Shown here piece after piece: positions 1 through 64,000 of a stretch of 64,000 nt of DNA. The stretch spans positions 3,778,507 through 3,842,506 of the forward strand of contig NZ_JH976537.1 in NCBI RefSeq assembly GCF_000309385.1, in the 5' to 3' direction. The notes under the pieces were generated by a model. It was not told the origin of the DNA, made no database searches, and saw nothing but the letters and a program-made list of their open reading frames with translations. The stretch is from Nodosilinea nodulosa PCC 7104. GTDB lineage: Bacteria; Cyanobacteriota; Cyanobacteriia; Phormidesmidales; Phormidesmidaceae. The position numbers and the translations under genes were made by a program. The stretch's first letter is position 1, and the number at the start of each line of letters is the position of its first letter.

Positions 1-2388
1 ATACTTGCTAATTATAAATATCACTGCTTGGCGAGGTAGTGCCGACGGACTATTTTCCTGTGCGGGCAGAGATTTAAGCCATGTGAGAGTTTGCTCTGTA
101 TAAAAACAGTAGACAATGCGATTTAAGAGCGCCTCAGTTGCCTCATAAGATAGAGGAACTTCTTGTTTTTCTACTTCAAAGCAAAGATGCTGTTTTAACC
201 TAAGCTTTATAGATGCGACTGAGCTAAAATCTTTAACTTCAAACAAACAGTCTGCTGCAAGTAGTAGATTGCCTACCCCTTCAGCGTTCACCACGCGGAA
301 ATCTGGGAAATCTTTTAAATCCACATCTTCTAAATAAGAATTTCTGTCCATTTCCTGCGACATTAAATATTCGATCAATATCGCAGAAAACTTTGCATCA
401 ATCATCCCACAAATGAGCCGCAAAACCTCATGCCAAGTTTCATCTTGCCAATGGTTTTCAAACACCTCATCCCGTAATTGTTCAAACGTAAGAGTGCGTT
501 GTTTTTCAAAGCGGTGAACAATTTCAACCGCACAGAAGTATTCCAAAAAGGTGCGGTGCATGAAGCCGTAGGTGTCGGCTCCGCGATAGCAGAGGATGAA
601 GTTGCGTTCCCGCAATTGTTGAATCAACCGATTGGCTTTTTCGCGGGGTTCACTAAAGCCCTGCTCTCGCAAATAGTTGGTCAAAATGCGGGTGAGGTGT
701 TCTGCACTGATGAGATTCCCTTTCAATCCCTCTTCCCCTGCCTGCATCTCATAGGCAATCAAGCGAAGCATCTCTTGCTTTTCCCGTCGCCCGATCGCAT
801 CCATCGGAATCTGCAATTGCTTGTGATCCACATCCCAGTGGTACAGCAATACCCGCGAAGCCTGGTCGTAGAGGTCGGCGCGATCGCGGGGTAACTCTTG
901 CCGCCGATTTAGAATTGCCATCATCGTTAGCAATAATGGATTGTCTGCCAAATTTTGGATGGCTTTGGAGCTGGCGATCGCATCCTTCAATCGCTGTTTC
1001 AACCGCACTTTATCGGGATCGCTGCCCAGCGATAGGTCATACCAGCGATCTATAAACTCATGAATCTCGTCTATATCCAGGGATTGAATCGTGAAGTGCC
1101 GAAATCCACTCTGCTGAAGTCGTTCGGGGTTGTAGCCGATGATTCGAGATGTAACCAGTATTTGAGCTTTGGGATATTGCTGGGAAAATCGAATGATGTC
1201 GTCAATGACAGTAGATTGGGTGGTGCGATCGAACACCTCATCCAGACCATCAAACATCACCAGGGTAGGAAACTCTAGTAAATGCTGATGCAGTTGATGT
1301 TGATCAAACTGCCAATCTACGCCCCGACCTCGATGGAGAAATTCGAGAAAGTTGGCGGATGGAGTGATGGCAAATTCCCGTAACTCGATTAATAGCGGAA
1401 GTTTTTCAGTATTACCCTCTACCCATTCCAGCGCCAGATATTGCAACAAGCTCGACTTACCCGATCCTGGATCTCCTAAAATCACCGCCCGTTGAGAGGT
1501 TATAATCGCTTCTAAAACTTTTCGTGCGGGCTGCTGAAAATACGCATGACGATCATGCTCTAGGGCTTCAGGCGATAAATCTGCTTCGAGTTGACCTTCG
1601 GCTTGTAGCTGGCGCTTCAAGTCCAGAGGCATATCGTAGCGCATCGGGGGCAATGCCTCTCGCACGGTTTGCTCAACGAACATTGCCCAAAGCTTGATGG
1701 CATCGACCCGGTCAGTACTGTCAAGGATATACAGTTTCAGATAGCCATAACTAGACTGCAAACTCTCTCGATAGGTCTCAGCATCAAATCCTGGTGAGAG
1801 TTGTGCTGTATTACGGGCAATGTCTTCTAGCAGGCCAGAATTCAGAATCTCCCGCAACTCTGAATTCGCTTTAACAATACCCTTGACCTCATACACATAT
1901 TCTTTGCAGACGCCCCGCCAATCAAACTCCTCTAAGGGAAATTGCCATCCAGACCCTTGATACTGTTGTGTCCAAATTTGCTCTAGCTGTGCATAACCAA
2001 TTTGTTTACAATCTTTCTCAAAGGCTTTGCCCAGGATAGGGCGCACAGCCTTATCTTGTACAAACTTCTTGATCGCCGCCTTGTAGTGATGCTGAATACT
2101 GGTTTCAGGAACGTCGTTAATCTGAAGTTCTTTAATAAAACGCTTAATAAAACAACCGATCGCTTCTGCCATCGGCGTTTTCAGCGTTGTAGCATTGAGC
2201 CGAGCAACCCCGCTACTCAGGCAGTCCTTGAAAAAATCTTGAACATATCCTTCTAGGACAGGCTTACCCAAATCGAGAACCTGCTCAAGCACCAGCTTAC
2301 CTAGCTCTACCCCTGTTGTGACTGCCAACCATTCCAGCATACTGGGATTCCAGAAATGACCGAACACTACCTCTAATATCGTACTCAT
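1..2388 (-). CDS. NACHT-domain NTPase, bacterial NLR-like (C-terminus beyond window)
   Basis: The frame is open for 796 codons from ATG 2388 to the left edge, so the protein is incomplete at its C-terminus. Residues 1-300 are a mostly helical N-terminal region. The P-loop GDPGSGKSS begins at residue 305 (Lys311) and a Walker B-like LVMFDGLDE ends at Glu384. RRQELPRDRADLYDQA and, near 608, MHRTFLEYF are typical of the NACHT helical/winged region. About 180 further residues reach the edge; no leucine-rich or WD repeats are visible there. NACHT proteins are STAND ATPases, and several bacterial members are anti-phage proteins that sense infection through a C-terminal domain and act through an N-terminal effector. 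The family call is seen in the sequence; the immune role is inferred. No obvious partner gene lies within the window. Confidence 0.88.
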   Translation of the reverse strand, partial: MSTILEVVFGHFWNPSMLEWLAVTTGVELGKLVLEQVLDLGKPVLEGYVQDFFKDCLSSGVARLNATTLKTPMAEAIGCFIKRFIKELQINDVPETSIQHHYKAAIKKFVQDKAVRPILGKAFEKDCKQIGYAQLEQIWTQQYQGSGWQFPLEEFDWRGVCKEYVYEVKGIVKANSELREILNSGLLEDIARNTAQLSPGFDAETYRESLQSSYGYLKLYILDSTDRVDAIKLWAMFVEQTVREALPPMRYDMPLDLKRQLQAEGQLEADLSPEALEHDRHAYFQQPARKVLEAIITSQRAVILGDPGSGKSSLLQYLALEWVEGNTEKLPLLIELREFAITPSANFLEFLHRGRGVDWQFDQHQLHQHLLEFPTLVMFDGLDEVFDRTTQSTVIDDIIRFSQQYPKAQILVTSRIIGYNPERLQQSGFRHFTIQSLDIDEIHEFIDRWYDLSLGSDPDKVRLKQRLKDAIASSKAIQNLADNPLLLTMMAILNRRQELPRDRADLYDQASRVLLYHWDVDHKQLQIPMDAIGRREKQEMLRLIAYEMQAGEEGLKGNLISAEHLTRILTNYLREQGFSEPREKANRLIQQLRERNFILCYRGADTYGFMHRTFLEYFCAVEIVHRFEKQRTLTFEQLRDEVFENHWQDETWHEVLRLICGMIDAKFSAILIEYLMSQEMDRNSYLEDVDLKDFPDFRVVNAEGVGNLLLAADCLFEVKDFSSVASIKLRLKQHLCFEVEKQEVPLSYEATEALLNRIVYCFYTEQTLTWLKSLPAQENSPSALPRQAVIFIISKY

Positions 2389-2743
2389 ACTGGGCAGATG
2401 TCAGAGATTGCAAGCTCAAGCCACAGCAGGCAACCTTGCCCTACGTCTTTACCGATAATCATGCAAAGTCTCTATTGCTCCACGGTTGACGGGGAGCGAT
2501 CGCACCAGTACACTCATTCTTTAAGCCGTTCGACCAGAGCGGTTGCCACACAGGACTCGAAAATCTTAGCGCTGTCCGCAGGTGTTAGCAGCACCTACGA
2601 ACAGCTAACCCCGCGAATCTCACAGGCAGATTGCGAGGCTACGGTCGATCGTACCCTAGCCCCCCCAGTTTGCACCTCAGCTGCGGGTGGCTAGGGTTTT
2701 CGCGTTCTGTTTCTTCCGTACCCAAACTAAGGAAACAGAACCG
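2389..2743. other. Intergenic region upstream of the NACHT gene
   Basis: These 355 bases contain one HIP1-like site and short open frames with no recognisable protein. The promoter of the minus-strand NACHT gene should lie here, but I see no convincing -35/-10 pair. Confidence 0.4.
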
Positions 2744-3016
2744 ATGTTTGAATATCTCGAACCAGACGCCACTGGCGCGTCGAATCGTTCGCCTGCCCAT
2801 GGGTCAAACCCCCAGCCTCGCCAAGAGCGGGTGCGCCACATGCTCTACGGCAGTTTGGCGGGTATAGACCGCACCATCAAAATCCTCCACGCCCTCGGCT
2901 ATGCCGACCCCAACGACTGGTCAGACCCCATGCCCGTGCCGCCCAGCGGAGCCGGGGCGACCGACCAACCCAACCAGTGGATGGTGATCATGACCAAGAT
3001 CCTGCTGATTGAATAG
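2744..3016 (+). CDS. Small conserved cyanobacterial protein, function unknown
   Basis: This 90-residue protein begins at an ATG about 10 nt downstream of an AAGGA ribosome-binding site. The upstream GTG at 2687 in the same frame has no such site. The core (VRHMLYGSLAGIDRTIKIL, then HALGYADPNDWSDP, then a proline-rich stretch and a hydrophobic end VMIMTKILL) resembles a family of 70-90-residue proteins found in many cyanobacteria, often in several copies. I recognise the pattern from memory and know of no function. No signal peptide, membrane helix or metal motif is visible. The N-terminal 25 residues are polar and look disordered. A long hairpin follows 10 nt after the stop codon, which supports a single-gene transcript. 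Confidence 0.65.
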   Translation: MFEYLEPDATGASNRSPAHGSNPQPRQERVRHMLYGSLAGIDRTIKILHALGYADPNDWSDPMPVPPSGAGATDQPNQWMVIMTKILLIE

Positions 3017-3026
3017 GTTCCTGCAA

Positions 3027-3089
3027 AGAGACCGGTTGCCTGCTGCTGCCAGCAAAGTCTTGGGTCAAAACAATAGGCACCCGGTCTCT
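3027..3089 (+). terminator. Two-tier stem-loop after the small gene
   Basis: Arms 3027-3041 and 3075-3089 are complementary over 15 positions with one mismatch (AGAGACCGG...CCGGTCTCT). The 33-nt loop contains a second small hairpin at 3041-3054. There is no U-tract, so it is either an unconventional terminator or a structured RNA element. Confidence 0.4.
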
Positions 3090-3243
3090 AAACGCAACCT
3101 GGCACAGCCGTGAAGCTAATTGCAGTTCTTAGATCTTCAATGTGACCCGGCCGTAACGTCCTGCTGCCTTCCCCAGCGCGATGAACGCCCCATTTTGCCG
3201 ATTTGGTTAATAATTAAGGTTCCCTCATTCAGCATCGGCGACT

Positions 3244-4092
3244 ATGGAATTTAGCAAGTACCACGGCCTGGGCAACGACTTTATTCTGGTGGACAATCGC
3301 CATCAGCCGGAGCCGGTGCTGAGTTCCGAAGATGCGGTGCGGTGGTGCGATCGCCATTTTGGCATTGGCGCAGACGGGGTTATTTTTGCCCTGCCGGGCC
3401 AGGCGGGCACCGACTACACCATGCGCATCTACAACTCCGATGGCTCGGAGCCAGAGATGTGCGGCAACGGCATTCGCTGCCTGGCCAAGTTTCTAGAAAC
3501 CCTCGAAACCGCTGACGGCAAAGCACCCCAGGCCCCCCACACCTACCGCATTCACACCCTGGCGGGGCTAATTTCGCCCACCCTCCAGCCCGATGGCCAG
3601 GTGACGGTAGACATGGGGCCGCCCCACCTGCTGGCCGACGAAATCCCCACCACCCTGGCCGCCGCTGGGGAGAAAGTGGTGGCGGTGCCCCTCACCGTAG
3701 CCGACCAAACCTGGTCGGTGACCTGCGTTAGCATGGGCAACCCCCACTGCATCACCTTTGTAGAAGATGTAGCGGCGATTGCGCTGGAGTCCATTGGCCC
3801 CCAGTTCGAGCACCACGCCGCCTTTCCCCAGCGCATCAACACCGAGTTCATTCAGGTGGTGCGGCCCGACTATCTCAAAATGCGGGTGTGGGAGCGCGGG
3901 GCTGGCATTACCCTGGCCTGCGGCACCGGAGCCTGCGCGTCGCTGGTGGCCGGGGTGCTGAACGGACTCTGCGATCGCGCCGCCACTGTAGAATTGCCCG
4001 GTGGCCCCCTCCACATCGAGTGGTCAGTCACCGACAACCGGGTTTACATGACCGGCCCGGCAGAACTGGCCTTTCGGGGCGATCGGGCCTAG
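3244..4092 (+). CDS. dapF: Diaminopimelate epimerase
   Basis: DapF converts LL- to meso-diaminopimelate without a cofactor, providing the peptidoglycan cross-linking amino acid and the lysine precursor; it acts in the cytoplasm. The protein is 282 residues, the usual family length. The two catalytic cysteines are C73 in EMCGNGIRC and C226 in ACGTGACAS. The N-terminal [14 protein letters not shown] is a standard DapF beginning, which fixes the start. A convergent HAD gene lies 85 bp downstream. Confidence 0.97.
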
Positions 4093-4177
4093 TGCTTCAC
4101 CAAGCGAGTCCTGGCCGTTGCTCAACAGTCTGTCCCATCCACCCGATTGCAAAAGTCAATTTCACCCTGGCAGAGTA

Positions 4178-4840
4178 CTAGCTACTCACGGGTCGCTTAA
4201 TTAAAATACCGTGCAGTCCGGCGGCTTTGGCCCCTTCCAAATCGTCCGTTTTGCTGTCGCCCACGTGCCAGGCCTGGCTGGCGTCGCAGCGGTGCTTTTG
4301 CAGGGCGGTGGCAAAAATCAGCGGGTCGGGCTTGGCGGCCCCCGCCTCAGAAGACAGCGTCACCGAGCTAAAGTAGGTGGCCAGGTTGAGTTCTTCTAGC
4401 ACCTGGTACAGCCGGGTGTCGAAGTTTGAAATTACCCCCAGGGCAATGCCGCGCCGCCGCCAGCGCTCCAGCGCGGAGACGACATCGGGATAGAGTTCCC
4501 AGGGCTCTGGGGTGGCAAAGTGGGCGTAGAGGTCGGCAAAAAAGCTGTCGAAGTCGACGAAGCGATCGAGCACCCCGGTACTGCTAAAGGTTTGCTGGGC
4601 AATCGCCCGCCACCAGCGATACTCCTGCTCGGGCACCGCCGCCGGGTCGCTGCCAGGGAAAGCCATCTCTGGAGCCGCCTTAAAGGCGCGAAAAAAGGCC
4701 TGATTTAGGGCCATAGGGTCGGCCTCAATACCGTGGCGCTGGGCCAGATCGGCATAGATGGCACCGACGCTGCCCGCCACCCCAAACAGGGTGCCAACCG
4801 CATCTAAAAAAATGACCCGAGGCTGAGCAGAGTTGACCAT
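4178..4840 (-). CDS. HAD-superfamily hydrolase (subfamily IA)
   Basis: This 220-residue protein has HAD motif I in the altered form VIFLDAVGTLF (Asp nucleophile, with Ala in place of the frequent Asp/Phe after it), motif II ISNF near residue 138, and motifs III/IV KPDPLIF with HVGDSKTDDLEGAKAAG. The cap is all-helical, as in HDHD3- and phosphoglycolate-phosphatase-like members. It should be a cytoplasmic phosphatase; the substrate cannot be read from the sequence. The second Asp of the classic DxD motif I is an Ala-Val here (DAVGT), a variant seen in other HAD-IA members. Confidence 0.85.
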   Translation of the reverse strand: MVNSAQPRVIFLDAVGTLFGVAGSVGAIYADLAQRHGIEADPMALNQAFFRAFKAAPEMAFPGSDPAAVPEQEYRWWRAIAQQTFSSTGVLDRFVDFDSFFADLYAHFATPEPWELYPDVVSALERWRRRGIALGVISNFDTRLYQVLEELNLATYFSSVTLSSEAGAAKPDPLIFATALQKHRCDASQAWHVGDSKTDDLEGAKAAGLHGILIKRPVSS

Positions 4841-5142
4841 TAATGGAAAAAGCTAAGGCGTAAATTAGGGTTTTGATCGACCTGGGACGACTGTAGCCAA
4901 TCGGGGCTAGATCGCCCTATACCGCTGATCCTGAGCTGCCGAAATTCCTCATCTGACGCAATCCCAGTCAACCTTATCACTCCGCAACTGAAAAACCGGG
5001 GCCATGTAACCCTACTTAGCAATGGCCGTAGAAAATTGGGCCTACTGTCGAAATGGCCTGACCTGAATCGTTATAGCCATAGAAGCACAGCTAAACTACC
5101 TGTGCTCTGGCCCGCATACACCTAGAAACAGGATCCAGCGCC

Positions 5143-5760
5143 ATGAAGCTCTATTATTTCCCGGCTTCGCCCAACACTCGCAAGGCCCACGCCGTTGCCC
5201 TTCACCTCGATGTTCCCCTCGATCTGCGATTTATCGATATTCAAAAGGGTGAGCAGCACAGCCCAGAGTTCCTAAGCCTCAACCCCACTGGGCGCACGCC
5301 AGTCCTTCAAGATGGCGAGGTTGTGCTGTGGGAATCCACTGCGATCATGTACTATCTCGCCAGTCGCACCCCGAACTCCCTGTGGCCGAAGCAGGAAACC
5401 ATACGAGCGGATATTCTGCGGTGGCAGAGCTGGCATCTGGCCCACTGGTATCAGCCCTGTCAGACGATGCAATTTGAGAATTTTGTCAAGCGGCTTTTGA
5501 ATCTGGGTGAGCCTGATCCGCAGGTTTTGCAGGGGGCTACCGAGGCCTTTCACCGGGAGGCTGCGGTGCTGAATCAGCATCTAGAGGGGCGCAAATTTTT
5601 GGTCGACAATGCCCTCACCCTGGCCGATTTCTCGGTGGCGAGCAGCTTAACCTACGCCATACCGGGCCAGTTCCCCCTGGAGGGTTATCCCCATATTCGC
5701 GCCTGGTCCGATCGCATGGATCAGCTGCCCGCCTGGCAGCAAACGCTACCCAAGGGCTAG
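5143..5760 (+). CDS. Glutathione S-transferase family protein
   Basis: At 205 residues this is a normal-sized GST. The thioredoxin-like N-terminal domain has MKLYYFPASPNTRK, with Ser/Asn near the active-site position, then NPTGRTPVL (cis-Pro loop) and WESTAIMYYL (glutathione gamma-glutamyl contact ES). The helical C-terminal domain includes LTLADFSVASSL, the N-capping box. GSTs conjugate glutathione to electrophiles or reduce peroxides in the cytoplasm; the exact class and substrate are not clear. The gene stands alone between divergent and convergent neighbours. Confidence 0.9.
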   Translation: MKLYYFPASPNTRKAHAVALHLDVPLDLRFIDIQKGEQHSPEFLSLNPTGRTPVLQDGEVVLWESTAIMYYLASRTPNSLWPKQETIRADILRWQSWHLAHWYQPCQTMQFENFVKRLLNLGEPDPQVLQGATEAFHREAAVLNQHLEGRKFLVDNALTLADFSVASSLTYAIPGQFPLEGYPHIRAWSDRMDQLPAWQQTLPKG

Positions 5761-5833
5761 AAAGGGCAAGCCTGGCAAATCGGTACCTCCTTGGTCGCGA
5801 CTGATCCTCAGATCGGTAGCGACCAAGGGCCGA

Positions 5834-8761
5834 TTAGTAGTTTTCCATGCCAGCGCAGGAGCAGATCAAGTTGCGATCGCCGTAGGCCTGGTCAATGCGG
5901 TTCACGGCGGGCCAAAACTTGGCGCTGCGGGTAAACGGGGTGGGAAAAACCGCCTGCTCGCGGCTGTAGGGGCGATCCCAATCGGATACCAGGTCCGCCG
6001 CTGTGTGGGGCGCGTGCTTGAGCAGGTTGTGGTCGCGATCGGCCTGGCCTGTCTCAATGGCGCGAATCTCCTCACGAATGGCAATCATAGCGTCGCAAAA
6101 GCGGTCTAGCTCCGCCTTTGACTCGCTCTCGGTGGGTTCCACCATCAGCGTGCCCGCCACCGGCCACGACATTGTGGGCGGGTGAAAGCCATAGTCAATC
6201 AGCCGCTTGGCCACGTCTTCCACGCCAATATCCGCTGACTTTTTAAAGGGCCGCACATCGAGAATGCACTCGTGGGCCACCCGGCCATTTTGCCCCGTGT
6301 AGAGAATGTCGTAGTGCCCCGCCAGGCGCTGGGCGATGTAGTTGGCGTTGAGAATCGCGACTTCCGTAGCTCGCTTCAGCCCCGCGCCGCCCATCATGGC
6401 AATGTACATCCAGGAGATGGGCAAAATGCTGGCGCTGCCCCAGGGCGCGGAAGTCACCGCCCCAACGCTCTGGTCGCCGCCTACCCCGGCCACCAGGCCG
6501 TGCCCCGGCAGGTAGGGGGCGAGGTGCGCCTTCACCCCAATTGGCCCTACCCCCGGCCCGCCGCCCCCGTGGGGAATGCAGAAGGTTTTGTGCAGGTTGA
6601 GATGGCACACATCGGCCCCGAAGTCGGCGGGGCGACAGAGGCCCACCTGGGCGTTCATGTTGGCCCCATCCATATAGACCTGGCCGCCGTGGTCGTGGAC
6701 GATCGCGCAAATCTCCGCAATCCCTGCCTCAAAGACGCCGTGGGTCGAAGGGTAGGTGACCATCAGCGCCGCCAGCTTTTCGCCGTGCTTTTCGGCTTTG
6801 GCTTGCAGGTCAGCGACGTCGATATTGCCATCCTCGTCGCAGGCCACGGGGACAACTTTCATGCCAGCCATCACGGCGCTGGCTGGGTTGGTGCCGTGGG
6901 CCGATTGGGGAATCAGACAGACATTGCGGTGGTGCTCTCCGCGCTGCTGGTGGTATTCGCGAATCACCAGCAGTCCGGTGTATTCCCCCTGGGCCCCGGC
7001 GTTGGGCTGGAGCGAAACCCCGTCGAAGCCGGTAATTTCCCCCAGCCAGGTTTCTAAATCTGAAAAGAGCTTGCGGTAGCCTGCGGTTTGCTCGGCGGGG
7101 GCAAAGGGGTGAATCTGGCCAAACTCCGGCCAGGTGACCGGCACCATTTCAGCGGTGGCGTTCAGCTTCATGGTGCAAGACCCCAGCGGAATCATCGCCG
7201 TCGCCAGGGAGAGATCCTTGTTCTGTAATCGATACAGGTACCGCAGCATCTCCGTTTCGGAGTGGTAGCGGTGGAAGGTGGGGTGGGTGAGGTAGGGGGT
7301 GGTGCGTTGGAGGGGGGAGGGGAGGTGGGGGAGTGAGGGGGTGGGGGAGTGGGAGAGTGGGGGAGTAGAGCCGGTAAAGACGGTGATTAGGTCTTGGAGA
7401 TCGGCCTCGGTGACGGTTTCGTCGAGGGCGACGATCAGGGTTTCGCTGTCGAGCGCGCGCAGGTTGATGCGGTGGTCGGCGGCGCGGGTCAGGATGTCGG
7501 ACTGGAGGTCGCCCACGCCGACCCGCAGGGTATCGAACACTGGCTCTTGGCCCAGGTCAAAGCCCGCTGCGGTCAGGGCTGAGGCCAGGGCGAGGGTGTG
7601 GTGATGGATGCGATCGCCGATCGCCCGCAGCCCCTCCGGCCCGTGGTATACCGCGTACATGGCGGCCATAATCGCCAGCAGCACTTGGGCCGTGCAAATA
7701 TTGCTGGTGGCGGCGTCGCGGCGGATGTGCTGCTCGCGGGTTTGCAGGGTCAGGCGCAGGGCCGGGTTGTCGTAGGTATCTTTAGAGACGCCCACTAGGC
7801 GACCGGGCAGCTTGCGGGCAAAGGCATTGCGGGTGGCAAAGAAGGCGGCATGGGGGCCGCCAAAGCCCAGGGGCACGCCAAAGCGCTGGGTGTTGCCCAC
7901 CACCACATCGGCCCCAAACTCGCCGGGGGGCCGCAGCAGGGTGAGGCTGAGCAGATCGGCGGCGACGGTGACCAGGGCATTGGCCCCGTGGGCTGCGGCG
8001 ATGAAGTCTTCGTAGTCATAGACGGCCCCATCGGTGGCGGGATACTGCAACAGCACCCCAAACACGGGCGTGTCAAAGCTAAAGCTGCGGTGGTCGCCCA
8101 CCATCACCGCAATGCCCAGGGGCAGGGCGCGGGTTTTGACCACATCGATGGTCTGGGGATGGCAGGCGGCGGAAACCCAAAAGGTTTTGGCGTCTTTTTG
8201 CTTGCGGGCGTTGAAGGCCAGGGTCATGGTCTCGGCGGCGGCGGTGCCCTCGTCGAGCAGAGAGGCGTTGGCAATTTCCATGCCGGTCAGGTCGGTGACC
8301 AGGGTTTGAAAATTCAGCAGCGCCTCTAGCCGCCCCTGGGAAATCTCGGGCTGGTAGGGGGTGTACTGGGTGTACCAGCCGGGATTTTCGAGCACGTTGC
8401 GCTGAATCACCGCTGGGGTGAGGGTGTTGGCGTAGCCCAGGCCCAGGTACGATCGCCACACCTGGTTTTGAGCCGCCAGCGATCGCAGCTGAGCCAGTGC
8501 CGCCGCCTCGTCTAGCCCCTGGGGTAAATCGAGGGCCTGCTGAAGGCGAATGGCTGAGGGCACGGTGGCCTCGATCAACTCTTCCAGAGAGGCATAGCCC
8601 AAAGCCGCCAGCATGGCCTCGGCGTCTTGCTCGGTTGGCCCCAGGTGGCGTGCCACAAAGGGGCTGAGGGGGCCGGGCTGGGCAGCGGCGGGGCTACCGC
8701 TCGCGCCTGCTACAACCGTCGATACATCAGCGGTGCCGATCTCTGAAAAAAGTTGTGTCAT
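5834..8761 (-). CDS. gcvP: Glycine dehydrogenase (decarboxylating), glycine cleavage P-protein
   Basis: This PLP enzyme decarboxylates glycine and passes the aminomethyl group to lipoyl-GcvH; in cyanobacteria it serves photorespiratory glycine breakdown. It is 975 residues, the usual size of the single-chain form with fused alpha and beta halves. [17 protein letters not shown] contains the PLP lysine K725. The N-terminal half starts with the typical [12 protein letters not shown]. Residues about 464-491, between the halves, are a Pro/Ser/His-rich low-complexity linker encoded by a repetitive DNA tract (separate entry). gcvT and gcvH are not in the window. Confidence 0.97.
7290..7375. repeat. 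G-rich imperfect 7-9-bp repeat inside gcvP
   Basis: The plus strand is almost pure G/A/T with repeated GGGGGAGTG and close variants; the coding strand reads as CCCCCACTC repeats. It stays in frame and encodes a Pro/Ser/Thr/His linker. Four or more G-runs make G-quadruplex formation possible. Confidence 0.8.
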
Positions 8762-8929
8762 ACCCGTTTGCGGCTGGCTCCAAAATCACAGGGTTTAATC
8801 GGGGGGACTCAGAGACTGAGCCGACCTTCTTCATATCTTGAAACATCCGGGCCAAATTGGCTGCATCCTGGCGCGAAGTGGAGTTCTGACGGTGGGAACG
8901 CTCCTGATCCTAAGCTGCCCTTGACCCAG

Positions 8930-9823
8930 CTAGGCCAGCCTATCGACAAAAGCAAGCATGGCCGCTGCTGTGTCCTGGGGTTTTTCCAGGTGGGGGACGT
9001 GGCCGCACTGGGGAATCCAAACCAGCTGAGAGCCAGCGATCGCGCCCTCAAACCGCCGCGCATCCTTTGTGCCCAAAATTTTATCCTGTTCGCCCCAAAC
9101 CACCAGCGTAGGGCAGGCAATCTGAGCAATCTTAGGGCCGAGAAAGTTGTAGCCGCCGCTTTTGGTAAAGGCAATTAGCGCCTCCTTCCAGCCGGGACAT
9201 TGCAGGTGCAGGGCCGCACAGAGTTCGGCGTCGGGGGTGACGAGGGTTTTGTCGAAGTAGGCCTGGCGGCTAATGCTGCGCCGCACCCGAGGGTTGCGCA
9301 AAAAGGCCGTGGCCCAGCTGTCCAGCGGCGGCACCATCAGATTACCCATGGCAGGCCCGGCGGCAAAGCCAGCGGCATCCAGCAGCACCAGTCCGGCCAC
9401 AGCCTCGGGGTAGGTGAGGGCAAAGTCGATGGCGGCAGCCCCGCCCATAGACGCCCCCACCAGCACCATTGGGCGAGCGATCATCTGCTGCCAAAAGCTG
9501 TGCAGGTGCAGCTTGATAGCCCCAGGGGAAAGGTCGGGGTAGAGGGCGCGATCGCTGAACCCAAACCCCAGCAAATCGACCGCCCAGGTGCGGGGGGCCA
9601 GCAGCGGCAGCAGCCGACGAAACTCCAGCAGCGAGCTGTCAAAGCCGTGGATCAACAGCAGCGGCGGCTCGCTGGCGACATCGCTCGCGGCCACGTAGGC
9701 GGTGGGAATTGCGGCCTCCAGCAGCGACGTTTGAATCATCGCGACCCGCACCCGGGCGGCCAAGTCGATCGATGGCGGTTCGCTCAGCTTAGCGGCGGCG
9801 GTGGGCAGCACAGAAACAGTCAT
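8930..9823 (-). CDS. Alpha/beta-fold hydrolase
   Basis: This 297-residue protein has the alpha/beta-hydrolase layout: LLLIHGFDSS oxyanion region, nucleophile Ser125 in VGASMGG, acid Asp247 in WGEQDKI and His275 in CGHVPHLE. The segment WAVDLLGFGFSDR is typical of the epoxide-hydrolase/haloperoxidase-like group. The substrate is unknown. There is no signal peptide, so it should be cytoplasmic. It follows gcvP's upstream region on the same strand, but the 168-bp gap argues against a tight operon. Confidence 0.88.
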   Translation of the reverse strand: MTVSVLPTAAAKLSEPPSIDLAARVRVAMIQTSLLEAAIPTAYVAASDVASEPPLLLIHGFDSSLLEFRRLLPLLAPRTWAVDLLGFGFSDRALYPDLSPGAIKLHLHSFWQQMIARPMVLVGASMGGAAAIDFALTYPEAVAGLVLLDAAGFAAGPAMGNLMVPPLDSWATAFLRNPRVRRSISRQAYFDKTLVTPDAELCAALHLQCPGWKEALIAFTKSGGYNFLGPKIAQIACPTLVVWGEQDKILGTKDARRFEGAIAGSQLVWIPQCGHVPHLEKPQDTAAAMLAFVDRLA

Positions 9824-9925
9824 AGGGCAGGGAAAACATAAACCTGCTGCCTATTCTCACGCATTCCTGCCCCCTGGGCCAGGCTGCCCGCGCGGGTTTG
9901 CTGGGGCCGATTTGCCTGGGCAGTA

Positions 9926-10855
9926 TCACTGGTGCAGATTGATTTGGTTAGAGCCGATGGCGATACCGTACTGGCCGTAGATGTCCTGCCCCAGCAGGCC
10001 GTGGCTGCCGCCAATGGCTACCTTCACCTGCTCGCGGCGCAGTCCGCCCAGCTCCACCGCATCCACGCTGCCAACGGGCAGCGTCACCGTGGTGCCGTCG
10101 GCAATGCGGGCCTGGGTTTCGCCCACAATCGTCACCCCCACGGCCTGGGCCATTTCAGCGGTAATCAGGGTGCCGGTGGCTCCCGTGTCAAACAGCATGG
10201 GAAAGGTTTGCGCTCCCCGGCTGCCCCGCAGGGTCACTGCTACCACCGGGGTGCCTCCCTGGCGGCGCTGAATGGGAATCTGAGCCACCAGCCCGGCGGG
10301 GGGTGCGGCAGGGGCCGGAGCGGGCGGTGCCGGGGGCGCAATGCTGCCCGTGGACCGCTGCCGGGCAGCGGCCAGGTGCTGTTTATATTCCTGGGCTTTG
10401 GCCTTGGCCTGGGGGTAGTGGGCGCTGCCGCTGGGCACTTGCTCCATCAGAGCGATCGCCTGCTGCCAGCGGCTGGCCGCCAGCTGCCAATCGGCGTGGG
10501 ACTGGGCCGACTGACCAATGGCCACAGCGCTGGTGGCCCGATTCACCGCTTCCCGAAAGGAATCTCCGCCCGGTGGTGACGCCGGGTTGGCCCCTGTCAC
10601 CGCTGATTTGGCCGGGGCTGGTTCGCCAGCGCTGGGTTCTGTGGCGGCTGATAAAACCTGCTGGTCAGCGGCTGTCGGCGCTTTCTCTGGGATCGTTTTG
10701 GGGGCCGTTTCTGGCGCTGTTTTTGGGGCTTCTGTTGGCGCTGTTGAGATCGGCGCTGTTGAAAGGCCCAGCCGGGGAGACAGCCCGCAGCTTGTTAACC
10801 CGCAGAGAACACCTCCCAGCATGAACCAATTTGCGATCGCCCAGGGTCTCGCCAT
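9926..10855 (-). CDS. Retropepsin-like aspartic protease, putative lipoprotein
   Basis: From the ATG at 10855 the N-terminus is a signal peptide with lipobox LTSC (Cys23), pointing to a membrane-anchored periplasmic protein; an ATG 10 codons upstream is the alternative start. A long Thr/Pro/Ala-rich linker and a helical segment (about residues 95-165) precede the clan AA protease domain, with catalytic Asp223 in MLFDTGATGT and LITAEMAQAVG following. The end, HGLLGQDIYGQYGIAIGSN, fits the second conserved strand region. Such proteins act as homodimers, each giving one Asp. Substrate and role are unknown. Confidence 0.8.
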   Translation of the reverse strand: MARPWAIANWFMLGGVLCGLTSCGLSPRLGLSTAPISTAPTEAPKTAPETAPKTIPEKAPTAADQQVLSAATEPSAGEPAPAKSAVTGANPASPPGGDSFREAVNRATSAVAIGQSAQSHADWQLAASRWQQAIALMEQVPSGSAHYPQAKAKAQEYKQHLAAARQRSTGSIAPPAPPAPAPAAPPAGLVAQIPIQRRQGGTPVVAVTLRGSRGAQTFPMLFDTGATGTLITAEMAQAVGVTIVGETQARIADGTTVTLPVGSVDAVELGGLRREQVKVAIGGSHGLLGQDIYGQYGIAIGSNQINLHQ

Positions 10856-11109
10856 AGCTGCTGCTCCACTGTCCCAACTGCTCAACTCGAAAATTAGAAT
10901 TCCCTAATCTATGCAAGGCCGTAGCCTATGAGCCTATTTAAGCGTCCCCAGATGTCCCCCAGTCCCCTATGCTTCCAGGCCTCCGAACCGGTATTGAGTT
11001 GGGACAGCTAGAGCTGGGACAGTTAGGGCAAATTTAGTCGCGGTGGAATGGCTGAAAACTGACGTTTAGCCTTAGGATAATAGCGATTCGTAGCGCTGAG
11101 CAAATCGCC

Positions 11110-12273
11110 ATGGTTTTCCCCGATGCCCCCCCAGCAGTGCTAGTTTTAGCCGACGGTTCAGTGTTTCGGGGCTGGTCCTTTGGGGCACCGGGCACCGTCA
11201 TGGGAGAGGTCGTTTTCAACACCGGCATGACGGGATATCAAGAAGTCATGACCGACCCCAGCTACTGCGGCCAGATTGTCACCTTCACCTACCCAGAGCT
11301 GGGCAATACCGGCGTCAACCCCGACGACGAAGAGTCGAGCCGGCCCCAGATTAGGGGGGCGATCGCCCGCAACATCTGCGAAATACCCAGCAACTGGCGC
11401 TCTACCCAATCGCTGCCCAACTACCTCAAAACCCACAAAATTCCCGGTATTTTTGGCATTGACACCCGCGCCCTCACCCGCAAGATCCGCACCGCAGGGG
11501 CCATGAACGGAGCCATTTCCACCACCGTGCTCGACCCCCAGGAACTGCTGCGCCAGCTTCAGGATGCTCCGCCAATGGCTGGATTAAACCTGGTCGATCA
11601 GGTGAGCACCACTGAGATCTACGAGTGGACCGAAGGCACCGACCCCGTCTGGGCCTTCGGTCCTACCGAGCCGCTGCCTGGAGACGAGACCCCGCTGACG
11701 GTGGTGGCGGTTGACTTTGGCGTCAAGCGCAATATTCTGCGGCGTTTGGCCAGCTATGGCTGTCGGGTCATTGTAGTGCCCGCCAGCACCACCCCAGAGC
11801 AAATCATGGGCTACCAGCCCGACGGCATTTTTCTCTCCAATGGCCCCGGAGATCCCGCAGCGGTAACCAATGCCCCAGAGCTAGTGCAGGCGCTTCTAAA
11901 CTACTCGTTGCCCACCTTCGGCATCTGCATGGGCCACCAAATTTTAGGGCTGTCCCTGGGCGCTTCGACCTTCAAATTGCGGTTTGGGCACCGGGGGCTT
12001 AACCAGCCCTGCGGCCTGGAACGCCAGGTGGAAATTACCAGCCAAAATCACGGCTTTGCCCTCGATGCCACCTCCATCCCCGAAGATACGGTGACGGTCA
12101 CCCACCTAAACTTAAATGACCAGACCGTCGCTGGGCTAGCCCACAAAACCCTGCCGCTGTTTTCGGTGCAGTACCACCCCGAGGCCAGCCCTGGCCCCCA
12201 CGATGCCGACTACCTGTTTGCTAAATTTGTAGACACCATGCGCACCCATCGCCAGCAGCTTCTGCCCATCTGA
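11110..12273 (+). CDS. carA: Carbamoyl-phosphate synthase small (glutaminase) subunit
   Basis: CarA hydrolyses glutamine and channels ammonia to CarB for carbamoyl phosphate, feeding arginine and pyrimidine synthesis. At 387 residues it has the standard length. The N-terminal domain begins [17 protein letters not shown]. The class I amidotransferase domain carries the nucleophile Cys273 in GICMGHQ and the His/Glu pair in [12 protein letters not shown]. carB is not adjacent, which is common in cyanobacteria. The divergent upstream region (10886-11109) holds a short direct repeat of GGGACAG. Confidence 0.97.
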
Positions 12274-12495
12274 TGTCAAGACTTGTTGGGGCTTTGACTG
12301 CCTGGTTCGGCGGTCTCTCCGCTGGAGCTAGCAAAAATTAGCCAAACCGCTATATGCTATCTGTCTACAGCAGGGTGCTGGTTCTGGGCTGGTTTCAGGT
12401 TTGGCTCAGCGGCAGACTTTGCAGCTAGTCCGTACGGTTTTACCCCTTGCGGGTAAGGATATCCTGACCTATATTTAACGTCGAACTGGAGCGCC

Positions 12496-12502
12496 GAGGA
12501 GG
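12496..12502 (+). promoter_or_regulatory. Strong Shine-Dalgarno GAGGAGG deciding the STAS start
   Basis: GAGGAGG is a near-perfect anti-SD match. It is followed by six bases and then an in-frame ATC at 12509. No ATG, GTG or TTG lies in frame between the upstream stop (12476) and 12632. Confidence 0.65.
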
Positions 12503-12508
12503 TTTCCC

Positions 12509-12886
12509 ATCGCTGAATCTCTAACCCTGACCGTAAGTTTACGAGGCACTCGCGATGTCAGGGGAACCTATCAACTTTTTCGCCTCACGGGTCTGCTAGA
12601 TGCGTTCTCGGAGCCTGCATTTCGCAAGGCGATGACCAAGTACGTGGATGCAGGGCCGACCAACATTATCCTTGACCTAGCGGCCATTGACTTTGTCGAT
12701 AGCTCAGGGCTGGGCGCGCTCGTACAGCTGGTTAAAAAAGCCACCACCGAAGGCGGTACGGTGCAGGTCGTAACCAACCCCCGAGTAACCCAGACGGTGA
12801 AGCTGGTGCGGCTTGAGAAATTTCTATCGCTTCAGCCCTCGGTCGAAGACGCGATCGCAAACCTGGAAAAACCGCCCAGTGAATAG
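12509..12886 (+). CDS. STAS-domain anti-sigma factor antagonist, apparent AUC start
   Basis: The protein (125 residues from the ATC) is a single STAS domain of the SpoIIAA type: first strand LTLTVSLRGTRDV, ILDLAAIDFVDSSGLGALV with the phosphorylatable Ser65/Ser66 pair, and KLVRLEKFLSLQPSVEDA at the end. These proteins bind anti-sigma kinases in a partner switch controlled by serine phosphorylation. The first canonical start in frame, ATG 12632, would remove the first strand and helix, which are part of the domain. The coding frame continues upstream to 12509, directly after a strong ribosome-binding site. I therefore place the start at ATC 12509, which is inference; the domain call is firm. 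Confidence 0.8.
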   Translation: MAESLTLTVSLRGTRDVRGTYQLFRLTGLLDAFSEPAFRKAMTKYVDAGPTNIILDLAAIDFVDSSGLGALVQLVKKATTEGGTVQVVTNPRVTQTVKLVRLEKFLSLQPSVEDAIANLEKPPSE

Positions 12887-12920
12887 CCCTAGCGTTTTGC
12901 TGGTCTAGGCAGAGATAGTC

Positions 12921-13484
12921 GTGGCTGAAATGTGCCCTGAGACTCCTCCTAGCCTGCAGTGGCTGCTTCAGTTCAGCGCTCACAGCTCTGCTATGGCCAT
13001 CTCTCCAGCGCAGGTTCAGTCCTTGTCTCCGGTAGCTCTGGCCTATATCGGCGATGCCGTGTACGAACTATTTGTACGGGGCGCTTTTTTGCTGCCTCCC
13101 CAGCGCATTCAGGCCTTTCATCGGCGGGTTGTCAACCAGGTGAGGGCCGAACAGCAGGCCTATCAGGTGCAGCAGCTCATGCCCCTGCTGACAGCGGCAG
13201 AGCAGGATTTGCTGCGTCGGGGCCGCAACGCGTCCTCCCGTGGCCCCCGGCGGGTAGACAGTCAGATCTACCAGCAGGCCACTGGGTTTGAGGCCCTGGT
13301 GGGCTACCTCTATCTAACCAATCCGGTGCGCCTGGTGGAGTTGCTCAGCGTTTTAGATTTGACCTCCACGGACAATTCTCCAGCGGCCAACCCTTCAGCG
13401 GCCAACCCTTCAGCGGCCAACCCTTCAGCGGCCAACCCTTCAGCGGACAACCCTTCAGCGGACAACCCTCCAGCGGACAGCTAG
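12921..13484 (+). CDS. mrnC: Mini-ribonuclease III
   Basis: This is the catalytic RNase III domain without a dsRNA-binding domain, as in MrnC of Gram-positives and cyanobacteria, where it matures 23S r[21 protein letters not shown] holds the signature acidic helix, and [10 protein letters not shown] the second acidic motif; [11 protein letters not shown] lies between. The GTG at 12921 gives 187 residues; ATG 12993, just before the domain, is a plausible alternative, and neither has a clear ribosome-binding site. The last 35 residues are a pentapeptide repeat ([10 protein letters not shown]) absent from most homologues. Its stop overlaps the recQ stop. Confidence 0.88.
13381..13480 (+). repeat. 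15-bp tandem repeat in the mrnC tail
   Basis: Six full copies start at 13381, 13396, 13411, 13426, 13441 and 13456, plus a partial at 13471. Four read CAGCGGCCAACCCTT, then the GCC changes to GAC. Each unit is in frame and encodes five residues. Confidence 0.95.
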
Positions 13485-15709
13485 ACTTTGGGCTGCTCGG
13501 TTTGCCACCGGGCGCGCACCAGGCGAATGTCTTCGTAGCTGTAGGCAGGGCCAAGGCGATCGCGAATCTCCGTCAGCGAGGCATTCTCCATCTCTGTCAA
13601 CACCGCTATCACCGCCTGCTGTCGGTCGATATCGACCAGCCGATCCACATTTACCGATTCTCCCTGGCGTAGAAGGTGTTCCAGATGGCTGGCGATGGTG
13701 GTCGGCTTCAGCCCCCGCTGGTCGGCAATCTCATCTAGGGAAAGCCCCTGACGGTGTAGCTCTAGGGTGTGGCGGTGGGTGTCGCCCACCGCCTGACGGC
13801 GTTCTCTGGCCGGACGCGATCGCCTCCGCCCGGCCCCTGGATCAGACTCCAGGCCGTAGTCGGCGCAAAACTGGCGAATAGCATCGGTAAATACTTCCCC
13901 ATACTGCTCTAGCTTGCGGCTGCCCACCCCCGACACCTGCCCAAACGCTGCGATCGTCTGCGGTCGGGTTTGGGCCATTTGCCGCAGGGCCGACTCGGGG
14001 AATACCACGTAGGGGGGCACGCTTTGCTGGTCGGCCAAGCGCTTGCGCAGAGCCTTGAGCACCGTCAAGAGCTGCGCCACCTCTGGGGTGTCCTCGATCG
14101 CAGCGGCTTCGGCAGGGCCAGGGGCAAAATCCTTGGGCACCGCTACTTCTACGGAAATTTGCTTCCGAAGCACCTGCCAGCTAGCGGCGTTGAGCTTGAG
14201 CACTGGATAGCCGTCGGTGGTTTCATCGACCAGCCGCTGGTGCAGCAGCGATCGCCCCAGCAGCCGCCACTCCTCCACCGAGCGGTCCTTGCCAATGCCG
14301 TGGGTCGAAAGCTGGTCGTGGCGCAAATCCAAAATCTTCTGTTTTTTAGAACCGCGCAGCACGTCAATAATGTGGGCCATGCCAAAGCGCTCCTGGCAGC
14401 GGGCCACGCAGGAGAGAAACTTCTGCGCCTCAATAGTCCAGTCTTCCACCGGGGGTGGGTTGAGACAGTTGTCGCACTGGTGGCACAGCCCTTCCAGCGA
14501 TTCACCAAAGTAGCTGAGCTGCACTCGCCGCCGACACACGCTCGTTTCGGCGTAGTCGATCATTTGCCGCAGCTGCTGGCGGGCAATCCGCTGCTCGGTC
14601 TCATCGGGCTTTTGGCCAATCAAGTAGTCCGCCGTGGCCACATCTCCGTAGGCGAGGTACAGGGTGCAGTGGGCCGGTTCGCCGTCGCGCCCCGCCCGCC
14701 CACTCTCCTGGTAGTAGCCCTCAATGTTGCGGGGAATGTCGTAGTGGATGACAAAGCGCACATCGGGCTTGTTGATGCCCATGCCAAAGGCCACCGTGGC
14801 CACCATCAGCCGCACATCGTCGCGAATAAAGCGGGTTTGGTTTTCTCGCCGGGTTTCATCGGAGAGGCCTGCGTGGTAGGGCAGCACCGATTGCCCATCG
14901 GCAGTCAGCTTTTCGGCCAGCTCCCCCACTCGCTTGCGGCTAAGGCAGTAGATAATGCCCGACCCCTGGTGCCGTTTCACCTGGCGGAGCAGTTCGCCGT
15001 AGGGGTCACGGCCCTTGGGGCGCACTTCGTAGAACAGATTGGGCCGGTTAAAGCTCGACACCTGAATCAGCGGATCCCGCAGGCGCAGCTGTTGGGCAAT
15101 ATCCACCCGCACCCGCTCGGTGGCGGTGGCGGTCAGCGCCATCACTGGAATTTGTGGGAACGTCTCTCGCAGCACCGACAGCTGCCGATACTCGGGGCGA
15201 AAGTCGTGGCCCCATTCCGAGACGCAGTGGGCCTCGTCAATGGCGAAACCGCTCACCCCGACAGTTTGGATCAGCTGGTTCAGCAGCCCCAAAAATGCCG
15301 GATTGATCCCTCGATCTTTGATCAGACGCTCCGGCGACACGTAGAGCAGCTTGATTTTGCCCGCCAGCAAATCGGCCTCTCGCTGGCGAATGGCGTTGAA
15401 ATCGAGGGAGCTATTCAAGTAGGTAGCCGGCACGCCGTTGTCGGTCAGGCTGTCCACCTGGTCTTGCATCAGGGCAATCAGCGGCGACACCACCACCATC
15501 ACCCCTAGCTTGAGCAAAGCGGGCAACTGGTAGCACAGTGACTTGCCGCCCCCGGTCGGCATAATCACCAAGGCATCCTGGTTTTTGAGCACGGCTTCAA
15601 TCACGGGCCGCTGACCCAGCCGAAACTGGTCATAGCCAAAATGATGTTTAAGGGCCGTTTCTAAAGAAGGAAACGCCGCCGTGGGTGATGCAACCCCAGC
15701 CATAGCCAA
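13481..15709 (-). CDS. recQ: ATP-dependent DNA helicase RecQ
   Basis: RecQ is a 3'-5' superfamily 2 helicase in recombination and fork repair. This 742-residue protein has Walker [16 protein letters not shown], the DEAH box [17 protein letters not shown], and motifs V/VI ([29 protein letters not shown]). Four zinc cysteines lie in [10 protein letters not shown]...CHQCDNC. An RQC winged-helix and an HRDC domain (about 555-625) follow. The extra C-terminal 100 residues include a helix-turn-helix ([20 protein letters not shown]) seen in the longer RecQ group. Its stop codon lies in the CTAG that also ends mrnC. Confidence 0.96.
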
Positions 15710-15785
15710 CGCTCAGAGTAAGGTCTACGCGTTCAAGTGTATTTGCCAAAGCGAGTTATTGCCCCTAACCTTGGCCCCAGTTTAG

Positions 15786-16199
15786 TCAGGATGGCGTAGC
15801 TCGGGCATAGCTAGCGTAGGACTCTTTGTAGCGGCCCAGACGATGCAGGGCGACGCCACGGTAAAGCCATCCCTGGGGATAGTTGGGAGCGATCGCCAGC
15901 ACCTGATCAGCTACCGCTAAGGCCCGCTCTGGCTGTTCTAAGTGGATCAGACACACCGCCTGGTAAATCAGCGTCTCCAGATGGTCAGGGGCCAGAATAA
16001 TGGCTTCTTCGAAACAGCGCAGGGCGCGATCGTAGGCTCCAGCATTGGCCTGACTTTCCCCCTCAGCGTACCAGTCTCGAAACGATCCGCTCCCAACAGC
16101 TGTTGAGGATGTCGGCTGTGCATAGAAGGCAGAGAACTTGCTTTGGGCAACGGTAAACTTCATAGAGGGTGAAAAACCACGGCGGAATAACCACAGCAT
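15786..16199 (-). CDS. TPR-repeat protein
   Basis: The 137 residues contain two to three tetratricopeptide repeats: AGAYDRALRCFEEAIILAPD, ETLIYQAVCLIHLEQPERA and GWLYRGVALHRLGRYKES. TPRs are protein-binding scaffolds; no catalytic domain is present. An internal ATG at 16163 (MKFTVAQ) is a possible alternative start. The partner is unknown. Confidence 0.7.
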   Translation of the reverse strand: MLWLFRRGFSPSMKFTVAQSKFSAFYAQPTSSTAVGSGSFRDWYAEGESQANAGAYDRALRCFEEAIILAPDHLETLIYQAVCLIHLEQPERALAVADQVLAIAPNYPQGWLYRGVALHRLGRYKESYASYARATPS

Positions 16200-16618
16200 T
16201 CCCCCACGCCAGTAAAACTACCTAGCTAACGGGCAATGCCTTAAATCAGCTGCGCTGGCAAACTGCGAGGAGGTTTAATTCGCAAATCGCCATAGCTGAG
16301 CAACCTTCAAAAGCATATCGACCTGCTCCAGGAGAATTCTCTCGCTGTCGTATAAGTTTACCTCTGCCCCTAACCCGCCTGAACCCCGCTACGGTAGTAG
16401 GAGTCCAGGACCAGTTCACAGGGATGGGATTTGGCCAATATTTCGCAGCATAACCAGACGAAACAGACCACCAGCCATCGACCGCCAGATTAAGGAAGCT
16501 TTCCTTGTGTAAAGCAATGTTACAAGAATGACGTCATGACAGCATACTGGCTTGACGGTGCCCGATATCCCGTTTAAGTTATCCACATACCCGGGTTACC
16601 CCTATTTAGAAAAGCGCT
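16200..16618. other. Intergenic region upstream of the RHH-ycf46-ycf35 operon
   Basis: These 419 bases separate two divergent genes and must carry the operon promoter. I see no protein-like frame, no tRNA and no strong hairpin. The last 120 bases are AT-richer than the flanks. Confidence 0.4.
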
Positions 16619-16987
16619 ATGGAAGAGCAAAAAGCTACTAAGGTCACGCTGTATTTACCCCCTGACCTGCACCGTCAGTTAAAGATTCGCTCTGCTGTTG
16701 AGGGTGAGGCGATGTCTTCCATTGCTAAGCGTGCGATCGACTTCTATCTAGCTCATAGCGACGTTGTTGCAGAGAGTCTGGAAACCTCCTTCGGTCAGTC
16801 TTACCGTCTCCACAGCTGTCCAAGCTGTTCATCGTCGGTGGTTTTGAGAGAGGGAGAGCTGGTCGAGGTAGCTCAGGCGGTCAGTGCTTCCCAGCATGGG
16901 AACGGTGATGCCATCGGTGCCGCTGTAATTCCTGAGGTTGCTGCTGGTGCTGGTTCCCGCGAAGAAGGGGAATTGGTTGTTTGCTAG
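16619..16987 (+). CDS. Ribbon-helix-helix protein with a CxxC motif
   Basis: Residues 6-45 (TKVTLYLPPDLHRQLKIRSA, then SSIAKRAIDFYL) form a CopG/Arc-type ribbon-helix-helix, a dimeric DNA-binding fold. A C-PSC pair follows at C67/C70, and another Cys is the last residue. The rest is Ala/Gly/Glu-rich and probably flexible. It is the first gene of an operon with the Ycf46 AAA ATPase and Ycf35. From memory, this matches the Synechocystis slr0373-slr0374-slr0376 stress-responsive operon. An autoregulatory or operon-regulating role is inferred. Confidence 0.75.
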   Translation: MEEQKATKVTLYLPPDLHRQLKIRSAVEGEAMSSIAKRAIDFYLAHSDVVAESLETSFGQSYRLHSCPSCSSSVVLREGELVEVAQAVSASQHGNGDAIGAAVIPEVAAGAGSREEGELVVC

Positions 16988-17065
16988 GTACAGATTTAGT
17001 TGGTCTAGCTGTAGTTAGCTTAGACAGCGATTTAACTGCCCCGTAGCCTGAGAAGGGATTTGGTT

Positions 17066-18598
17066 ATGCGAGAGGATTTGAACGTACTAGTACAAGCCCA
17101 ATATCCTCTGATTTACCTGGTTACTTTCGAGGAAGAACGGGCTGAGCAGACCATTGCCGTGGTGGCTCGTCACCTGTCGAAAGATCAGGATATCAAAGCG
17201 CCAATGCGGGTCTTTACCTGGACCATGACTCGTGGCATGGTCGAGTTTGGCAGCCAAGGCGTGGGTACGCAGAACAACAACACAGTTTCCCCCGAAGCCG
17301 CCGTCGAGTGGGTCATCCGCCAGCGCGAACCCGGTATTTTCATCTTTAAGGATCTGCACCCATTCAAAGATTCGCCCGCCGTCACTCGCTGTCTGCGCGA
17401 CGCCATTGTTGCCCTTAAGGGCACTCGCAAAACCATTGTGCTGATGTCTCCGGTGCAGGAAATTCCCATTGAGCTTGAAAAAGAAGTTGTTCTGCTCGAT
17501 TTTCCGCTGCCCGATATGTCGGAGCTCGATGAGGTTCTTTCCACCGAGATGAATCGCGCTCGGGGCAGCAGTATTTCCACCGAAGAGCGTGAAAAGCTTC
17601 TCAAAGCGGCCCTAGGCCTTACCCGCGACGAGGCGGAGAAAGTCTATCGCAAAGCGAGAGTCATGGCCAAGCGCCTCACCGCTGAGGAAGTTGACATCGT
17701 CCTCTCTGAGAAAAAGCAGCTGATTCGCCGCAACGGCATTCTAGAGTTTATGGAAGTCGATGAAACCATCGACTCTGTGGGTGGTCTCGAAGAGCTCAAG
17801 CACTGGCTGAAGCAGCGCTCTGACGCCTTCACTGAGCGGGCACGCGAGTACGGTCTACCCCAGCCTAAGGGCATGCTAATTTTAGGGGTGCCCGGCTGTG
17901 GCAAGTCGCTGATTGCCAAGACGACTTCACGGCTGTGGGGCTTGCCGCTGCTTCGCCTCGACTTGGGCCGCGTCTACGATGGCTCAACCGTAGGCCGCTC
18001 GGAAGCTAACCTGCGCAACGCCTTGCGCACCGCTGAGTCTATCTCTCCTGCCATTCTCTTTATCGATGAGATCGATAAGGCGTTTGCCGGTGCTGGTGGT
18101 TCCTCCGATTCCGATGGGGGTACCTCTAGCCGCATCTTTGGTACTTTCCTGACCTGGATGCAGGAGAAGAAATCCCCCGTGTTTGTGATGGCTACCGCTA
18201 ACCGAGTGGAGCGCCTGCCCAGCGAATTCTTGCGCAAGGGGCGGTTTGACGAAATCTTTTTCGTCGATTTGCCCAACGCTGAAGAGCGCAAAGATATTTT
18301 TCAAATCCATCTGCAGAAGCGCCGTCGCGACATTGAGCGCTTTGACCTAGACCAGCTAACCAAGGTTTGTGATGGGTTCTCCGGGGCCGAAATCGAGCAG
18401 GGGCTGATTTCGGCCATGTATGAAGCTTTTGCCCAAGGACGTGAGTTCACTCAACTCGATATTATTGCGGCGATTCGAGCTACGCTGCCGCTGTCGAAGA
18501 CCATGAGTGAACAGGTTACAGCCCTGCGGGATTGGGCCCGCCAGCGGGCGCGTCCGGCGGCAGCCTCCGTCGCTGAGTATCAGCGGATGGAGTTTTAA
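17066..18598 (+). CDS. ycf46: AAA-family ATPase, Ycf46 homologue
   Basis: At 510 residues this matches Ycf46/CfxQ-like ATPases of cyanobacteria and red-algal plastids. The N-terminal half is a P-loop-less domain (VLVQAQYPLIYLVTFEEERAE). The C-terminal half has the AAA core: Walker A GVPGCGKSLIAKT, Walker B AILFIDEIDKAF, sensor 1 VMATANR and the arginine-finger region LRKGRFDEIFFVDLP. Biochemical function is not established; stress or low-CO2 roles have been suggested for homologues. ATG 17066 is preceded by AGAAGGGA 7 nt away. It lies 78 bp after the RHH gene. Confidence 0.9.
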   Translation: MREDLNVLVQAQYPLIYLVTFEEERAEQTIAVVARHLSKDQDIKAPMRVFTWTMTRGMVEFGSQGVGTQNNNTVSPEAAVEWVIRQREPGIFIFKDLHPFKDSPAVTRCLRDAIVALKGTRKTIVLMSPVQEIPIELEKEVVLLDFPLPDMSELDEVLSTEMNRARGSSISTEEREKLLKAALGLTRDEAEKVYRKARVMAKRLTAEEVDIVLSEKKQLIRRNGILEFMEVDETIDSVGGLEELKHWLKQRSDAFTERAREYGLPQPKGMLILGVPGCGKSLIAKTTSRLWGLPLLRLDLGRVYDGSTVGRSEANLRNALRTAESISPAILFIDEIDKAFAGAGGSSDSDGGTSSRIFGTFLTWMQEKKSPVFVMATANRVERLPSEFLRKGRFDEIFFVDLPNAEERKDIFQIHLQKRRRDIERFDLDQLTKVCDGFSGAEIEQGLISAMYEAFAQGREFTQLDIIAAIRATLPLSKTMSEQVTALRDWARQRARPAAASVAEYQRMEF

Positions 18599-18602
18599 CA
18601 GG

Positions 18603-18647
18603 CTTTCCTCCCGGTGGTATCCGGGGGAAGGGCTAGCATTTGCTAGC
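18603..18647 (+). promoter_or_regulatory. Two hairpins between ycf46 and ycf35
   Basis: A C-rich/G-rich stem (about 18605-18630) is followed by a perfect GCTAGC/GCTAGC stem at 18632-18647 with a four-base loop. There is no U-tract. It could adjust the upstream/downstream mRNA ratio by processing or weak attenuation. The same GCTAGC core recurs in the operon terminator. Confidence 0.45.
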
Positions 18648-18735
18648 AGTTAGTATCCAGATAGCCCGTGGCTAACTGGTTTTGTCTCTCTCAAACCTCG
18701 TTGTCTCTCTCAATTTCCCTACAGGAGGAAACACT

Positions 18736-19086
18736 ATGTCTCACTTCAGCACCCTTCGCACCAAAGTGACCGATGCTGAGATCCTCAAGCAGTCTCTGGC
18801 TGACTTGGGTATTGCAACCAAGACCGAAGCTGATGTACGCGGTTACAACGGCCAGCGCGTGCGCGCCGACCTTGTCGCCGTTCTGGATGGTGAGTATGAT
18901 CTGGGTTGGTCTCGTAATGCCGATGGCTCCTTTGATCTGATCGCTGACCTCTGGGGTGTGGCTAAAAAGCACAACCAGACTGAGCTGATCAACTCCATCA
19001 ACCAAAAGTACGCGGTCAACAAGACCCTGGCTGAGGTCAAGCGTCCTGGCCTGCAGAACGCCAACGTTAAGCTGGTGCTTCAGTAA
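18736..19086 (+). CDS. ycf35: Ycf35 / DUF1257 family protein
   Basis: The 116-residue protein is a full DUF1257 (Ycf35) domain: MSHFSTLRTKVTDAEIL, VRGYNGQRVRADLV and DLIADLWGV. The family is conserved in cyanobacteria and some plastids; its function is unknown. The start is fixed by AGGAGGA 7-8 nt upstream of ATG 18736. Third gene of the operon, ending in a strong terminator. Confidence 0.9.
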   Translation: MSHFSTLRTKVTDAEILKQSLADLGIATKTEADVRGYNGQRVRADLVAVLDGEYDLGWSRNADGSFDLIADLWGVAKKHNQTELINSINQKYAVNKTLAEVKRPGLQNANVKLVLQ

Positions 19087-19109
19087 GCCCGTATCGCGTT
19101 CCCTAAGGT

Positions 19110-19144
19110 GGGCTGGCTAGCAGATGCTAGCCAGCCCATTTTTT
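19110..19144 (+). terminator. Rho-independent terminator of the ycf46-ycf35 operon
   Basis: A perfect 12-bp stem GGGCTGGCTAGC / GCTAGCCAGCCC with loop AGAT is followed by ATTTTTT. Confidence 0.93.
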
Positions 19145-19273
19145 GCGCCGATTCTTATGGTATTTTGCTCCAGAGCCAGACTACACTGACGGGGAGGCCA
19201 GTTTATTTTGGCCAAGGGTTAGCCCTCTATTCAAGTATTTCCCCTGGCGTGGGATCGCGTGGTTTAGCCTGGT

Positions 19274-20152
19274 ATGTCCCCTATCTGCCCCTCTGATTTA
19301 TTGACGCTGCACCAGCTGTTGATTGCCTGCGGCGACTATGCTAGCCAGCAGTCTCAGCGGTCTTTTCAGGTGTTTGAGAAGGGGGTGGATGACTATGTGA
19401 CCACCGTGGACCAGCTGCTGGATCAAAAGCTATTGGCCGGTATGCGGGCGCTGTTCCCAGAGGACGGCATTATTACTGAGGAAAATCGCGCTACTGCTGA
19501 GCAGTTTCAGGATCTTGCTGGACAGGTGCCGAACCGCCCGCTGTGGTTTGTAGACCCTATTGATGGCACCGATGACTTCATTCAGGGCCGGGACAACTAC
19601 GCCGTCATGGTGGGAAGAGTGGTTAGGGGAGAGCCTCAAGCGGGCTGGATCTATGCTCCGGTGGGGCGGCATCTGGTTTGGGGTGGACCGGGCTGGGGCC
19701 TGTTTGAGCAGACAGGCGATGGCCAGTCGGCACCTTTGCTGCCCAAGGAACCCACTTTTGACCCTGACCAGGATTGGTCGATGGTAATTGGCGATAAAGA
19801 TGAGCGGCGGTTTGGAGAGGCGATCGCCCGCCAATTTCCCCACGTCCACTTCCTGGCGCTGGGCAGTTTTGGCCTCAAGGTGCTGGCGGTGATCACCGGC
19901 CAGGCTGGTATCTACATATACCTCAATGGTAGGGTAAAGCTGTGGGATACCACCGGCCCCCTGGCCCTGGCGCGAGCAGCAGGACTGGTGTGCTGCGATC
20001 TGGCGGGCCAGCCAATTCGGTTTACCGAACCTGACGTTGTATCCCATACGTTGATTCACCGCCAGCCGATTGTGGTAGGTTGGCCCAGCTATGTGGAGGC
20101 CCTGCGATCGCCCCTGAATGACATCGCTACCGCGATCGGTCTGCCGAGGTAG
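19274..20152 (+). CDS. Inositol monophosphatase / CysQ-like phosphatase
   Basis: This 292-residue enzyme has the Li+-sensitive phosphatase signatures: metal ligands in ITEENR, then DPIDGTDDFIQG, and the C-terminal WDTTGPLALARAAG. Members dephosphorylate inositol phosphates, 3'-phosphoadenosine 5'-phosphate or fructose 1,6-bisphosphate. The best guess is a 3'(2'),5'-bisphosphate nucleotidase-like role, but motifs alone cannot settle the substrate. Cytoplasmic. The Crp-type regulator follows 97 bp later on the same strand. Confidence 0.85.
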   Translation: MSPICPSDLLTLHQLLIACGDYASQQSQRSFQVFEKGVDDYVTTVDQLLDQKLLAGMRALFPEDGIITEENRATAEQFQDLAGQVPNRPLWFVDPIDGTDDFIQGRDNYAVMVGRVVRGEPQAGWIYAPVGRHLVWGGPGWGLFEQTGDGQSAPLLPKEPTFDPDQDWSMVIGDKDERRFGEAIARQFPHVHFLALGSFGLKVLAVITGQAGIYIYLNGRVKLWDTTGPLALARAAGLVCCDLAGQPIRFTEPDVVSHTLIHRQPIVVGWPSYVEALRSPLNDIATAIGLPR

Positions 20153-20249
20153 GGCCGCTGCTTCGGTCTGCCTGGGTTTCTGGGTACTATGGGAGCGTAA
20201 CTGTCGTTGCTGGCCCCATCTGGTTAGCCCTGAGCGTCACCCTTTCCCC

Positions 20250-20942
20250 ATGCCTTTTATGCAAGCCGACACGCTAAGTGAACTTTACCCGCTTTTCCAC
20301 ACCGCCAATCCGGAAACTGTTGAATGGCTGATATCGGTGGCGACTCACCACGACTACCCTGCCGACCGCGCTGTGGTGATGGAGGATGCATGGGGTAACG
20401 CAGTCTATTTCATTGAGGCGGGCTGGGTGAAAGTGCGCCGCCACGCCGAAGATAGCTCCATTACCCTGGCTGTTTTAGGCAAGGGTGATTTTTTTGGTGA
20501 GATGGCTATCCTAGATGAATCTCCCCGCTCCACGGACGTAGTAGCTATGACCGCTGTTAGGCTGATGAGCATATCCGCCCAGCGGTTTATTCAAACCCTA
20601 TTCAAGGATCCTCACCTGCACCACCGCCTGCTGCAGCTGATGGTACAGCGGCTGCGTCAGACTAACCTGCGCTTTCAGCTGCGCCACCAGCCCCCGGCGG
20701 TGAAATTAGCCAATACGCTGACCGCTATTCAAGAGGCCTACGGAGAACCCGTGGACGATGGGGTTGATCTGTTCAACATTCCCCGTCGCGATCTGGCCGA
20801 TCTTGCGGATATTACCCTTGATGAGGCTGAAAAGATCATGGCTAAGCTGGCGGAGAAGGGCTGGATTGTAGAGGACAAAGCGCGATCGGTGCTGCGGCTC
20901 CAAAATACCCGGCAGCTTGCTCACCTTGCAGGACGGTTGTAA
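20250..20942 (+). CDS. Crp/Fnr-family transcriptional regulator
   Basis: The cyclic-nucleotide-type beta-barrel contains VYFIEAGWVKV, GDFFGEMAILDESPRSTDVVA (with the phosphate-cassette-like GEMAILDESPRS) and the dimer helix. The Crp winged helix-turn-helix (FNIPRRDLADLADITLDEAEKI) is C-terminal. The cassette's Glu/Arg pair is compatible with cAMP-type ligand binding, but this is not proof. The target genes are unknown. The frame extends upstream to 20118, but that part overlaps the preceding gene; ATG 20250 or 20259 is preferred. Confidence 0.85.
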   Translation: MPFMQADTLSELYPLFHTANPETVEWLISVATHHDYPADRAVVMEDAWGNAVYFIEAGWVKVRRHAEDSSITLAVLGKGDFFGEMAILDESPRSTDVVAMTAVRLMSISAQRFIQTLFKDPHLHHRLLQLMVQRLRQTNLRFQLRHQPPAVKLANTLTAIQEAYGEPVDDGVDLFNIPRRDLADLADITLDEAEKIMAKLAEKGWIVEDKARSVLRLQNTRQLAHLAGRL

Positions 20943-21063
20943 ATAGTGTTACCGAAGCCATCTAAATTTGTAGAGATTGCTAAAGATACCTGGCCCCTCT
21001 GCCTCTCTATGGTAGGTTGTCAGCATCAGCTACCCGACGTGGTTCACTACCCCGGAAACTGCT

Positions 21064-21552
21064 ATGCCACTACAACCCCCTTCTCCCCCTTCCATTAGCC
21101 CCAGCCAGATGACGCTGCTGCGCATCGTGTCCACAATGGCCTGGAGCGATGGCCATCTTGCCGACGAAGAAGTCGACGTTATGCTAGATCAGTTCAGCCA
21201 TCTCTTTGCCAGCAATGCTGGCCAGCAGGTCGCCCTGCGCGATGAACTGCGCGACTACCTAATGCAAAACTTGCCCCTCGAAGAGCTGGTGCCGAAGCTC
21301 ACTAGCGCCGCAGAGCGAGAACTGGTGCTCAAGCTAGGCTACCAGGTGATTAGCGCCAGCGCCCGCACTCCCGGCGAAGAGCTCATCAATGAGGAAGAAG
21401 CAGACGCCTACGATCGCCTGGTGTCGCTGCTTAACCTGCCCGCCGATGTGGTAGCTCGAATCGAGCAGGAAAGCGGGCAGCCCGCAGTAGACGGCAGTAA
21501 CCTGATTGAACAGTTGACGGCGGAACTGAAAACCTTCGTCGATGACCTGTAG
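21064..21552 (+). CDS. TerB-like protein
   Basis: The 162 residues contain a TerB-type helical domain (about 15-125): LLRIVSTMAWSDGHLADEEV with the acidic metal-binding-like DGHLADEE, and the paired helix EELINEEEADAYDRLVSLLNL. TerB proteins are associated with membranes and tellurite/stress modules, but isolated cyanobacterial members have no assigned role. No ter operon is near. Confidence 0.75.
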   Translation: MPLQPPSPPSISPSQMTLLRIVSTMAWSDGHLADEEVDVMLDQFSHLFASNAGQQVALRDELRDYLMQNLPLEELVPKLTSAAERELVLKLGYQVISASARTPGEELINEEEADAYDRLVSLLNLPADVVARIEQESGQPAVDGSNLIEQLTAELKTFVDDL

Positions 21553-21619
21553 GCCATCAAAAAGGTCGTTTTTACCAAAAAGGTCATTTACAAAAGCTCT
21601 CAGTCCCTTCAGTCGTCGC

Positions 21620-22585
21620 TTATGAGCCGCTTAGCTCTAGCATGCGCTGAATAGGCTTGAGAGCCTCCTGCTGCACCTTAGGGTCGAGGATGATCTCTGG
21701 CTGGCGGTTTTTCATGGCCAGGTAGAGCTTTTCTAAGGTATTTAGCCGCATGTGGGGGCATTCATTACAGGCGCAAGTCGCCGTCGGTGGGGCCGGAATA
21801 AACACCTTGTCTGGAGCCTGTTTTTGCATCTGGTGGATAATGCCAGGTTCTGTAACGACAATGAATTCCCGTGAAGCACTCTGCTGGGCGTAGTTGAGCA
21901 GCGCTGTGGTAGAGCCAACAAAGTGGGCATGGCGGAGCACCATTTCCTCACATTCCGGGTGGGCAATTACCTCGGCCTGGGGGTGAGCACCCTGAAGCTG
22001 CACCAGCTTCTTCTCAGAGAAGGTTTCGTGAACCATACAGCTTCCCTGCCATAGCACCATGTCTCGACCGGTTTGCTGCATCACGTAACGGCCCAGGTTG
22101 CGATCGGGGGCAAAGATAATTTTTTGGTCGGCGGGCAGCTGCTGCACGATGCTCACCGCATTGGAGCTAGTGCAGATGATATCGCTCATGGCCTTGATAG
22201 CCGCCGTGCAGTTGATATAGGAAATCACCAGGTGGTCGGGATGTTTTGCTTTAAATGCCGCAAAGGCATCGGGAGGGCAGCTGTCGGCTAGGGAGCAGCC
22301 TGCGTTGAGGTCGGGCAACAGCACCAGCTTGTCGGGGTTGAGAATTTTCGCCGTTTCGGCCATGAAGTGCACGCCCGCAAACACAATCACATCGGCGCTG
22401 GTTGCTGCGGCCTGGCGGGACAGCCCCAGCGAGTCGCCGATGTAGTCGGCTACATCTTGAATGTCAGGTTCTTGGTAGTAGTGGGCCAGGATAACGGCGT
22501 TGAGATCACGCTTGAGCGTCTCAATGGCTGCAAAGAGATCTAGGGAGGGGAGGGGTGAAGCAGCGGGCGTCAGGGTGGTAAACAC
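21620..22585 (-). CDS. nadA: Quinolinate synthase
   Basis: NadA condenses iminoaspartate with dihydroxyacetone phosphate to quinolinate, the first step committed to NAD. The 321-residue protein has the triplicated fold motifs [33 protein letters not shown]-type core and [12 protein letters not shown]. The Fe-S cysteines include those near [12 protein letters not shown] and CACNECPHM. Length and start are typical. A 158-bp gap separates it from the response regulator on the same strand. Confidence 0.96.
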
Positions 22586-22743
22586 GATGGCAAGACTGGC
22601 AATATTGAGTAATTCGAATTATAGTTCAATTCACCAAAACTAGCCATGCCCGCGATCGCAGGCGGCACAAGTGTCATGCTGGCGGCAATTGACCGTCGCC
22701 CGGTGGTGTATAAGCTCACAAGTGTGTCGGCTTAAATGCTTCG

Positions 22744-23493
22744 CTAGCTCAAGGAGGAGGAGGCCAGCGTGGGGCTAACCCGAGGACTGTGGCCGTTAGA
22801 CTCAGCTGAAATACGCTCGACGTTAAACCGATAGCCCACGTTGCGCACCGTTTGAATAATGTTGGGCTGTCTGGGATCTACCTCAATTTTCTTGCGCAAG
22901 GAAAGAATATGGGTGTCGACGGTTCTGGGGTTGTCGATGGCATCCGGCCAGGCCCGACGCAGGAGGTCAGTGCGGCTAAGGGGAGACCCGGCCGCCTGGG
23001 TCAGTACGTACAGCAGACTAAATTCCTGGGGAGTTAGATCGATGTAGTCGCCGCGAAAGTTGACCCGCCGCTGAACCAGATCGATATTGAGGTCGCCGTA
23101 GGTGAGGGATGCAGGGGCACTCATGAGTCGCACCCGCCGGGTCAGCGCCTCGACTCGAGCCAAAAACTCCTGCATACCAAAGGGCTTGGTCAGGTAGTCG
23201 TCTGCCCCAGCCCGTAGACCCGTCACAATATCGGTTTCCGTATTGCAGGCGGAGAGAATCATGATCAGAGGCTGCCCCTGGCTGTGCAACCACTTGCATA
23301 GCTCTACCCCATCACCATCGGGCAGCTGCGAGTCTAAAATCACTAGGTCTGGCTGGCGGCTCTGAAAAACGTCGCGGGTGCGAACTATATCTGCTGCCTG
23401 AAAAACCCTGTAGCCAGCTTGCTGAAGATGCCAGCCCAGTAGCGATCGCAAATGGGGATTGCCCTCAATAATCTGTACAGATACAGAGCCCAC
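22744..23493 (-). CDS. OmpR-family response regulator with altered acidic pocket
   Basis: This 249-residue protein has an N-terminal receiver (1-120) and an OmpR winged helix (about 130-230, ending TVDTHILSLRKKIEVDPRQP...VRNVGYRF). The phosphoacceptor D54, S81 and K103 are present, but the usual Asp/Glu-Asp pair after strand 1 reads IIEGN, so only Glu10 remains. That should weaken Mg2+ binding and phosphorylation; the cyanobacterial regulator NblR is known to act with an atypical receiver. Orthology to NblR is possible but not shown. A perfect inverted repeat lies 29 bp upstream. The neighbour 23871-24260 diverges. Confidence 0.85.
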   Translation of the reverse strand: MGSVSVQIIEGNPHLRSLLGWHLQQAGYRVFQAADIVRTRDVFQSRQPDLVILDSQLPDGDGVELCKWLHSQGQPLIMILSACNTETDIVTGLRAGADDYLTKPFGMQEFLARVEALTRRVRLMSAPASLTYGDLNIDLVQRRVNFRGDYIDLTPQEFSLLYVLTQAAGSPLSRTDLLRRAWPDAIDNPRTVDTHILSLRKKIEVDPRQPNIIQTVRNVGYRFNVERISAESNGHSPRVSPTLASSSLS

Positions 23494-23870
23494 TGGGTTT
23501 CGTCATAAACGGCAAATTTTATTTGCTAAACATAGCAAAGCCCTCCCAGGGGTTTTGTAGCTAGGGTTACCCAACTCTGGGGCCAGCAGAGGGGTAAAGG
23601 TCTGTGATTTTGCTACAAAACGTTACTGCTAGCGCAACAATCGACTTTCGCTAGGGGAATAGTTCGCATAACTTAAATATAGTTTGACTTTCGAAAAATA
23701 TGGGCTTTGGCAAGCCTTTAGATAGCCTAAAAAAAACGAAAGAATTATTTTTGGCTAAGACCCTGAAATCCTGCTAAAACCCCAATCTATAGGCGAAAAA
23801 AGCGACTTTATAGGGATGAGAGTCATTTTTGACCTATGTAATATAAGAGGCAACTGCGTCGTTTCTAGCC
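23494..23870. other. AT-rich intergenic region between two divergent signalling genes
   Basis: These 377 bases are clearly AT-richer than the flanks and hold the promoters of both divergent genes. Apart from the dyad at 23522-23539 there are two GACTTTCG direct copies near 23643 and 23688. No gene is visible. Confidence 0.5.
23522..23539. promoter_or_regulatory. Inverted repeat, candidate operator
   Basis: TTTGCTA-AACA-TAGCAAA is a perfect dyad 29 bp upstream of the response-regulator start codon. It could be an operator or a leader hairpin. Confidence 0.4.
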
Positions 23871-24260
23871 ATGAATTTGCCTCAAGATTATATCCTTGTG
23901 CTCGATCCAGAGCGTGGTCACTGTGATGGCGCCAATCTTTTGGAATCTGATCTGCAATACCCGGTGTTTGTGGCCAATTCTACCGAGCAAGCGGTGACTC
24001 GGGTGAGTCAAGGCGCCCCCTGCCTTGTAATTCTGATGGGCAACAACGTTCAGACGTGGTCTCAGCCGCTAGTGCATCAGCTGCGGCAGCACGGCCACTC
24101 CTCCGACATGACCATTGTGGCCCTCACCGATTCTACGAGTCCCCAGTGGAACTACAGCGAAGACCTGTCGGGGCTGGATGGTCTGCTGGTACAGCCCCTC
24201 AGTACGGATATTTTGCGATCGCTAGTGGAGTCTGCCTTTGCCCGCAGTATCTGCCACTGA
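23871..24260 (+). CDS. Degenerate receiver (pseudo-receiver) domain protein
   Basis: The 129 residues follow the CheY topology: strand 1 YILVLDPER, strand 3 CLVILMGNN, strand 4 MTIVALTD and strand 5 GLLVQPLS. The phosphoacceptor Asp is replaced by Met in strand 3, and the conserved Lys (usually TKP) is Gln (VQP). It therefore should not be phosphorylated in the usual way. No output domain is present. It diverges from an OmpR-type regulator with a weakened acidic pocket, and the two may be partners, which is inference. Confidence 0.65.
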   Translation: MNLPQDYILVLDPERGHCDGANLLESDLQYPVFVANSTEQAVTRVSQGAPCLVILMGNNVQTWSQPLVHQLRQHGHSSDMTIVALTDSTSPQWNYSEDLSGLDGLLVQPLSTDILRSLVESAFARSICH

Positions 24261-24369
24261 CCACCGTCGACAGGGCTATCCAGGCTTGCATAAGGTACTG
24301 CATCTGCCTGCGCATCAGCATTTGCTGGGCCAGCTGGGTATGCTGAAACTAGGTTAAGAGAGAGCCTTC

Positions 24370-24666
24370 ATGCTGCCCAAGGTTTTGCCCGAAAGTCGGA
24401 TTCAGGTGTTTAAATTTTGGTTCAATGGCGCCCTGCAGGACGGCACTCACTACTACAACGAGCTGTACTACCGGGCGCTAACCGTCGAATCAGACAAGCG
24501 CACTCGCCTGTATCACCTGGCCTGTAAGTTTTCGGAGCAGCAGGCCGGGGCGCTAGTATCGATCGCCGATGACCAGTGCAGCCTCTGGATCTGTCTACGT
24601 AGCCAGATGATGGCGGCCCAGCTGCTTCAGCAGCGGGTAGCCGGTCTACCCCGGCCCCGGCTCTAG
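24370..24666 (+). CDS. Small conserved hypothetical protein
   Basis: The 98-residue protein has no recognised domain. It begins after AAGAGAGAGC about 10 nt upstream. The sequence has an aromatic core (FKFWFNGALQDGTHYYNELYYRAL) and a helical CSLWICLRSQMMAAQLLQQR. No signal peptide or membrane helix. Its stop codon shares the CTAG with nagA's stop. A cyanobacteria-specific family is likely, but I cannot name it. Confidence 0.55.
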   Translation: MLPKVLPESRIQVFKFWFNGALQDGTHYYNELYYRALTVESDKRTRLYHLACKFSEQQAGALVSIADDQCSLWICLRSQMMAAQLLQQRVAGLPRPRL

Positions 24667-25898
24667 GCGGCCTGCCCAAAATCAGCGCTCACCCAGGCCA
24701 AAGCCCCCTGCTCAATGGCGGCCTTGACCGTGAAGGTGGCTGGGTCAAACAGCGTGATGTTGGCCTGGTAACCCGCAGCCAGCAGCCCCAGGTAACGATC
24801 CACCCCAATGGCCCGGGCGGGATAGCGTGTCGCCATGCGCAAAGCTTCTGCCAGGGGAATATTGACCTGGCGCACGCAGTTACCCACCGCCTCGATCAGC
24901 GTCAGCGCCGCCCCCCCCAGGGTGCCATCGGCATTCACGCACTTGCCGTCGCGGTAGAACACCTGCTGGCCGCCAATCACGAAGGATTCTAGGGTAGTGC
25001 CCACCGGAGGGGTGGCATCGCTAACCAAAATCAAACGATCTTGCTTGATTTTTTGCGCCAGACCGACGGACCCATAGTGAACGTGGTGTCCGTCTACAAT
25101 GATGCCGGCATAGATGTCAGGCTGGCTAAAGACAGCCCCTACCATACCAGGGCTGCGCCCTTGCCAGGGCGACATTGCATTAAACAGATGGGTCACCATG
25201 CCCACCCCAGCCGTAAATCCAGCCAAAGCCTCCTCAAAGCTGGCGTCTGTGTGCCCAGCAGCGACCAAAATACCCGCCTGCGCCAACTGCTGAATGTGGT
25301 TCACGGCAACCATCTCAGGCGCTAGGGTTACCAACTTAACCACCTCTGGCCCTGCCTTGCTCAGATGGCTGATCATAGACCCACGGGCCGGGCGAATGGC
25401 GGCCCGATTGTGAATACCGCCCCGCTTGGGATTTAGATAGGGGCCTTCTAAATGAACCCCCAGCACCCGCTGCGGATAGCAGTGACGGTACTCTGCTATC
25501 AGGGCGATCGCATCGCGCATAGCCTCATCAGAGGTTGTAATTAAGGTGGGCAAAAAGCTGGTGGTGCCGCTCTGGAGATTGGTGCGGTGCATCGTGTCTA
25601 GAGTAGCGGCAGTGATGGCGTCATTAAACATCACGCCGCCGCAGCCATTGAGCTGAAGATCGATAAAGCCGGGGGCGGCCGCCCACCCGTGACCGTCTAG
25701 GCGGGGCAAATCCGATGGCAGCTCGGTCATGGGAACGAGATCCACAATGGTGGCTGCTTCTACCACCAGGGCATGGTTTTGCAGGACTTGACTGCCGGTA
25801 TAGAGAGTACAGTGGGTAAGGGCATAGCGAGGATGGAGTGCCTCTGGCGCGAGGCCAATACTTTTAGCCCTATGCTCTTTCGTAACCCTAGAGGACAT
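24663..25898 (-). CDS. nagA: N-acetylglucosamine-6-phosphate deacetylase
   Basis: NagA removes acetate from GlcNAc-6-phosphate in amino-sugar recycling. This 411-residue amidohydrolase has GFIDLQLNGCGG (metal-site start), HLEGPYLNPKRGGIHN, AAGHTDASFEEA, THLFNAMSP and LVSDATPP, matching the family in order. The metal-binding residues are visible in these motifs. The length is slightly over the usual 380. Its ATG (25898) overlaps the start region of the divergent VOC gene. No nagB is in the window. Confidence 0.93.
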   Translation of the reverse strand: MSSRVTKEHRAKSIGLAPEALHPRYALTHCTLYTGSQVLQNHALVVEAATIVDLVPMTELPSDLPRLDGHGWAAAPGFIDLQLNGCGGVMFNDAITAATLDTMHRTNLQSGTTSFLPTLITTSDEAMRDAIALIAEYRHCYPQRVLGVHLEGPYLNPKRGGIHNRAAIRPARGSMISHLSKAGPEVVKLVTLAPEMVAVNHIQQLAQAGILVAAGHTDASFEEALAGFTAGVGMVTHLFNAMSPWQGRSPGMVGAVFSQPDIYAGIIVDGHHVHYGSVGLAQKIKQDRLILVSDATPPVGTTLESFVIGGQQVFYRDGKCVNADGTLGGAALTLIEAVGNCVRQVNIPLAEALRMATRYPARAIGVDRYLGLLAAGYQANITLFDPATFTVKAAIEQGALAWVSADFGQAA

Positions 25899-25902
25899 GG
25901 TG

Positions 25903-26325
25903 ATGCTTCGTCCCTTTCATGTGGCGTTTCCAGTGTACGACCTGTCTAGCACCCGTCACTTCTATGAAACGGTGCTGGGCTGTTCCGTGGGGCGCACCGC
26001 CGATCGCTGGATTGACTTTAATCTATTTGGGCACCAGGTTACGGCCCACCTGGTCGATGAAGCTCGGCCCGATGTATCCACTAATGCCGTCGACGGGCAC
26101 GGTGTACCCGTAAGCCACTGGGGCGTCATATTAACCCCAGCGGAGTGGCAAGCCCTGGCCGATCGCCTGCGCCAGGCCCAGGTTAAATTTTTGATCGAAC
26201 CGTACCAGCGATTTGTCGGGCAGGTAGGGGAGCAGGCCACCCTTTTTATCACTGACCCCAGCGGCAACGCCTTGGAGTTCAAGGCTTTTGCCCGAGACGA
26301 GAGTATTTTCGCCCAGTCTAACTAG
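25903..26325 (+). CDS. VOC-superfamily (glyoxalase-like) protein
   Basis: The 140-residue protein has the paired beta-alpha-beta-beta-beta modules of the vicinal oxygen chelate fold: RPFHVAFPVYDLSSTRHFYETVLG at the start and ATLFITDPSGNALEFKAF at the end, with candidate metal ligands His8, Glu in LEFK and His in VSHWG. Function may be dioxygenase-like or isomerase-like; not assignable. ATG 25903 has GAGGA 7 nt upstream; an upstream ATG at 25897 overlaps the nagA start codon and is less likely. Its stop shares a CTAG with the minus-strand integrase fragment. Confidence 0.85.
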   Translation: MLRPFHVAFPVYDLSSTRHFYETVLGCSVGRTADRWIDFNLFGHQVTAHLVDEARPDVSTNAVDGHGVPVSHWGVILTPAEWQALADRLRQAQVKFLIEPYQRFVGQVGEQATLFITDPSGNALEFKAFARDESIFAQSN

Positions 26326-26480
26326 CCGAGTTTGAGGCTGGGAAGGTTCCCCCGTTTTCTCGGCTTTGGCGGCAGCGTGGCCCGCAGTCGGAGCTTGTCA
26401 CCATGCTGCTCGACGGTGATACCCACCTTGCTGGCCTTCAGCCTGCCGCTGACCTGGCGTAACTTACTGGTTACTTCCAT
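26322..26480 (-). pseudogene. N-terminal fragment of a cyanobacterial tyrosine recombinase
   Basis: A 52-codon frame from ATG 26480 to TAG encodes MEVTSKLRQVSGRLKASKVG, then ITVEQHGDKLRLRATLPPKP and RKRGNLPSLKLG. The segment GDKLRLRATLPPKP matches the arm-binding start of cyanobacterial phage-type integrases, where GxxLxLRATLPPKPGS leads into the core-binding and catalytic domains. Everything after that (including the R..HxxR..Y active site) is missing. It lies 150 bp downstream of the 3' end of tRNA-Glu on the same strand, a classical integration site. I call it a decayed integrase; a short functional peptide is less likely. Confidence 0.6.
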
Positions 26481-26566
26481 AGGCCTAAAATTTGGCCTAA
26501 AAAACCAGGGGCGTTTAAGGTTGATTGGGGTTAATTAGGGTTGATATACAATTCGCAATGCAATCT

Positions 26567-26590
26567 AAAAAGCAAGCCCCGTAGGCTTTT
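26567..26590 (-). terminator. Terminator of tRNA-Glu
   Basis: On the minus strand AAGCC-TACGG-GGCTT is followed by GC and TTTTT, about 40 nt beyond the tRNA 3' end. Confidence 0.7.
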
Positions 26591-26629
26591 GGGCGCTACA
26601 GGGCTGATAGCATCGTGGTGTTTGAACTA

Positions 26630-26702
26630 TACCCCCAGGGGAATTCGAATCCCCGTCGCCTCCGTGAAAGGGAGGTGTCCTAGGCCTCTAGACGATGGGG
26701 GC
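26630..26702 (-). tRNA. tRNA-Glu (UUC)
   Basis: The 73-nt minus-strand sequence folds as a standard tRNA: acceptor GCCCCCA paired with TGGGGGT and discriminator A, T-loop GATTCGAATC, anticodon loop CTTTCAC (UUC). It closely resembles chloroplast tRNA-Glu. CCA is not encoded. In cyanobacteria glutamyl-tRNA is also the precursor of 5-aminolevulinate, hence of chlorophyll, haem and bilins. Confidence 0.97.
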
Positions 26703-26722
26703 CTGGTTTTTCAACAATCCTC

Positions 26723-26751
26723 AGTATAGATAAAGGGTAGACCCTTGTCAA
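26723..26751 (-). promoter_or_regulatory. Consensus sigma-70 promoter of tRNA-Glu with spacer dyad
   Basis: TTGACA (26746-26751) and TATACT (26723-26728) are separated by exactly 17 bp. The spacer contains the perfect dyad AAGGGT-AG-ACCCTT (26733-26746). The start of the tRNA is about 20 bp downstream. Confidence 0.85.
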
Positions 26752-26881
26752 ACTGAGTGGTGTTTTTTTGGCAGCCGCTAGAAGCCTGGGCGTAGTCTGC
26801 CAGCCTTTGCCAGCGCCGCTCTATGTATTCTAAACCTATGGGACCGTTCTACAACAGCAGGGCAGTAGAACATGTGGTTGG

Positions 26882-27826
26882 CTAAGCTTGTTTGGCGCTG
26901 TACATGGCGCGATCGGCATTAGCCCAAGCCCACCGCAGTCCCTGGCTGGGGTGACGTCCGGCGATACCTACCGACGCTTGCAGCTGGCTAGCCCTCAGGG
27001 CTTGTTCTAGACGGTTTTTCAGGGATACCCCTTCGTCTAGGGGGCACTCAACGCAGAGCATGGCAAACTCGTCGTCGCCAATGCGGGCTACCACGTCTTG
27101 CTTGCGGGTAATCTGCCGAAGCACAGCGGCAGCCTGCTGCAAAAGCTGATCTCCAGCATCGTGCCCTTGACCGTTGTTGACGCTTTTGAGGTCGTTGATA
27201 TCGATGACGATGATGCAGGCTGGATAGCCGTAGATAGCACAGCGTTCTTCTTCACCATCGATTAGCTGGTCCCAGCCGCGACGATTGTACAGCCCGGTCA
27301 GTCCATCGGTCAGCGCTTCGGTTTGCAGGCGATCGGCTAGACGGGCCTGCTCAGCCGCTTTATTGTCGGCGTGGAGAATGCGGCTGAGCAACTGGGCCAG
27401 TAGCTCAATGAGCGGGAGCTCTTGCTGGATGGCTGTGGGCTGTGGGGCTGGGTCAATGGCGCATAGGGTGCCAAATAAAGAGCCGTCCTCGTTGATTAGC
27501 GGGACGCCTACGTAGGCCCCAATTTTGACCTGCTGCCCAATCGGGGCGCTGGCATAGGTAGACACTTCATCTGAGCTAGGGGCAATGCGCGGTCCTTCTC
27601 CTTTGACCATGCGCGAGCAAAAGGAATCTGTCCAGCTAAAGACATCTCCCACTTTTACGCCATAGCCCTGATCGTTGCTCTGCAAAACAATCCAGTCGTT
27701 TCCCTCGGTGCGGGTCACCATCCAGAGATCAAACCCAAGGCGATCGTGCAGGTAGGTCAGTACGGCTAACGCAGCGGTATTAAAGTCGAGGAGTTGACTA
27801 GCGTCGATGGTAAACAAGGATTTCAT
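26882..27826 (-). CDS. GAF-GGDEF protein with GDDEF motif
   Basis: The N-terminal GAF domain (about 10-165; e.g. GAYVGVPLINEDGSLFGTLCAIDP) would bind a small ligand or chromophore; no bilin Cys is evident. A short coiled linker leads to a GGDEF domain (about 172-314) with DGLTGLYNRRGWD and the A-site loop RIGDDEFAML, in which the second Gly of GGDEF is Asp. The I-site RxxD is not clear. Whether it still makes cyclic di-GMP is open. The predicted protein is cytoplasmic, 314 residues, with no membrane helix. Confidence 0.9.
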   Translation of the reverse strand: MKSLFTIDASQLLDFNTAALAVLTYLHDRLGFDLWMVTRTEGNDWIVLQSNDQGYGVKVGDVFSWTDSFCSRMVKGEGPRIAPSSDEVSTYASAPIGQQVKIGAYVGVPLINEDGSLFGTLCAIDPAPQPTAIQQELPLIELLAQLLSRILHADNKAAEQARLADRLQTEALTDGLTGLYNRRGWDQLIDGEEERCAIYGYPACIIVIDINDLKSVNNGQGHDAGDQLLQQAAAVLRQITRKQDVVARIGDDEFAMLCVECPLDEGVSLKNRLEQALRASQLQASVGIAGRHPSQGLRWAWANADRAMYSAKQA

Positions 27827-28143
27827 TAAAAGTAGATAAAAATAGGCTGAAAGCCTTTAATCATAGTATTGCTCTTTAGCAACAGCAACCGATCGAGAGT
27901 GGCGTCCAAGGGGCAAATTATTATAAATATGAGGCCAAACTAGGCCTGGATTGTGACATCGGGTTGATCTCCCCAATCTGATCCTTAAATGTTCAGATGA
28001 AGAACCTTTTGGACAGCGATATTGGATATCTGATCCCTCTAAAAAGCAGGCCTAGGGATTGGGCTTGCGATCGCGAGCCAGAGAAGCCTGTACCACAGGC
28101 AGGCCAGGCCCGGTTTGGCCAGGCCCACCTGTGTTGCCAAGGT
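27827..28143. other. Intergenic region with a GC-rich stem-loop
   Basis: Arms 28094-28105 (CACAGGCAGGCC) and 28122-28133 (GGCCCACCTGTG) can pair over 10 of 12 positions just downstream of the phosphatase stop codon on the minus strand. No U-tract follows. The rest (27827-28090) shows no gene. Confidence 0.4.
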
Positions 28144-31100
28144 CTAGGCTGTTGGCACCGCAGCCTGCACCACCATGTCGTTGAAGTCGCCGTCGCCGCC
28201 ACCAAACAGGTCTTCAAACCCAATTGCCCCATCGGTAAAGCGAATGTGCTCGGCTCCATCGGCGTTTGCAGCCCCAAAGGCAAAATATACCTGGTTGGGG
28301 TCAAAGCTGTCTGGGGTGCCGTTGGCAATCAGGAAGGGGACATAAAGGCTGCCTCCAGCTACCGCTGACTCAAACACCGACTGGGTGCGGTTGGCCGTCG
28401 TCAGGGCTACAGCCTCGGCTCGGGCCGCTAGGGCGGCCTGAGTATAGCCCGATTGCCCTGGGGCTAGGTCGGCTATGCGATCGCCGTTAAGATCAATACC
28501 GCCGTCGGTATCGGCTACCCGGTAAAAGCCAGCAAAGTTGTCGTAGGCAGCCTCTCGGTTAACCGTAAAGGTGGCAACGACATCGCCGGTAACGTTGAGC
28601 AGATCGAGGCCCTTGAACTCGCCTGATTCAGGCCCATCGGGTGCGGTGTCCACCAGCCTGCCAGCGTCAAACAGCGTAGTACTGCCGCTGACCTCGTTGG
28701 CTACCACCACCAATGAATTGCCGTTGGGGCTATCGGCCGCCGGAATGAAAGCGAGACCCTCAGGCCCCAGATCGCCAGCGGTACCGGCTTCTGGTTCGCC
28801 CGCAAAGTCACGGTTGTTCGCATAGTCAACAAAGAAGGAGTTAGCAGGGTCAGTGATGTCGTAGGTAAAGACTCCCCCGACCCGCTCTAGACCGATGAAG
28901 GCGTAGGTACGCCCGTCGATTTCGCCGATCGCCACGCCCTCGGGCTCAGGCCCTTTGTTGTCGCTGCGGTTGTCAAAGGAGTCGTTCTCGGCGTTATCGG
29001 AGTTGAAGTCATCTGGGAATAGCTGGGCTGTAATCTGCTCAAGCTGGTCACCGCTGTCGAAGACCAAGTTACCCTGGTCGTCCCAGATGGAGAAGGAGCG
29101 GCCGCCAAAGGCGTAGAGTTCGTCGTAATCACCGTCTCCGTCGGTGTCGCCCAGGGTGGTGGTGACAGTGAGGCGACCCAGTACCTCATCGGCCTGGAGC
29201 GCCGCTGCGTTGGGGAAGGCAACGGGGTCGAGCTGTAGATCCTTGACCCGAGCTTCTTCGCTGAAGCCGTCGTAATCGCGAGAATCTCCTTCATTGGCGG
29301 TGACAATGTAGGTCGCGTCGCCAGCTTCGTAGGTGGCGATCCCGTCGGGCTGATACATGCCAAACAGATTGGGGTAGGTAGCGATGTTGATCGCACCGTC
29401 GCGATCGCTGGCATCTAAAGGCACCACCGCGTGATTTTTGTACCCCAGCGGCAGAATGTTGGTAACGGTGCCCGACCCAATATCTACGACCGCCAGCGCA
29501 TTGTTTTCCTGAAGCGCCACGTAGGCCGTGGTCGAATCCTTAGACACCGCAATGTATTCGGGTTCCACATCCTGGGCAACGGTGGCATTGGGGCCGAAAA
29601 TGCGGACGCCGGAGGCAACCAGGGCATCGAGCTGATCGTTATAGGCAGTAAAGTCAGCGGTGGTAACGTTCGCCTGGGTCAGGGTTTCAACACCCCCAGA
29701 CAGATCGATGATGCTGACGGAGCCCTCTGGATCGATCGTGTAGTCATCGTTGGGCTCCCCTTCGTTGGCCACCAGCACTTTGGTGCCGTCAGGGGTAAAG
29801 GTCAGCATGTCGGGCAGAGCACCCACGGTGACGGCGTTCAAGAAATTGCCGTCGATATCGAAAAAGACCACGCTGCCGGGGTCGGTTTTCTCCTCGCTTT
29901 CAATGGCGATCGCGACGATGCCGTTGGCGATCGCCACGCTGTTGGCGGTGCCTCCAAAGGCAACCGGGTCGATCTCGAATAGCTTGCTGGGGTTGCTGGG
30001 GTCGCTAATATCCAGTACTTCTACCGCAGGGGCATTGGCATTGACCACAAACAGCCGCTGGCTGGCCGGGTCGTGTACCACAATTTCAGCGGCGCTCTCG
30101 TCAAAAACTCCGGTTTCGTAGGTTCCCAAAGGCGCCAGCAGGGAAGGCTCAGCTGGGCCTGGATCGGTGGGGTCGGTTGGGCCAGCGCCGTCGATCACGG
30201 TATCGCCACGGAAGGACAGGTTTTGAATGCGGCTGTCCAGGCTGCGATCGGTCTCGGCAGTACCAAAGGGATTGGCTGCGCTGAAGTTGTCAAAGAGGTA
30301 CTCTGCCAGCGCATCCTGCTCAGAGAAATCAGCGGCAAAGGTGGCATTTCCACTGCGTAGCTCAGGGGTGGGGTTGTCGGAATCCTCCGTCACTAAATCA
30401 ACCCGATCGGCCGCCTCCCCCGTGGGGAAAGGGTAGCCATCGCCCCCGTCAGCCAGGAAGTTGAGGGTTACCATGCGAAAGGTGCGGCTGGGGTCACCGA
30501 CGATTTCGCCGTTCTGCACCACCACATCAACGTCGTTCCCCGCTTCATCCTCGATCGCCAGGGACTGCACGCGATCGCCGGGTTCCGCTGTGAGATCGTA
30601 GCTAAACGAGAACCCGCCAATCTGAGGAAACCGCCCCTGGGTGTTGCTGTCATCCAGGCTGCTAGCGGCCACGCCGTGCTCTACCAGCGCTAGCAGTTCT
30701 GCCGCAGTAACCGTTACCAAGCTGAGCTCATTGTTGAAAGCCAGGGAGTTGGCAATATCGTTTTGAGAGATGCCACCCTCAGGCTTAACTCCCGGAATGT
30801 CTTCGTTGGGAAGTAAATCTACCTCACCAACGCTGCCCGTTGGCACGACAATGCGGCCAATCTCGGCCCGAATGCCACCGCCGTTCTTGAGAGAAATGAC
30901 GACAGTTGGGTCTACCTCCTTCGCGATCGCCAGGTTGGCATCGGCCGTTAAGTTACCTAGGTTGGTCTCTTCAACGCGTACGGCGCTGCGGCGTCCTTCC
31001 AAGAACACATCGCTGACGCCCAGCACATTGCTCTCAGTGGCAACAATCACCTCCCGCAGGGCGTCAGTAATGGCGACGATCGCTGGATCGGCCAATCCTT

Positions 31101-32148
31101 CGCCGCCTATGTCTGCAACCCCCTGGTCATCGGTGGCATAGGCTCCGCTGACTTCAGAGTCATAGCTTTCAGGTACGATCAGGCCATTCTCGTCAAAGTC
31201 GATGACCAACCGCCCCACATACTTGTAGTTGCCATCCGTGTTGACCACCGCCACGGGGTTGCCGTCAACATCGGTTTTGATAATCGGATAAATCCCCTGG
31301 TTTGTGTCGCCAGCCCGCAGGCGATCGGTCTCATCCAGCAGGCGCGTATTGGAACCACCGCCGACAATGATGTCAACGCCAGACAATCGCTCAACTAGGG
31401 CTTGCTCAATGGCAAGCTGCTGCATGTGAGCCAGCAAGACAACCTTATTGACATCGGGGTTGGCCGCCAGCAGTGCATCTACGTCCACTTGAATCTCTGC
31501 TGCCAGGGCATCCAGCTGCTCTGGGGTAGGGTCACCGTCAAAGGGCTGGGGGGAAACGGTCACATCCCCAGGGCTAGAAATGCTCACGTTGACGTTTTTA
31601 ATAGTGGGGGTAGTTGCGCCCACCACACCAATTTTTTCGCCATTGACGTCGATGACTGTGGAAGCTGCGATGCTGTTGGGCAGGGGCGCTTGGGCATCGG
31701 GCACGACCAGGTTAGCTAAAGCCTCATCCGTACTAAAATCCAGGTTGCTGCTGAGGTATGGATACGCCGTGCCCGGAAAAGATTCATCGATATCCGTCGC
31801 AGCATCGTCTTCCCCAGGGCTAATCAAACTTGCAACTAGACCCGTGCCGAGATCAAACTCGTGGTTGCCAAAGGCGATCGCCTGAAAGCCCAGGGCATTT
31901 TGAATTAAGATATCAGCGCGTCCAGCACCGCCAAAAACAGCATCACTGGCATTTAAAAATAGACCAGGAATATACGCATCCCCAGAGGAAAGCGTCAGTG
32001 TATTGGCAAACCCAGCGACACCGTCGCCATCTATATCTTGGGCTTCAAGCGCATTCAATACAGCTGAAAATCGGGGAACATCATCAAGGGCCGGAATGCC
32101 AGCCTCTTGGTCAGAGACATGGAAGAGTTGGAGCGTGAAGTCAGCCAT
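28144..32148 (-). CDS. Large extracellular phosphatase / 5'-nucleotidase-like protein (PhoA-type)
   Basis: From ATG 32148 (MADFTLQLFHVSDQEAG; a start 69 bases upstream adds an unrelated leader) the protein has 1334 residues. Domains in order: metallophosphatase (1-330; SSGDAYIPG, GNHEFDLG, VVLLAHM), 5'-nucleotidase C-terminal (about 380-620), a choice-of-anchor-I propeller-like region (about 660-1200) with GDTDGDGDYDELYAFGG, and a C-terminal DUF4114 domain (YFAFGAANADG...FGGGDGDFNDMVVQ). The first metal motif reads D-Q-E instead of the usual D-x-H. There is no Sec signal; homologous giant alkaline phosphatases of cyanobacteria (atypical PhoA) are exported by other routes. A Pho-box-like element lies about 93 bp upstream. 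Role in phosphate scavenging is inferred. Confidence 0.85.
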   Translation of the reverse strand: MADFTLQLFHVSDQEAGIPALDDVPRFSAVLNALEAQDIDGDGVAGFANTLTLSSGDAYIPGLFLNASDAVFGGAGRADILIQNALGFQAIAFGNHEFDLGTGLVASLISPGEDDAATDIDESFPGTAYPYLSSNLDFSTDEALANLVVPDAQAPLPNSIAASTVIDVNGEKIGVVGATTPTIKNVNVSISSPGDVTVSPQPFDGDPTPEQLDALAAEIQVDVDALLAANPDVNKVVLLAHMQQLAIEQALVERLSGVDIIVGGGSNTRLLDETDRLRAGDTNQGIYPIIKTDVDGNPVAVVNTDGNYKYVGRLVIDFDENGLIVPESYDSEVSGAYATDDQGVADIGGEGLADPAIVAITDALREVIVATESNVLGVSDVFLEGRRSAVRVEETNLGNLTADANLAIAKEVDPTVVISLKNGGGIRAEIGRIVVPTGSVGEVDLLPNEDIPGVKPEGGISQNDIANSLAFNNELSLVTVTAAELLALVEHGVAASSLDDSNTQGRFPQIGGFSFSYDLTAEPGDRVQSLAIEDEAGNDVDVVVQNGEIVGDPSRTFRMVTLNFLADGGDGYPFPTGEAADRVDLVTEDSDNPTPELRSGNATFAADFSEQDALAEYLFDNFSAANPFGTAETDRSLDSRIQNLSFRGDTVIDGAGPTDPTDPGPAEPSLLAPLGTYETGVFDESAAEIVVHDPASQRLFVVNANAPAVEVLDISDPSNPSKLFEIDPVAFGGTANSVAIANGIVAIAIESEEKTDPGSVVFFDIDGNFLNAVTVGALPDMLTFTPDGTKVLVANEGEPNDDYTIDPEGSVSIIDLSGGVETLTQANVTTADFTAYNDQLDALVASGVRIFGPNATVAQDVEPEYIAVSKDSTTAYVALQENNALAVVDIGSGTVTNILPLGYKNHAVVPLDASDRDGAINIATYPNLFGMYQPDGIATYEAGDATYIVTANEGDSRDYDGFSEEARVKDLQLDPVAFPNAAALQADEVLGRLTVTTTLGDTDGDGDYDELYAFGGRSFSIWDDQGNLVFDSGDQLEQITAQLFPDDFNSDNAENDSFDNRSDNKGPEPEGVAIGEIDGRTYAFIGLERVGGVFTYDITDPANSFFVDYANNRDFAGEPEAGTAGDLGPEGLAFIPAADSPNGNSLVVVANEVSGSTTLFDAGRLVDTAPDGPESGEFKGLDLLNVTGDVVATFTVNREAAYDNFAGFYRVADTDGGIDLNGDRIADLAPGQSGYTQAALAARAEAVALTTANRTQSVFESAVAGGSLYVPFLIANGTPDSFDPNQVYFAFGAANADGAEHIRFTDGAIGFEDLFGGGDGDFNDMVVQAAVPTA

Positions 32149-32240
32149 AGATAACACTTGGGGGTTACATCTTGTAGCCATTGCTACTGGGCCATCTTCG
32201 GCCATTACGCACGGCAAAGCTTCATGAAGGGGCTAAAGGG

Positions 32241-32270
32241 GCGCTAAGCTTTGATTAAAATTTGCTTAAA
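32241..32270 (-). promoter_or_regulatory. Candidate Pho box (11-bp periodic repeats)
   Basis: On the minus strand TTTAAGCA (32263-32270), TTTAATCA (32252-32259) and CTTAGCGC (32241-32248) are spaced by 3 bp, i.e. an 11-bp period, as in cyanobacterial PhoB/SphR sites (YTTAAYY(T/A)). The middle copy fits best, the last is weak. Confidence 0.5.
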
Positions 32271-32449
32271 GCAAAAACCGCCCACAGGCAGCAGGCCAAT
32301 AAAGTTCTGTGGAGCTGAGGTTCAAGAAAATAAAAACTTAGTTAATGCTGCCCAGACAATCGAGTACCCCGGTGGTCCGAGCGCTTAAGATATCAGCAAC
32401 CACTGGTATTTTGGCTTCAGCACAACTAAATCCTTTAGTACTAATTTCT

Positions 32450-33448
32450 ATGGCAGCTAATACAAAAACGATTTTGGTGACCGGGGGGGCGGGCTACATC
32501 GGCAGCCATGCCGTCCTGGCTCTACAGCAGGCCGGCTATCGAGTGCTTATTCTCGACAACCTGGTCTACGGCCATCGCGATCTAGTCGAAAACGTCCTTG
32601 AAGCCGAGCTGATTGAGGGCAGCACCCTAGACAAAGCACTGCTCCGAGAAATTTTCAGCCGCTATGACATCAGCGCCGTCATGCACTTTTCGGCCTACGC
32701 CTACGTGGGTGAGTCGGTCAACAACCCCAGCAAATACTACGAAAACAACGTGGTGGGCACCCTAGCGCTACTCGACACCATGGTAGAAGCGGGGGTCAAG
32801 ACCTTTGTGTTCTCCTCGACCTGTGCCACCTACGGCGTGCCCCAGGCGATGCCGATTACCGAAACCCATCCCCAAAACCCGATCAATCCCTATGGGGCCA
32901 CCAAGCTCATGGTGGAGCGAATTCTCACCGACTATGACAAAGCCTATGATTTTAGATCGGTGCGCTTTCGTTACTTCAACGCGGCGGGTGCCCACCCCAA
33001 TGGCCTACTGGGCGAAGACCACAACCCCGAAACTCACCTGATTCCCCTGGTGCTGCAAACGGCCCTGGGCAAGCGAGATTCTATCAGCGTCTTTGGTACC
33101 GACTACCCTACTTCGGATGGCACCTGCGTGCGCGACTATATTCACGTGTGCGACCTGGCCGATGCCCACATTTTAGGCCTGGAATATCTGCTGAAGGGCG
33201 GTGAAAGCGCAGTATTTAACCTGGGTAACGGCAGCGGCTTCTCGGTACGGGAGGTGATTGACGCGGCGGCGCGGGTGACGGGCAAGCCTATTCCTGTGGT
33301 GGAAGCCGAGCGCCGCCCCGGCGATCCCCCAGCGCTAGTGGGGAGCAGCGATCGCGCCCGCGATATCCTCGGCTGGACCCCCCAGTACGCTGACATAGAC
33401 ACCATATTGACCCATGCCTGGGCCTGGCACCAAACCCGCCACGGATAG
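32450..33448 (+). CDS. galE: UDP-glucose 4-epimerase
   Basis: GalE interconverts UDP-glucose and UDP-galactose using bound NAD+. From ATG 32450 it has 332 residues, the normal length. The Rossmann motif is VTGGAGYIGSH. The catalytic pair is in FSSTCATYG and the YxxxK motif PYGATK; NLGNGSGFSVREVI closes the substrate site. An upstream ATG at 32345 would add 35 residues with no family match. It supplies sugar nucleotides for polysaccharides and galactolipids. Confidence 0.93.
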   Translation: MAANTKTILVTGGAGYIGSHAVLALQQAGYRVLILDNLVYGHRDLVENVLEAELIEGSTLDKALLREIFSRYDISAVMHFSAYAYVGESVNNPSKYYENNVVGTLALLDTMVEAGVKTFVFSSTCATYGVPQAMPITETHPQNPINPYGATKLMVERILTDYDKAYDFRSVRFRYFNAAGAHPNGLLGEDHNPETHLIPLVLQTALGKRDSISVFGTDYPTSDGTCVRDYIHVCDLADAHILGLEYLLKGGESAVFNLGNGSGFSVREVIDAAARVTGKPIPVVEAERRPGDPPALVGSSDRARDILGWTPQYADIDTILTHAWAWHQTRHG

Positions 33449-33476
33449 GTTCCAACAAATTTCTAGGCCAAAAAAA

Positions 33477-33500
33477 GCCCGCTACAGGAATGTGGCGGGC
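33477..33500. terminator. Bidirectional terminator between galE and the atp operon
   Basis: GCCCGCTACA and TGTGGCGGGC pair over 10 bp (one G-U) with loop GGAA. The minus strand continues into seven Ts, so it should stop the atp transcript; on the plus strand only CTTT follows. Confidence 0.85.
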
Positions 33501-33531
33501 CTTTAATCGTGATTGTAGGTTTTCTGCTGGC

Positions 33532-34482
33532 TTAGCCCAGGGAGTTGGCCCCAGCTACCACTTCCAAAATTTCCTGGGTAATGGCTGCCTGACGAGCCTT
33601 GTTGTAGGTCAAATTCAGGGTCTTAGCCAGTTCCTTGGCATTGTCGCTGGCATTGTTCATGGCCGTCATTCGGGCCGCCAGTTCGCTGGCCGCCGACTCC
33701 TGCAATGCCCGTAGAATCTGGTTGTTCAGATATAGCGGCAGCAGCGCATCCAGAATTTGAACCGGATCTTGCTCAAAAATCATGTCCTGGGGAAACTCGA
33801 CTGGAGTTGGTCCAGCTACTTTTTCACGCTCTACCTGGAAGACACCAGCGCGGGTAGTCAGTCGGAAGATTTCGTCGTCTGATACCTCAAGACCCTGGGG
33901 GTCGAGGGGCAGCAGGGTCTGAATCACTGGGCGCGAGCTGACCAGCGACACAAACCGGGTGTAGATCAGCTCAACGCGATCCACCTCATCTGACAAAAAC
34001 AGCGACAGTAGCTCGTCGGCAATGGTAGAAGCTTCGTCGGCGGTAGGGATTTGCTCCATGCCGATAAAGCTGGCTTCAATGGGCTGATCCCGACGCTTAA
34101 AGTACTGGTTAGCCTTGCGCCCTACGATCACAAAGCGGTAGTCTAAACCCTCTGCGGCCAGCTCCTTAGCTCGGATCTCAGCCCGACGAATGATGTTGTT
34201 GTTGTAGCCACCACAGAGGCCGCGATCGCCGGAGATGACCAGTAGAGCAACGGTCTTTACTTCACGCTGCTTGAGCAGTGGCAGATCGGCTTCCTCAAAT
34301 CTCAGACGGCTCTGAAGGCCGTATAGCACCTGGGCCAGGCGATCGGCAAAGGGGCGGGTGGCAATCACCTGTTCCTGGGCACGACGCACCTTGGCGGCGG
34401 CCACCAGACGCATCGCCTCAGTGATTTTGCGGGTGTTTTTGACAGACTTAATGCGGTCTCGAATCGCTTTTAGGTTAGGCAT
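33532..34482 (-). CDS. atpG: ATP synthase F1 gamma subunit
   Basis: The rotor shaft of F1 (called atpC in cyanobacterial nomenclature). [24 protein letters not shown] is the canonical start, so ATG 34482 is chosen over 34494. A cyanobacterial insertion lies around residues 195-235 ([19 protein letters not shown]), where chloroplasts have the regulatory disulfide; no Cys pair is present, as usual in cyanobacteria. C-terminal [19 protein letters not shown]-like helix completes the coiled coil. Last gene of the operon. Confidence 0.96.
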
Positions 34483-34563
34483 AGTGGATCCCAAGGGGTC
34501 GTCGAGAGGTCAGGAGACTGCCGAGGCAGCCCCCCGACCAGAACAGGGGGACAGAATACGGCC

Positions 34564-36153
<1,590 letters not shown>

Positions 36154-36170
36154 TCAGTGCCGCCGCCCGG

Positions 36171-36728
36171 CTAGGTGGAAGTTGCCAGCTGCATACCAAT
36201 GCGGCGCAGTTGCCCGCGCAGGCTGGCGTCAATTACCTGGGAGCCAACCTTGATGATCAGTCCACCCAACAGCGATGGATCGACCATGACCGATAGCTCC
36301 ACGCTGCTGGCCCCGGTCATGGCCTTGACGCGATCGCGAATGGCATTCTGCTGATCATCAGACAGATCAACCGCTGCGGTCACATCGGCCAAAACGGTGT
36401 TGTTCAGCTCCCTCAGCAGGGTTTGGTACTGCTGCAGAATGGGCGTCAAGAAAGCCACCCGCCCACGATCCACCAGTAGGAGCAGAAAGCTCAGCAGGAA
36501 GTCACTCACTTTCCCCTCGGCAACCTGGCGCAGTACGCCCTTTTTGGTATCGGGAGCCATGAGGGGATTGGCGAGGAAACCAGTTAATTCGTCAGAATTG
36601 GTCAGCGCCTCTAGCAGGTCGGCAACTTCGACACCCACTTGGTCGATAGCATTGTGATCTTCCGCCACCGACATCAGTGCCTTAGCGTAGGGGCCAGCAA
36701 TTTCAGAACTCAGGCTTGTGTCGTTCAT
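36171..36728 (-). CDS. atpH: ATP synthase F1 delta subunit
   Basis: The 185-residue delta (OSCP-like) subunit connects F1 to the peripheral stalk (atpD in cyanobacterial naming). N-terminal helical domain (IAGPYAKALMSVAED) and C-terminal SVELSVMVDPSLLGGLIIKVGSQVIDAS are diagnostic. Its ATG is two bases after the atpF stop, indicating tight coupling. Confidence 0.96.
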   Translation of the reverse strand: MNDTSLSSEIAGPYAKALMSVAEDHNAIDQVGVEVADLLEALTNSDELTGFLANPLMAPDTKKGVLRQVAEGKVSDFLLSFLLLLVDRGRVAFLTPILQQYQTLLRELNNTVLADVTAAVDLSDDQQNAIRDRVKAMTGASSVELSVMVDPSLLGGLIIKVGSQVIDASLRGQLRRIGMQLATST

Positions 36729-36730
36729 AG

Positions 36731-37252
36731 CTACTCTCCTTTAATCCGAGCAATGCTGGAATCCACCAAGCGCCGCTGCAAATCCTCGTTCAGCCGATCG
36801 GGCAGAGCGGCTTCACTGCGCTCCATGGCCAAAGCGGCGATGCGCTGTTGAAGCTCACGCATGACTCGAGCCTCCTGGGCGGTGAGATCTTGGGCGGCGT
36901 TAGCCCGCATGCGCTCCACATCGATCTGGGACTGTTTCAAGATCTCATCGCGGCTACGCTCCGCCGTTGTCTGGGCTTCGGCCAAGATTTTCTTAGCCTC
37001 TTCCTGCGCCTGGGCTAGCTTTTGCTGCTGCTCGGCCAGGGCCGCTGCGGCGTCTTTCTTCCGCTGCTCGGCCTCAACGATCGCCGTTTTGATTTCTGAC
37101 TGGCGGGTCGATAGGGTCTTCCCTAAGAATTTGCCGCCAAAGTAATACAGCACACCAATAATAATGACCAAATTAATCAGGTTGGTTTCTAGGATGTTGA
37201 AATCCACGCCAAAACCACCTTCTTCCGCCGCCAGTAACCAACCAATAGTCAT
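36731..37252 (-). CDS. atpF: ATP synthase F0 subunit b
   Basis: Peripheral-stalk subunit with one N-terminal membrane helix (TNLINLVIIIGVLYYF) followed by a long Ala/Glu/Gln-rich coiled coil. ATG 37252 (MTIGWLLAAEEGG) fits homologues; ATG 37297 would add 15 unsupported residues. Paired with b' (next gene) as in photosynthetic organisms. Confidence 0.94.
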   Translation of the reverse strand: MTIGWLLAAEEGGFGVDFNILETNLINLVIIIGVLYYFGGKFLGKTLSTRQSEIKTAIVEAEQRKKDAAAALAEQQQKLAQAQEEAKKILAEAQTTAERSRDEILKQSQIDVERMRANAAQDLTAQEARVMRELQQRIAALAMERSEAALPDRLNEDLQRRLVDSSIARIKGE

Positions 37253-37321
37253 ATCCCTACTTTCCGTCAACGACGCGGGCAACTCCAGGGAGGCCAAACC
37301 ATCCTGCCATTACCGATAGCC

Positions 37322-37813
37322 TTAGGCCGCTAAAGAACCCAGCAGCTTATCTAAAATTTGCCGACTCAGGCCGTCCACCTGCTGCTCCAGGGTAGCCATG
37401 GCCTGACTCTTTTGCTCGTCTAGCTCTCGCTGCACCTGCTCTCGCTGGGCCTGGGCCTCCTGCTGAGCAGCCGCGACAGTTTTAGACGCAATCTTTTGGG
37501 CTTCTTCCTGGGCCTCGGCAATTACCGTTTGAGCCTGACGGCGGGTTTCAGCAAGTTCCTGCTGATACTGGTTAGCAATTTGCTCGGCCTTAGCCAGACG
37601 CTCTGCCGCATCAACCTGATTGGAACTGATGTAGCCGTCACGTTCGTCTAAAACTTTGCCCAGGGGCTTATAAAACAAAGCGTTCAGCGCCACGGCCAGC
37701 AGCACAAACTGCACCGCCATCAGCGGCAGAGTGGCATCGAGATCAAATAGACCACCGCCCTCTTCAACTGTTTCAGCGGCTTCAACCGCCAGTAACCAAA
37801 CAAAATTCATCAT
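37322..37813 (-). CDS. atpF2: ATP synthase F0 subunit b'
   Basis: 163 residues: membrane helix ([22 protein letters not shown]) then [15 protein letters not shown] and a coiled coil, the standard b' (atpG in cyanobacterial naming). Its presence with atpF is the photosynthetic two-b arrangement. 109 bp separate it from atpE. Confidence 0.95.
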
Positions 37814-37922
37814 TGTGGGTATGCCCTTTACATCGGCCCAGGGCCAGCACTACAGAATGAAAGCGTAAAAATCGATAGGCAGGGAAAGGTGCAAGACCTC
37901 TCCCTATCCCAGCGATTTCGTT

Positions 37923-38198
<276 letters not shown>

Positions 38199-38315
38199 TT
38201 AATCAGGTCGTAGACAACGCGCGAGAGGCGTTTCTTGTAGGTGCGGCCCTAAGACCACGTCGGCTGACAGCACCTGCCCCGTCAGCCAATACAAACTGAA
38301 TGTCCCTAGAGGGGA

Positions 38316-39065
38316 TCATTCATGCTCTTCACCACCATGCCCCTCGATCGCCTCGCCGATGTAGGCCGCTGCTAGGGTCGCAAAGATCAGTGCCTGAATC
38401 GCACTGGTAAACAGACCCAAGACCATAACTGGCAGCGGCACGAAGAGAGGTACCAGCAAGACCAGCACAGCGACCACCAATTCATCGGCCAGGATGTTTC
38501 CAAACAGACGGAAACTTAGGGAGAGAGGCTTGGTGAAATCTTCCAAAATGTTGATAGGCAGCAGAATAGGCGTGGGTTCGATGTACTTGGCAAAGTAACC
38601 CAGCCCTCGATGGCTAAACCCGGCATAGAAGTAGGCTAAGGACGTCAACAGCGCCAGGGCTACGGTGGTGTTGATGTCATTAGTCGGTGCGGCCAACTCA
38701 CCGGCCGGTAGGTGAATAAGCTTCCAGGGAATTAGCGCCCCAGACCAGTTGGACACAAAGATGAACAGGAACAGAGTGCCGACGAAGGGAACCCAGGGCC
38801 GATACTCCTTTTCACCAATCTGGTTTTTAGCTAGGTCGCGGATAAACTCCAGGGCATACTCCATAAAGTTCTGGAGGCCGGAGGGAATCCGCTGGATATT
38901 GCGGGTGGCTAAAAATGAAACTAGCAGCAAAGCGCCGATGACAAACCAGGAGGTCAAGAAGACCTGGCCGTGGAGTTTAAGGCCACCGAGCTGCCAGTAC
39001 AAATGCTGGCCAACCTCTAGCTTTGCCAGGACTAAGGGATGAATAGTTAGCATATTGAGCGCCAT
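38316..39065 (-). CDS. atpB: ATP synthase F0 subunit a
   Basis: The 249-residue stator channel (atpI in cyanobacteria). Membrane helices are evident; [20 protein letters not shown] contains the essential Arg. WSGALIPW and [21 protein letters not shown] are family hallmarks. Second gene of the operon after the atpI-like gene. Confidence 0.97.
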
Positions 39066-39136
39066 CTCTTAAATTGACTTCTCCTTAAGACCTGCCAGGA
39101 AAAAGCATGCTATGCTTGGGAACCACCGATTTAGGG

Positions 39137-39622
39137 CTAGCCAGACGTCTGAGATGACTCAGGCGATGATTTTGGCAGCACCGCAGTCCAGAGGGTGTAA
39201 GCAATTAACGCCCCCTTGTAGGTTAAGAACCCTAGGAAAACGGGTACAACCTGAAGCTGCTGCCATTGGGTAGCCACTAAAACCAGACCGACTACAAGGG
39301 CCAATCGGCCACTCCCCAGTCTGGCGCTTCCGCGCCCAATGCTGGCTACACTTTTTGCCAACATCCTCAAGTAAACCACACCGCCGCACGCTCCTATTAA
39401 ATAATTCAGAGCAATTGGCAGAGAGTAGGTCAGCCAGGCGGAGACAAAGATGATGCCTGTGAATGCCAGGGTTGTTAGCAGCAGGTTTTGCTGAAGCTGA
39501 TAGTACTCTTCCATCGCGGTTGCCGAAGCGGGAGGAAGACTATGACCGTCGGTTTGACCGGGGTCGATCTCTGCCTCAGCTGGGGCGATCGCGTCGGTGT
39601 GTTCGGAGGGCAGTGGGGCCAC
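39137..39622 (-). CDS. ATP synthase subunit I-like protein (Atp1)
   Basis: First gene of the operon, 161 residues, with a 40-residue acidic hydrophilic N-terminus and four predicted membrane helices (LLLTTLAFTGIIFVSAWL, IALNYLIGACGGVVYLRML, LALVVGLVLVATQ and a final YKGALIAYTLW). Position and topology match cyanobacterial Atp1/UncI, a non-essential assembly factor for the c-ring. The 140-bp region upstream should hold the operon promoter. Confidence 0.85.
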   Translation of the reverse strand: MAPLPSEHTDAIAPAEAEIDPGQTDGHSLPPASATAMEEYYQLQQNLLLTTLAFTGIIFVSAWLTYSLPIALNYLIGACGGVVYLRMLAKSVASIGRGSARLGSGRLALVVGLVLVATQWQQLQVVPVFLGFLTYKGALIAYTLWTAVLPKSSPESSQTSG

Positions 39623-39762
39623 GAAAGCGCCTAATCCTTAGCCGTTAAAGGGTTTCACCTGTGTAGACAGGCCATGGGTGATCATATCACGGCAATAATA
39701 CTTAATAGACGTTTCCCAAAAGTAAATCCGCCATCTTCGGCCTAACTTTATTGAAGCTGCTG

Positions 39763-40980
39763 TTACGGGCGCAACAGGATTAGCTGTTTCTGGTGCATTT
39801 GGCGAATTTGCTCTAGGGTGGCCCCGGTTTGAGAAATCAGGTCGGCCACCGTGGCGGGCTGGCGATGGCTCTCCTGGACTAATCTCTGACTATCGCAGGC
39901 CTGCAGCACCTTAAACTCCGTCTCACTCAGCGCAATAATCTGGTAGTTGTGGTCGAAAATGCTCTGGCTGGGCCAGCCCTCCATGCAGGGGTTTCGACCT
40001 GGGGTTGCCGCAAGCAGTGCGGCATCGTCCTCCCAACTGATGCGGGGATAAGGAGGACGGGCTAGGAACCACTCAAAGTGAGTAATCTCTGGGTCGAGCA
40101 GCTCGATTAGTCGGTACTGGTCCTTTAGCGGGAGCTGCTTGGCCCGCGCGAGGAGAGCCGGGTCTTGGGCGAGCAGGCGATCGAGTTGCCACACCTCGGG
40201 GTTTGAGAAGCCCACAAACTCCAAACCCGAGGCATCAATTAACTTAAATAGATCATCCAGGGTGTAGTCGACTTCTTGGGGATGGACGTACATGTCGGCA
40301 AAGCACTCGTCGCGCTGGTTTTCCATGGCCCAGCGATCGCGCTCCCGCTGCTTGAGTCGGTTGCCCTCGGGCAGAGTGGCGAAGATTTGCCGCCCCACCC
40401 GCACACCATCCTGATAGTCGCCTCGCTGACTGCCCTGAACAAGCGCAATCGCGCGCTGCATCAGCGAAATTTCCCAGCGACCCACGGCAGCATACACAAA
40501 TAGATGAATGAAGCCGCCGGGAGCCAGCCTAGTGGCCAACGCCCGCAGTCCTGCCAGGGGGTCGGGCATGTGATGGATGACGCCGACACAGTTGATCCAG
40601 TCAAACTCCCCCTCCAGCTGATCGACGTCATAGATGCTGAGCTGGCGGAACTGAACATTGGTGGCCCCAGAGGACTGGCAGCGCTGGGTGGCGGTGGCGA
40701 TCGCCCGCTCGCTCAAATCAATCCCCAGGACGTCCGCATCGGGGTTGAGGTGACTTATATATTCAGTGCTGACCCCCGTTCCGCAGCCCGCATCCAGCAC
40801 CCGCACCGATCCGTCGACGGGGGCGGCCCCGGTGCAAAAGCTGTAGACCGTAGGCCAGTACCAGCGCCAGTTATAGCCCGGTGGAGCCTCATCCAAGATG
40901 GGCTCCGGCGGAAAGGGGTAGGTGTTGTACAGGCTGGCTACCGCATCGCTGATCGCCTGGGTTTTTGTTGAGTTGTTCAT
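39763..40980 (-). CDS. Class I SAM-dependent methyltransferase
   Basis: This 405-residue protein has SAM motif I VRVLDAGCGTGVSTEYIS near residue 60, then VLGIDLSERAIATA and NCVGVIHHMPDPLAGLRALA. A C-terminal 150 residues have no clear motif and may be a substrate-binding region. Cyanobacterial homologues of this two-part layout are common; the substrate is unknown. It faces the atp operon 140 bp away on the same strand and diverges from apcE. Confidence 0.85.
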   Translation of the reverse strand: MNNSTKTQAISDAVASLYNTYPFPPEPILDEAPPGYNWRWYWPTVYSFCTGAAPVDGSVRVLDAGCGTGVSTEYISHLNPDADVLGIDLSERAIATATQRCQSSGATNVQFRQLSIYDVDQLEGEFDWINCVGVIHHMPDPLAGLRALATRLAPGGFIHLFVYAAVGRWEISLMQRAIALVQGSQRGDYQDGVRVGRQIFATLPEGNRLKQRERDRWAMENQRDECFADMYVHPQEVDYTLDDLFKLIDASGLEFVGFSNPEVWQLDRLLAQDPALLARAKQLPLKDQYRLIELLDPEITHFEWFLARPPYPRISWEDDAALLAATPGRNPCMEGWPSQSIFDHNYQIIALSETEFKVLQACDSQRLVQESHRQPATVADLISQTGATLEQIRQMHQKQLILLRP

Positions 40981-44732
<3,752 letters not shown>

Positions 44733-45135
44733 ATCGCGGTGCTGCCTTGGTGTGGATGACTGAAAACCCATCCACACCAGGCTTTGTAGCTTCACAGGAT
44801 AAGCCTAGTTTTGCCGACAATCCATCCTGGCAGTATCCCAACCTGATACTGTTACGAAATATTAAAGCCGGGTTCTAAATTGCATCCGGTTTACGTCTTT
44901 TTGAGGCTTTAGGCATTCTCTTAGGCCTTCAAAATAGCGTTTCCATCAGCCTTCGGAGAAACTGAGGAAAACTGTTACAAAATATTTCGCGACTTTCAAG
45001 AAGGCTTACGCAATACCGGACAATTAATCGGGAAGGTTGCCAGATCTGAGATTCTATATAGAGTTAGCTCTGGCCCTGCACCTTTAAATGCCAGTTTCAT
45101 TACTATCTGGTCATATTTTTCGGAGGAATCCATCA
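44733..45135. other. apcE-apcA intergenic region with hairpin
   Basis: TGGTGTGGATG (44748-44758) and CATCCACACCA (44769-44779) form a perfect 11-bp stem 15 nt after the apcE stop, without a U-tract: a candidate 3'-end or processing site. A TATATA -10-like box lies near 45055, so apcABC may have its own promoter. No gene is seen. Confidence 0.55.
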
Positions 45136-45621
45136 ATGAGTATTGTCACGAAGTCAATCGTGAATGCCGATGCTGAGGCTCGTTACCTCAGCCCCGGTGA
45201 ACTGGATCGCATCAAGGGCTTTGTTACCTCTGGTGAGCGCCGTCTGCGGATCGCTCAGGTGTTGACCGAATCCCGCGAGCGCATCGTCAAGGAAGCCGGC
45301 AATCAGCTGTTCCAAAAGCGCCCTGACGTTGTTTCTCCCGGTGGTAACGCCTACGGCGAAGAAATGACCGCGACCTGCCTGCGCGACATGGACTACTACC
45401 TGCGCCTGATCACCTACGGTGTGGTCGCTGGCGATGTCACCCCCATCGAAGAAATCGGTCTGGTTGGCGTGCGTGAAATGTACAACTCCCTGGGCACCCC
45501 CATTCCTGCTGTGGCAGAGGCTGTGCGCTCCATGAAGTCTGTGGCAACCGGGCTGCTGTCCAGTGACGATGCCTCTGAAGCCGCATCTTACTTCGACTAT
45601 GTTGTCGGCGCTATGCAGTAG
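45136..45621 (+). CDS. apcA: Allophycocyanin alpha subunit
   Basis: 161 residues, canonical start [26 protein letters not shown] 9 nt upstream. The phycocyanobilin-attaching Cys81 is in [13 protein letters not shown]. It pairs with ApcB to form the core trimers. The longer upstream frame to 45088 has no support. Confidence 0.98.
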
Positions 45622-45685
45622 GCGCCACTGCGCTACTCCGTCGATTCGTTGTTGAGAATACGTCAGTTCTAAGGAAGCTTCACCA

Positions 45686-46171
45686 ATGCAAGACGCAATT
45701 ACCTCTGTTATCAATTCCTCCGATGTGCAGGGCAAGTACCTGGATGGGTCTGCTCTAGATAAGCTCAAGGCCTATTTCCAGACCGGCGAACTGCGGGTTC
45801 GTGCCGCTAGCACCATCAGCGCCAACGCTGCGGAAATCGTCAAAGAAGCTGTGGCTAAGTCCCTGCTGTACTCTGACATCACCCGTCCCGGCGGCAACAT
45901 GTACACGACCCGTCGCTATGCCGCCTGCATCCGCGACCTCGATTACTACCTCCGCTACGCTACCTATGCCATGCTGGCTGGGGATCCCTCCATCCTGGAT
46001 GAGCGCGTGCTAAACGGCCTCAAGGAAACCTACAACTCCCTGGGGGTACCCATTGGTGCAACCGTCAACTCCATCCAGGCTATGAAAGAAGTCACTGCTA
46101 GCCTAGTAGGCGCTGACGCTGGCAAGGAAATGGGCGTTTACTTCGACTACATCTGCTCTGGCTTGAGCTAG
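45686..46171 (+). CDS. apcB: Allophycocyanin beta subunit
   Basis: 161 residues; chromophore Cys81 in [13 protein letters not shown], and Asn71 in PGGNMYTT, the residue gamma-N-methylated in beta-phycobiliproteins. Follows apcA after 64 bp with AAGGAAG before the ATG; co-transcription is expected. Confidence 0.98.
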
Positions 46172-46188
46172 TCCAGGCTCATCCGCGT

Positions 46189-46209
46189 GCTTTGGCCAGT
46201 GGCCGAAGC
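46189..46209 (+). terminator. Stem-loop between apcB and apcC
   Basis: GCTTTGGCC-AGT-GGCCGAAGC, 9 bp with one G-U pair, starting 17 nt after the apcB stop. It could attenuate or stabilise the mRNA so that apcAB exceeds apcC. Confidence 0.6.
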
Positions 46210-46351
46210 GAACCTAGGCCAGAGTTAGAAGCGAGTGTTGAGGACACTGGGTTGTGCTGTACTGTCTTCCTTCTGTCCACAGCATTGGCTTTCGACTCTG
46301 GCTTTTCAGTGTTTACATCTGTCCAGTGAGATAGCAGGAGAGTTTTCGGCC

Positions 46352-46555
46352 ATGCGAATGTTTAAGATTACCGCTTGTGTTCCTAGCCAAACTAGAATTC
46401 GTACCCAGCGGGAACTGCAAAATACCTTTTTTACCAAGCTGGTGCCCTACGATAACTGGTTTAAAGAGCAGCAGCGAATTCAGAAAATGGGTGGCAAAAT
46501 CGTCAAGGTTGAACTGGCCACTGGTCGGCAGGGAGCTAACACTGGTTTGCTCTAA
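46352..46555 (+). CDS. apcC: Allophycocyanin core linker (7.8 kDa)
   Basis: The 67-residue L-C linker caps core trimers. MRMFKITACVPSQTRIRTQR, a loop and KLVPYDNWFKEQQRIQKMGGK match family members closely. An AGGAGAG site precedes ATG 46352. Frames extending upstream to 46235 are unsupported. A terminator-like element follows. Confidence 0.97.
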   Translation: MRMFKITACVPSQTRIRTQRELQNTFFTKLVPYDNWFKEQQRIQKMGGKIVKVELATGRQGANTGLL

Positions 46556-46618
46556 GGGTATTGCCACAGCAGGGCATCCGATAAAAATTTTTACGGCATT
46601 TTTAATGCTGCGATACGT

Positions 46619-46658
46619 GCAGGGTCGGCCAGAGGGCTAGCCCTGCCGTTGTGTTTTT
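46619..46658 (+). terminator. Terminator of the apcABC transcript
   Basis: GCAGGG...CCCTGC with inner GGCC/GGCT pairs and loop AGAG is followed by CGTTGTGTTTTT. Confidence 0.65.
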
Positions 46659-46710
46659 GGGAATATTTCTGTGGTTTTTGGGTTCACAAAAAAACCACAA
46701 AAATATCCCC
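46659..46710. repeat. Long inverted repeat between apcC and ftsW
   Basis: Two 21-nt arms (46659-46679 and 46690-46710) pair with two mismatches around a 10-nt loop. The stem is AT-rich, runs straight on from the apcABC terminator and lies 55 bp before ftsW. Confidence 0.8.
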
Positions 46711-46765
46711 CTCCGCTATACTTGGCCCTTGAAAGACTTAGCCCTTCGGCACAAGGGGTAGCAGG

Positions 46766-48001
46766 GTGGATATTGCTCGACTAGTTCCATGGTTTGATCC
46801 TACGGTGGGTCAGTGGTCAGCAGAGGCGCGTTGGCTGCGCTGGCTAACTTTTGTTTGGCTAGGAGGTGGGCTGCTCGTTCTGTTTTCGGCATCCTACGCC
46901 GTGGCCGTGGCAGAACATGGCTATGGTTTGCACTACGTCATAGTGCAGCTGCTCTGGGTGGCTGTTGGCCTAGTGGTGTTCAACCGCATTGTTCATACCT
47001 CGTTAGACCGCTTGCTTCAGGGATCCGGTATTGTGCTGCTGGTGCTAGTGGGCTTAGTGGCTCTGACTCTGATTCCGGCCCTGGGTGTGACGGTTAATGG
47101 GGCTACCCGCTGGCTGCCTCTGGGACCATTTATGATTCAGCCTTCGGAGCTAATTAAGCCCTGCCTGGTATTGCAGGGGGCCAGGCTGTTTGGCTGTTGG
47201 AACCAGCTGACCTGGCCAATCCGCCTCATTTGGCTGGTCATTTTTGGCGCTATTTTGGGGCTGATTTTAATGCAGCCTAACCTGAGTACGGCGGCTATCT
47301 GCGGTCTCACTCTCTGGTTGATTGCTTTGGCGGCGGGAATTCCGTATGTCTATTTGCTGCTGACTGCCGGGGGGGGACTGCTGGCGGCGGGGGTGAGCGT
47401 TAGCTTAAAGACCTACCAGCGCCAGCGTATTATCTCGTTTTTGAATCCCTGGGCTGACCCCGGTGACCAGGGATATCAACTGGTTCAGAGCCTGTTGGCA
47501 ATCGGCTCAGGTAGAGTTTGGGGGCAGGGGTTTGGCATGTCTCAGCAGAAGCTGTACTCCTTGCCAATTCAGTACACAGATTTTATTTTTGCGGTCTACG
47601 CCGAGGAGTTTGGCTTTGTGGGTTGCCTGGTACTGCTGACATTTCTAGGAATTTATGCATCTGTAGCGCTGCTGGTTGCACTGCGGCTAAAGCAGCCCCT
47701 GTATCGGCTGGTGGCAGTGGGGGCCATGGTTGTGTTGGTGGGTCAGTCGCTGCTGAATATGGGGGTAGCCACAGGGGTGCTACCCACGACTGGCCTTCCT
47801 TTTCCGCTGCTGAGCTATGGCGGCAGTTCGATGGTTGCCAGTTTAGCTACCGCCGCTCTACTGGTACGGGCCGCTCGGGAAATTAATTTGGATGTGCCGC
47901 TGCCGCTGCGGCGACGGGGGACAAGGGCAGGCTATGCGGAACCTGTGCCTTTACGAGTCCTCAATGGCGGCAGCATCAATGGTGGCAACATCGTGTCTTG
48001 A
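46766..48001 (+). CDS. ftsW: FtsW/RodA-type lipid II glycosyltransferase
   Basis: SEDS-family peptidoglycan polymerase of cell division; 411 residues, about ten membrane helices. Diagnostic motifs are NGATRWLPLGPFMIQPSELIK, QYTDFIFAVYAEEFGFVG and GLPFPLLSYGGSSM (catalytic region). The start is GTG 46766. FtsW rather than RodA is favoured by similarity of the motifs, but this is not certain from sequence alone. No murein partner is adjacent. Confidence 0.88.
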   Translation: MDIARLVPWFDPTVGQWSAEARWLRWLTFVWLGGGLLVLFSASYAVAVAEHGYGLHYVIVQLLWVAVGLVVFNRIVHTSLDRLLQGSGIVLLVLVGLVALTLIPALGVTVNGATRWLPLGPFMIQPSELIKPCLVLQGARLFGCWNQLTWPIRLIWLVIFGAILGLILMQPNLSTAAICGLTLWLIALAAGIPYVYLLLTAGGGLLAAGVSVSLKTYQRQRIISFLNPWADPGDQGYQLVQSLLAIGSGRVWGQGFGMSQQKLYSLPIQYTDFIFAVYAEEFGFVGCLVLLTFLGIYASVALLVALRLKQPLYRLVAVGAMVVLVGQSLLNMGVATGVLPTTGLPFPLLSYGGSSMVASLATAALLVRAAREINLDVPLPLRRRGTRAGYAEPVPLRVLNGGSINGGNIVS

Positions 48002-48081
48002 CTGTCCTGCCGCAGAAATCTGAGAGCGGGTTGCAAGATTGTTACAATTAAAAAATAGTCTTGCAACTCACTAATTTGGCA

Positions 48082-48825
48082 ATGCTCCAAAGCCTTCAGC
48101 TTTATCTCTACGAAATTGCCCAATGGGCTAACCAACTTGTGAATGAGCAGCTGACTCAGGTGTCCTGGGTGAGTTTGTCGGTGGTAGGGCTGGCGGGATT
48201 GCTGACTAGCCTATCGCCCTGCCTGCTGTCGATGCTGCCCATCATGGTGGGTTATATGGGAGGCTATGAAGGCGATCGCCCGGCGGGGGCAGTGCTGCGA
48301 TCGCTTTCCTTTGCCCTGGGGCTAGCGACTACCCTGGCCCTGCTGGGGCTCGTCGCCGGACTTTTTGGCTATGTCTATGGCCAGGTGGCCTGGGGCCTGC
48401 CGATCGTCGTGAGCCTGGTGGCCATTGTGATGGGCCTAAACCTGCTGGGAGTTGTACCCCTGGCAATGCCCGCTGGCGCTGGCCCCACCTTTGAGGGCTG
48501 GGGTTTGCCGCCCTGGCTGCGGGCCTATGCCCTAGGGCTGACCTTTGGCATTGTGGCCTCACCGTGCAGCACCCCTGTGCTGGCTACGCTCTTGGCCTGG
48601 ATTTCGGCGACGAAGGATCCAGTTTTAGGGGCTGCTTTGCTGCTGGCCTACGCGGTGGGCTATGTGACTCCCCTGGTGCTGGCGGGCACCTTTACCGCCA
48701 GCCTGAAGCGCCTGTTGGACCTGCGCCAGTGGTCGAGTTGGGTCACTCCCGCCAGTGGGGCTTTGCTGCTGGGCTTTGGAGTGTTTTCGCTGCTGTCTCG
48801 GCTGCTGCCATCTACGCTGGTGTAG
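48082..48825 (+). CDS. ccdA: Cytochrome c biogenesis protein CcdA
   Basis: CcdA carries reducing equivalents across the thylakoid membrane to keep apocytochrome c cysteines reduced. ATG 48082 gives 247 residues (a TTG at 48061 is the alternative). Six membrane helices; the redox cysteines are in LTSLSPCLLSMLP and GIVASPCSTPVLATLL. The partner Ccs1 follows 34 bp downstream, supporting an operon of system II. Confidence 0.95.
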   Translation: MLQSLQLYLYEIAQWANQLVNEQLTQVSWVSLSVVGLAGLLTSLSPCLLSMLPIMVGYMGGYEGDRPAGAVLRSLSFALGLATTLALLGLVAGLFGYVYGQVAWGLPIVVSLVAIVMGLNLLGVVPLAMPAGAGPTFEGWGLPPWLRAYALGLTFGIVASPCSTPVLATLLAWISATKDPVLGAALLLAYAVGYVTPLVLAGTFTASLKRLLDLRQWSSWVTPASGALLLGFGVFSLLSRLLPSTLV

Positions 48826-48859
48826 CAGTTTGTCTTGTTGACCTGTTTTGAGGGATGCC

Positions 48860-50245
48860 ATGGCCCCCTATGACGCTTTACCCGATTCTTTCTGGGGCAG
48901 GGTGCGCGACTATTTTCGCCGGGACCTGCTGCCGCTGCTGGCGGATCTGCGGTTGGCCATTGTGCTGCTGCTGGCGATCGCGGCGTTCAGCGTCAGCGGC
49001 ACCGTGATTGAGCAGGGGCAAACCCTAGAGTTTTACCAGACCAACTATCCAGCCGATCCGGCTCTGTTTGGCTTTCTGAGCTGGAGGGTGATTTTAATTA
49101 GCGGTCTCGACCATGTGTACCGCACCTGGTGGTTTTTAGCGCTGCTGATCGTATTTGGGGCTAGCCTCACAGCCTGCACTTTCACCCGTCAGTTTCCCGC
49201 CCTGGGCGCGGCCCAAAAATGGAGCTATTACAGTCAGCCCCGCCAGTTTCAAAAACTGGCCCTCAGCGCCGAGCTTACCGATACAGACCTGACATCGGTG
49301 GTCAGGGGGTTAACGCAGAGGCGCTACCAAGTGTTTCAGGCCGATTCTCAGCTCTATGGCCGCAAAGGAATTGTCGGTCGCATCGGCCCGATCGTAGTGC
49401 ACGCCAGCATGATTTTGATTTTGCTGGGGGCTATCTGGGGGGCTATGACCGGCTTTTTTGCCCAAGAACTGGTGCCGAGCGGCGACACGTTTCAGATTCG
49501 CAATATTTTTGATGCAGGCCCCTGGGCGGCAGCCCAAATTCCGAAGGACTGGTCCGTGCGGGTAAACCGCTTTTGGATTGACTACACCCCCGAGGGCAAT
49601 ATTGACCAGTTCTACTCCGACCTATCGGTGTTGAATTCGACTGGAGATGAGATCGATCGCAAGACGATTCACGTCAACGAACCCCTACGCCATCGCGGTG
49701 TGACGCTCTATCAGGCCGACTGGGGCATTGCTGCGGTGCGGGTCAAGCTCAACAGCAGCCCCGTCTTGCAGCTACCGATGCAGCCTTTGGAAAGCGAAGG
49801 CCCTCGGTTTTGGGGCACCTGGCTGCCCACCAAACCCGACATGAGCGAGGGCGTCACGCTGTTGGCCAGAGACCTACAGGGGTCGGTGCTGATTTACGAC
49901 AATGGGGGACAGCTGGTTTCTACCGTTCGCAAGGGCATGGCGGTGGAGGTCAACGGCGTTAGGCTCTCGCTGGTTGACGTGGTTGGCAGCACTGGCTTGC
50001 AGATTAAAGCCGATCCTGGCATTCCCATGGTTTATGGCGGCTTTGGCCTGCTGATGCTGGGCGTGGTGATGAGCTATGTATCTCACTCCCAGGTGTGGGC
50101 TCTGGAGCAGGACGGCACTATTTGCCTGGGCGGTCGAACAAACCGGGCCCAGGTAACCTTTGAGCGGGAGCTGCTCGAACTGTTGGCGGAGCTAGCTCAA
50201 GATTCAGGGAAGGGTGTAGACCCCCCTCAGAGGGTTGAGGCTTGA
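48860..50245 (+). CDS. ccs1: Cytochrome c biogenesis protein Ccs1 (ResB)
   Basis: Ccs1/CcsB with CcsA attaches haem to apocytochromes f and c6 in the lumen. From ATG 48860 (GAGGG 6 nt upstream) 461 residues. Membrane helices: [57 protein letters not shown] and near the C-terminus; a large lumenal domain lies between. [19 protein letters not shown] is typical of the family. Confidence 0.95.
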
Positions 50246-50743
50246 TCGGCCCCTGTGAGCTAACTTGGGCGAGTCGAGATAGGCGGCGAGGAGCTGAGCG
50301 CAGCTGAGGCGATCGCTGGCCGCCTGGGGTGATCGCAGCAGCTCGTAGATCAAATACAGGAGTAGCGCCGCCCAGCTGCCGCAGGTCGCTGGCAGCAGCC
50401 GATTTAGCCCTGCCTTGGTATCGACGTTGCTGCGGGAGGCATGGTTTCTAATGCTGCCTCTAGCTCGCGCCAGAGGCAGCATTAGCACGATGGGGATTGC
50501 ACTTTGCGGCTGTGGGGGGAATGCGATCGCGCGGGGGGAGCCATAGGGGGGCTCCTAGGGGAGCCATGCCTGCTGAATCAGACTGACACTGCCTCTCAAA
50601 AGCGCATCCTGGTAGTCAATCATATGGATCCTATCACCGCACATTTCGCTGACGTTGCCCTATTTATTTCTGAGGATGGAGACAACGCTATGGCCTAAAG
50701 CCGATGCTGATACAGTTAAACAATTCGCGTATACGATACCCCT
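50246..50743. other. Intergenic region
   Basis: About 500 bases between ccs1 and the antiporter. A G-rich segment with GGAGCC...GGCTCC near 50535-50560 may form a hairpin. Short frames on both strands show no family resemblance. Confidence 0.4.
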
Positions 50744-52828
50744 ATGACCCCCTTTGGGCTCGCAGTCTATACCCTAGGCAAACCGCTGGCCCTACCCCTG
50801 GGTCAGCTTCTTCAGGAGCCGCTGACCGATCCAGTGGCCATCTTTTTGACAATTTTGGCGATCATGCTGGTGGCTCCGCTGCTGGTGGAGCGTCTGCGGC
50901 TGCCGGGCATTATTGGCCTGATTTTGGCGGGGGTGCTGGTCGGGCCTCACGGCCTGGGCATTTTAGAGCGCGACAGCACCATTGTGCTGCTGGGTACCGT
51001 AGGCCTGCTATTTTTAATGTTTTTGGGCGGCCTCGAAACCAGCTTGGATGACCTCAAGCGCGACGCCGAGAAGCCAATTATCTTTGGCCTGGCTACCTTT
51101 ATCGTGCCCATGGTCCTGGGCACCGGGGTGATGATTGCGCTGGGCTACGAGTTTTGGGCCTCAGTGCTGGTGGCCTCCTGCCTGGCCTCCCACACCCTGG
51201 TGGCGCTGCCCGTACTGACTAAACTGGGCATCATGCGCCATCCGGCCTCCATTGCCACCCTGGGGGGCACGCTGATTACCAACGTGCTGGCGCTGCTGGT
51301 GCTGGCCGTGGTGGTTAAGACTGACCAGGGCGATCTCACCCTGAGTTTTTGGCTATTTCTAATTCCGGCGCTGACAATCTATACCTTTGCGGTGCTGTGG
51401 GGAGTCCCTAAGCTCGGGCGATGGTTCTTCAAGAAATTTGGCCATGACGAAGGGGCTGAGTTTACCTTTGTGCTGGCGGCCCTGTTTGTGGCTTCCTACC
51501 TGGCCAGTCTGATCGAAATTGAGCCCATTGTGGGGGCCTTTTTGGCCGGTGTGGCCATTACCCAGATCATTCCCCGTCTCAGCCCCTTGATGAACCGGGT
51601 GCAGTTTATCGGCAATACGCTGTTTGTGCCAATTTTCTTGATTTCGGTGGGGATGCTGGTCGACCCGCTGATTTTGCTGCGAGAACCCCAGGGGTTGTTG
51701 ATCGCAGCAGTTATTGTACTGGCAGAGCTGGCGAGTAAGTTTATTGCGGCCTGGGGATCGACCCGCTGGTTTAAGTGGAAATTTCCCAGCGCCATGGTGA
51801 TGTTTGGTCTGTCTATGGCTCAGGCGGCCTCTACCCTGGCAGCCATCACCATTGCCTTTGACATTGGCCTGGTAGATGAGTTGGTGGTGAATGCCATCAT
51901 TGCCATGATTTTGGTCAGCTGTGTGCTGTCTCCCTGGGTGGTGGCTCGCTGGGGCGGACAGATTCAAAGCCAGCTGTCCGACGCCGCTGAGGGGGAGTCC
52001 CAAGCGACGCTTGAAAAAGGCTCAACAACTCTAGGCAAGCGCATTTTAATCCCGGTGGCGAACCCCAGTACCGAAGACAATCTGCTGCAGTTGGCCATCA
52101 TTTTGACGAAGCGAGTGGGAGGTACGCTGCTGCCCCTGCATGTGCTGCCCGATCGCAACCAGCCGATCGCCAATGCCGACAAAACCCGGCAAAACCGCCT
52201 GCTCGACACCGCCGAAACCATTGCCCATGCCGCGGCCATTCCCGTAGAAACCATTGGTCGCATCGACGACTCCGTGGCCTGGGGCATTTTGCGCGCCCTG
52301 CAAGAGCGGGAGGCCGACCTGCTGATCTGCGGCTGGAAAGGGTTCTCGACCTATCAGGAGAATTTTTTCGGCAGCGTCATCGATACCATTGTGCGATCGG
52401 CCACTATTCCGGTGCTGATTAGCCGATTTCCCCAGCCGATCGAAAACACCGAACAGGTGGTGCTGGCCATTACCGGCCGGCCCGCCACCCTAGGCCGGGT
52501 CAAAAGCACCCTGGCCATTGCCCAAAGCCTGGCGGAGGAGCTAAAGGCGCCGCTACAGGTAGTCCAAATGCCCGTTAGCCCGGCTCGCGATCGCAAGCTG
52601 ACCGCCCTATTTGAAGAGAAAGCTATCGCACCGCAGCTGGCCCAGGGAAACACCATCAGGCGAGTGTCGGAGGCCATTCAGCCCAACACTTTGCTCATTC
52701 TGATCAGCAGTGCCCACAGCGTAGGTCAGCCAGCTTTGGGGCGCGAACCCGAAGCGATTACTCGCGCCAACTGGGAGACCAACATTATCGTTGTCAACTT
52801 TCCGGCCCAGCCCCTGAAAAGCTCCTGA
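50744..52828 (+). CDS. CPA2-type cation/proton antiporter with universal-stress-protein tail
   Basis: The 694-residue protein has about 12-13 membrane helices (20-410) of the Kef/NapA antiporter type (LPGIIGLILAGVLVGPHGLG; EIEPIVGAFLAGVAITQIIPRL). The cytoplasmic C-terminal half contains two universal-stress-like segments (RILIPVANPSTEDNLLQLAI and VLAITGRPATLGRVKSTLAIA), which in other transporters bind nucleotides. It exchanges Na+ or K+ for H+ across the membrane; ion specificity is not clear. Monocistronic. Confidence 0.9.
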   Translation: MTPFGLAVYTLGKPLALPLGQLLQEPLTDPVAIFLTILAIMLVAPLLVERLRLPGIIGLILAGVLVGPHGLGILERDSTIVLLGTVGLLFLMFLGGLETSLDDLKRDAEKPIIFGLATFIVPMVLGTGVMIALGYEFWASVLVASCLASHTLVALPVLTKLGIMRHPASIATLGGTLITNVLALLVLAVVVKTDQGDLTLSFWLFLIPALTIYTFAVLWGVPKLGRWFFKKFGHDEGAEFTFVLAALFVASYLASLIEIEPIVGAFLAGVAITQIIPRLSPLMNRVQFIGNTLFVPIFLISVGMLVDPLILLREPQGLLIAAVIVLAELASKFIAAWGSTRWFKWKFPSAMVMFGLSMAQAASTLAAITIAFDIGLVDELVVNAIIAMILVSCVLSPWVVARWGGQIQSQLSDAAEGESQATLEKGSTTLGKRILIPVANPSTEDNLLQLAIILTKRVGGTLLPLHVLPDRNQPIANADKTRQNRLLDTAETIAHAAAIPVETIGRIDDSVAWGILRALQEREADLLICGWKGFSTYQENFFGSVIDTIVRSATIPVLISRFPQPIENTEQVVLAITGRPATLGRVKSTLAIAQSLAEELKAPLQVVQMPVSPARDRKLTALFEEKAIAPQLAQGNTIRRVSEAIQPNTLLILISSAHSVGQPALGREPEAITRANWETNIIVVNFPAQPLKSS

Positions 52829-52881
52829 GCGACTTTCTTTCACCCCGAACTCTCTATCTACCGCCCTTGCCGCCCCCGCGT

Positions 52882-54498
52882 TCACCGGGGCTGGCTGCGC
52901 AGGTAGTTGAGAATGCCCTGGGCGATAGCCTGGCCCATCTGGGCCTGCCACTGGGGGTCACGCAGCTTGGGCGCATCGGTGGCGCCGGTAACAAAGCCAA
53001 TTTCGATCAGCGCGGCGGGCATAGAGGTGTGCCGCAGTACGAAAAAACGGGCCTGACGGATGCCGCGATCGTGCATAGCCATAGTGCTCAACACCTGTTG
53101 CTGGAGGGCTGCGGCCAGCACCTGGCCGGTCTCGGAGTAGTAGTAGGTCTCCAATCCGTTGACCTCCTGGCGCTGCATATCTACCGCATTGGCGTGAATA
53201 CTGACAAACACGGTCGATCGAGCCGCCTCAGCCTGCGCGGCGCGGGGCTGCAACTCCACTGTTTGGTCGCCCTGGCGGGTCATCTGCACCGCGACCCCCT
53301 GGGCCTGCAGGGCTGCCGCCGTGTAGTGGGCCACCGCCAATACCACCCCTTTCTCCTGTAAACCGCCGATGCCTACAGCCCCTGGATCGACGCCGCCATG
53401 GCCGGGGTCAAGCATCACCAAGACCTGCCCCAGGTTCGGTTGCCTGGGGGTAGATCCTGGCCCAGCGGCGGGTGAAGGGGCTGGAGTGGCAATTCCTGGG
53501 GGGGCAGCGGGACGGGTAATTGGCGGTGGGGCGGCTACCGCATTGATGACGGGCAGCGCCACGGTGGCAGGGGGAGCGGTAATCTGGCTGGGGGCCACCC
53601 CAATGGGCGTCAGCCAAATGCCACCGCTAGCTAGGGGAGTAATTTGCCAGTCGGGGCTATAGCCATCCAGGGTGAGGGTGACGCGGATGGCCGGCGGGTC
53701 GGTGGCAAACTGAGTCAGGTTCCAGCGGTGAACCCCGTAGCGCCCCTGGGGCAGCGTCTCGGCGGCAAGGCCGGGGGCAATGGCAGCATCCAGCAGATCG
53801 ATGACGATCTGCCGCGCCTGGTTGGCATCGCGGGTGCGGTAGACCTGGATCTGTGGCGCGGCCCCAGCGGTGGGAATAAAAAACCCCTCGGCAGTGGCCT
53901 GCACGCCGCCCAGCACCGTAGCTGTTGCCCTGACAGCGGCCAGACTGACCTGATTGCGCCTGATTAGCGGCGGCAGCGGCTCGGCCCCTACTGTAGTGAG
54001 GGGGCGCGATGTCGATGCTTTAGAAAAGTCTGGAATGGTTAGCGTGCTGTTGGGAAAGGATTTGTCGACGCCGGGGGCCTGGGTTGAACTGGGCAACTGC
54101 ACAACCCACTGCTGGTTGGTCAGCCCCCATACTTTGACCTGCTTGGGGTCAAGGTTGTAATCGGGGCTCAGATCTAACACCATGCGGGTGGTGCTTCCGT
54201 TGGCCTGAATAACCCGCACCGCCCGCACTGCCCCGCCGATAAACTGGTTGCCCAAGGCGTCGTCAGACAAAATTCCCGGCAGGTCAATGACCAGCTGGTG
54301 AGGGTTGGTCGATAGGCTGACCTGGGGTTCCACCCCACTCTCAGTGGTAAACACGAGGCGATTTTGGCCCGTATCAAACTGCCAGGCCTGTAGCCGTGCG
54401 CTGGCTTTGGCCGGTAGGCTGCCCAATAGGCAAACCCCAGCCACCCCAACTACACCGGTAAAAAACTGCCTTAGCCGCAATCGGGCTGATCTCCCCAC
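52882..54498 (-). CDS. amiC: AMIN-domain N-acetylmuramoyl-L-alanine amidase
   Basis: Exported peptidoglycan amidase (538 residues). Signal peptide (FFTGVVGVAGVCLLGSLPAKA), two AMIN domains (about 40-140 and 190-300) for targeting, a Pro/Ala-rich linker and an Amidase_3 domain: VMLDPGHGGVDPGAVG, then VFVSIHANAVD and LIEIGFVTG supply the zinc ligands and catalytic Glu. Cyanobacterial members make septal nanopores for cell-cell communication in filamentous species; that role here is inferred. Confidence 0.93.
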   Translation of the reverse strand: MGRSARLRLRQFFTGVVGVAGVCLLGSLPAKASARLQAWQFDTGQNRLVFTTESGVEPQVSLSTNPHQLVIDLPGILSDDALGNQFIGGAVRAVRVIQANGSTTRMVLDLSPDYNLDPKQVKVWGLTNQQWVVQLPSSTQAPGVDKSFPNSTLTIPDFSKASTSRPLTTVGAEPLPPLIRRNQVSLAAVRATATVLGGVQATAEGFFIPTAGAAPQIQVYRTRDANQARQIVIDLLDAAIAPGLAAETLPQGRYGVHRWNLTQFATDPPAIRVTLTLDGYSPDWQITPLASGGIWLTPIGVAPSQITAPPATVALPVINAVAAPPPITRPAAPPGIATPAPSPAAGPGSTPRQPNLGQVLVMLDPGHGGVDPGAVGIGGLQEKGVVLAVAHYTAAALQAQGVAVQMTRQGDQTVELQPRAAQAEAARSTVFVSIHANAVDMQRQEVNGLETYYYSETGQVLAAALQQQVLSTMAMHDRGIRQARFFVLRHTSMPAALIEIGFVTGATDAPKLRDPQWQAQMGQAIAQGILNYLRSQPR

Positions 54499-54886
54499 GC
54501 ACCACAGAACTTAGCTCGACCCTTGAGCGATCGCGGGCCGTTTGCTGTGCCAGCTCTCCTCTCCTTGGGCAACTTATATTGGCCCCGGACCTTGGCCCGG
54601 AAGCCAAAAACGGCCCCTGGCACAGGACTTGAGCGACTGAATCGGCTTAGATATTAGCTCACTTTTGATAAAGTAAAGCCCCAATTGTTTAGCTGCGGTA
54701 AAACTTTGGCCACGCCAGAGGAACGTTCCCCACAACCGCCCCTGGCGTTCTGTACTATGGCCCGAGAATGGCGGGACAGGGCCGGATGGGATTCCCCTTC
54801 AGTGGTGTTGAGTAGTTGGTGTTGAGAAGTTGGTGTTGAGACGGACTGTCGCATCGATCTGGTTTGCCAAAAAGAGGGTTTGAGAG
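54499..54886. other. Divergent promoter region of amiC and the GH9 gene
   Basis: These 388 bases contain the triple 14-bp repeat described separately. No other gene is visible. Confidence 0.5.
54803..54844 (+). repeat. Three direct 14-bp repeats upstream of the GH9 gene
   Basis: TGGTGTTGAG starts at 54803, 54817 and 54831, each followed by a four-base spacer (TAGT, AAGT, ACGG). It ends 42 bp before the GH9 start. Confidence 0.9.
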
Positions 54887-57298
54887 ATGTTGATTAAGCT
54901 GAGCCGTTGGCCTCGTAGGACAGCCCTCTGGCTAGGGATGCTAGCCTTTGCGGTAGCCTGTACTGCGGGCACTTTGGGGCGTATGCCTACCGCGCAGTCT
55001 GACCAGCCCAACGCCACCGTGACCGTTGTTAGCCCCGAGATTCTAGTGGTTTATATTCGCCAGGGTGAGGTCACCCAGGCCCGCCAGCAGCCTTACCGTT
55101 CTGACCCCGAAGACCGCCTGGAACGTTCGGGTAACGACACCTGGCTGCTGCGCCGGGGAAAAGCCTTGGGCACGCTGGTTGGTTCTGACCAGGATATTCT
55201 CTACGGGTTCGATCGCTATAGCGAAACTCCCTTTGATGCCGATCTTGCCAGTCAGCCCCGCAGCTATCGCATTCAGTCCGATCGCGATTCCAGCTATCGG
55301 CAGCCGGTTGCTCCACTGGAGGTGCACCGCAAGAGCAAGCCTGTGGATGTGGCCAATACAGACCGGGGGGAGCGCCGTTGGGCAATGGAGCATCGCTTTT
55401 ACCTGCGGTTGCCCGCCCCCCTAACCCCAGGTGAAACCTACCGAGTCCAGCTGCCAGGGCGGGAGGGGTCGGAGCAGAGCCTGACCTACCAGCCCGATCG
55501 CCAGCCCAGCGAAGCCGTACATGTTACGGCGGTGGGCTTTCGCCCCGACGACCCAGTAAAAGTGGGGTTTTTGTCCACCTGGATGGGCACTGGTGGCGGG
55601 CTGATCTATCCAGAGGGGCTGTCGTTTCGGGTGATCGATGAGGCCACCAGTAAGGTTGTCTTTGCCGGACAGGCGAACCGCCGCCACCGCAGCGGCGCCA
55701 TTGAAGATAAACGCGATCGCACCTACACCCTGACAGACGTAGATCAGCTCGACTTTAGCGCGCTTAACCAGCCCGGCCGCTATCGCCTCTGCGTAGACAC
55801 CGTCGGCTGTTCCAACTCCTTTGTGGTGGCTGACGATGCCTGGCAGCAGGCCTTTTATCTCGCGGCTCGGGGATTTTTCCACCAGCGCAGCGGCATTGCC
55901 ATGGGGCCACCCTACAGCGATGAGGTGCGTCCTCGCCCCTTTCATCCCGACGACGGCGTTACGGTTTACCAGTCGACGACGGGGCTGATGGATACCGGCA
56001 ACGGCCTCAATGCCCAGGGCACCGACACCGGCAACTTCGCCAATCTGGTGAAGGGTAAAACCGACGAGGTAGTGGCCAACGCCTGGGGGGGCTATTTCGA
56101 CGCGGGGGACTGGGACCGCCGGATTCAGCATCTAGATGTGGCCCGCTGGCTGCTGGAACTGCTGGAGCTGTTTCCTCAGCCCATGGCGAGTTTGGCCTTA
56201 AATATTCCAGAGTCTGCCAACGATCTGCCCGATTTGCTCGACGAAGCCCTCTGGGGAGTCAATTTTTTCCGTCGCCTGCAAACCCCCGAGGGGGGCATTC
56301 GCGGCGGTATTGAGTCGGCGGAGCATCCCCGCTGGGGTGAGACTAGCTGGCAAGAGTCGCTGCCAATTATGGCCTACGCCCCAGACCCCTGGAGCAGCTA
56401 CGTCTATGCCGGAGTCGCCGCCCGCACCGCCCGATTGGTAGGCACCTACGCCCCTGATCAGGCCCAGGGCTATCGCGACAGCGCCCTGAAGGCTATGGCC
56501 TGGGCCGAAAACCTCCACCAAAAAGGCATTAAGGCCGAGGAGTGGGCCAGCAATCGAATCGAGGCCGATCGCGCTTTGGCCTGCCTGGAACTCTACCGAC
56601 TCACGGGCGATCGCCCCTGGCACGAGCGCTTTGTGGCAGCGCGCTTGGCCATTCCCGCCGAGGCCAGAAATGACTGGCGCATTGCCGGTCCCCAGCGTGA
56701 AATCGCCTTTCTCTACAGCCGCTTGCCCGCCGACCAGGTGGATGCCAACCTACAGGCCGAACTCCGGGCAACGCTGATTGCCGAGGCCGATGGAGCGGTA
56801 CAAACGGGCCAGACCACGGCCTTTGGCTGGACCAAGACGGACCCCTACACCCCAGTCGGCTGGGGCGACGGGCTGGGTGCGCCCAAGGCGCGCACGCTGC
56901 TGCGGGCCCACGCCCTGACCGGCCGCGATCGCTACCTTGAGGCGGCCCTGCTGGCCTGCCAGTTTTCCGCTGGGGCTAACCCCGACAACATGACCTACAC
57001 CACAGGCCTGGGCGATCGCTACCCCCAGAACCCCTTGATCGTCGACCAGCGGATTACCGGGGAGGAGCGTCCCGGCATTACTCTGTACGGTCCCATCGAT
57101 CCTGGCTTCTACGAGTCCGAATGGATGTTCGAAGTGCTGGATTCAGTCACTGTACCCGCTGCTCGCCAGTGGCCAGCGGTCGAGACTTACTTCGATATCT
57201 ACATCGTGCCAGCCATTAATGAATACACCGTCACCCAAAGCATGGCCGATGCTGCCTACGCCTGGGGCTATCTGAGCGGGCGAAAGCCGCAGGGCTAG
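54887..57298 (+). CDS. Glycoside hydrolase family 9 (cellulase-like) lipoprotein
   Basis: 803 residues with an N-terminal signal peptide and Cys near residue 25 (FAVACTAG), so probably exported and possibly lipidated. An unknown N-terminal domain (about 40-200), an Ig-like CelD_N domain (HVTAVGFRPDDPVKVGF...GRYRLCVDTVGCSNSF) and an (alpha/alpha)6 GH9 domain follow. The nucleophile-water Asp motif is YFDAGDWDRR, and the acid Glu is in PAINEYTV. GH9 enzymes are beta-1,4-glucanases; the natural substrate could be its own cellulose-like sheath or environmental glucans. Divergent from amiC. Confidence 0.88.
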   Translation: MLIKLSRWPRRTALWLGMLAFAVACTAGTLGRMPTAQSDQPNATVTVVSPEILVVYIRQGEVTQARQQPYRSDPEDRLERSGNDTWLLRRGKALGTLVGSDQDILYGFDRYSETPFDADLASQPRSYRIQSDRDSSYRQPVAPLEVHRKSKPVDVANTDRGERRWAMEHRFYLRLPAPLTPGETYRVQLPGREGSEQSLTYQPDRQPSEAVHVTAVGFRPDDPVKVGFLSTWMGTGGGLIYPEGLSFRVIDEATSKVVFAGQANRRHRSGAIEDKRDRTYTLTDVDQLDFSALNQPGRYRLCVDTVGCSNSFVVADDAWQQAFYLAARGFFHQRSGIAMGPPYSDEVRPRPFHPDDGVTVYQSTTGLMDTGNGLNAQGTDTGNFANLVKGKTDEVVANAWGGYFDAGDWDRRIQHLDVARWLLELLELFPQPMASLALNIPESANDLPDLLDEALWGVNFFRRLQTPEGGIRGGIESAEHPRWGETSWQESLPIMAYAPDPWSSYVYAGVAARTARLVGTYAPDQAQGYRDSALKAMAWAENLHQKGIKAEEWASNRIEADRALACLELYRLTGDRPWHERFVAARLAIPAEARNDWRIAGPQREIAFLYSRLPADQVDANLQAELRATLIAEADGAVQTGQTTAFGWTKTDPYTPVGWGDGLGAPKARTLLRAHALTGRDRYLEAALLACQFSAGANPDNMTYTTGLGDRYPQNPLIVDQRITGEERPGITLYGPIDPGFYESEWMFEVLDSVTVPAARQWPAVETYFDIYIVPAINEYTVTQSMADAAYAWGYLSGRKPQG

Positions 57299-57327
57299 GC
57301 CTTTTGTTCAAAAGATTAAACCGCTAA

Positions 57328-57388
57328 AAATCGGGTGCTCGGGAGACAACTAGCTCCATATAGCTGTTGTCTCCCGAGCACCCGATTT
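57328..57388. repeat. Near-perfect 27-bp inverted repeat between GH9 and folE
   Basis: Arms 57328-57355 and 57362-57388 match perfectly over the outer 23 bp and the inner 4 bp with one bulged T; the loop is 6 nt. It lies between convergent genes. A T-tract is missing (only TTT), so it is not a canonical terminator though it may work as a bidirectional one. Confidence 0.9.
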
Positions 57389-57421
57389 GTCTAGTGGCCG
57401 ACAACCGCCTAGAAACCCTGC

Positions 57422-58150
57422 TTAGAAGAACGAGGGCTGGTGGCGAATCAGGCTAAGAAACTCCTCGCGGGTCTTAGAATCTTCCTGAAATACCCCCAGC
57501 ATGGCGCTGGTCACCGTCCAGGATCCAGGCTTTTGTACCCCGCGCATGACCATGCACATGTGGCTGGCTTCCACCACGACAGCCACTCCCTTGGGGTCAA
57601 GAATTTCCTGCACCGCTTCAGCAATCTGGCGATTGAGGCGCTCCTGCACCTGGAGGCGGCGGGAGTACATCTCGACAATCCGGGCCAGCTTGCTCAGCCC
57701 CACCACTCGCTGGTTGGGAATGTAGGCCACGTGGGCACGGCCCATGAAAGGCAGCATGTGGTGTTCACAGAGGCTAAACAGATTAATGTCGCGCACCAGC
57801 ACCATTTCGTTGTGGCCTTCGTCAAAAATGGCCCCGTTGACTAGCTCCTCCAGCGACTGCTGGTATCCGCTGGTCAAAAACCGCATGGCCTCGGCCACGC
57901 GCTTGGGGGTCTTGAGTAGGCCTTCCCGCTCAGGGTCTTCGCCGACCGATAGCAGCATGGTGCGCACCGCTTCGGCCATGTCCTCGTGGCTGGTTTCGGG
58001 GATGGGATACTGGTCGGCATCGCTGCGGTAGCTATGGGTGCGATCGGGCCGGATGTTGGGTTGGGCTATGGCCTTAGTCCCAGCGCTTCTGTTGGTAGCT
58101 TGGTCGTTAAGGCCGTTTGAGGATGCGATAGTCATAGATTTTCTAAACAC
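57422..58150 (-). CDS. folE: GTP cyclohydrolase I
   Basis: Converts GTP to dihydroneopterin triphosphate, the first step of folate and pterin synthesis. 242 residues; zinc ligands in [10 protein letters not shown] and the later Cys in [34 protein letters not shown] is diagnostic. A 5-residue-later ATG (58135) is an alternative start. In cyanobacteria this gene often lies near accA and the aar/ado genes, as here. Confidence 0.97.
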
Positions 58151-58216
58151 TCCAGAGGTTCAACAAAAATGGGGCCACTCGCTGAGTTGGCCAGGCCGCC
58201 ACAGGGAAAAAACTAG

Positions 58217-58954
58217 CTACAAAGCGCCGCCCGCTGGCATTAAGGTGAGATCTTCAATCACCGCCTCGGGCGGCAGCAAAATGGTTTGCAGGACGGCTTG
58301 CGCCACCATCTCCGGTGTCAGCATTGACGATCGGTCAAAGTCGGCATGCACTGTGTCGGTATCCCAAATGGGAGTGTTAACTGCTCCCGGCGATACTGTC
58401 ACCACGCGAATGCCATGAGGCCTTTCCTCGACCGCTAGCACCCGCGACAGCGCCACCAGGGCCGCTTTGCTGACGGTGTAAGCCCCCCAGTCGGGAAAGG
58501 CCGACTTAGCTGCGATAGAGCCGATATTGACTATGGTGCCCCCTCCCCCTGCCCGCAGGATGGGCAGAACCGCCTGGATACACTGAAATATGCTGGTGAG
58601 GTTTAAATCCATCACCCGCTGCCAGTCGGCCAGGGGCATGGTGGCTAAAGCGCCTGTATAGCCCATGCCGGCGTTGTTGACCACGACGCTGAGGGGACCA
58701 AAGTCGGCCAGCAAGTCGGCCAATCGACTCTGCAATCCCTCCATTTGGGCCAAGTCAACGGCGTAAGCCTTGGCTGCCACCCCGCAGGCTGTTAGTTCCT
58801 CCTGCACCGGCTGGAGTGAGTCCAGGGAGCGGCTGATCAGGGCAACGTCATACCCTGCCTTGGCCAGGGCCAGGGCGATCGCGCGACCTATACCACGACT
58901 TGCCCCGGTTACCAGGGCGCGGCGCGGCAGATCAGAAAACGTAGAAGTCAGCAA
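58217..58954 (-). CDS. Short-chain dehydrogenase/reductase
   Basis: 245 residues with nucleotide motif TGASRGIGRAIA, NNAGMGY, the catalytic Ser (NIGSIA) and YTVSK. NADP-dependent oxidoreductase, FabG-like, substrate unknown. It is part of the conserved folE-SDR-accA-aar-ado neighbourhood, but a metabolic link is only suggestive. 66 bp upstream of folE. Confidence 0.92.
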   Translation of the reverse strand: MLTSTFSDLPRRALVTGASRGIGRAIALALAKAGYDVALISRSLDSLQPVQEELTACGVAAKAYAVDLAQMEGLQSRLADLLADFGPLSVVVNNAGMGYTGALATMPLADWQRVMDLNLTSIFQCIQAVLPILRAGGGGTIVNIGSIAAKSAFPDWGAYTVSKAALVALSRVLAVEERPHGIRVVTVSPGAVNTPIWDTDTVHADFDRSSMLTPEMVAQAVLQTILLPPEAVIEDLTLMPAGGAL

Positions 58955-59221
58955 TAGGAAGTACCAATCGACAAAGCATTTGGGGTGGCTGGCATGCCGG
59001 GAGCACTGGGCAAGCAGGCAGAGCGCCCAGCCAGTGGCTCAGCCAGATACATCAACTATGTTAACAAATGTAAACGCTTTATTAACGAAGTTGTTTCTGG
59101 CAAGCCTTTAGGCCTGTCTACCCTAGCGCTGGCCTTAGGGGGTTAAATGAATGGGCGATTAACTCCTTCTGAGATAGGTTGCAGAGAATTGCAGCCACAG
59201 CACGGGTTGGCCAAAAGACGC

Positions 59222-60202
59222 CTAAGCTGCCTCTGCAAAGACACCAATCTGACGGTATTTTTGGTAGCGCAGCTGCTGCCGCGCTGTGGGGGAGAGCTGA
59301 GACAGATCGGCCAACTGCTGTACCAGCGCTTGTTTGAGGGTGTCCGCCGCCTCAATGGGGTGAGCGTGGGCTCCGCCTACGGGTTCAGGCAGCAGCACGT
59401 CTAGAATGCCCAACTGTTTTAGATCCCAAGAGGTGATTTTGAGGGCTTCAGCGGCTTCTCCCGCACGGGCGGCATCTTTCCACAGGATGGCCGCGCAGGC
59501 CTCGGGGCTGGCCACGGTGTACACCGAATGCTCAAACATCATCAGGCGATCGCCCACGCCGATGCCCAAGGCCCCGCCAGAGCCGCCCTCCCCAATGATG
59601 GTGCAGACAATGGGTACCGAAAGCCCAAACATTTCTCGCAGGTTAAAGGCGATCGCCTCGCCCTGGCCCATTTCTTCCGCTTCATAGCCAGGATAGGCCC
59701 CGGGGGTATCGATAAAGGTAATAATCGGCATTGAAAAGCGATCGGCGTGGCGCATCAGCCGCATCGCCTTGCGATAGCCGCCGGGAGAGGCCATGCCAAA
59801 ATTGCGGGCCACGTTGTCTTTGGTGTCGCGGCCCTTCTGGTGGCCCAAAATCACCACGGGCTGTCCGTCTAACCGGGCTACACCGCCGACGAGGGCGGGA
59901 TCGTCTTTGCCGGAGCCGCGATCGCCATGGAGCTCAATCCACTCGTCGGTAATGGCCTGGATGTAGTCGAGAGTGCTGGGCCGACGGGGGTGACGGGCCA
60001 CCTGAAGGCGCTGAGCAGGCGTCAAATTCGAGAAAATTTCCTGGCGCAGATGGGTGGCACGGGCCTCCAGCTGGCGCAGCTGGGTCGATACATCTACGTC
60101 ATTCTCCTCCGCCAGATCCCGAATCTGATCAATGCGGGCCTCCAGCTCAACCAGGGGCTTTTCAAACGACAACAAAATTGACTTGCGCTCAGGTGGGGCC
60201 AT
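59222..60202 (-). CDS. accA: Acetyl-CoA carboxylase carboxyltransferase alpha subunit
   Basis: AccA with AccD transfers carboxyl from biotin to acetyl-CoA to make malonyl-CoA. From ATG 60202 ([17 protein letters not shown]) 326 residues, the family length; an upstream frame to 60313 encodes a hydrophobic leader lacking support. Motifs [30 protein letters not shown] and [16 protein letters not shown] are diagnostic. It follows aar by 147 bp on the same strand; co-transcription is plausible. Confidence 0.97.
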
Positions 60203-60348
60203 AGCCAAGGGGTAAACAAAACTCAGACAGACCAGCGTTGAGGCAAGAACCGATCGCGCATCCGAAAAGCCCTTACCTATACGCATCCTAGAATACCAAG
60301 ACAGCGTCCCCACTGCCCCAGGTAAAACCGCTATCGGACCTAAAAAAT

Positions 60349-61401
60349 CTAGGAAAGTTCAGCCGCTAGAGGCGCAGCATTCAGGTCAAGCAGCGGGCGA
60401 AACCCGTGACGCCGTGACGATTGGCCAATCATGTCCATCTTTTCGAGGGTGATCTGATTGCGCCCCCAGGAAAAGTTGGTGTACCACTTTTCAAACTCCA
60501 GCAACATCGCCTCTGCAAAGCAGGCAAACAGCTGGCGGGCAGGCACATCCATATTCACAATACTCATAATGCGCCAGTCAATGTCCAGGGAATGCTCGAC
60601 AATGCCGCCTTTGAGCACGTGGATGCCGTCGCAGTTAAAGTGCTGGTCAAGGTTTTTGGGGTAGCCGCCGTCGATCATCAGGCAGGGGCGTTTAAGGCTG
60701 GTGAGATCTACCTCAACGCCTTTGGCCATGCTGGCTACCCACACCACAATGTCTGCCTTGGGAAGGGCGGTTTCTAGAGCCATAGCCACGCCGCAGCCCA
60801 GCTCTTCCTGCAGGTGCTGAAGGCGCTCCTGGTTGCGGGCAATCAGCAGTAGGTCTTTGACATCGGTGCGCGCCGTCAGCCAGCGACACACGGCGCTGCC
60901 AATGTCCCCAGTAGCGCCGCATACCGCCACGGTAGCGTCTGACAGATTGATGCCCAGTTTTGCCGAGGCAGCAACCACTTGCTGACAAATAATGTAAGCC
61001 GTGTGGGTGTTTCCGGTGGTAAAACGCTCAAATTCAAGGGTGACATTGCGCACCTGCTGAATCTGGTTGAGGTTAAAATTCTCAAAAATAATCGATGAAA
61101 ACCCTCCCAGTGCCGTAATGTCAATGCCGTGCTTTTGGGCATGGGCCATGGCATTGATGATTTTACGTGTGGCTGCTTTGATGCGCTTGGCGGCCAGCAT
61201 CTCGGGTAAAAAACATGACTCAACGTAGCGCCCTTCAATTTGCTGGCCAGTAGCGCTGGTTACCTTAATGGTGTCGACAATTTGAGGTGGAGCGCTGCAC
61301 CAAAAATCGAGCCCTTGGTCAGCATACTCTGGGTACCCCAGTTCTCGGGCTACAAGCTGGGCGTGGTCAAGGCTAGTTAAATGTCCGATTAGGCCAAACA
61401 T
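60349..61401 (-). CDS. aar: Long-chain acyl-ACP reductase (alkane pathway)
   Basis: Reduces fatty acyl-ACP to fatty aldehyde with NADPH, the first alkane-biosynthesis step. 350 residues; [34 protein letters not shown]-type start in parts ([15 protein letters not shown]), Rossmann [16 protein letters not shown] and the conserved C of the active region. Cytoplasmic. Partner ado is upstream on the same strand. Confidence 0.97.
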
Positions 61402-61469
61402 CGCGAATCTAGGTTACTGGGGATAGTGCGCCAGAAGTATGGTGCAGGTTAACAATTCACCTACGATAA

Positions 61470-61505
61470 ACTGCCCAGTGCTGGATTGAAAGCACACTGG
61501 GCAGT
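61470..61505. terminator. Hairpin between ado and aar
   Basis: ACTGCCCAGTG and CACTGGGCAGT form a perfect 11-bp stem around a 14-nt loop. Only weak T-content follows on the minus strand (TTTATCG), so it may be a partial terminator or processing site, allowing separate control of ado and aar. Confidence 0.6.
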
Positions 61506-61602
61506 AAGTAGGTATCAATAGGCGGAAACAGGGTTTTGCTGAAGGTCGTCAATGGCTAAGGCTGAAGCCATGGCCATTGAGGTCGATCTTTGCCTGTGGC
61601 GG

Positions 61603-62298
61603 CTAAATTGCCGCTAGTCCCTGGGCTGACAGCTTCATGACCTCACGGCTAGAAAAGCCAATATTGGCCAGGGCCTCACCGTAGGTGATCATAAAGTCTT
61701 CGACCAGAGCGTCTTTTTCCATGCCCAGCACAGCGGCATCGTCAGCGACTTCGTTGAGCATGGCCCAAATAATGGGCAGGTTTTGGCGGTTGGCGGCTTC
61801 CAACTCGGCCTTGGCGGATTCAAAATTAGCCTTGAGCCACTCTTCGCCAAAATTCAGGTGGCTATACTCATCCTTGACAACGCCTTCTGTGATCTTACGA
61901 GCAAAGGCATCGGCCACCGGAATGTAGATGTTGTACGCCGAAATGGCAAAGGTCTCAATAATCAGCGACTGAATCAGTAGGCAGGTAACAATTTTGCCTT
62001 CGGCCCAGGCCTGCTGAAAGTTCTGGTGCAGCTGGGCAAAAAACTTGGCGGCAAACTCCATGTCAGGGGTGACGGCCAAATTTTTCCCACAGGCTTGAAA
62101 GCCTTTCATATGACGGCTTTCCATCTTTGCCAGGCGCAGCAAGTCGTCCTTAGCGTCAGGCAGAGACTCAGCCAGCTTGCAGTAGTTATCGTAGGCTTCC
62201 TGCTCGCCTTCAATCACAATGGCATTAATGCGGCTGTAGGCGTCTCTATAGTGCTCTGACTGGTAGTCAAGGGTCGACATTGTCTCAAGCTGTTGCAT
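61603..62298 (-). CDS. ado: Aldehyde-deformylating oxygenase (alkane synthase)
   Basis: Ferritin-like di-iron enzyme that turns fatty aldehyde into alkane plus formate. From ATG 62298 ([20 protein letters not shown]) 231 residues, equal to well-known homologues; ATG 62304 or 62328 are possible. Metal ligands are in [31 protein letters not shown] and [13 protein letters not shown]. Works with Aar. Confidence 0.97.
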
Positions 62299-62607
62299 AG
62301 CCATGGGTTCCTGCTGATTACCGGACAACTTTCTAAAATTATTGATCGCAATAATACTATGCCAAAGTCAACGGGCCGTGGGGGCATCAAGGAGGGAAGC
62401 AAGCTCATTTTGCCCTAAAGTCGCTTCCCTCCTCCGCCAGGAGGAGAATCTCGGTTTAATAAAGGCAGCCAACTTTGGCTTATCGATAAGCATTGCTAAT
62501 GTCTGAGTGGCGCCAGCGCGGCAGTAGCTTTTGAGTGGGCGATGGAGGAATTTCCCCCGGTTTTTGCTATGGCCTGTAAGGCTTTCCTGAGCAAAGGCAG
62601 AGCCGGA

Positions 62608-62868
62608 TTAAGATATGGACTGAGCGGCTGATATGAGGTGCACTAGGGGCAAAGTCTGCGTCTGGGCCAGGGCAGCCTCTAGGTCCATGAATCCCCCTTG
62701 GCAACGGCTCAAACCATCTAGCCAGGCTAGTAAAAGGGGGAGAGAAGACAGGGGGGCAGGCACCATTTCACCTCGAAAATCGAGCAGCTGTACCAGCGCT
62801 AGATAGCCGACGGCAAGCAGTAAAGAAATAGCGCCTGTAACAATGGCAATTAGCTTCGATCGATCCAT
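62608..62868 (-). CDS. Small single-span membrane protein
   Basis: From ATG 62868 (MDRSKLIAIVTGAISLLLAVGYLALVQ in parts: MDRSKLIAIVTGAI) 86 residues with one N-terminal membrane helix and a soluble tail with repeated LLPL. I recall similar conserved proteins in cyanobacteria (MDRSKLI...FRGEM); function unknown. It is divergent from the ABC gene. Confidence 0.65.
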   Translation of the reverse strand: MDRSKLIAIVTGAISLLLAVGYLALVQLLDFRGEMVPAPLSSLPLLLAWLDGLSRCQGGFMDLEAALAQTQTLPLVHLISAAQSIS

Positions 62869-63056
62869 AGGAGTTGTAAGGCTTGAAAATACAACCAAGA
62901 GCCGCTAGCAGCCCTAAACTTGGCCTGTACGTTAAGGGGTTTAGGTGTTGGAGCGGGGCTTGAGGTCAGTACCATAGTGCCATTGGGTGGGTACCCTAAA
63001 TAGGGCCATACCCGCTGCTGGTTTGACGGCTCCATACTCTATTCTGCCTCGGTGAG

Positions 63057-63089
63057 ATAATTCTGCCTCAATGGACAGAGGCAGATTAT
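63057..63089. repeat. Inverted repeat upstream of the ABC gene
   Basis: ATAATTCTGCCTC and GAGGCAGATTAT pair with a single bulge around a short loop, 73 bp before the ABC start. A second CTGCCTC copy lies at 63044-63050. Confidence 0.6.
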
Positions 63090-63161
63090 GCGGGTGCGGG
63101 TTTGGGGTGTAGGTTTGAGGGGCATGGACTTAAGGGCTGTAGGTTTGGTGAGCATAGTTTT

Positions 63162-64000
63162 ATGGACGCTGCATTGTCACAGCATGGGCTAACTGCACTG
63201 CCGGATCAGCGGCCGGTGGTTGTACAAACTGAGGGTCTGGGTAAGGCCTATCGCACTGGGTTTTGGCTGAATCAGCGGATTACCTCGCTCAAAGACTGTT
63301 CGCTGACCGTTGGCCAAGGTGAAACCTTTGGTCTGCTTGGCCCAAATGGTGCGGGAAAAACCACGCTGTTGAAAATCTTGCTAGGCATTATTCGCCCTAC
63401 CTCTGGTACCGCCACACTGCTCAACCATGCTCTGGGCGATGGCGCGGTCAAGCAGCGCATTGGCTATTTGCCTGAGAATGCCTATTTCTACGATTTTTTG
63501 ACCGGCTGGGAGTTTTTGCAGTACACGGCTGGCCTGTTTGGCCTTTCGCGGGCGGCCCAGCAGCGCCGTATTGTCGAACTGCTCGACCTGGTTGGCCTAC
63601 CCCAGGAGACCGCTAAGAAGAAGCAGCTGCGGCAGTACTCAAAAGGCATGTTGCAGCGGGTGGGTATGGCTCAGGCACTCATCAACGACCCCGATGTAGT
63701 GTTTCTTGACGAGCCGATGTCGGGACTTGATCCGACGGGACGATTTCAGGTGCGGGAGATTATTTTGGCCCTGAAGCGAGAGGGCAAGACAATTTTTTTT
63801 AACAGCCATATTCTGTCGGATGTGGAGATAATCTGCGATCGCGTTGCCATTCTCGACCAGGGCGAGCTGATTGCCATGGGCAGTCTCGATGAGCTGCTGG
63901 GCACCGCCGACCAATATTTTGTCAAGGGGCAGGGCGGGCGCAGCGCTGAGATCGAACCCTGGCTCGATAGAATGACGGTGCAGGGCGACCTCTGGCAGGG
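63162..64000 (+). CDS. ABC transporter ATP-binding protein (C-terminus beyond window)
   Basis: The frame from ATG 63162 is open to the right edge (279 codons). Walker [16 protein letters not shown]-loop-like [12 protein letters not shown], signature [10 protein letters not shown] (in place of LSGGQ), Walker [15 protein letters not shown] and H-loop NSHIL are all present, so the ATPase core is intact. It resembles ATPases of multidrug or lantibiotic-like exporters (CcmA/YhaQ type); the membrane partner should lie to the right. Confidence 0.9.

Follow-up and report, generated by a model that had tools for sequence, protein, structure and literature searches.

Comparative evidence for a class-wide AUU, AUC, or AUA start codon in a cyanobacterial STAS-domain anti-sigma factor antagonist gene

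The window analyzed here is a 64,000-nucleotide stretch of a cyanobacterial genome of 6.9 Mb, closely related to Nodosilinea and Leptolyngbya strains. On its forward strand it carries a gene for a STAS-domain protein of 125 amino acids (12509 to 12886, including the stop codon TAG at 12884 to 12886), and the frame from 12509 translates to IAESLTLTVSLRGTRDV... The first codon of this frame is ATC (12509 to 12511), preceded by the Shine-Dalgarno (SD) sequence GAGGAGG (12496 to 12502) and a 6-nucleotide spacer, TTTCCC (12503 to 12508), which ends in the pyrimidine pair CC at positions -2 and -1 (12507 to 12508). An in-frame stop codon, TAA, is located upstream (12476 to 12478). From this stop to the ATG at 12632 to 12634, which encodes residue 42 and is the first canonical codon in frame, there is no in-frame ATG, GTG, or TTG. 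A sequence-only reading had described the SD sequence six bases before the ATC and the lack of a canonical start, and on re-reading the sequence both descriptions were found to be exact.

Upstream of the gene, the hexamer TATATT (12470 to 12475) is a candidate -10 box for a promoter of the gene itself and is separated by a 17-nucleotide spacer from a weak -35-like sequence, TTGCGG (12447 to 12452). TATACT-like hexamers (at least 5 of 6 bases) were present at -65 to -30 in 75% of 209 orthologues, compared with 22% of shuffled sequences, which is consistent with a short leader. The assignment of TATATT as the -10 box is suggestive only, because a consensus scanner gave no sigma-70 site in the window. 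No Rfam element was found within 12270 to 12930.

Judging from profile and fold, the product is an anti-sigma factor antagonist of the SpoIIAA/RsbV kind, with partner switching putative in this organism. The protein matched the Pfam STAS profile PF01740 with 65.3 bits (cutoff, 22.6; E value, 5e-18) and the anti-anti-sigma profile TIGR00377 with 60.0 bits (cutoff, 53.45), and its score of 46.5 for the SpoIIAA equivalog TIGR02886 lay below the cutoff of 114.75. The AlphaFold2 model (pLDDT, 88.6) had as its best PDB match 1th8_B, which is SpoIIAA (Foldseek E value, 2e-8; TM score normalized to the query [TMq], 0.81), so that the relation to SpoIIAA was found by profile and by fold. The protein shares with SpoIIAA and RsbV the fold and the serine pair, here within a D-S-S-G motif, but differs from them in its longer N terminus, a short extra strand at residues 3 to 6 of the model, and the start codon. 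The other N-terminal elements of the model are strands at residues 11 to 18 and 21 to 30 and a helix at residues 35 to 48.

The Synechocystis orthologue of the window gene is, by residue correspondence, Ssr1600 of Synechocystis sp. PCC 6803. When L226, a sequence inferred to be probably from the Synechocystis group, was counted from codon 7, which is TTG in this sequence, 19 of the 20 residues numbered in the Ssr1600 paper agreed, the exception being I57, which is L. In the passages searched of that paper (Kurkela et al. 2025, PMC12329169), Slr1861 is described as the kinase that phosphorylates Ssr1600, an anti-SigC antagonist, and partner switching was shown for the two. The same passages give a TTG initiation codon and report that overexpression with an ATG at the site of this TTG yielded an active protein. 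They also describe a dosage effect, in which low levels rescue delta-rpoZ and overexpression slows growth in high CO2, and they make no mention of an AUH (AUU, AUC, or AUA) start or of its conservation.

To place the window gene in a wider context, orthologues were collected across Cyanobacteriia. The gene was detected in 287 of 291 class genomes at an E value of at most 1e-20, including all 261 genomes of good quality; the four genomes lacking it are 62 to 87% complete. It was likewise present in the relatives searched, with G031 alone among 57 giving just a distant, paralogue-level match. In the outgroup classes of the phylum that were searched, only distant STAS paralogues were obtained (E values of about 1e-9 to 1e-11), and thus no start-codon polarity is available beyond Cyanobacteriia. 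The resulting set of 209 distinct sequences covers many families, with some family names assigned from genome size and sequence, and includes marine Synechococcus/Prochlorococcus-like genomes of 1.7 Mb. At the aligned start codon, ATT was present in 129 orthologues, ATC in 66, and ATA in 14, and none of the 209 carried ATG, GTG, or TTG. The alignment with relatives that the sequence-only reading had proposed as a check therefore returned ATH in every case, which strongly supports its main suggestion of AUC initiation. Its other suggestion, a recent ATG-to-ATC mutation, fails because no orthologue has ATG at this codon.

The context of the aligned codon marks it, by sequence comparison, as the true start. 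A purine-rich SD match precedes it in 209/209 orthologues (AGGAGG in 163), mostly at a distance of 5 or 6 nucleotides. A pyrimidine is found at -2 in 206 and at -1 in 205 of the 209; changes at these two positions are nearly all C-T exchanges, and positions -3 to -5 are free to vary. Two pyrimidines at -1/-2 have been suggested to signal initiation in cyanobacteria (Sazuka and Ohara 1996, cited in PMC5622118).

Four other readings of this codon were weighed against initiation at AUH. Conservation of ATH only is also what a conserved isoleucine would show, and in 49 of the 209 orthologues the open frame contains a canonical codon farther upstream, as would suit a longer, upstream-started protein in which codon 1 is internal. 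In 123 species, however, an in-frame stop lies at most 33 nucleotides upstream (at -12 in 65 of them, mostly as the TAG of TAGGAGG), which excludes an upstream extension there. No canonical codon separates this stop from codon 1 in 119 of the 123, and in 54 none follows through codon 28. The internal-isoleucine reading is thereby refuted for most species, and the unconserved upstream amino acids, the conservation of the SD sequence in different frames (spacings of 5, 6, and 8), and the conserved -2/-1 pyrimidines also speak against it, leaving it most improbable overall. Entry into the frame from a short upstream open reading frame (ORF), by programmed frameshifting or read-through of its stop, is less credible still. 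A strong SD sequence can stimulate frameshifting, and GTG or TTG is often present in some frame of the leaders, but 38 species lack, in every frame, an ORF from ATG, GTG, or TTG that extends to the site, and 151 lack one from ATG; frameshifting is thus not a general explanation. Moreover, an ATG occurs within the last 35 nucleotides of the leader in just 38 of 209 orthologues, and a conserved slippery motif was not seen.

A start farther downstream, at codon 7 or at ATG 12632, is very unlikely, even with the published TTG start and numbering of Ssr1600 in its favor. Of the 209 orthologues, 33 have TTG at codon 7, but most have CTG (107) or CTA (50), with TTA in 9 and other codons in the rest, so that there is no conserved start at this position, and the codon lies about 23 nucleotides from the SD sequence. 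A start there would also drop the short model strand at residues 3 to 6, and every orthologue has E or D at residue 3. For ATG 12632, the sequence-only reading had noted that the STAS domain would be truncated. This holds, and the loss is slightly greater than the first strand and helix that it named, since the model places three strands before residue 42 and the first helix across it; the strands and half of this helix would be removed. In agreement with the broken domain, the form starting at ATG 12632 scored 45.3 bits with TIGR00377, below the cutoff. An ATG in another register in relatives was searched for and not found. Finally, a recent mutation or sequencing error confined to this genome has practically nothing to recommend it, as the genomes that are 98% identical (L003 to L005) and all other orthologues, from many independent assemblies, carry ATH where a base error at 12509 to 12511 had been considered. 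The AUH codon thus stands as the start, and the published TTG of Ssr1600 is probably codon 7 of the present alignment; because TTG is found there in only 33/209 orthologues and is about 23 nucleotides from the SD sequence, the published assignment is probably six codons short.

The conservation of the codon was further examined by parsimony on a tree of 209 tips, which gave about 19 substitutions at the third base, all of them exchanges among T, C, and A and none producing G; the first two bases were unchanged throughout. At codons 5, 8, and 9 of the same gene, where third positions are weakly constrained, roughly 25 to 50% of the changes go to G, and so 0 of 19 at the start codon is unlikely by drift. 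Initiation at any AUN codon inserts fMet, so that AUG would leave the protein unchanged. The benefit of avoiding AUG must thus lie in initiation and not in the protein. The neighboring gene carA has an ATG start in the same loci; apparent non-ATG starts of carA in seven loci were an artefact of alignment extrapolation, with an ATG just upstream in each. Elsewhere, AUG is favored as a start: in a survey of 36 genome groups, only 1 switch from AUG to AUU was found among 61,358 ancestral AUG starts (PMC5622118). Comparison thus indicates that AUH is the real and ancient start of the Ssr1600 family, held at AUU, AUC, or AUA by selection, and not a mutation.

A 7-bp mRNA stem can form between CCCTGAC (12525 to 12531, +17 to +23) and GTCAGGG (12557 to 12563, +49 to +55), both on the forward strand, and is the likely cause of the near-invariance of four-fold sites in codons 2 to 12, whose diversity within the window genus is 0.04, compared with 0.46 in the rest of the gene. 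Among 3,869 possible 7-bp stems in -12 to +99, this stem ranked highest by fraction paired (0.805). It showed 13 double Watson-Crick exchanges on single branches (mean for stems, 1.5), 82.4% paired cells (shuffled, 78.0; standard deviation [SD value], 0.6), and 40 double-change cells (shuffled, 19.8; SD value, 3.0), where co-changes can partly reflect base-composition shifts. When synonymous codons were redrawn by clade usage, 42 of 118 representatives had all seven pairs (null, 2.0) and 66 had at least six (null, 16.4; maximum of 26 in 400 draws). AGG occupies codon 18 in 45 of 100 core representatives, compared with 20 of 412 arginine codons elsewhere in the gene. Versions of the stem slid along the sequence were at most 46% paired, and the flanking pairs +16/+56 and +24/+48 do not form.

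Energy predictions for the stem were mixed. RNAalifold on the alignment of +1 to +66 returned no consensus structure, and the best single-strand fold of the window sequence is another structure, which pairs the SD-start region and is no more stable than shuffles (z score, +0.46). For +14 to +58, the mean minimum free energy was -11.7 against a null of -10.9 (SD value, 0.3). Marine Synechococcus/Prochlorococcus lack the stem, and several small families show it only weakly. Overall, sequence covariation indicates that in most lineages the +17 stem is kept beyond the constraint of protein and codon usage, and its effect on initiation is putative. A further hairpin inside the 25-nucleotide loop (+25 to +27/+32 to +34) was considered and fell below the null. 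As a separate observation, pairing is also possible between the 3' arm, GUCAGGG, and the start-codon region at +2 to +8 (12510 to 12516 with 12558 to 12564), and it exceeds the synonymous-codon null, so that a two-state structure is possible; the preference for U at the third position of codon 2 has other explanations.

Stem-loops in coding sequences reportedly activate initiation, as Jagodnik and colleagues are said to have described in 2017. Structure-assisted start selection has been proposed to act at about +16/+17, at the edge of the initiating ribosome (START, PMC7664666), and the first paired base of the present stem, +17, falls at this position. Like those stem-loops, it is placed at the edge of the ribosome footprint, but it is coupled with a noncanonical start codon and was detected by evolution, not by energy.

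A second AUH-started gene was found in a divergent paralogue of translation initiation factor IF3 (infC2). All 34 distinct sequences of this paralogue begin with AUH (ATC in 27, ATT in 4, and ATA in 3), always with pyrimidines at -2/-1 and with an SD-like sequence ahead; no stem stands out downstream of the start. The paralogue is found in many cyanobacterial genomes and is the sole IF3 type found in the window genome; in G000, it lies at C1:355837-356052 and C1:3478679-3478903 (L282/L292 and L287/L294; relatives, L281 to L321). In G000, G014, G027, and G152, only the divergent type was matched (IF3_N E value, about 1e-24) and no canonical-type IF3 match (about 1e-33) was obtained, suggesting that these genomes may rely on AUH-started IF3 genes. 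In most cyanobacteria, canonical infC starts with ATG or GTG where the start is clearly readable, and infC-type feedback is therefore not general there. Since infC2 is also AUH-started, IF3 is a natural candidate for the discriminating factor, and IF3-dependent control of the STAS gene is plausible, by analogy, and the best mechanism that we can offer.

AUH starts are known as rare oddities, such as those of infC and pcnB in Escherichia coli. The IF3 gene infC of E. coli has an AUU start with IF3-dependent autoregulation and, like the STAS gene, keeps AUH over AUG behind a strong SD sequence; in both, selection acts on initiation and not on the protein. In contrast to infC, the STAS gene encodes a sigma-regulator antagonist and not IF3, so there is no feedback by its own product and any IF3 control would act in trans. 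It also differs from infC by the +17 stem and by conservation through a whole bacterial class.

Considering the data as a whole, the best explanation, and one that we hold to be probable, is that AUC 12509 is a selected ancestral start, as indicated by comparison, whose initiation would most likely be rejectable by IF3. Ordinary fMet-tRNA would initiate at AUC 12509 with a third-base mismatch. The strong SD sequence, the -2/-1 pyrimidines, and, in most lineages, the +17 stem-loop would load and position the 30S subunit, and the near-cognate codon would still allow IF3 to reject initiation, as in infC. The output of the anti-SigC antagonist may then depend on free IF3 and 30S subunits in addition to transcription. 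As a result, the antagonist level would be capped and the release of SigC limited, tying the SigC partner switch to the translation state or growth.

The main rival to an IF3-rejectable start is that AUH is a fixed attenuator, which would hold the antagonist at a low, constant ratio to its kinase (Slr1861 type) irrespective of IF3. Expression drops with a weak start codon, and the dosage sensitivity of Ssr1600 noted above from the passages of PMC12329169 would fit such a role. Nevertheless, a weak SD sequence or promoter would be a simpler route to low expression, and a near-perfect SD sequence almost everywhere is an odd partner for a weak codon unless the discrimination between codons is itself exploited. 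AUH is also retained in all 209 orthologues, with no drift to GUG or UUG combined with a weaker SD sequence. A fixed attenuator is hence possible but rather doubtful. A broader form of the preferred reading, in which the AUH start, SD sequence, and +17 stem make up one ancient IF3-responsive module, possibly two-state, that couples the SigC partner switch to the translation machinery, with the IF3 paralogue using the same start-codon logic, is advanced only tentatively and is unlikely to hold in full.

If true, an exception-free, class-wide AUH start would show that the identity of a start codon can be conserved as a regulatory element in genes other than that of IF3. Gene callers limited to ATG, GTG, and TTG must misplace the STAS start throughout the class, and if the published Ssr1600 coding region is six codons short, as is probable, constructs starting at TTG would lack the native initiation control. 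In a proteogenomic study of Nostoc 7120, eight revised genes have peptide-based ATA or ATT starts (PMC8557916). An AUH start for the STAS gene was unmentioned in the openly accessible literature searched. Class-wide conservation, the -2/-1 pyrimidines, the +17 stem, and the link to Ssr1600 all go beyond the sequence-only reading.

Some further features of the neighborhood were observed. Of 80 named loci (L048 to L127), 76 have the mini-III RNase gene and 58 have carA in linkage with the STAS gene, and G240 has two full-length copies of the STAS gene, on C29 and C264. In the window, the mini-III RNase ORF (12921 to 13484) contains in its 3' end a 15-bp tandem repeat, CAGCGGCCAACCCTT (13369 to 13479), in 6 to 7 copies with about 97% match, which encodes S/P-A-A/D-N-P repeats.
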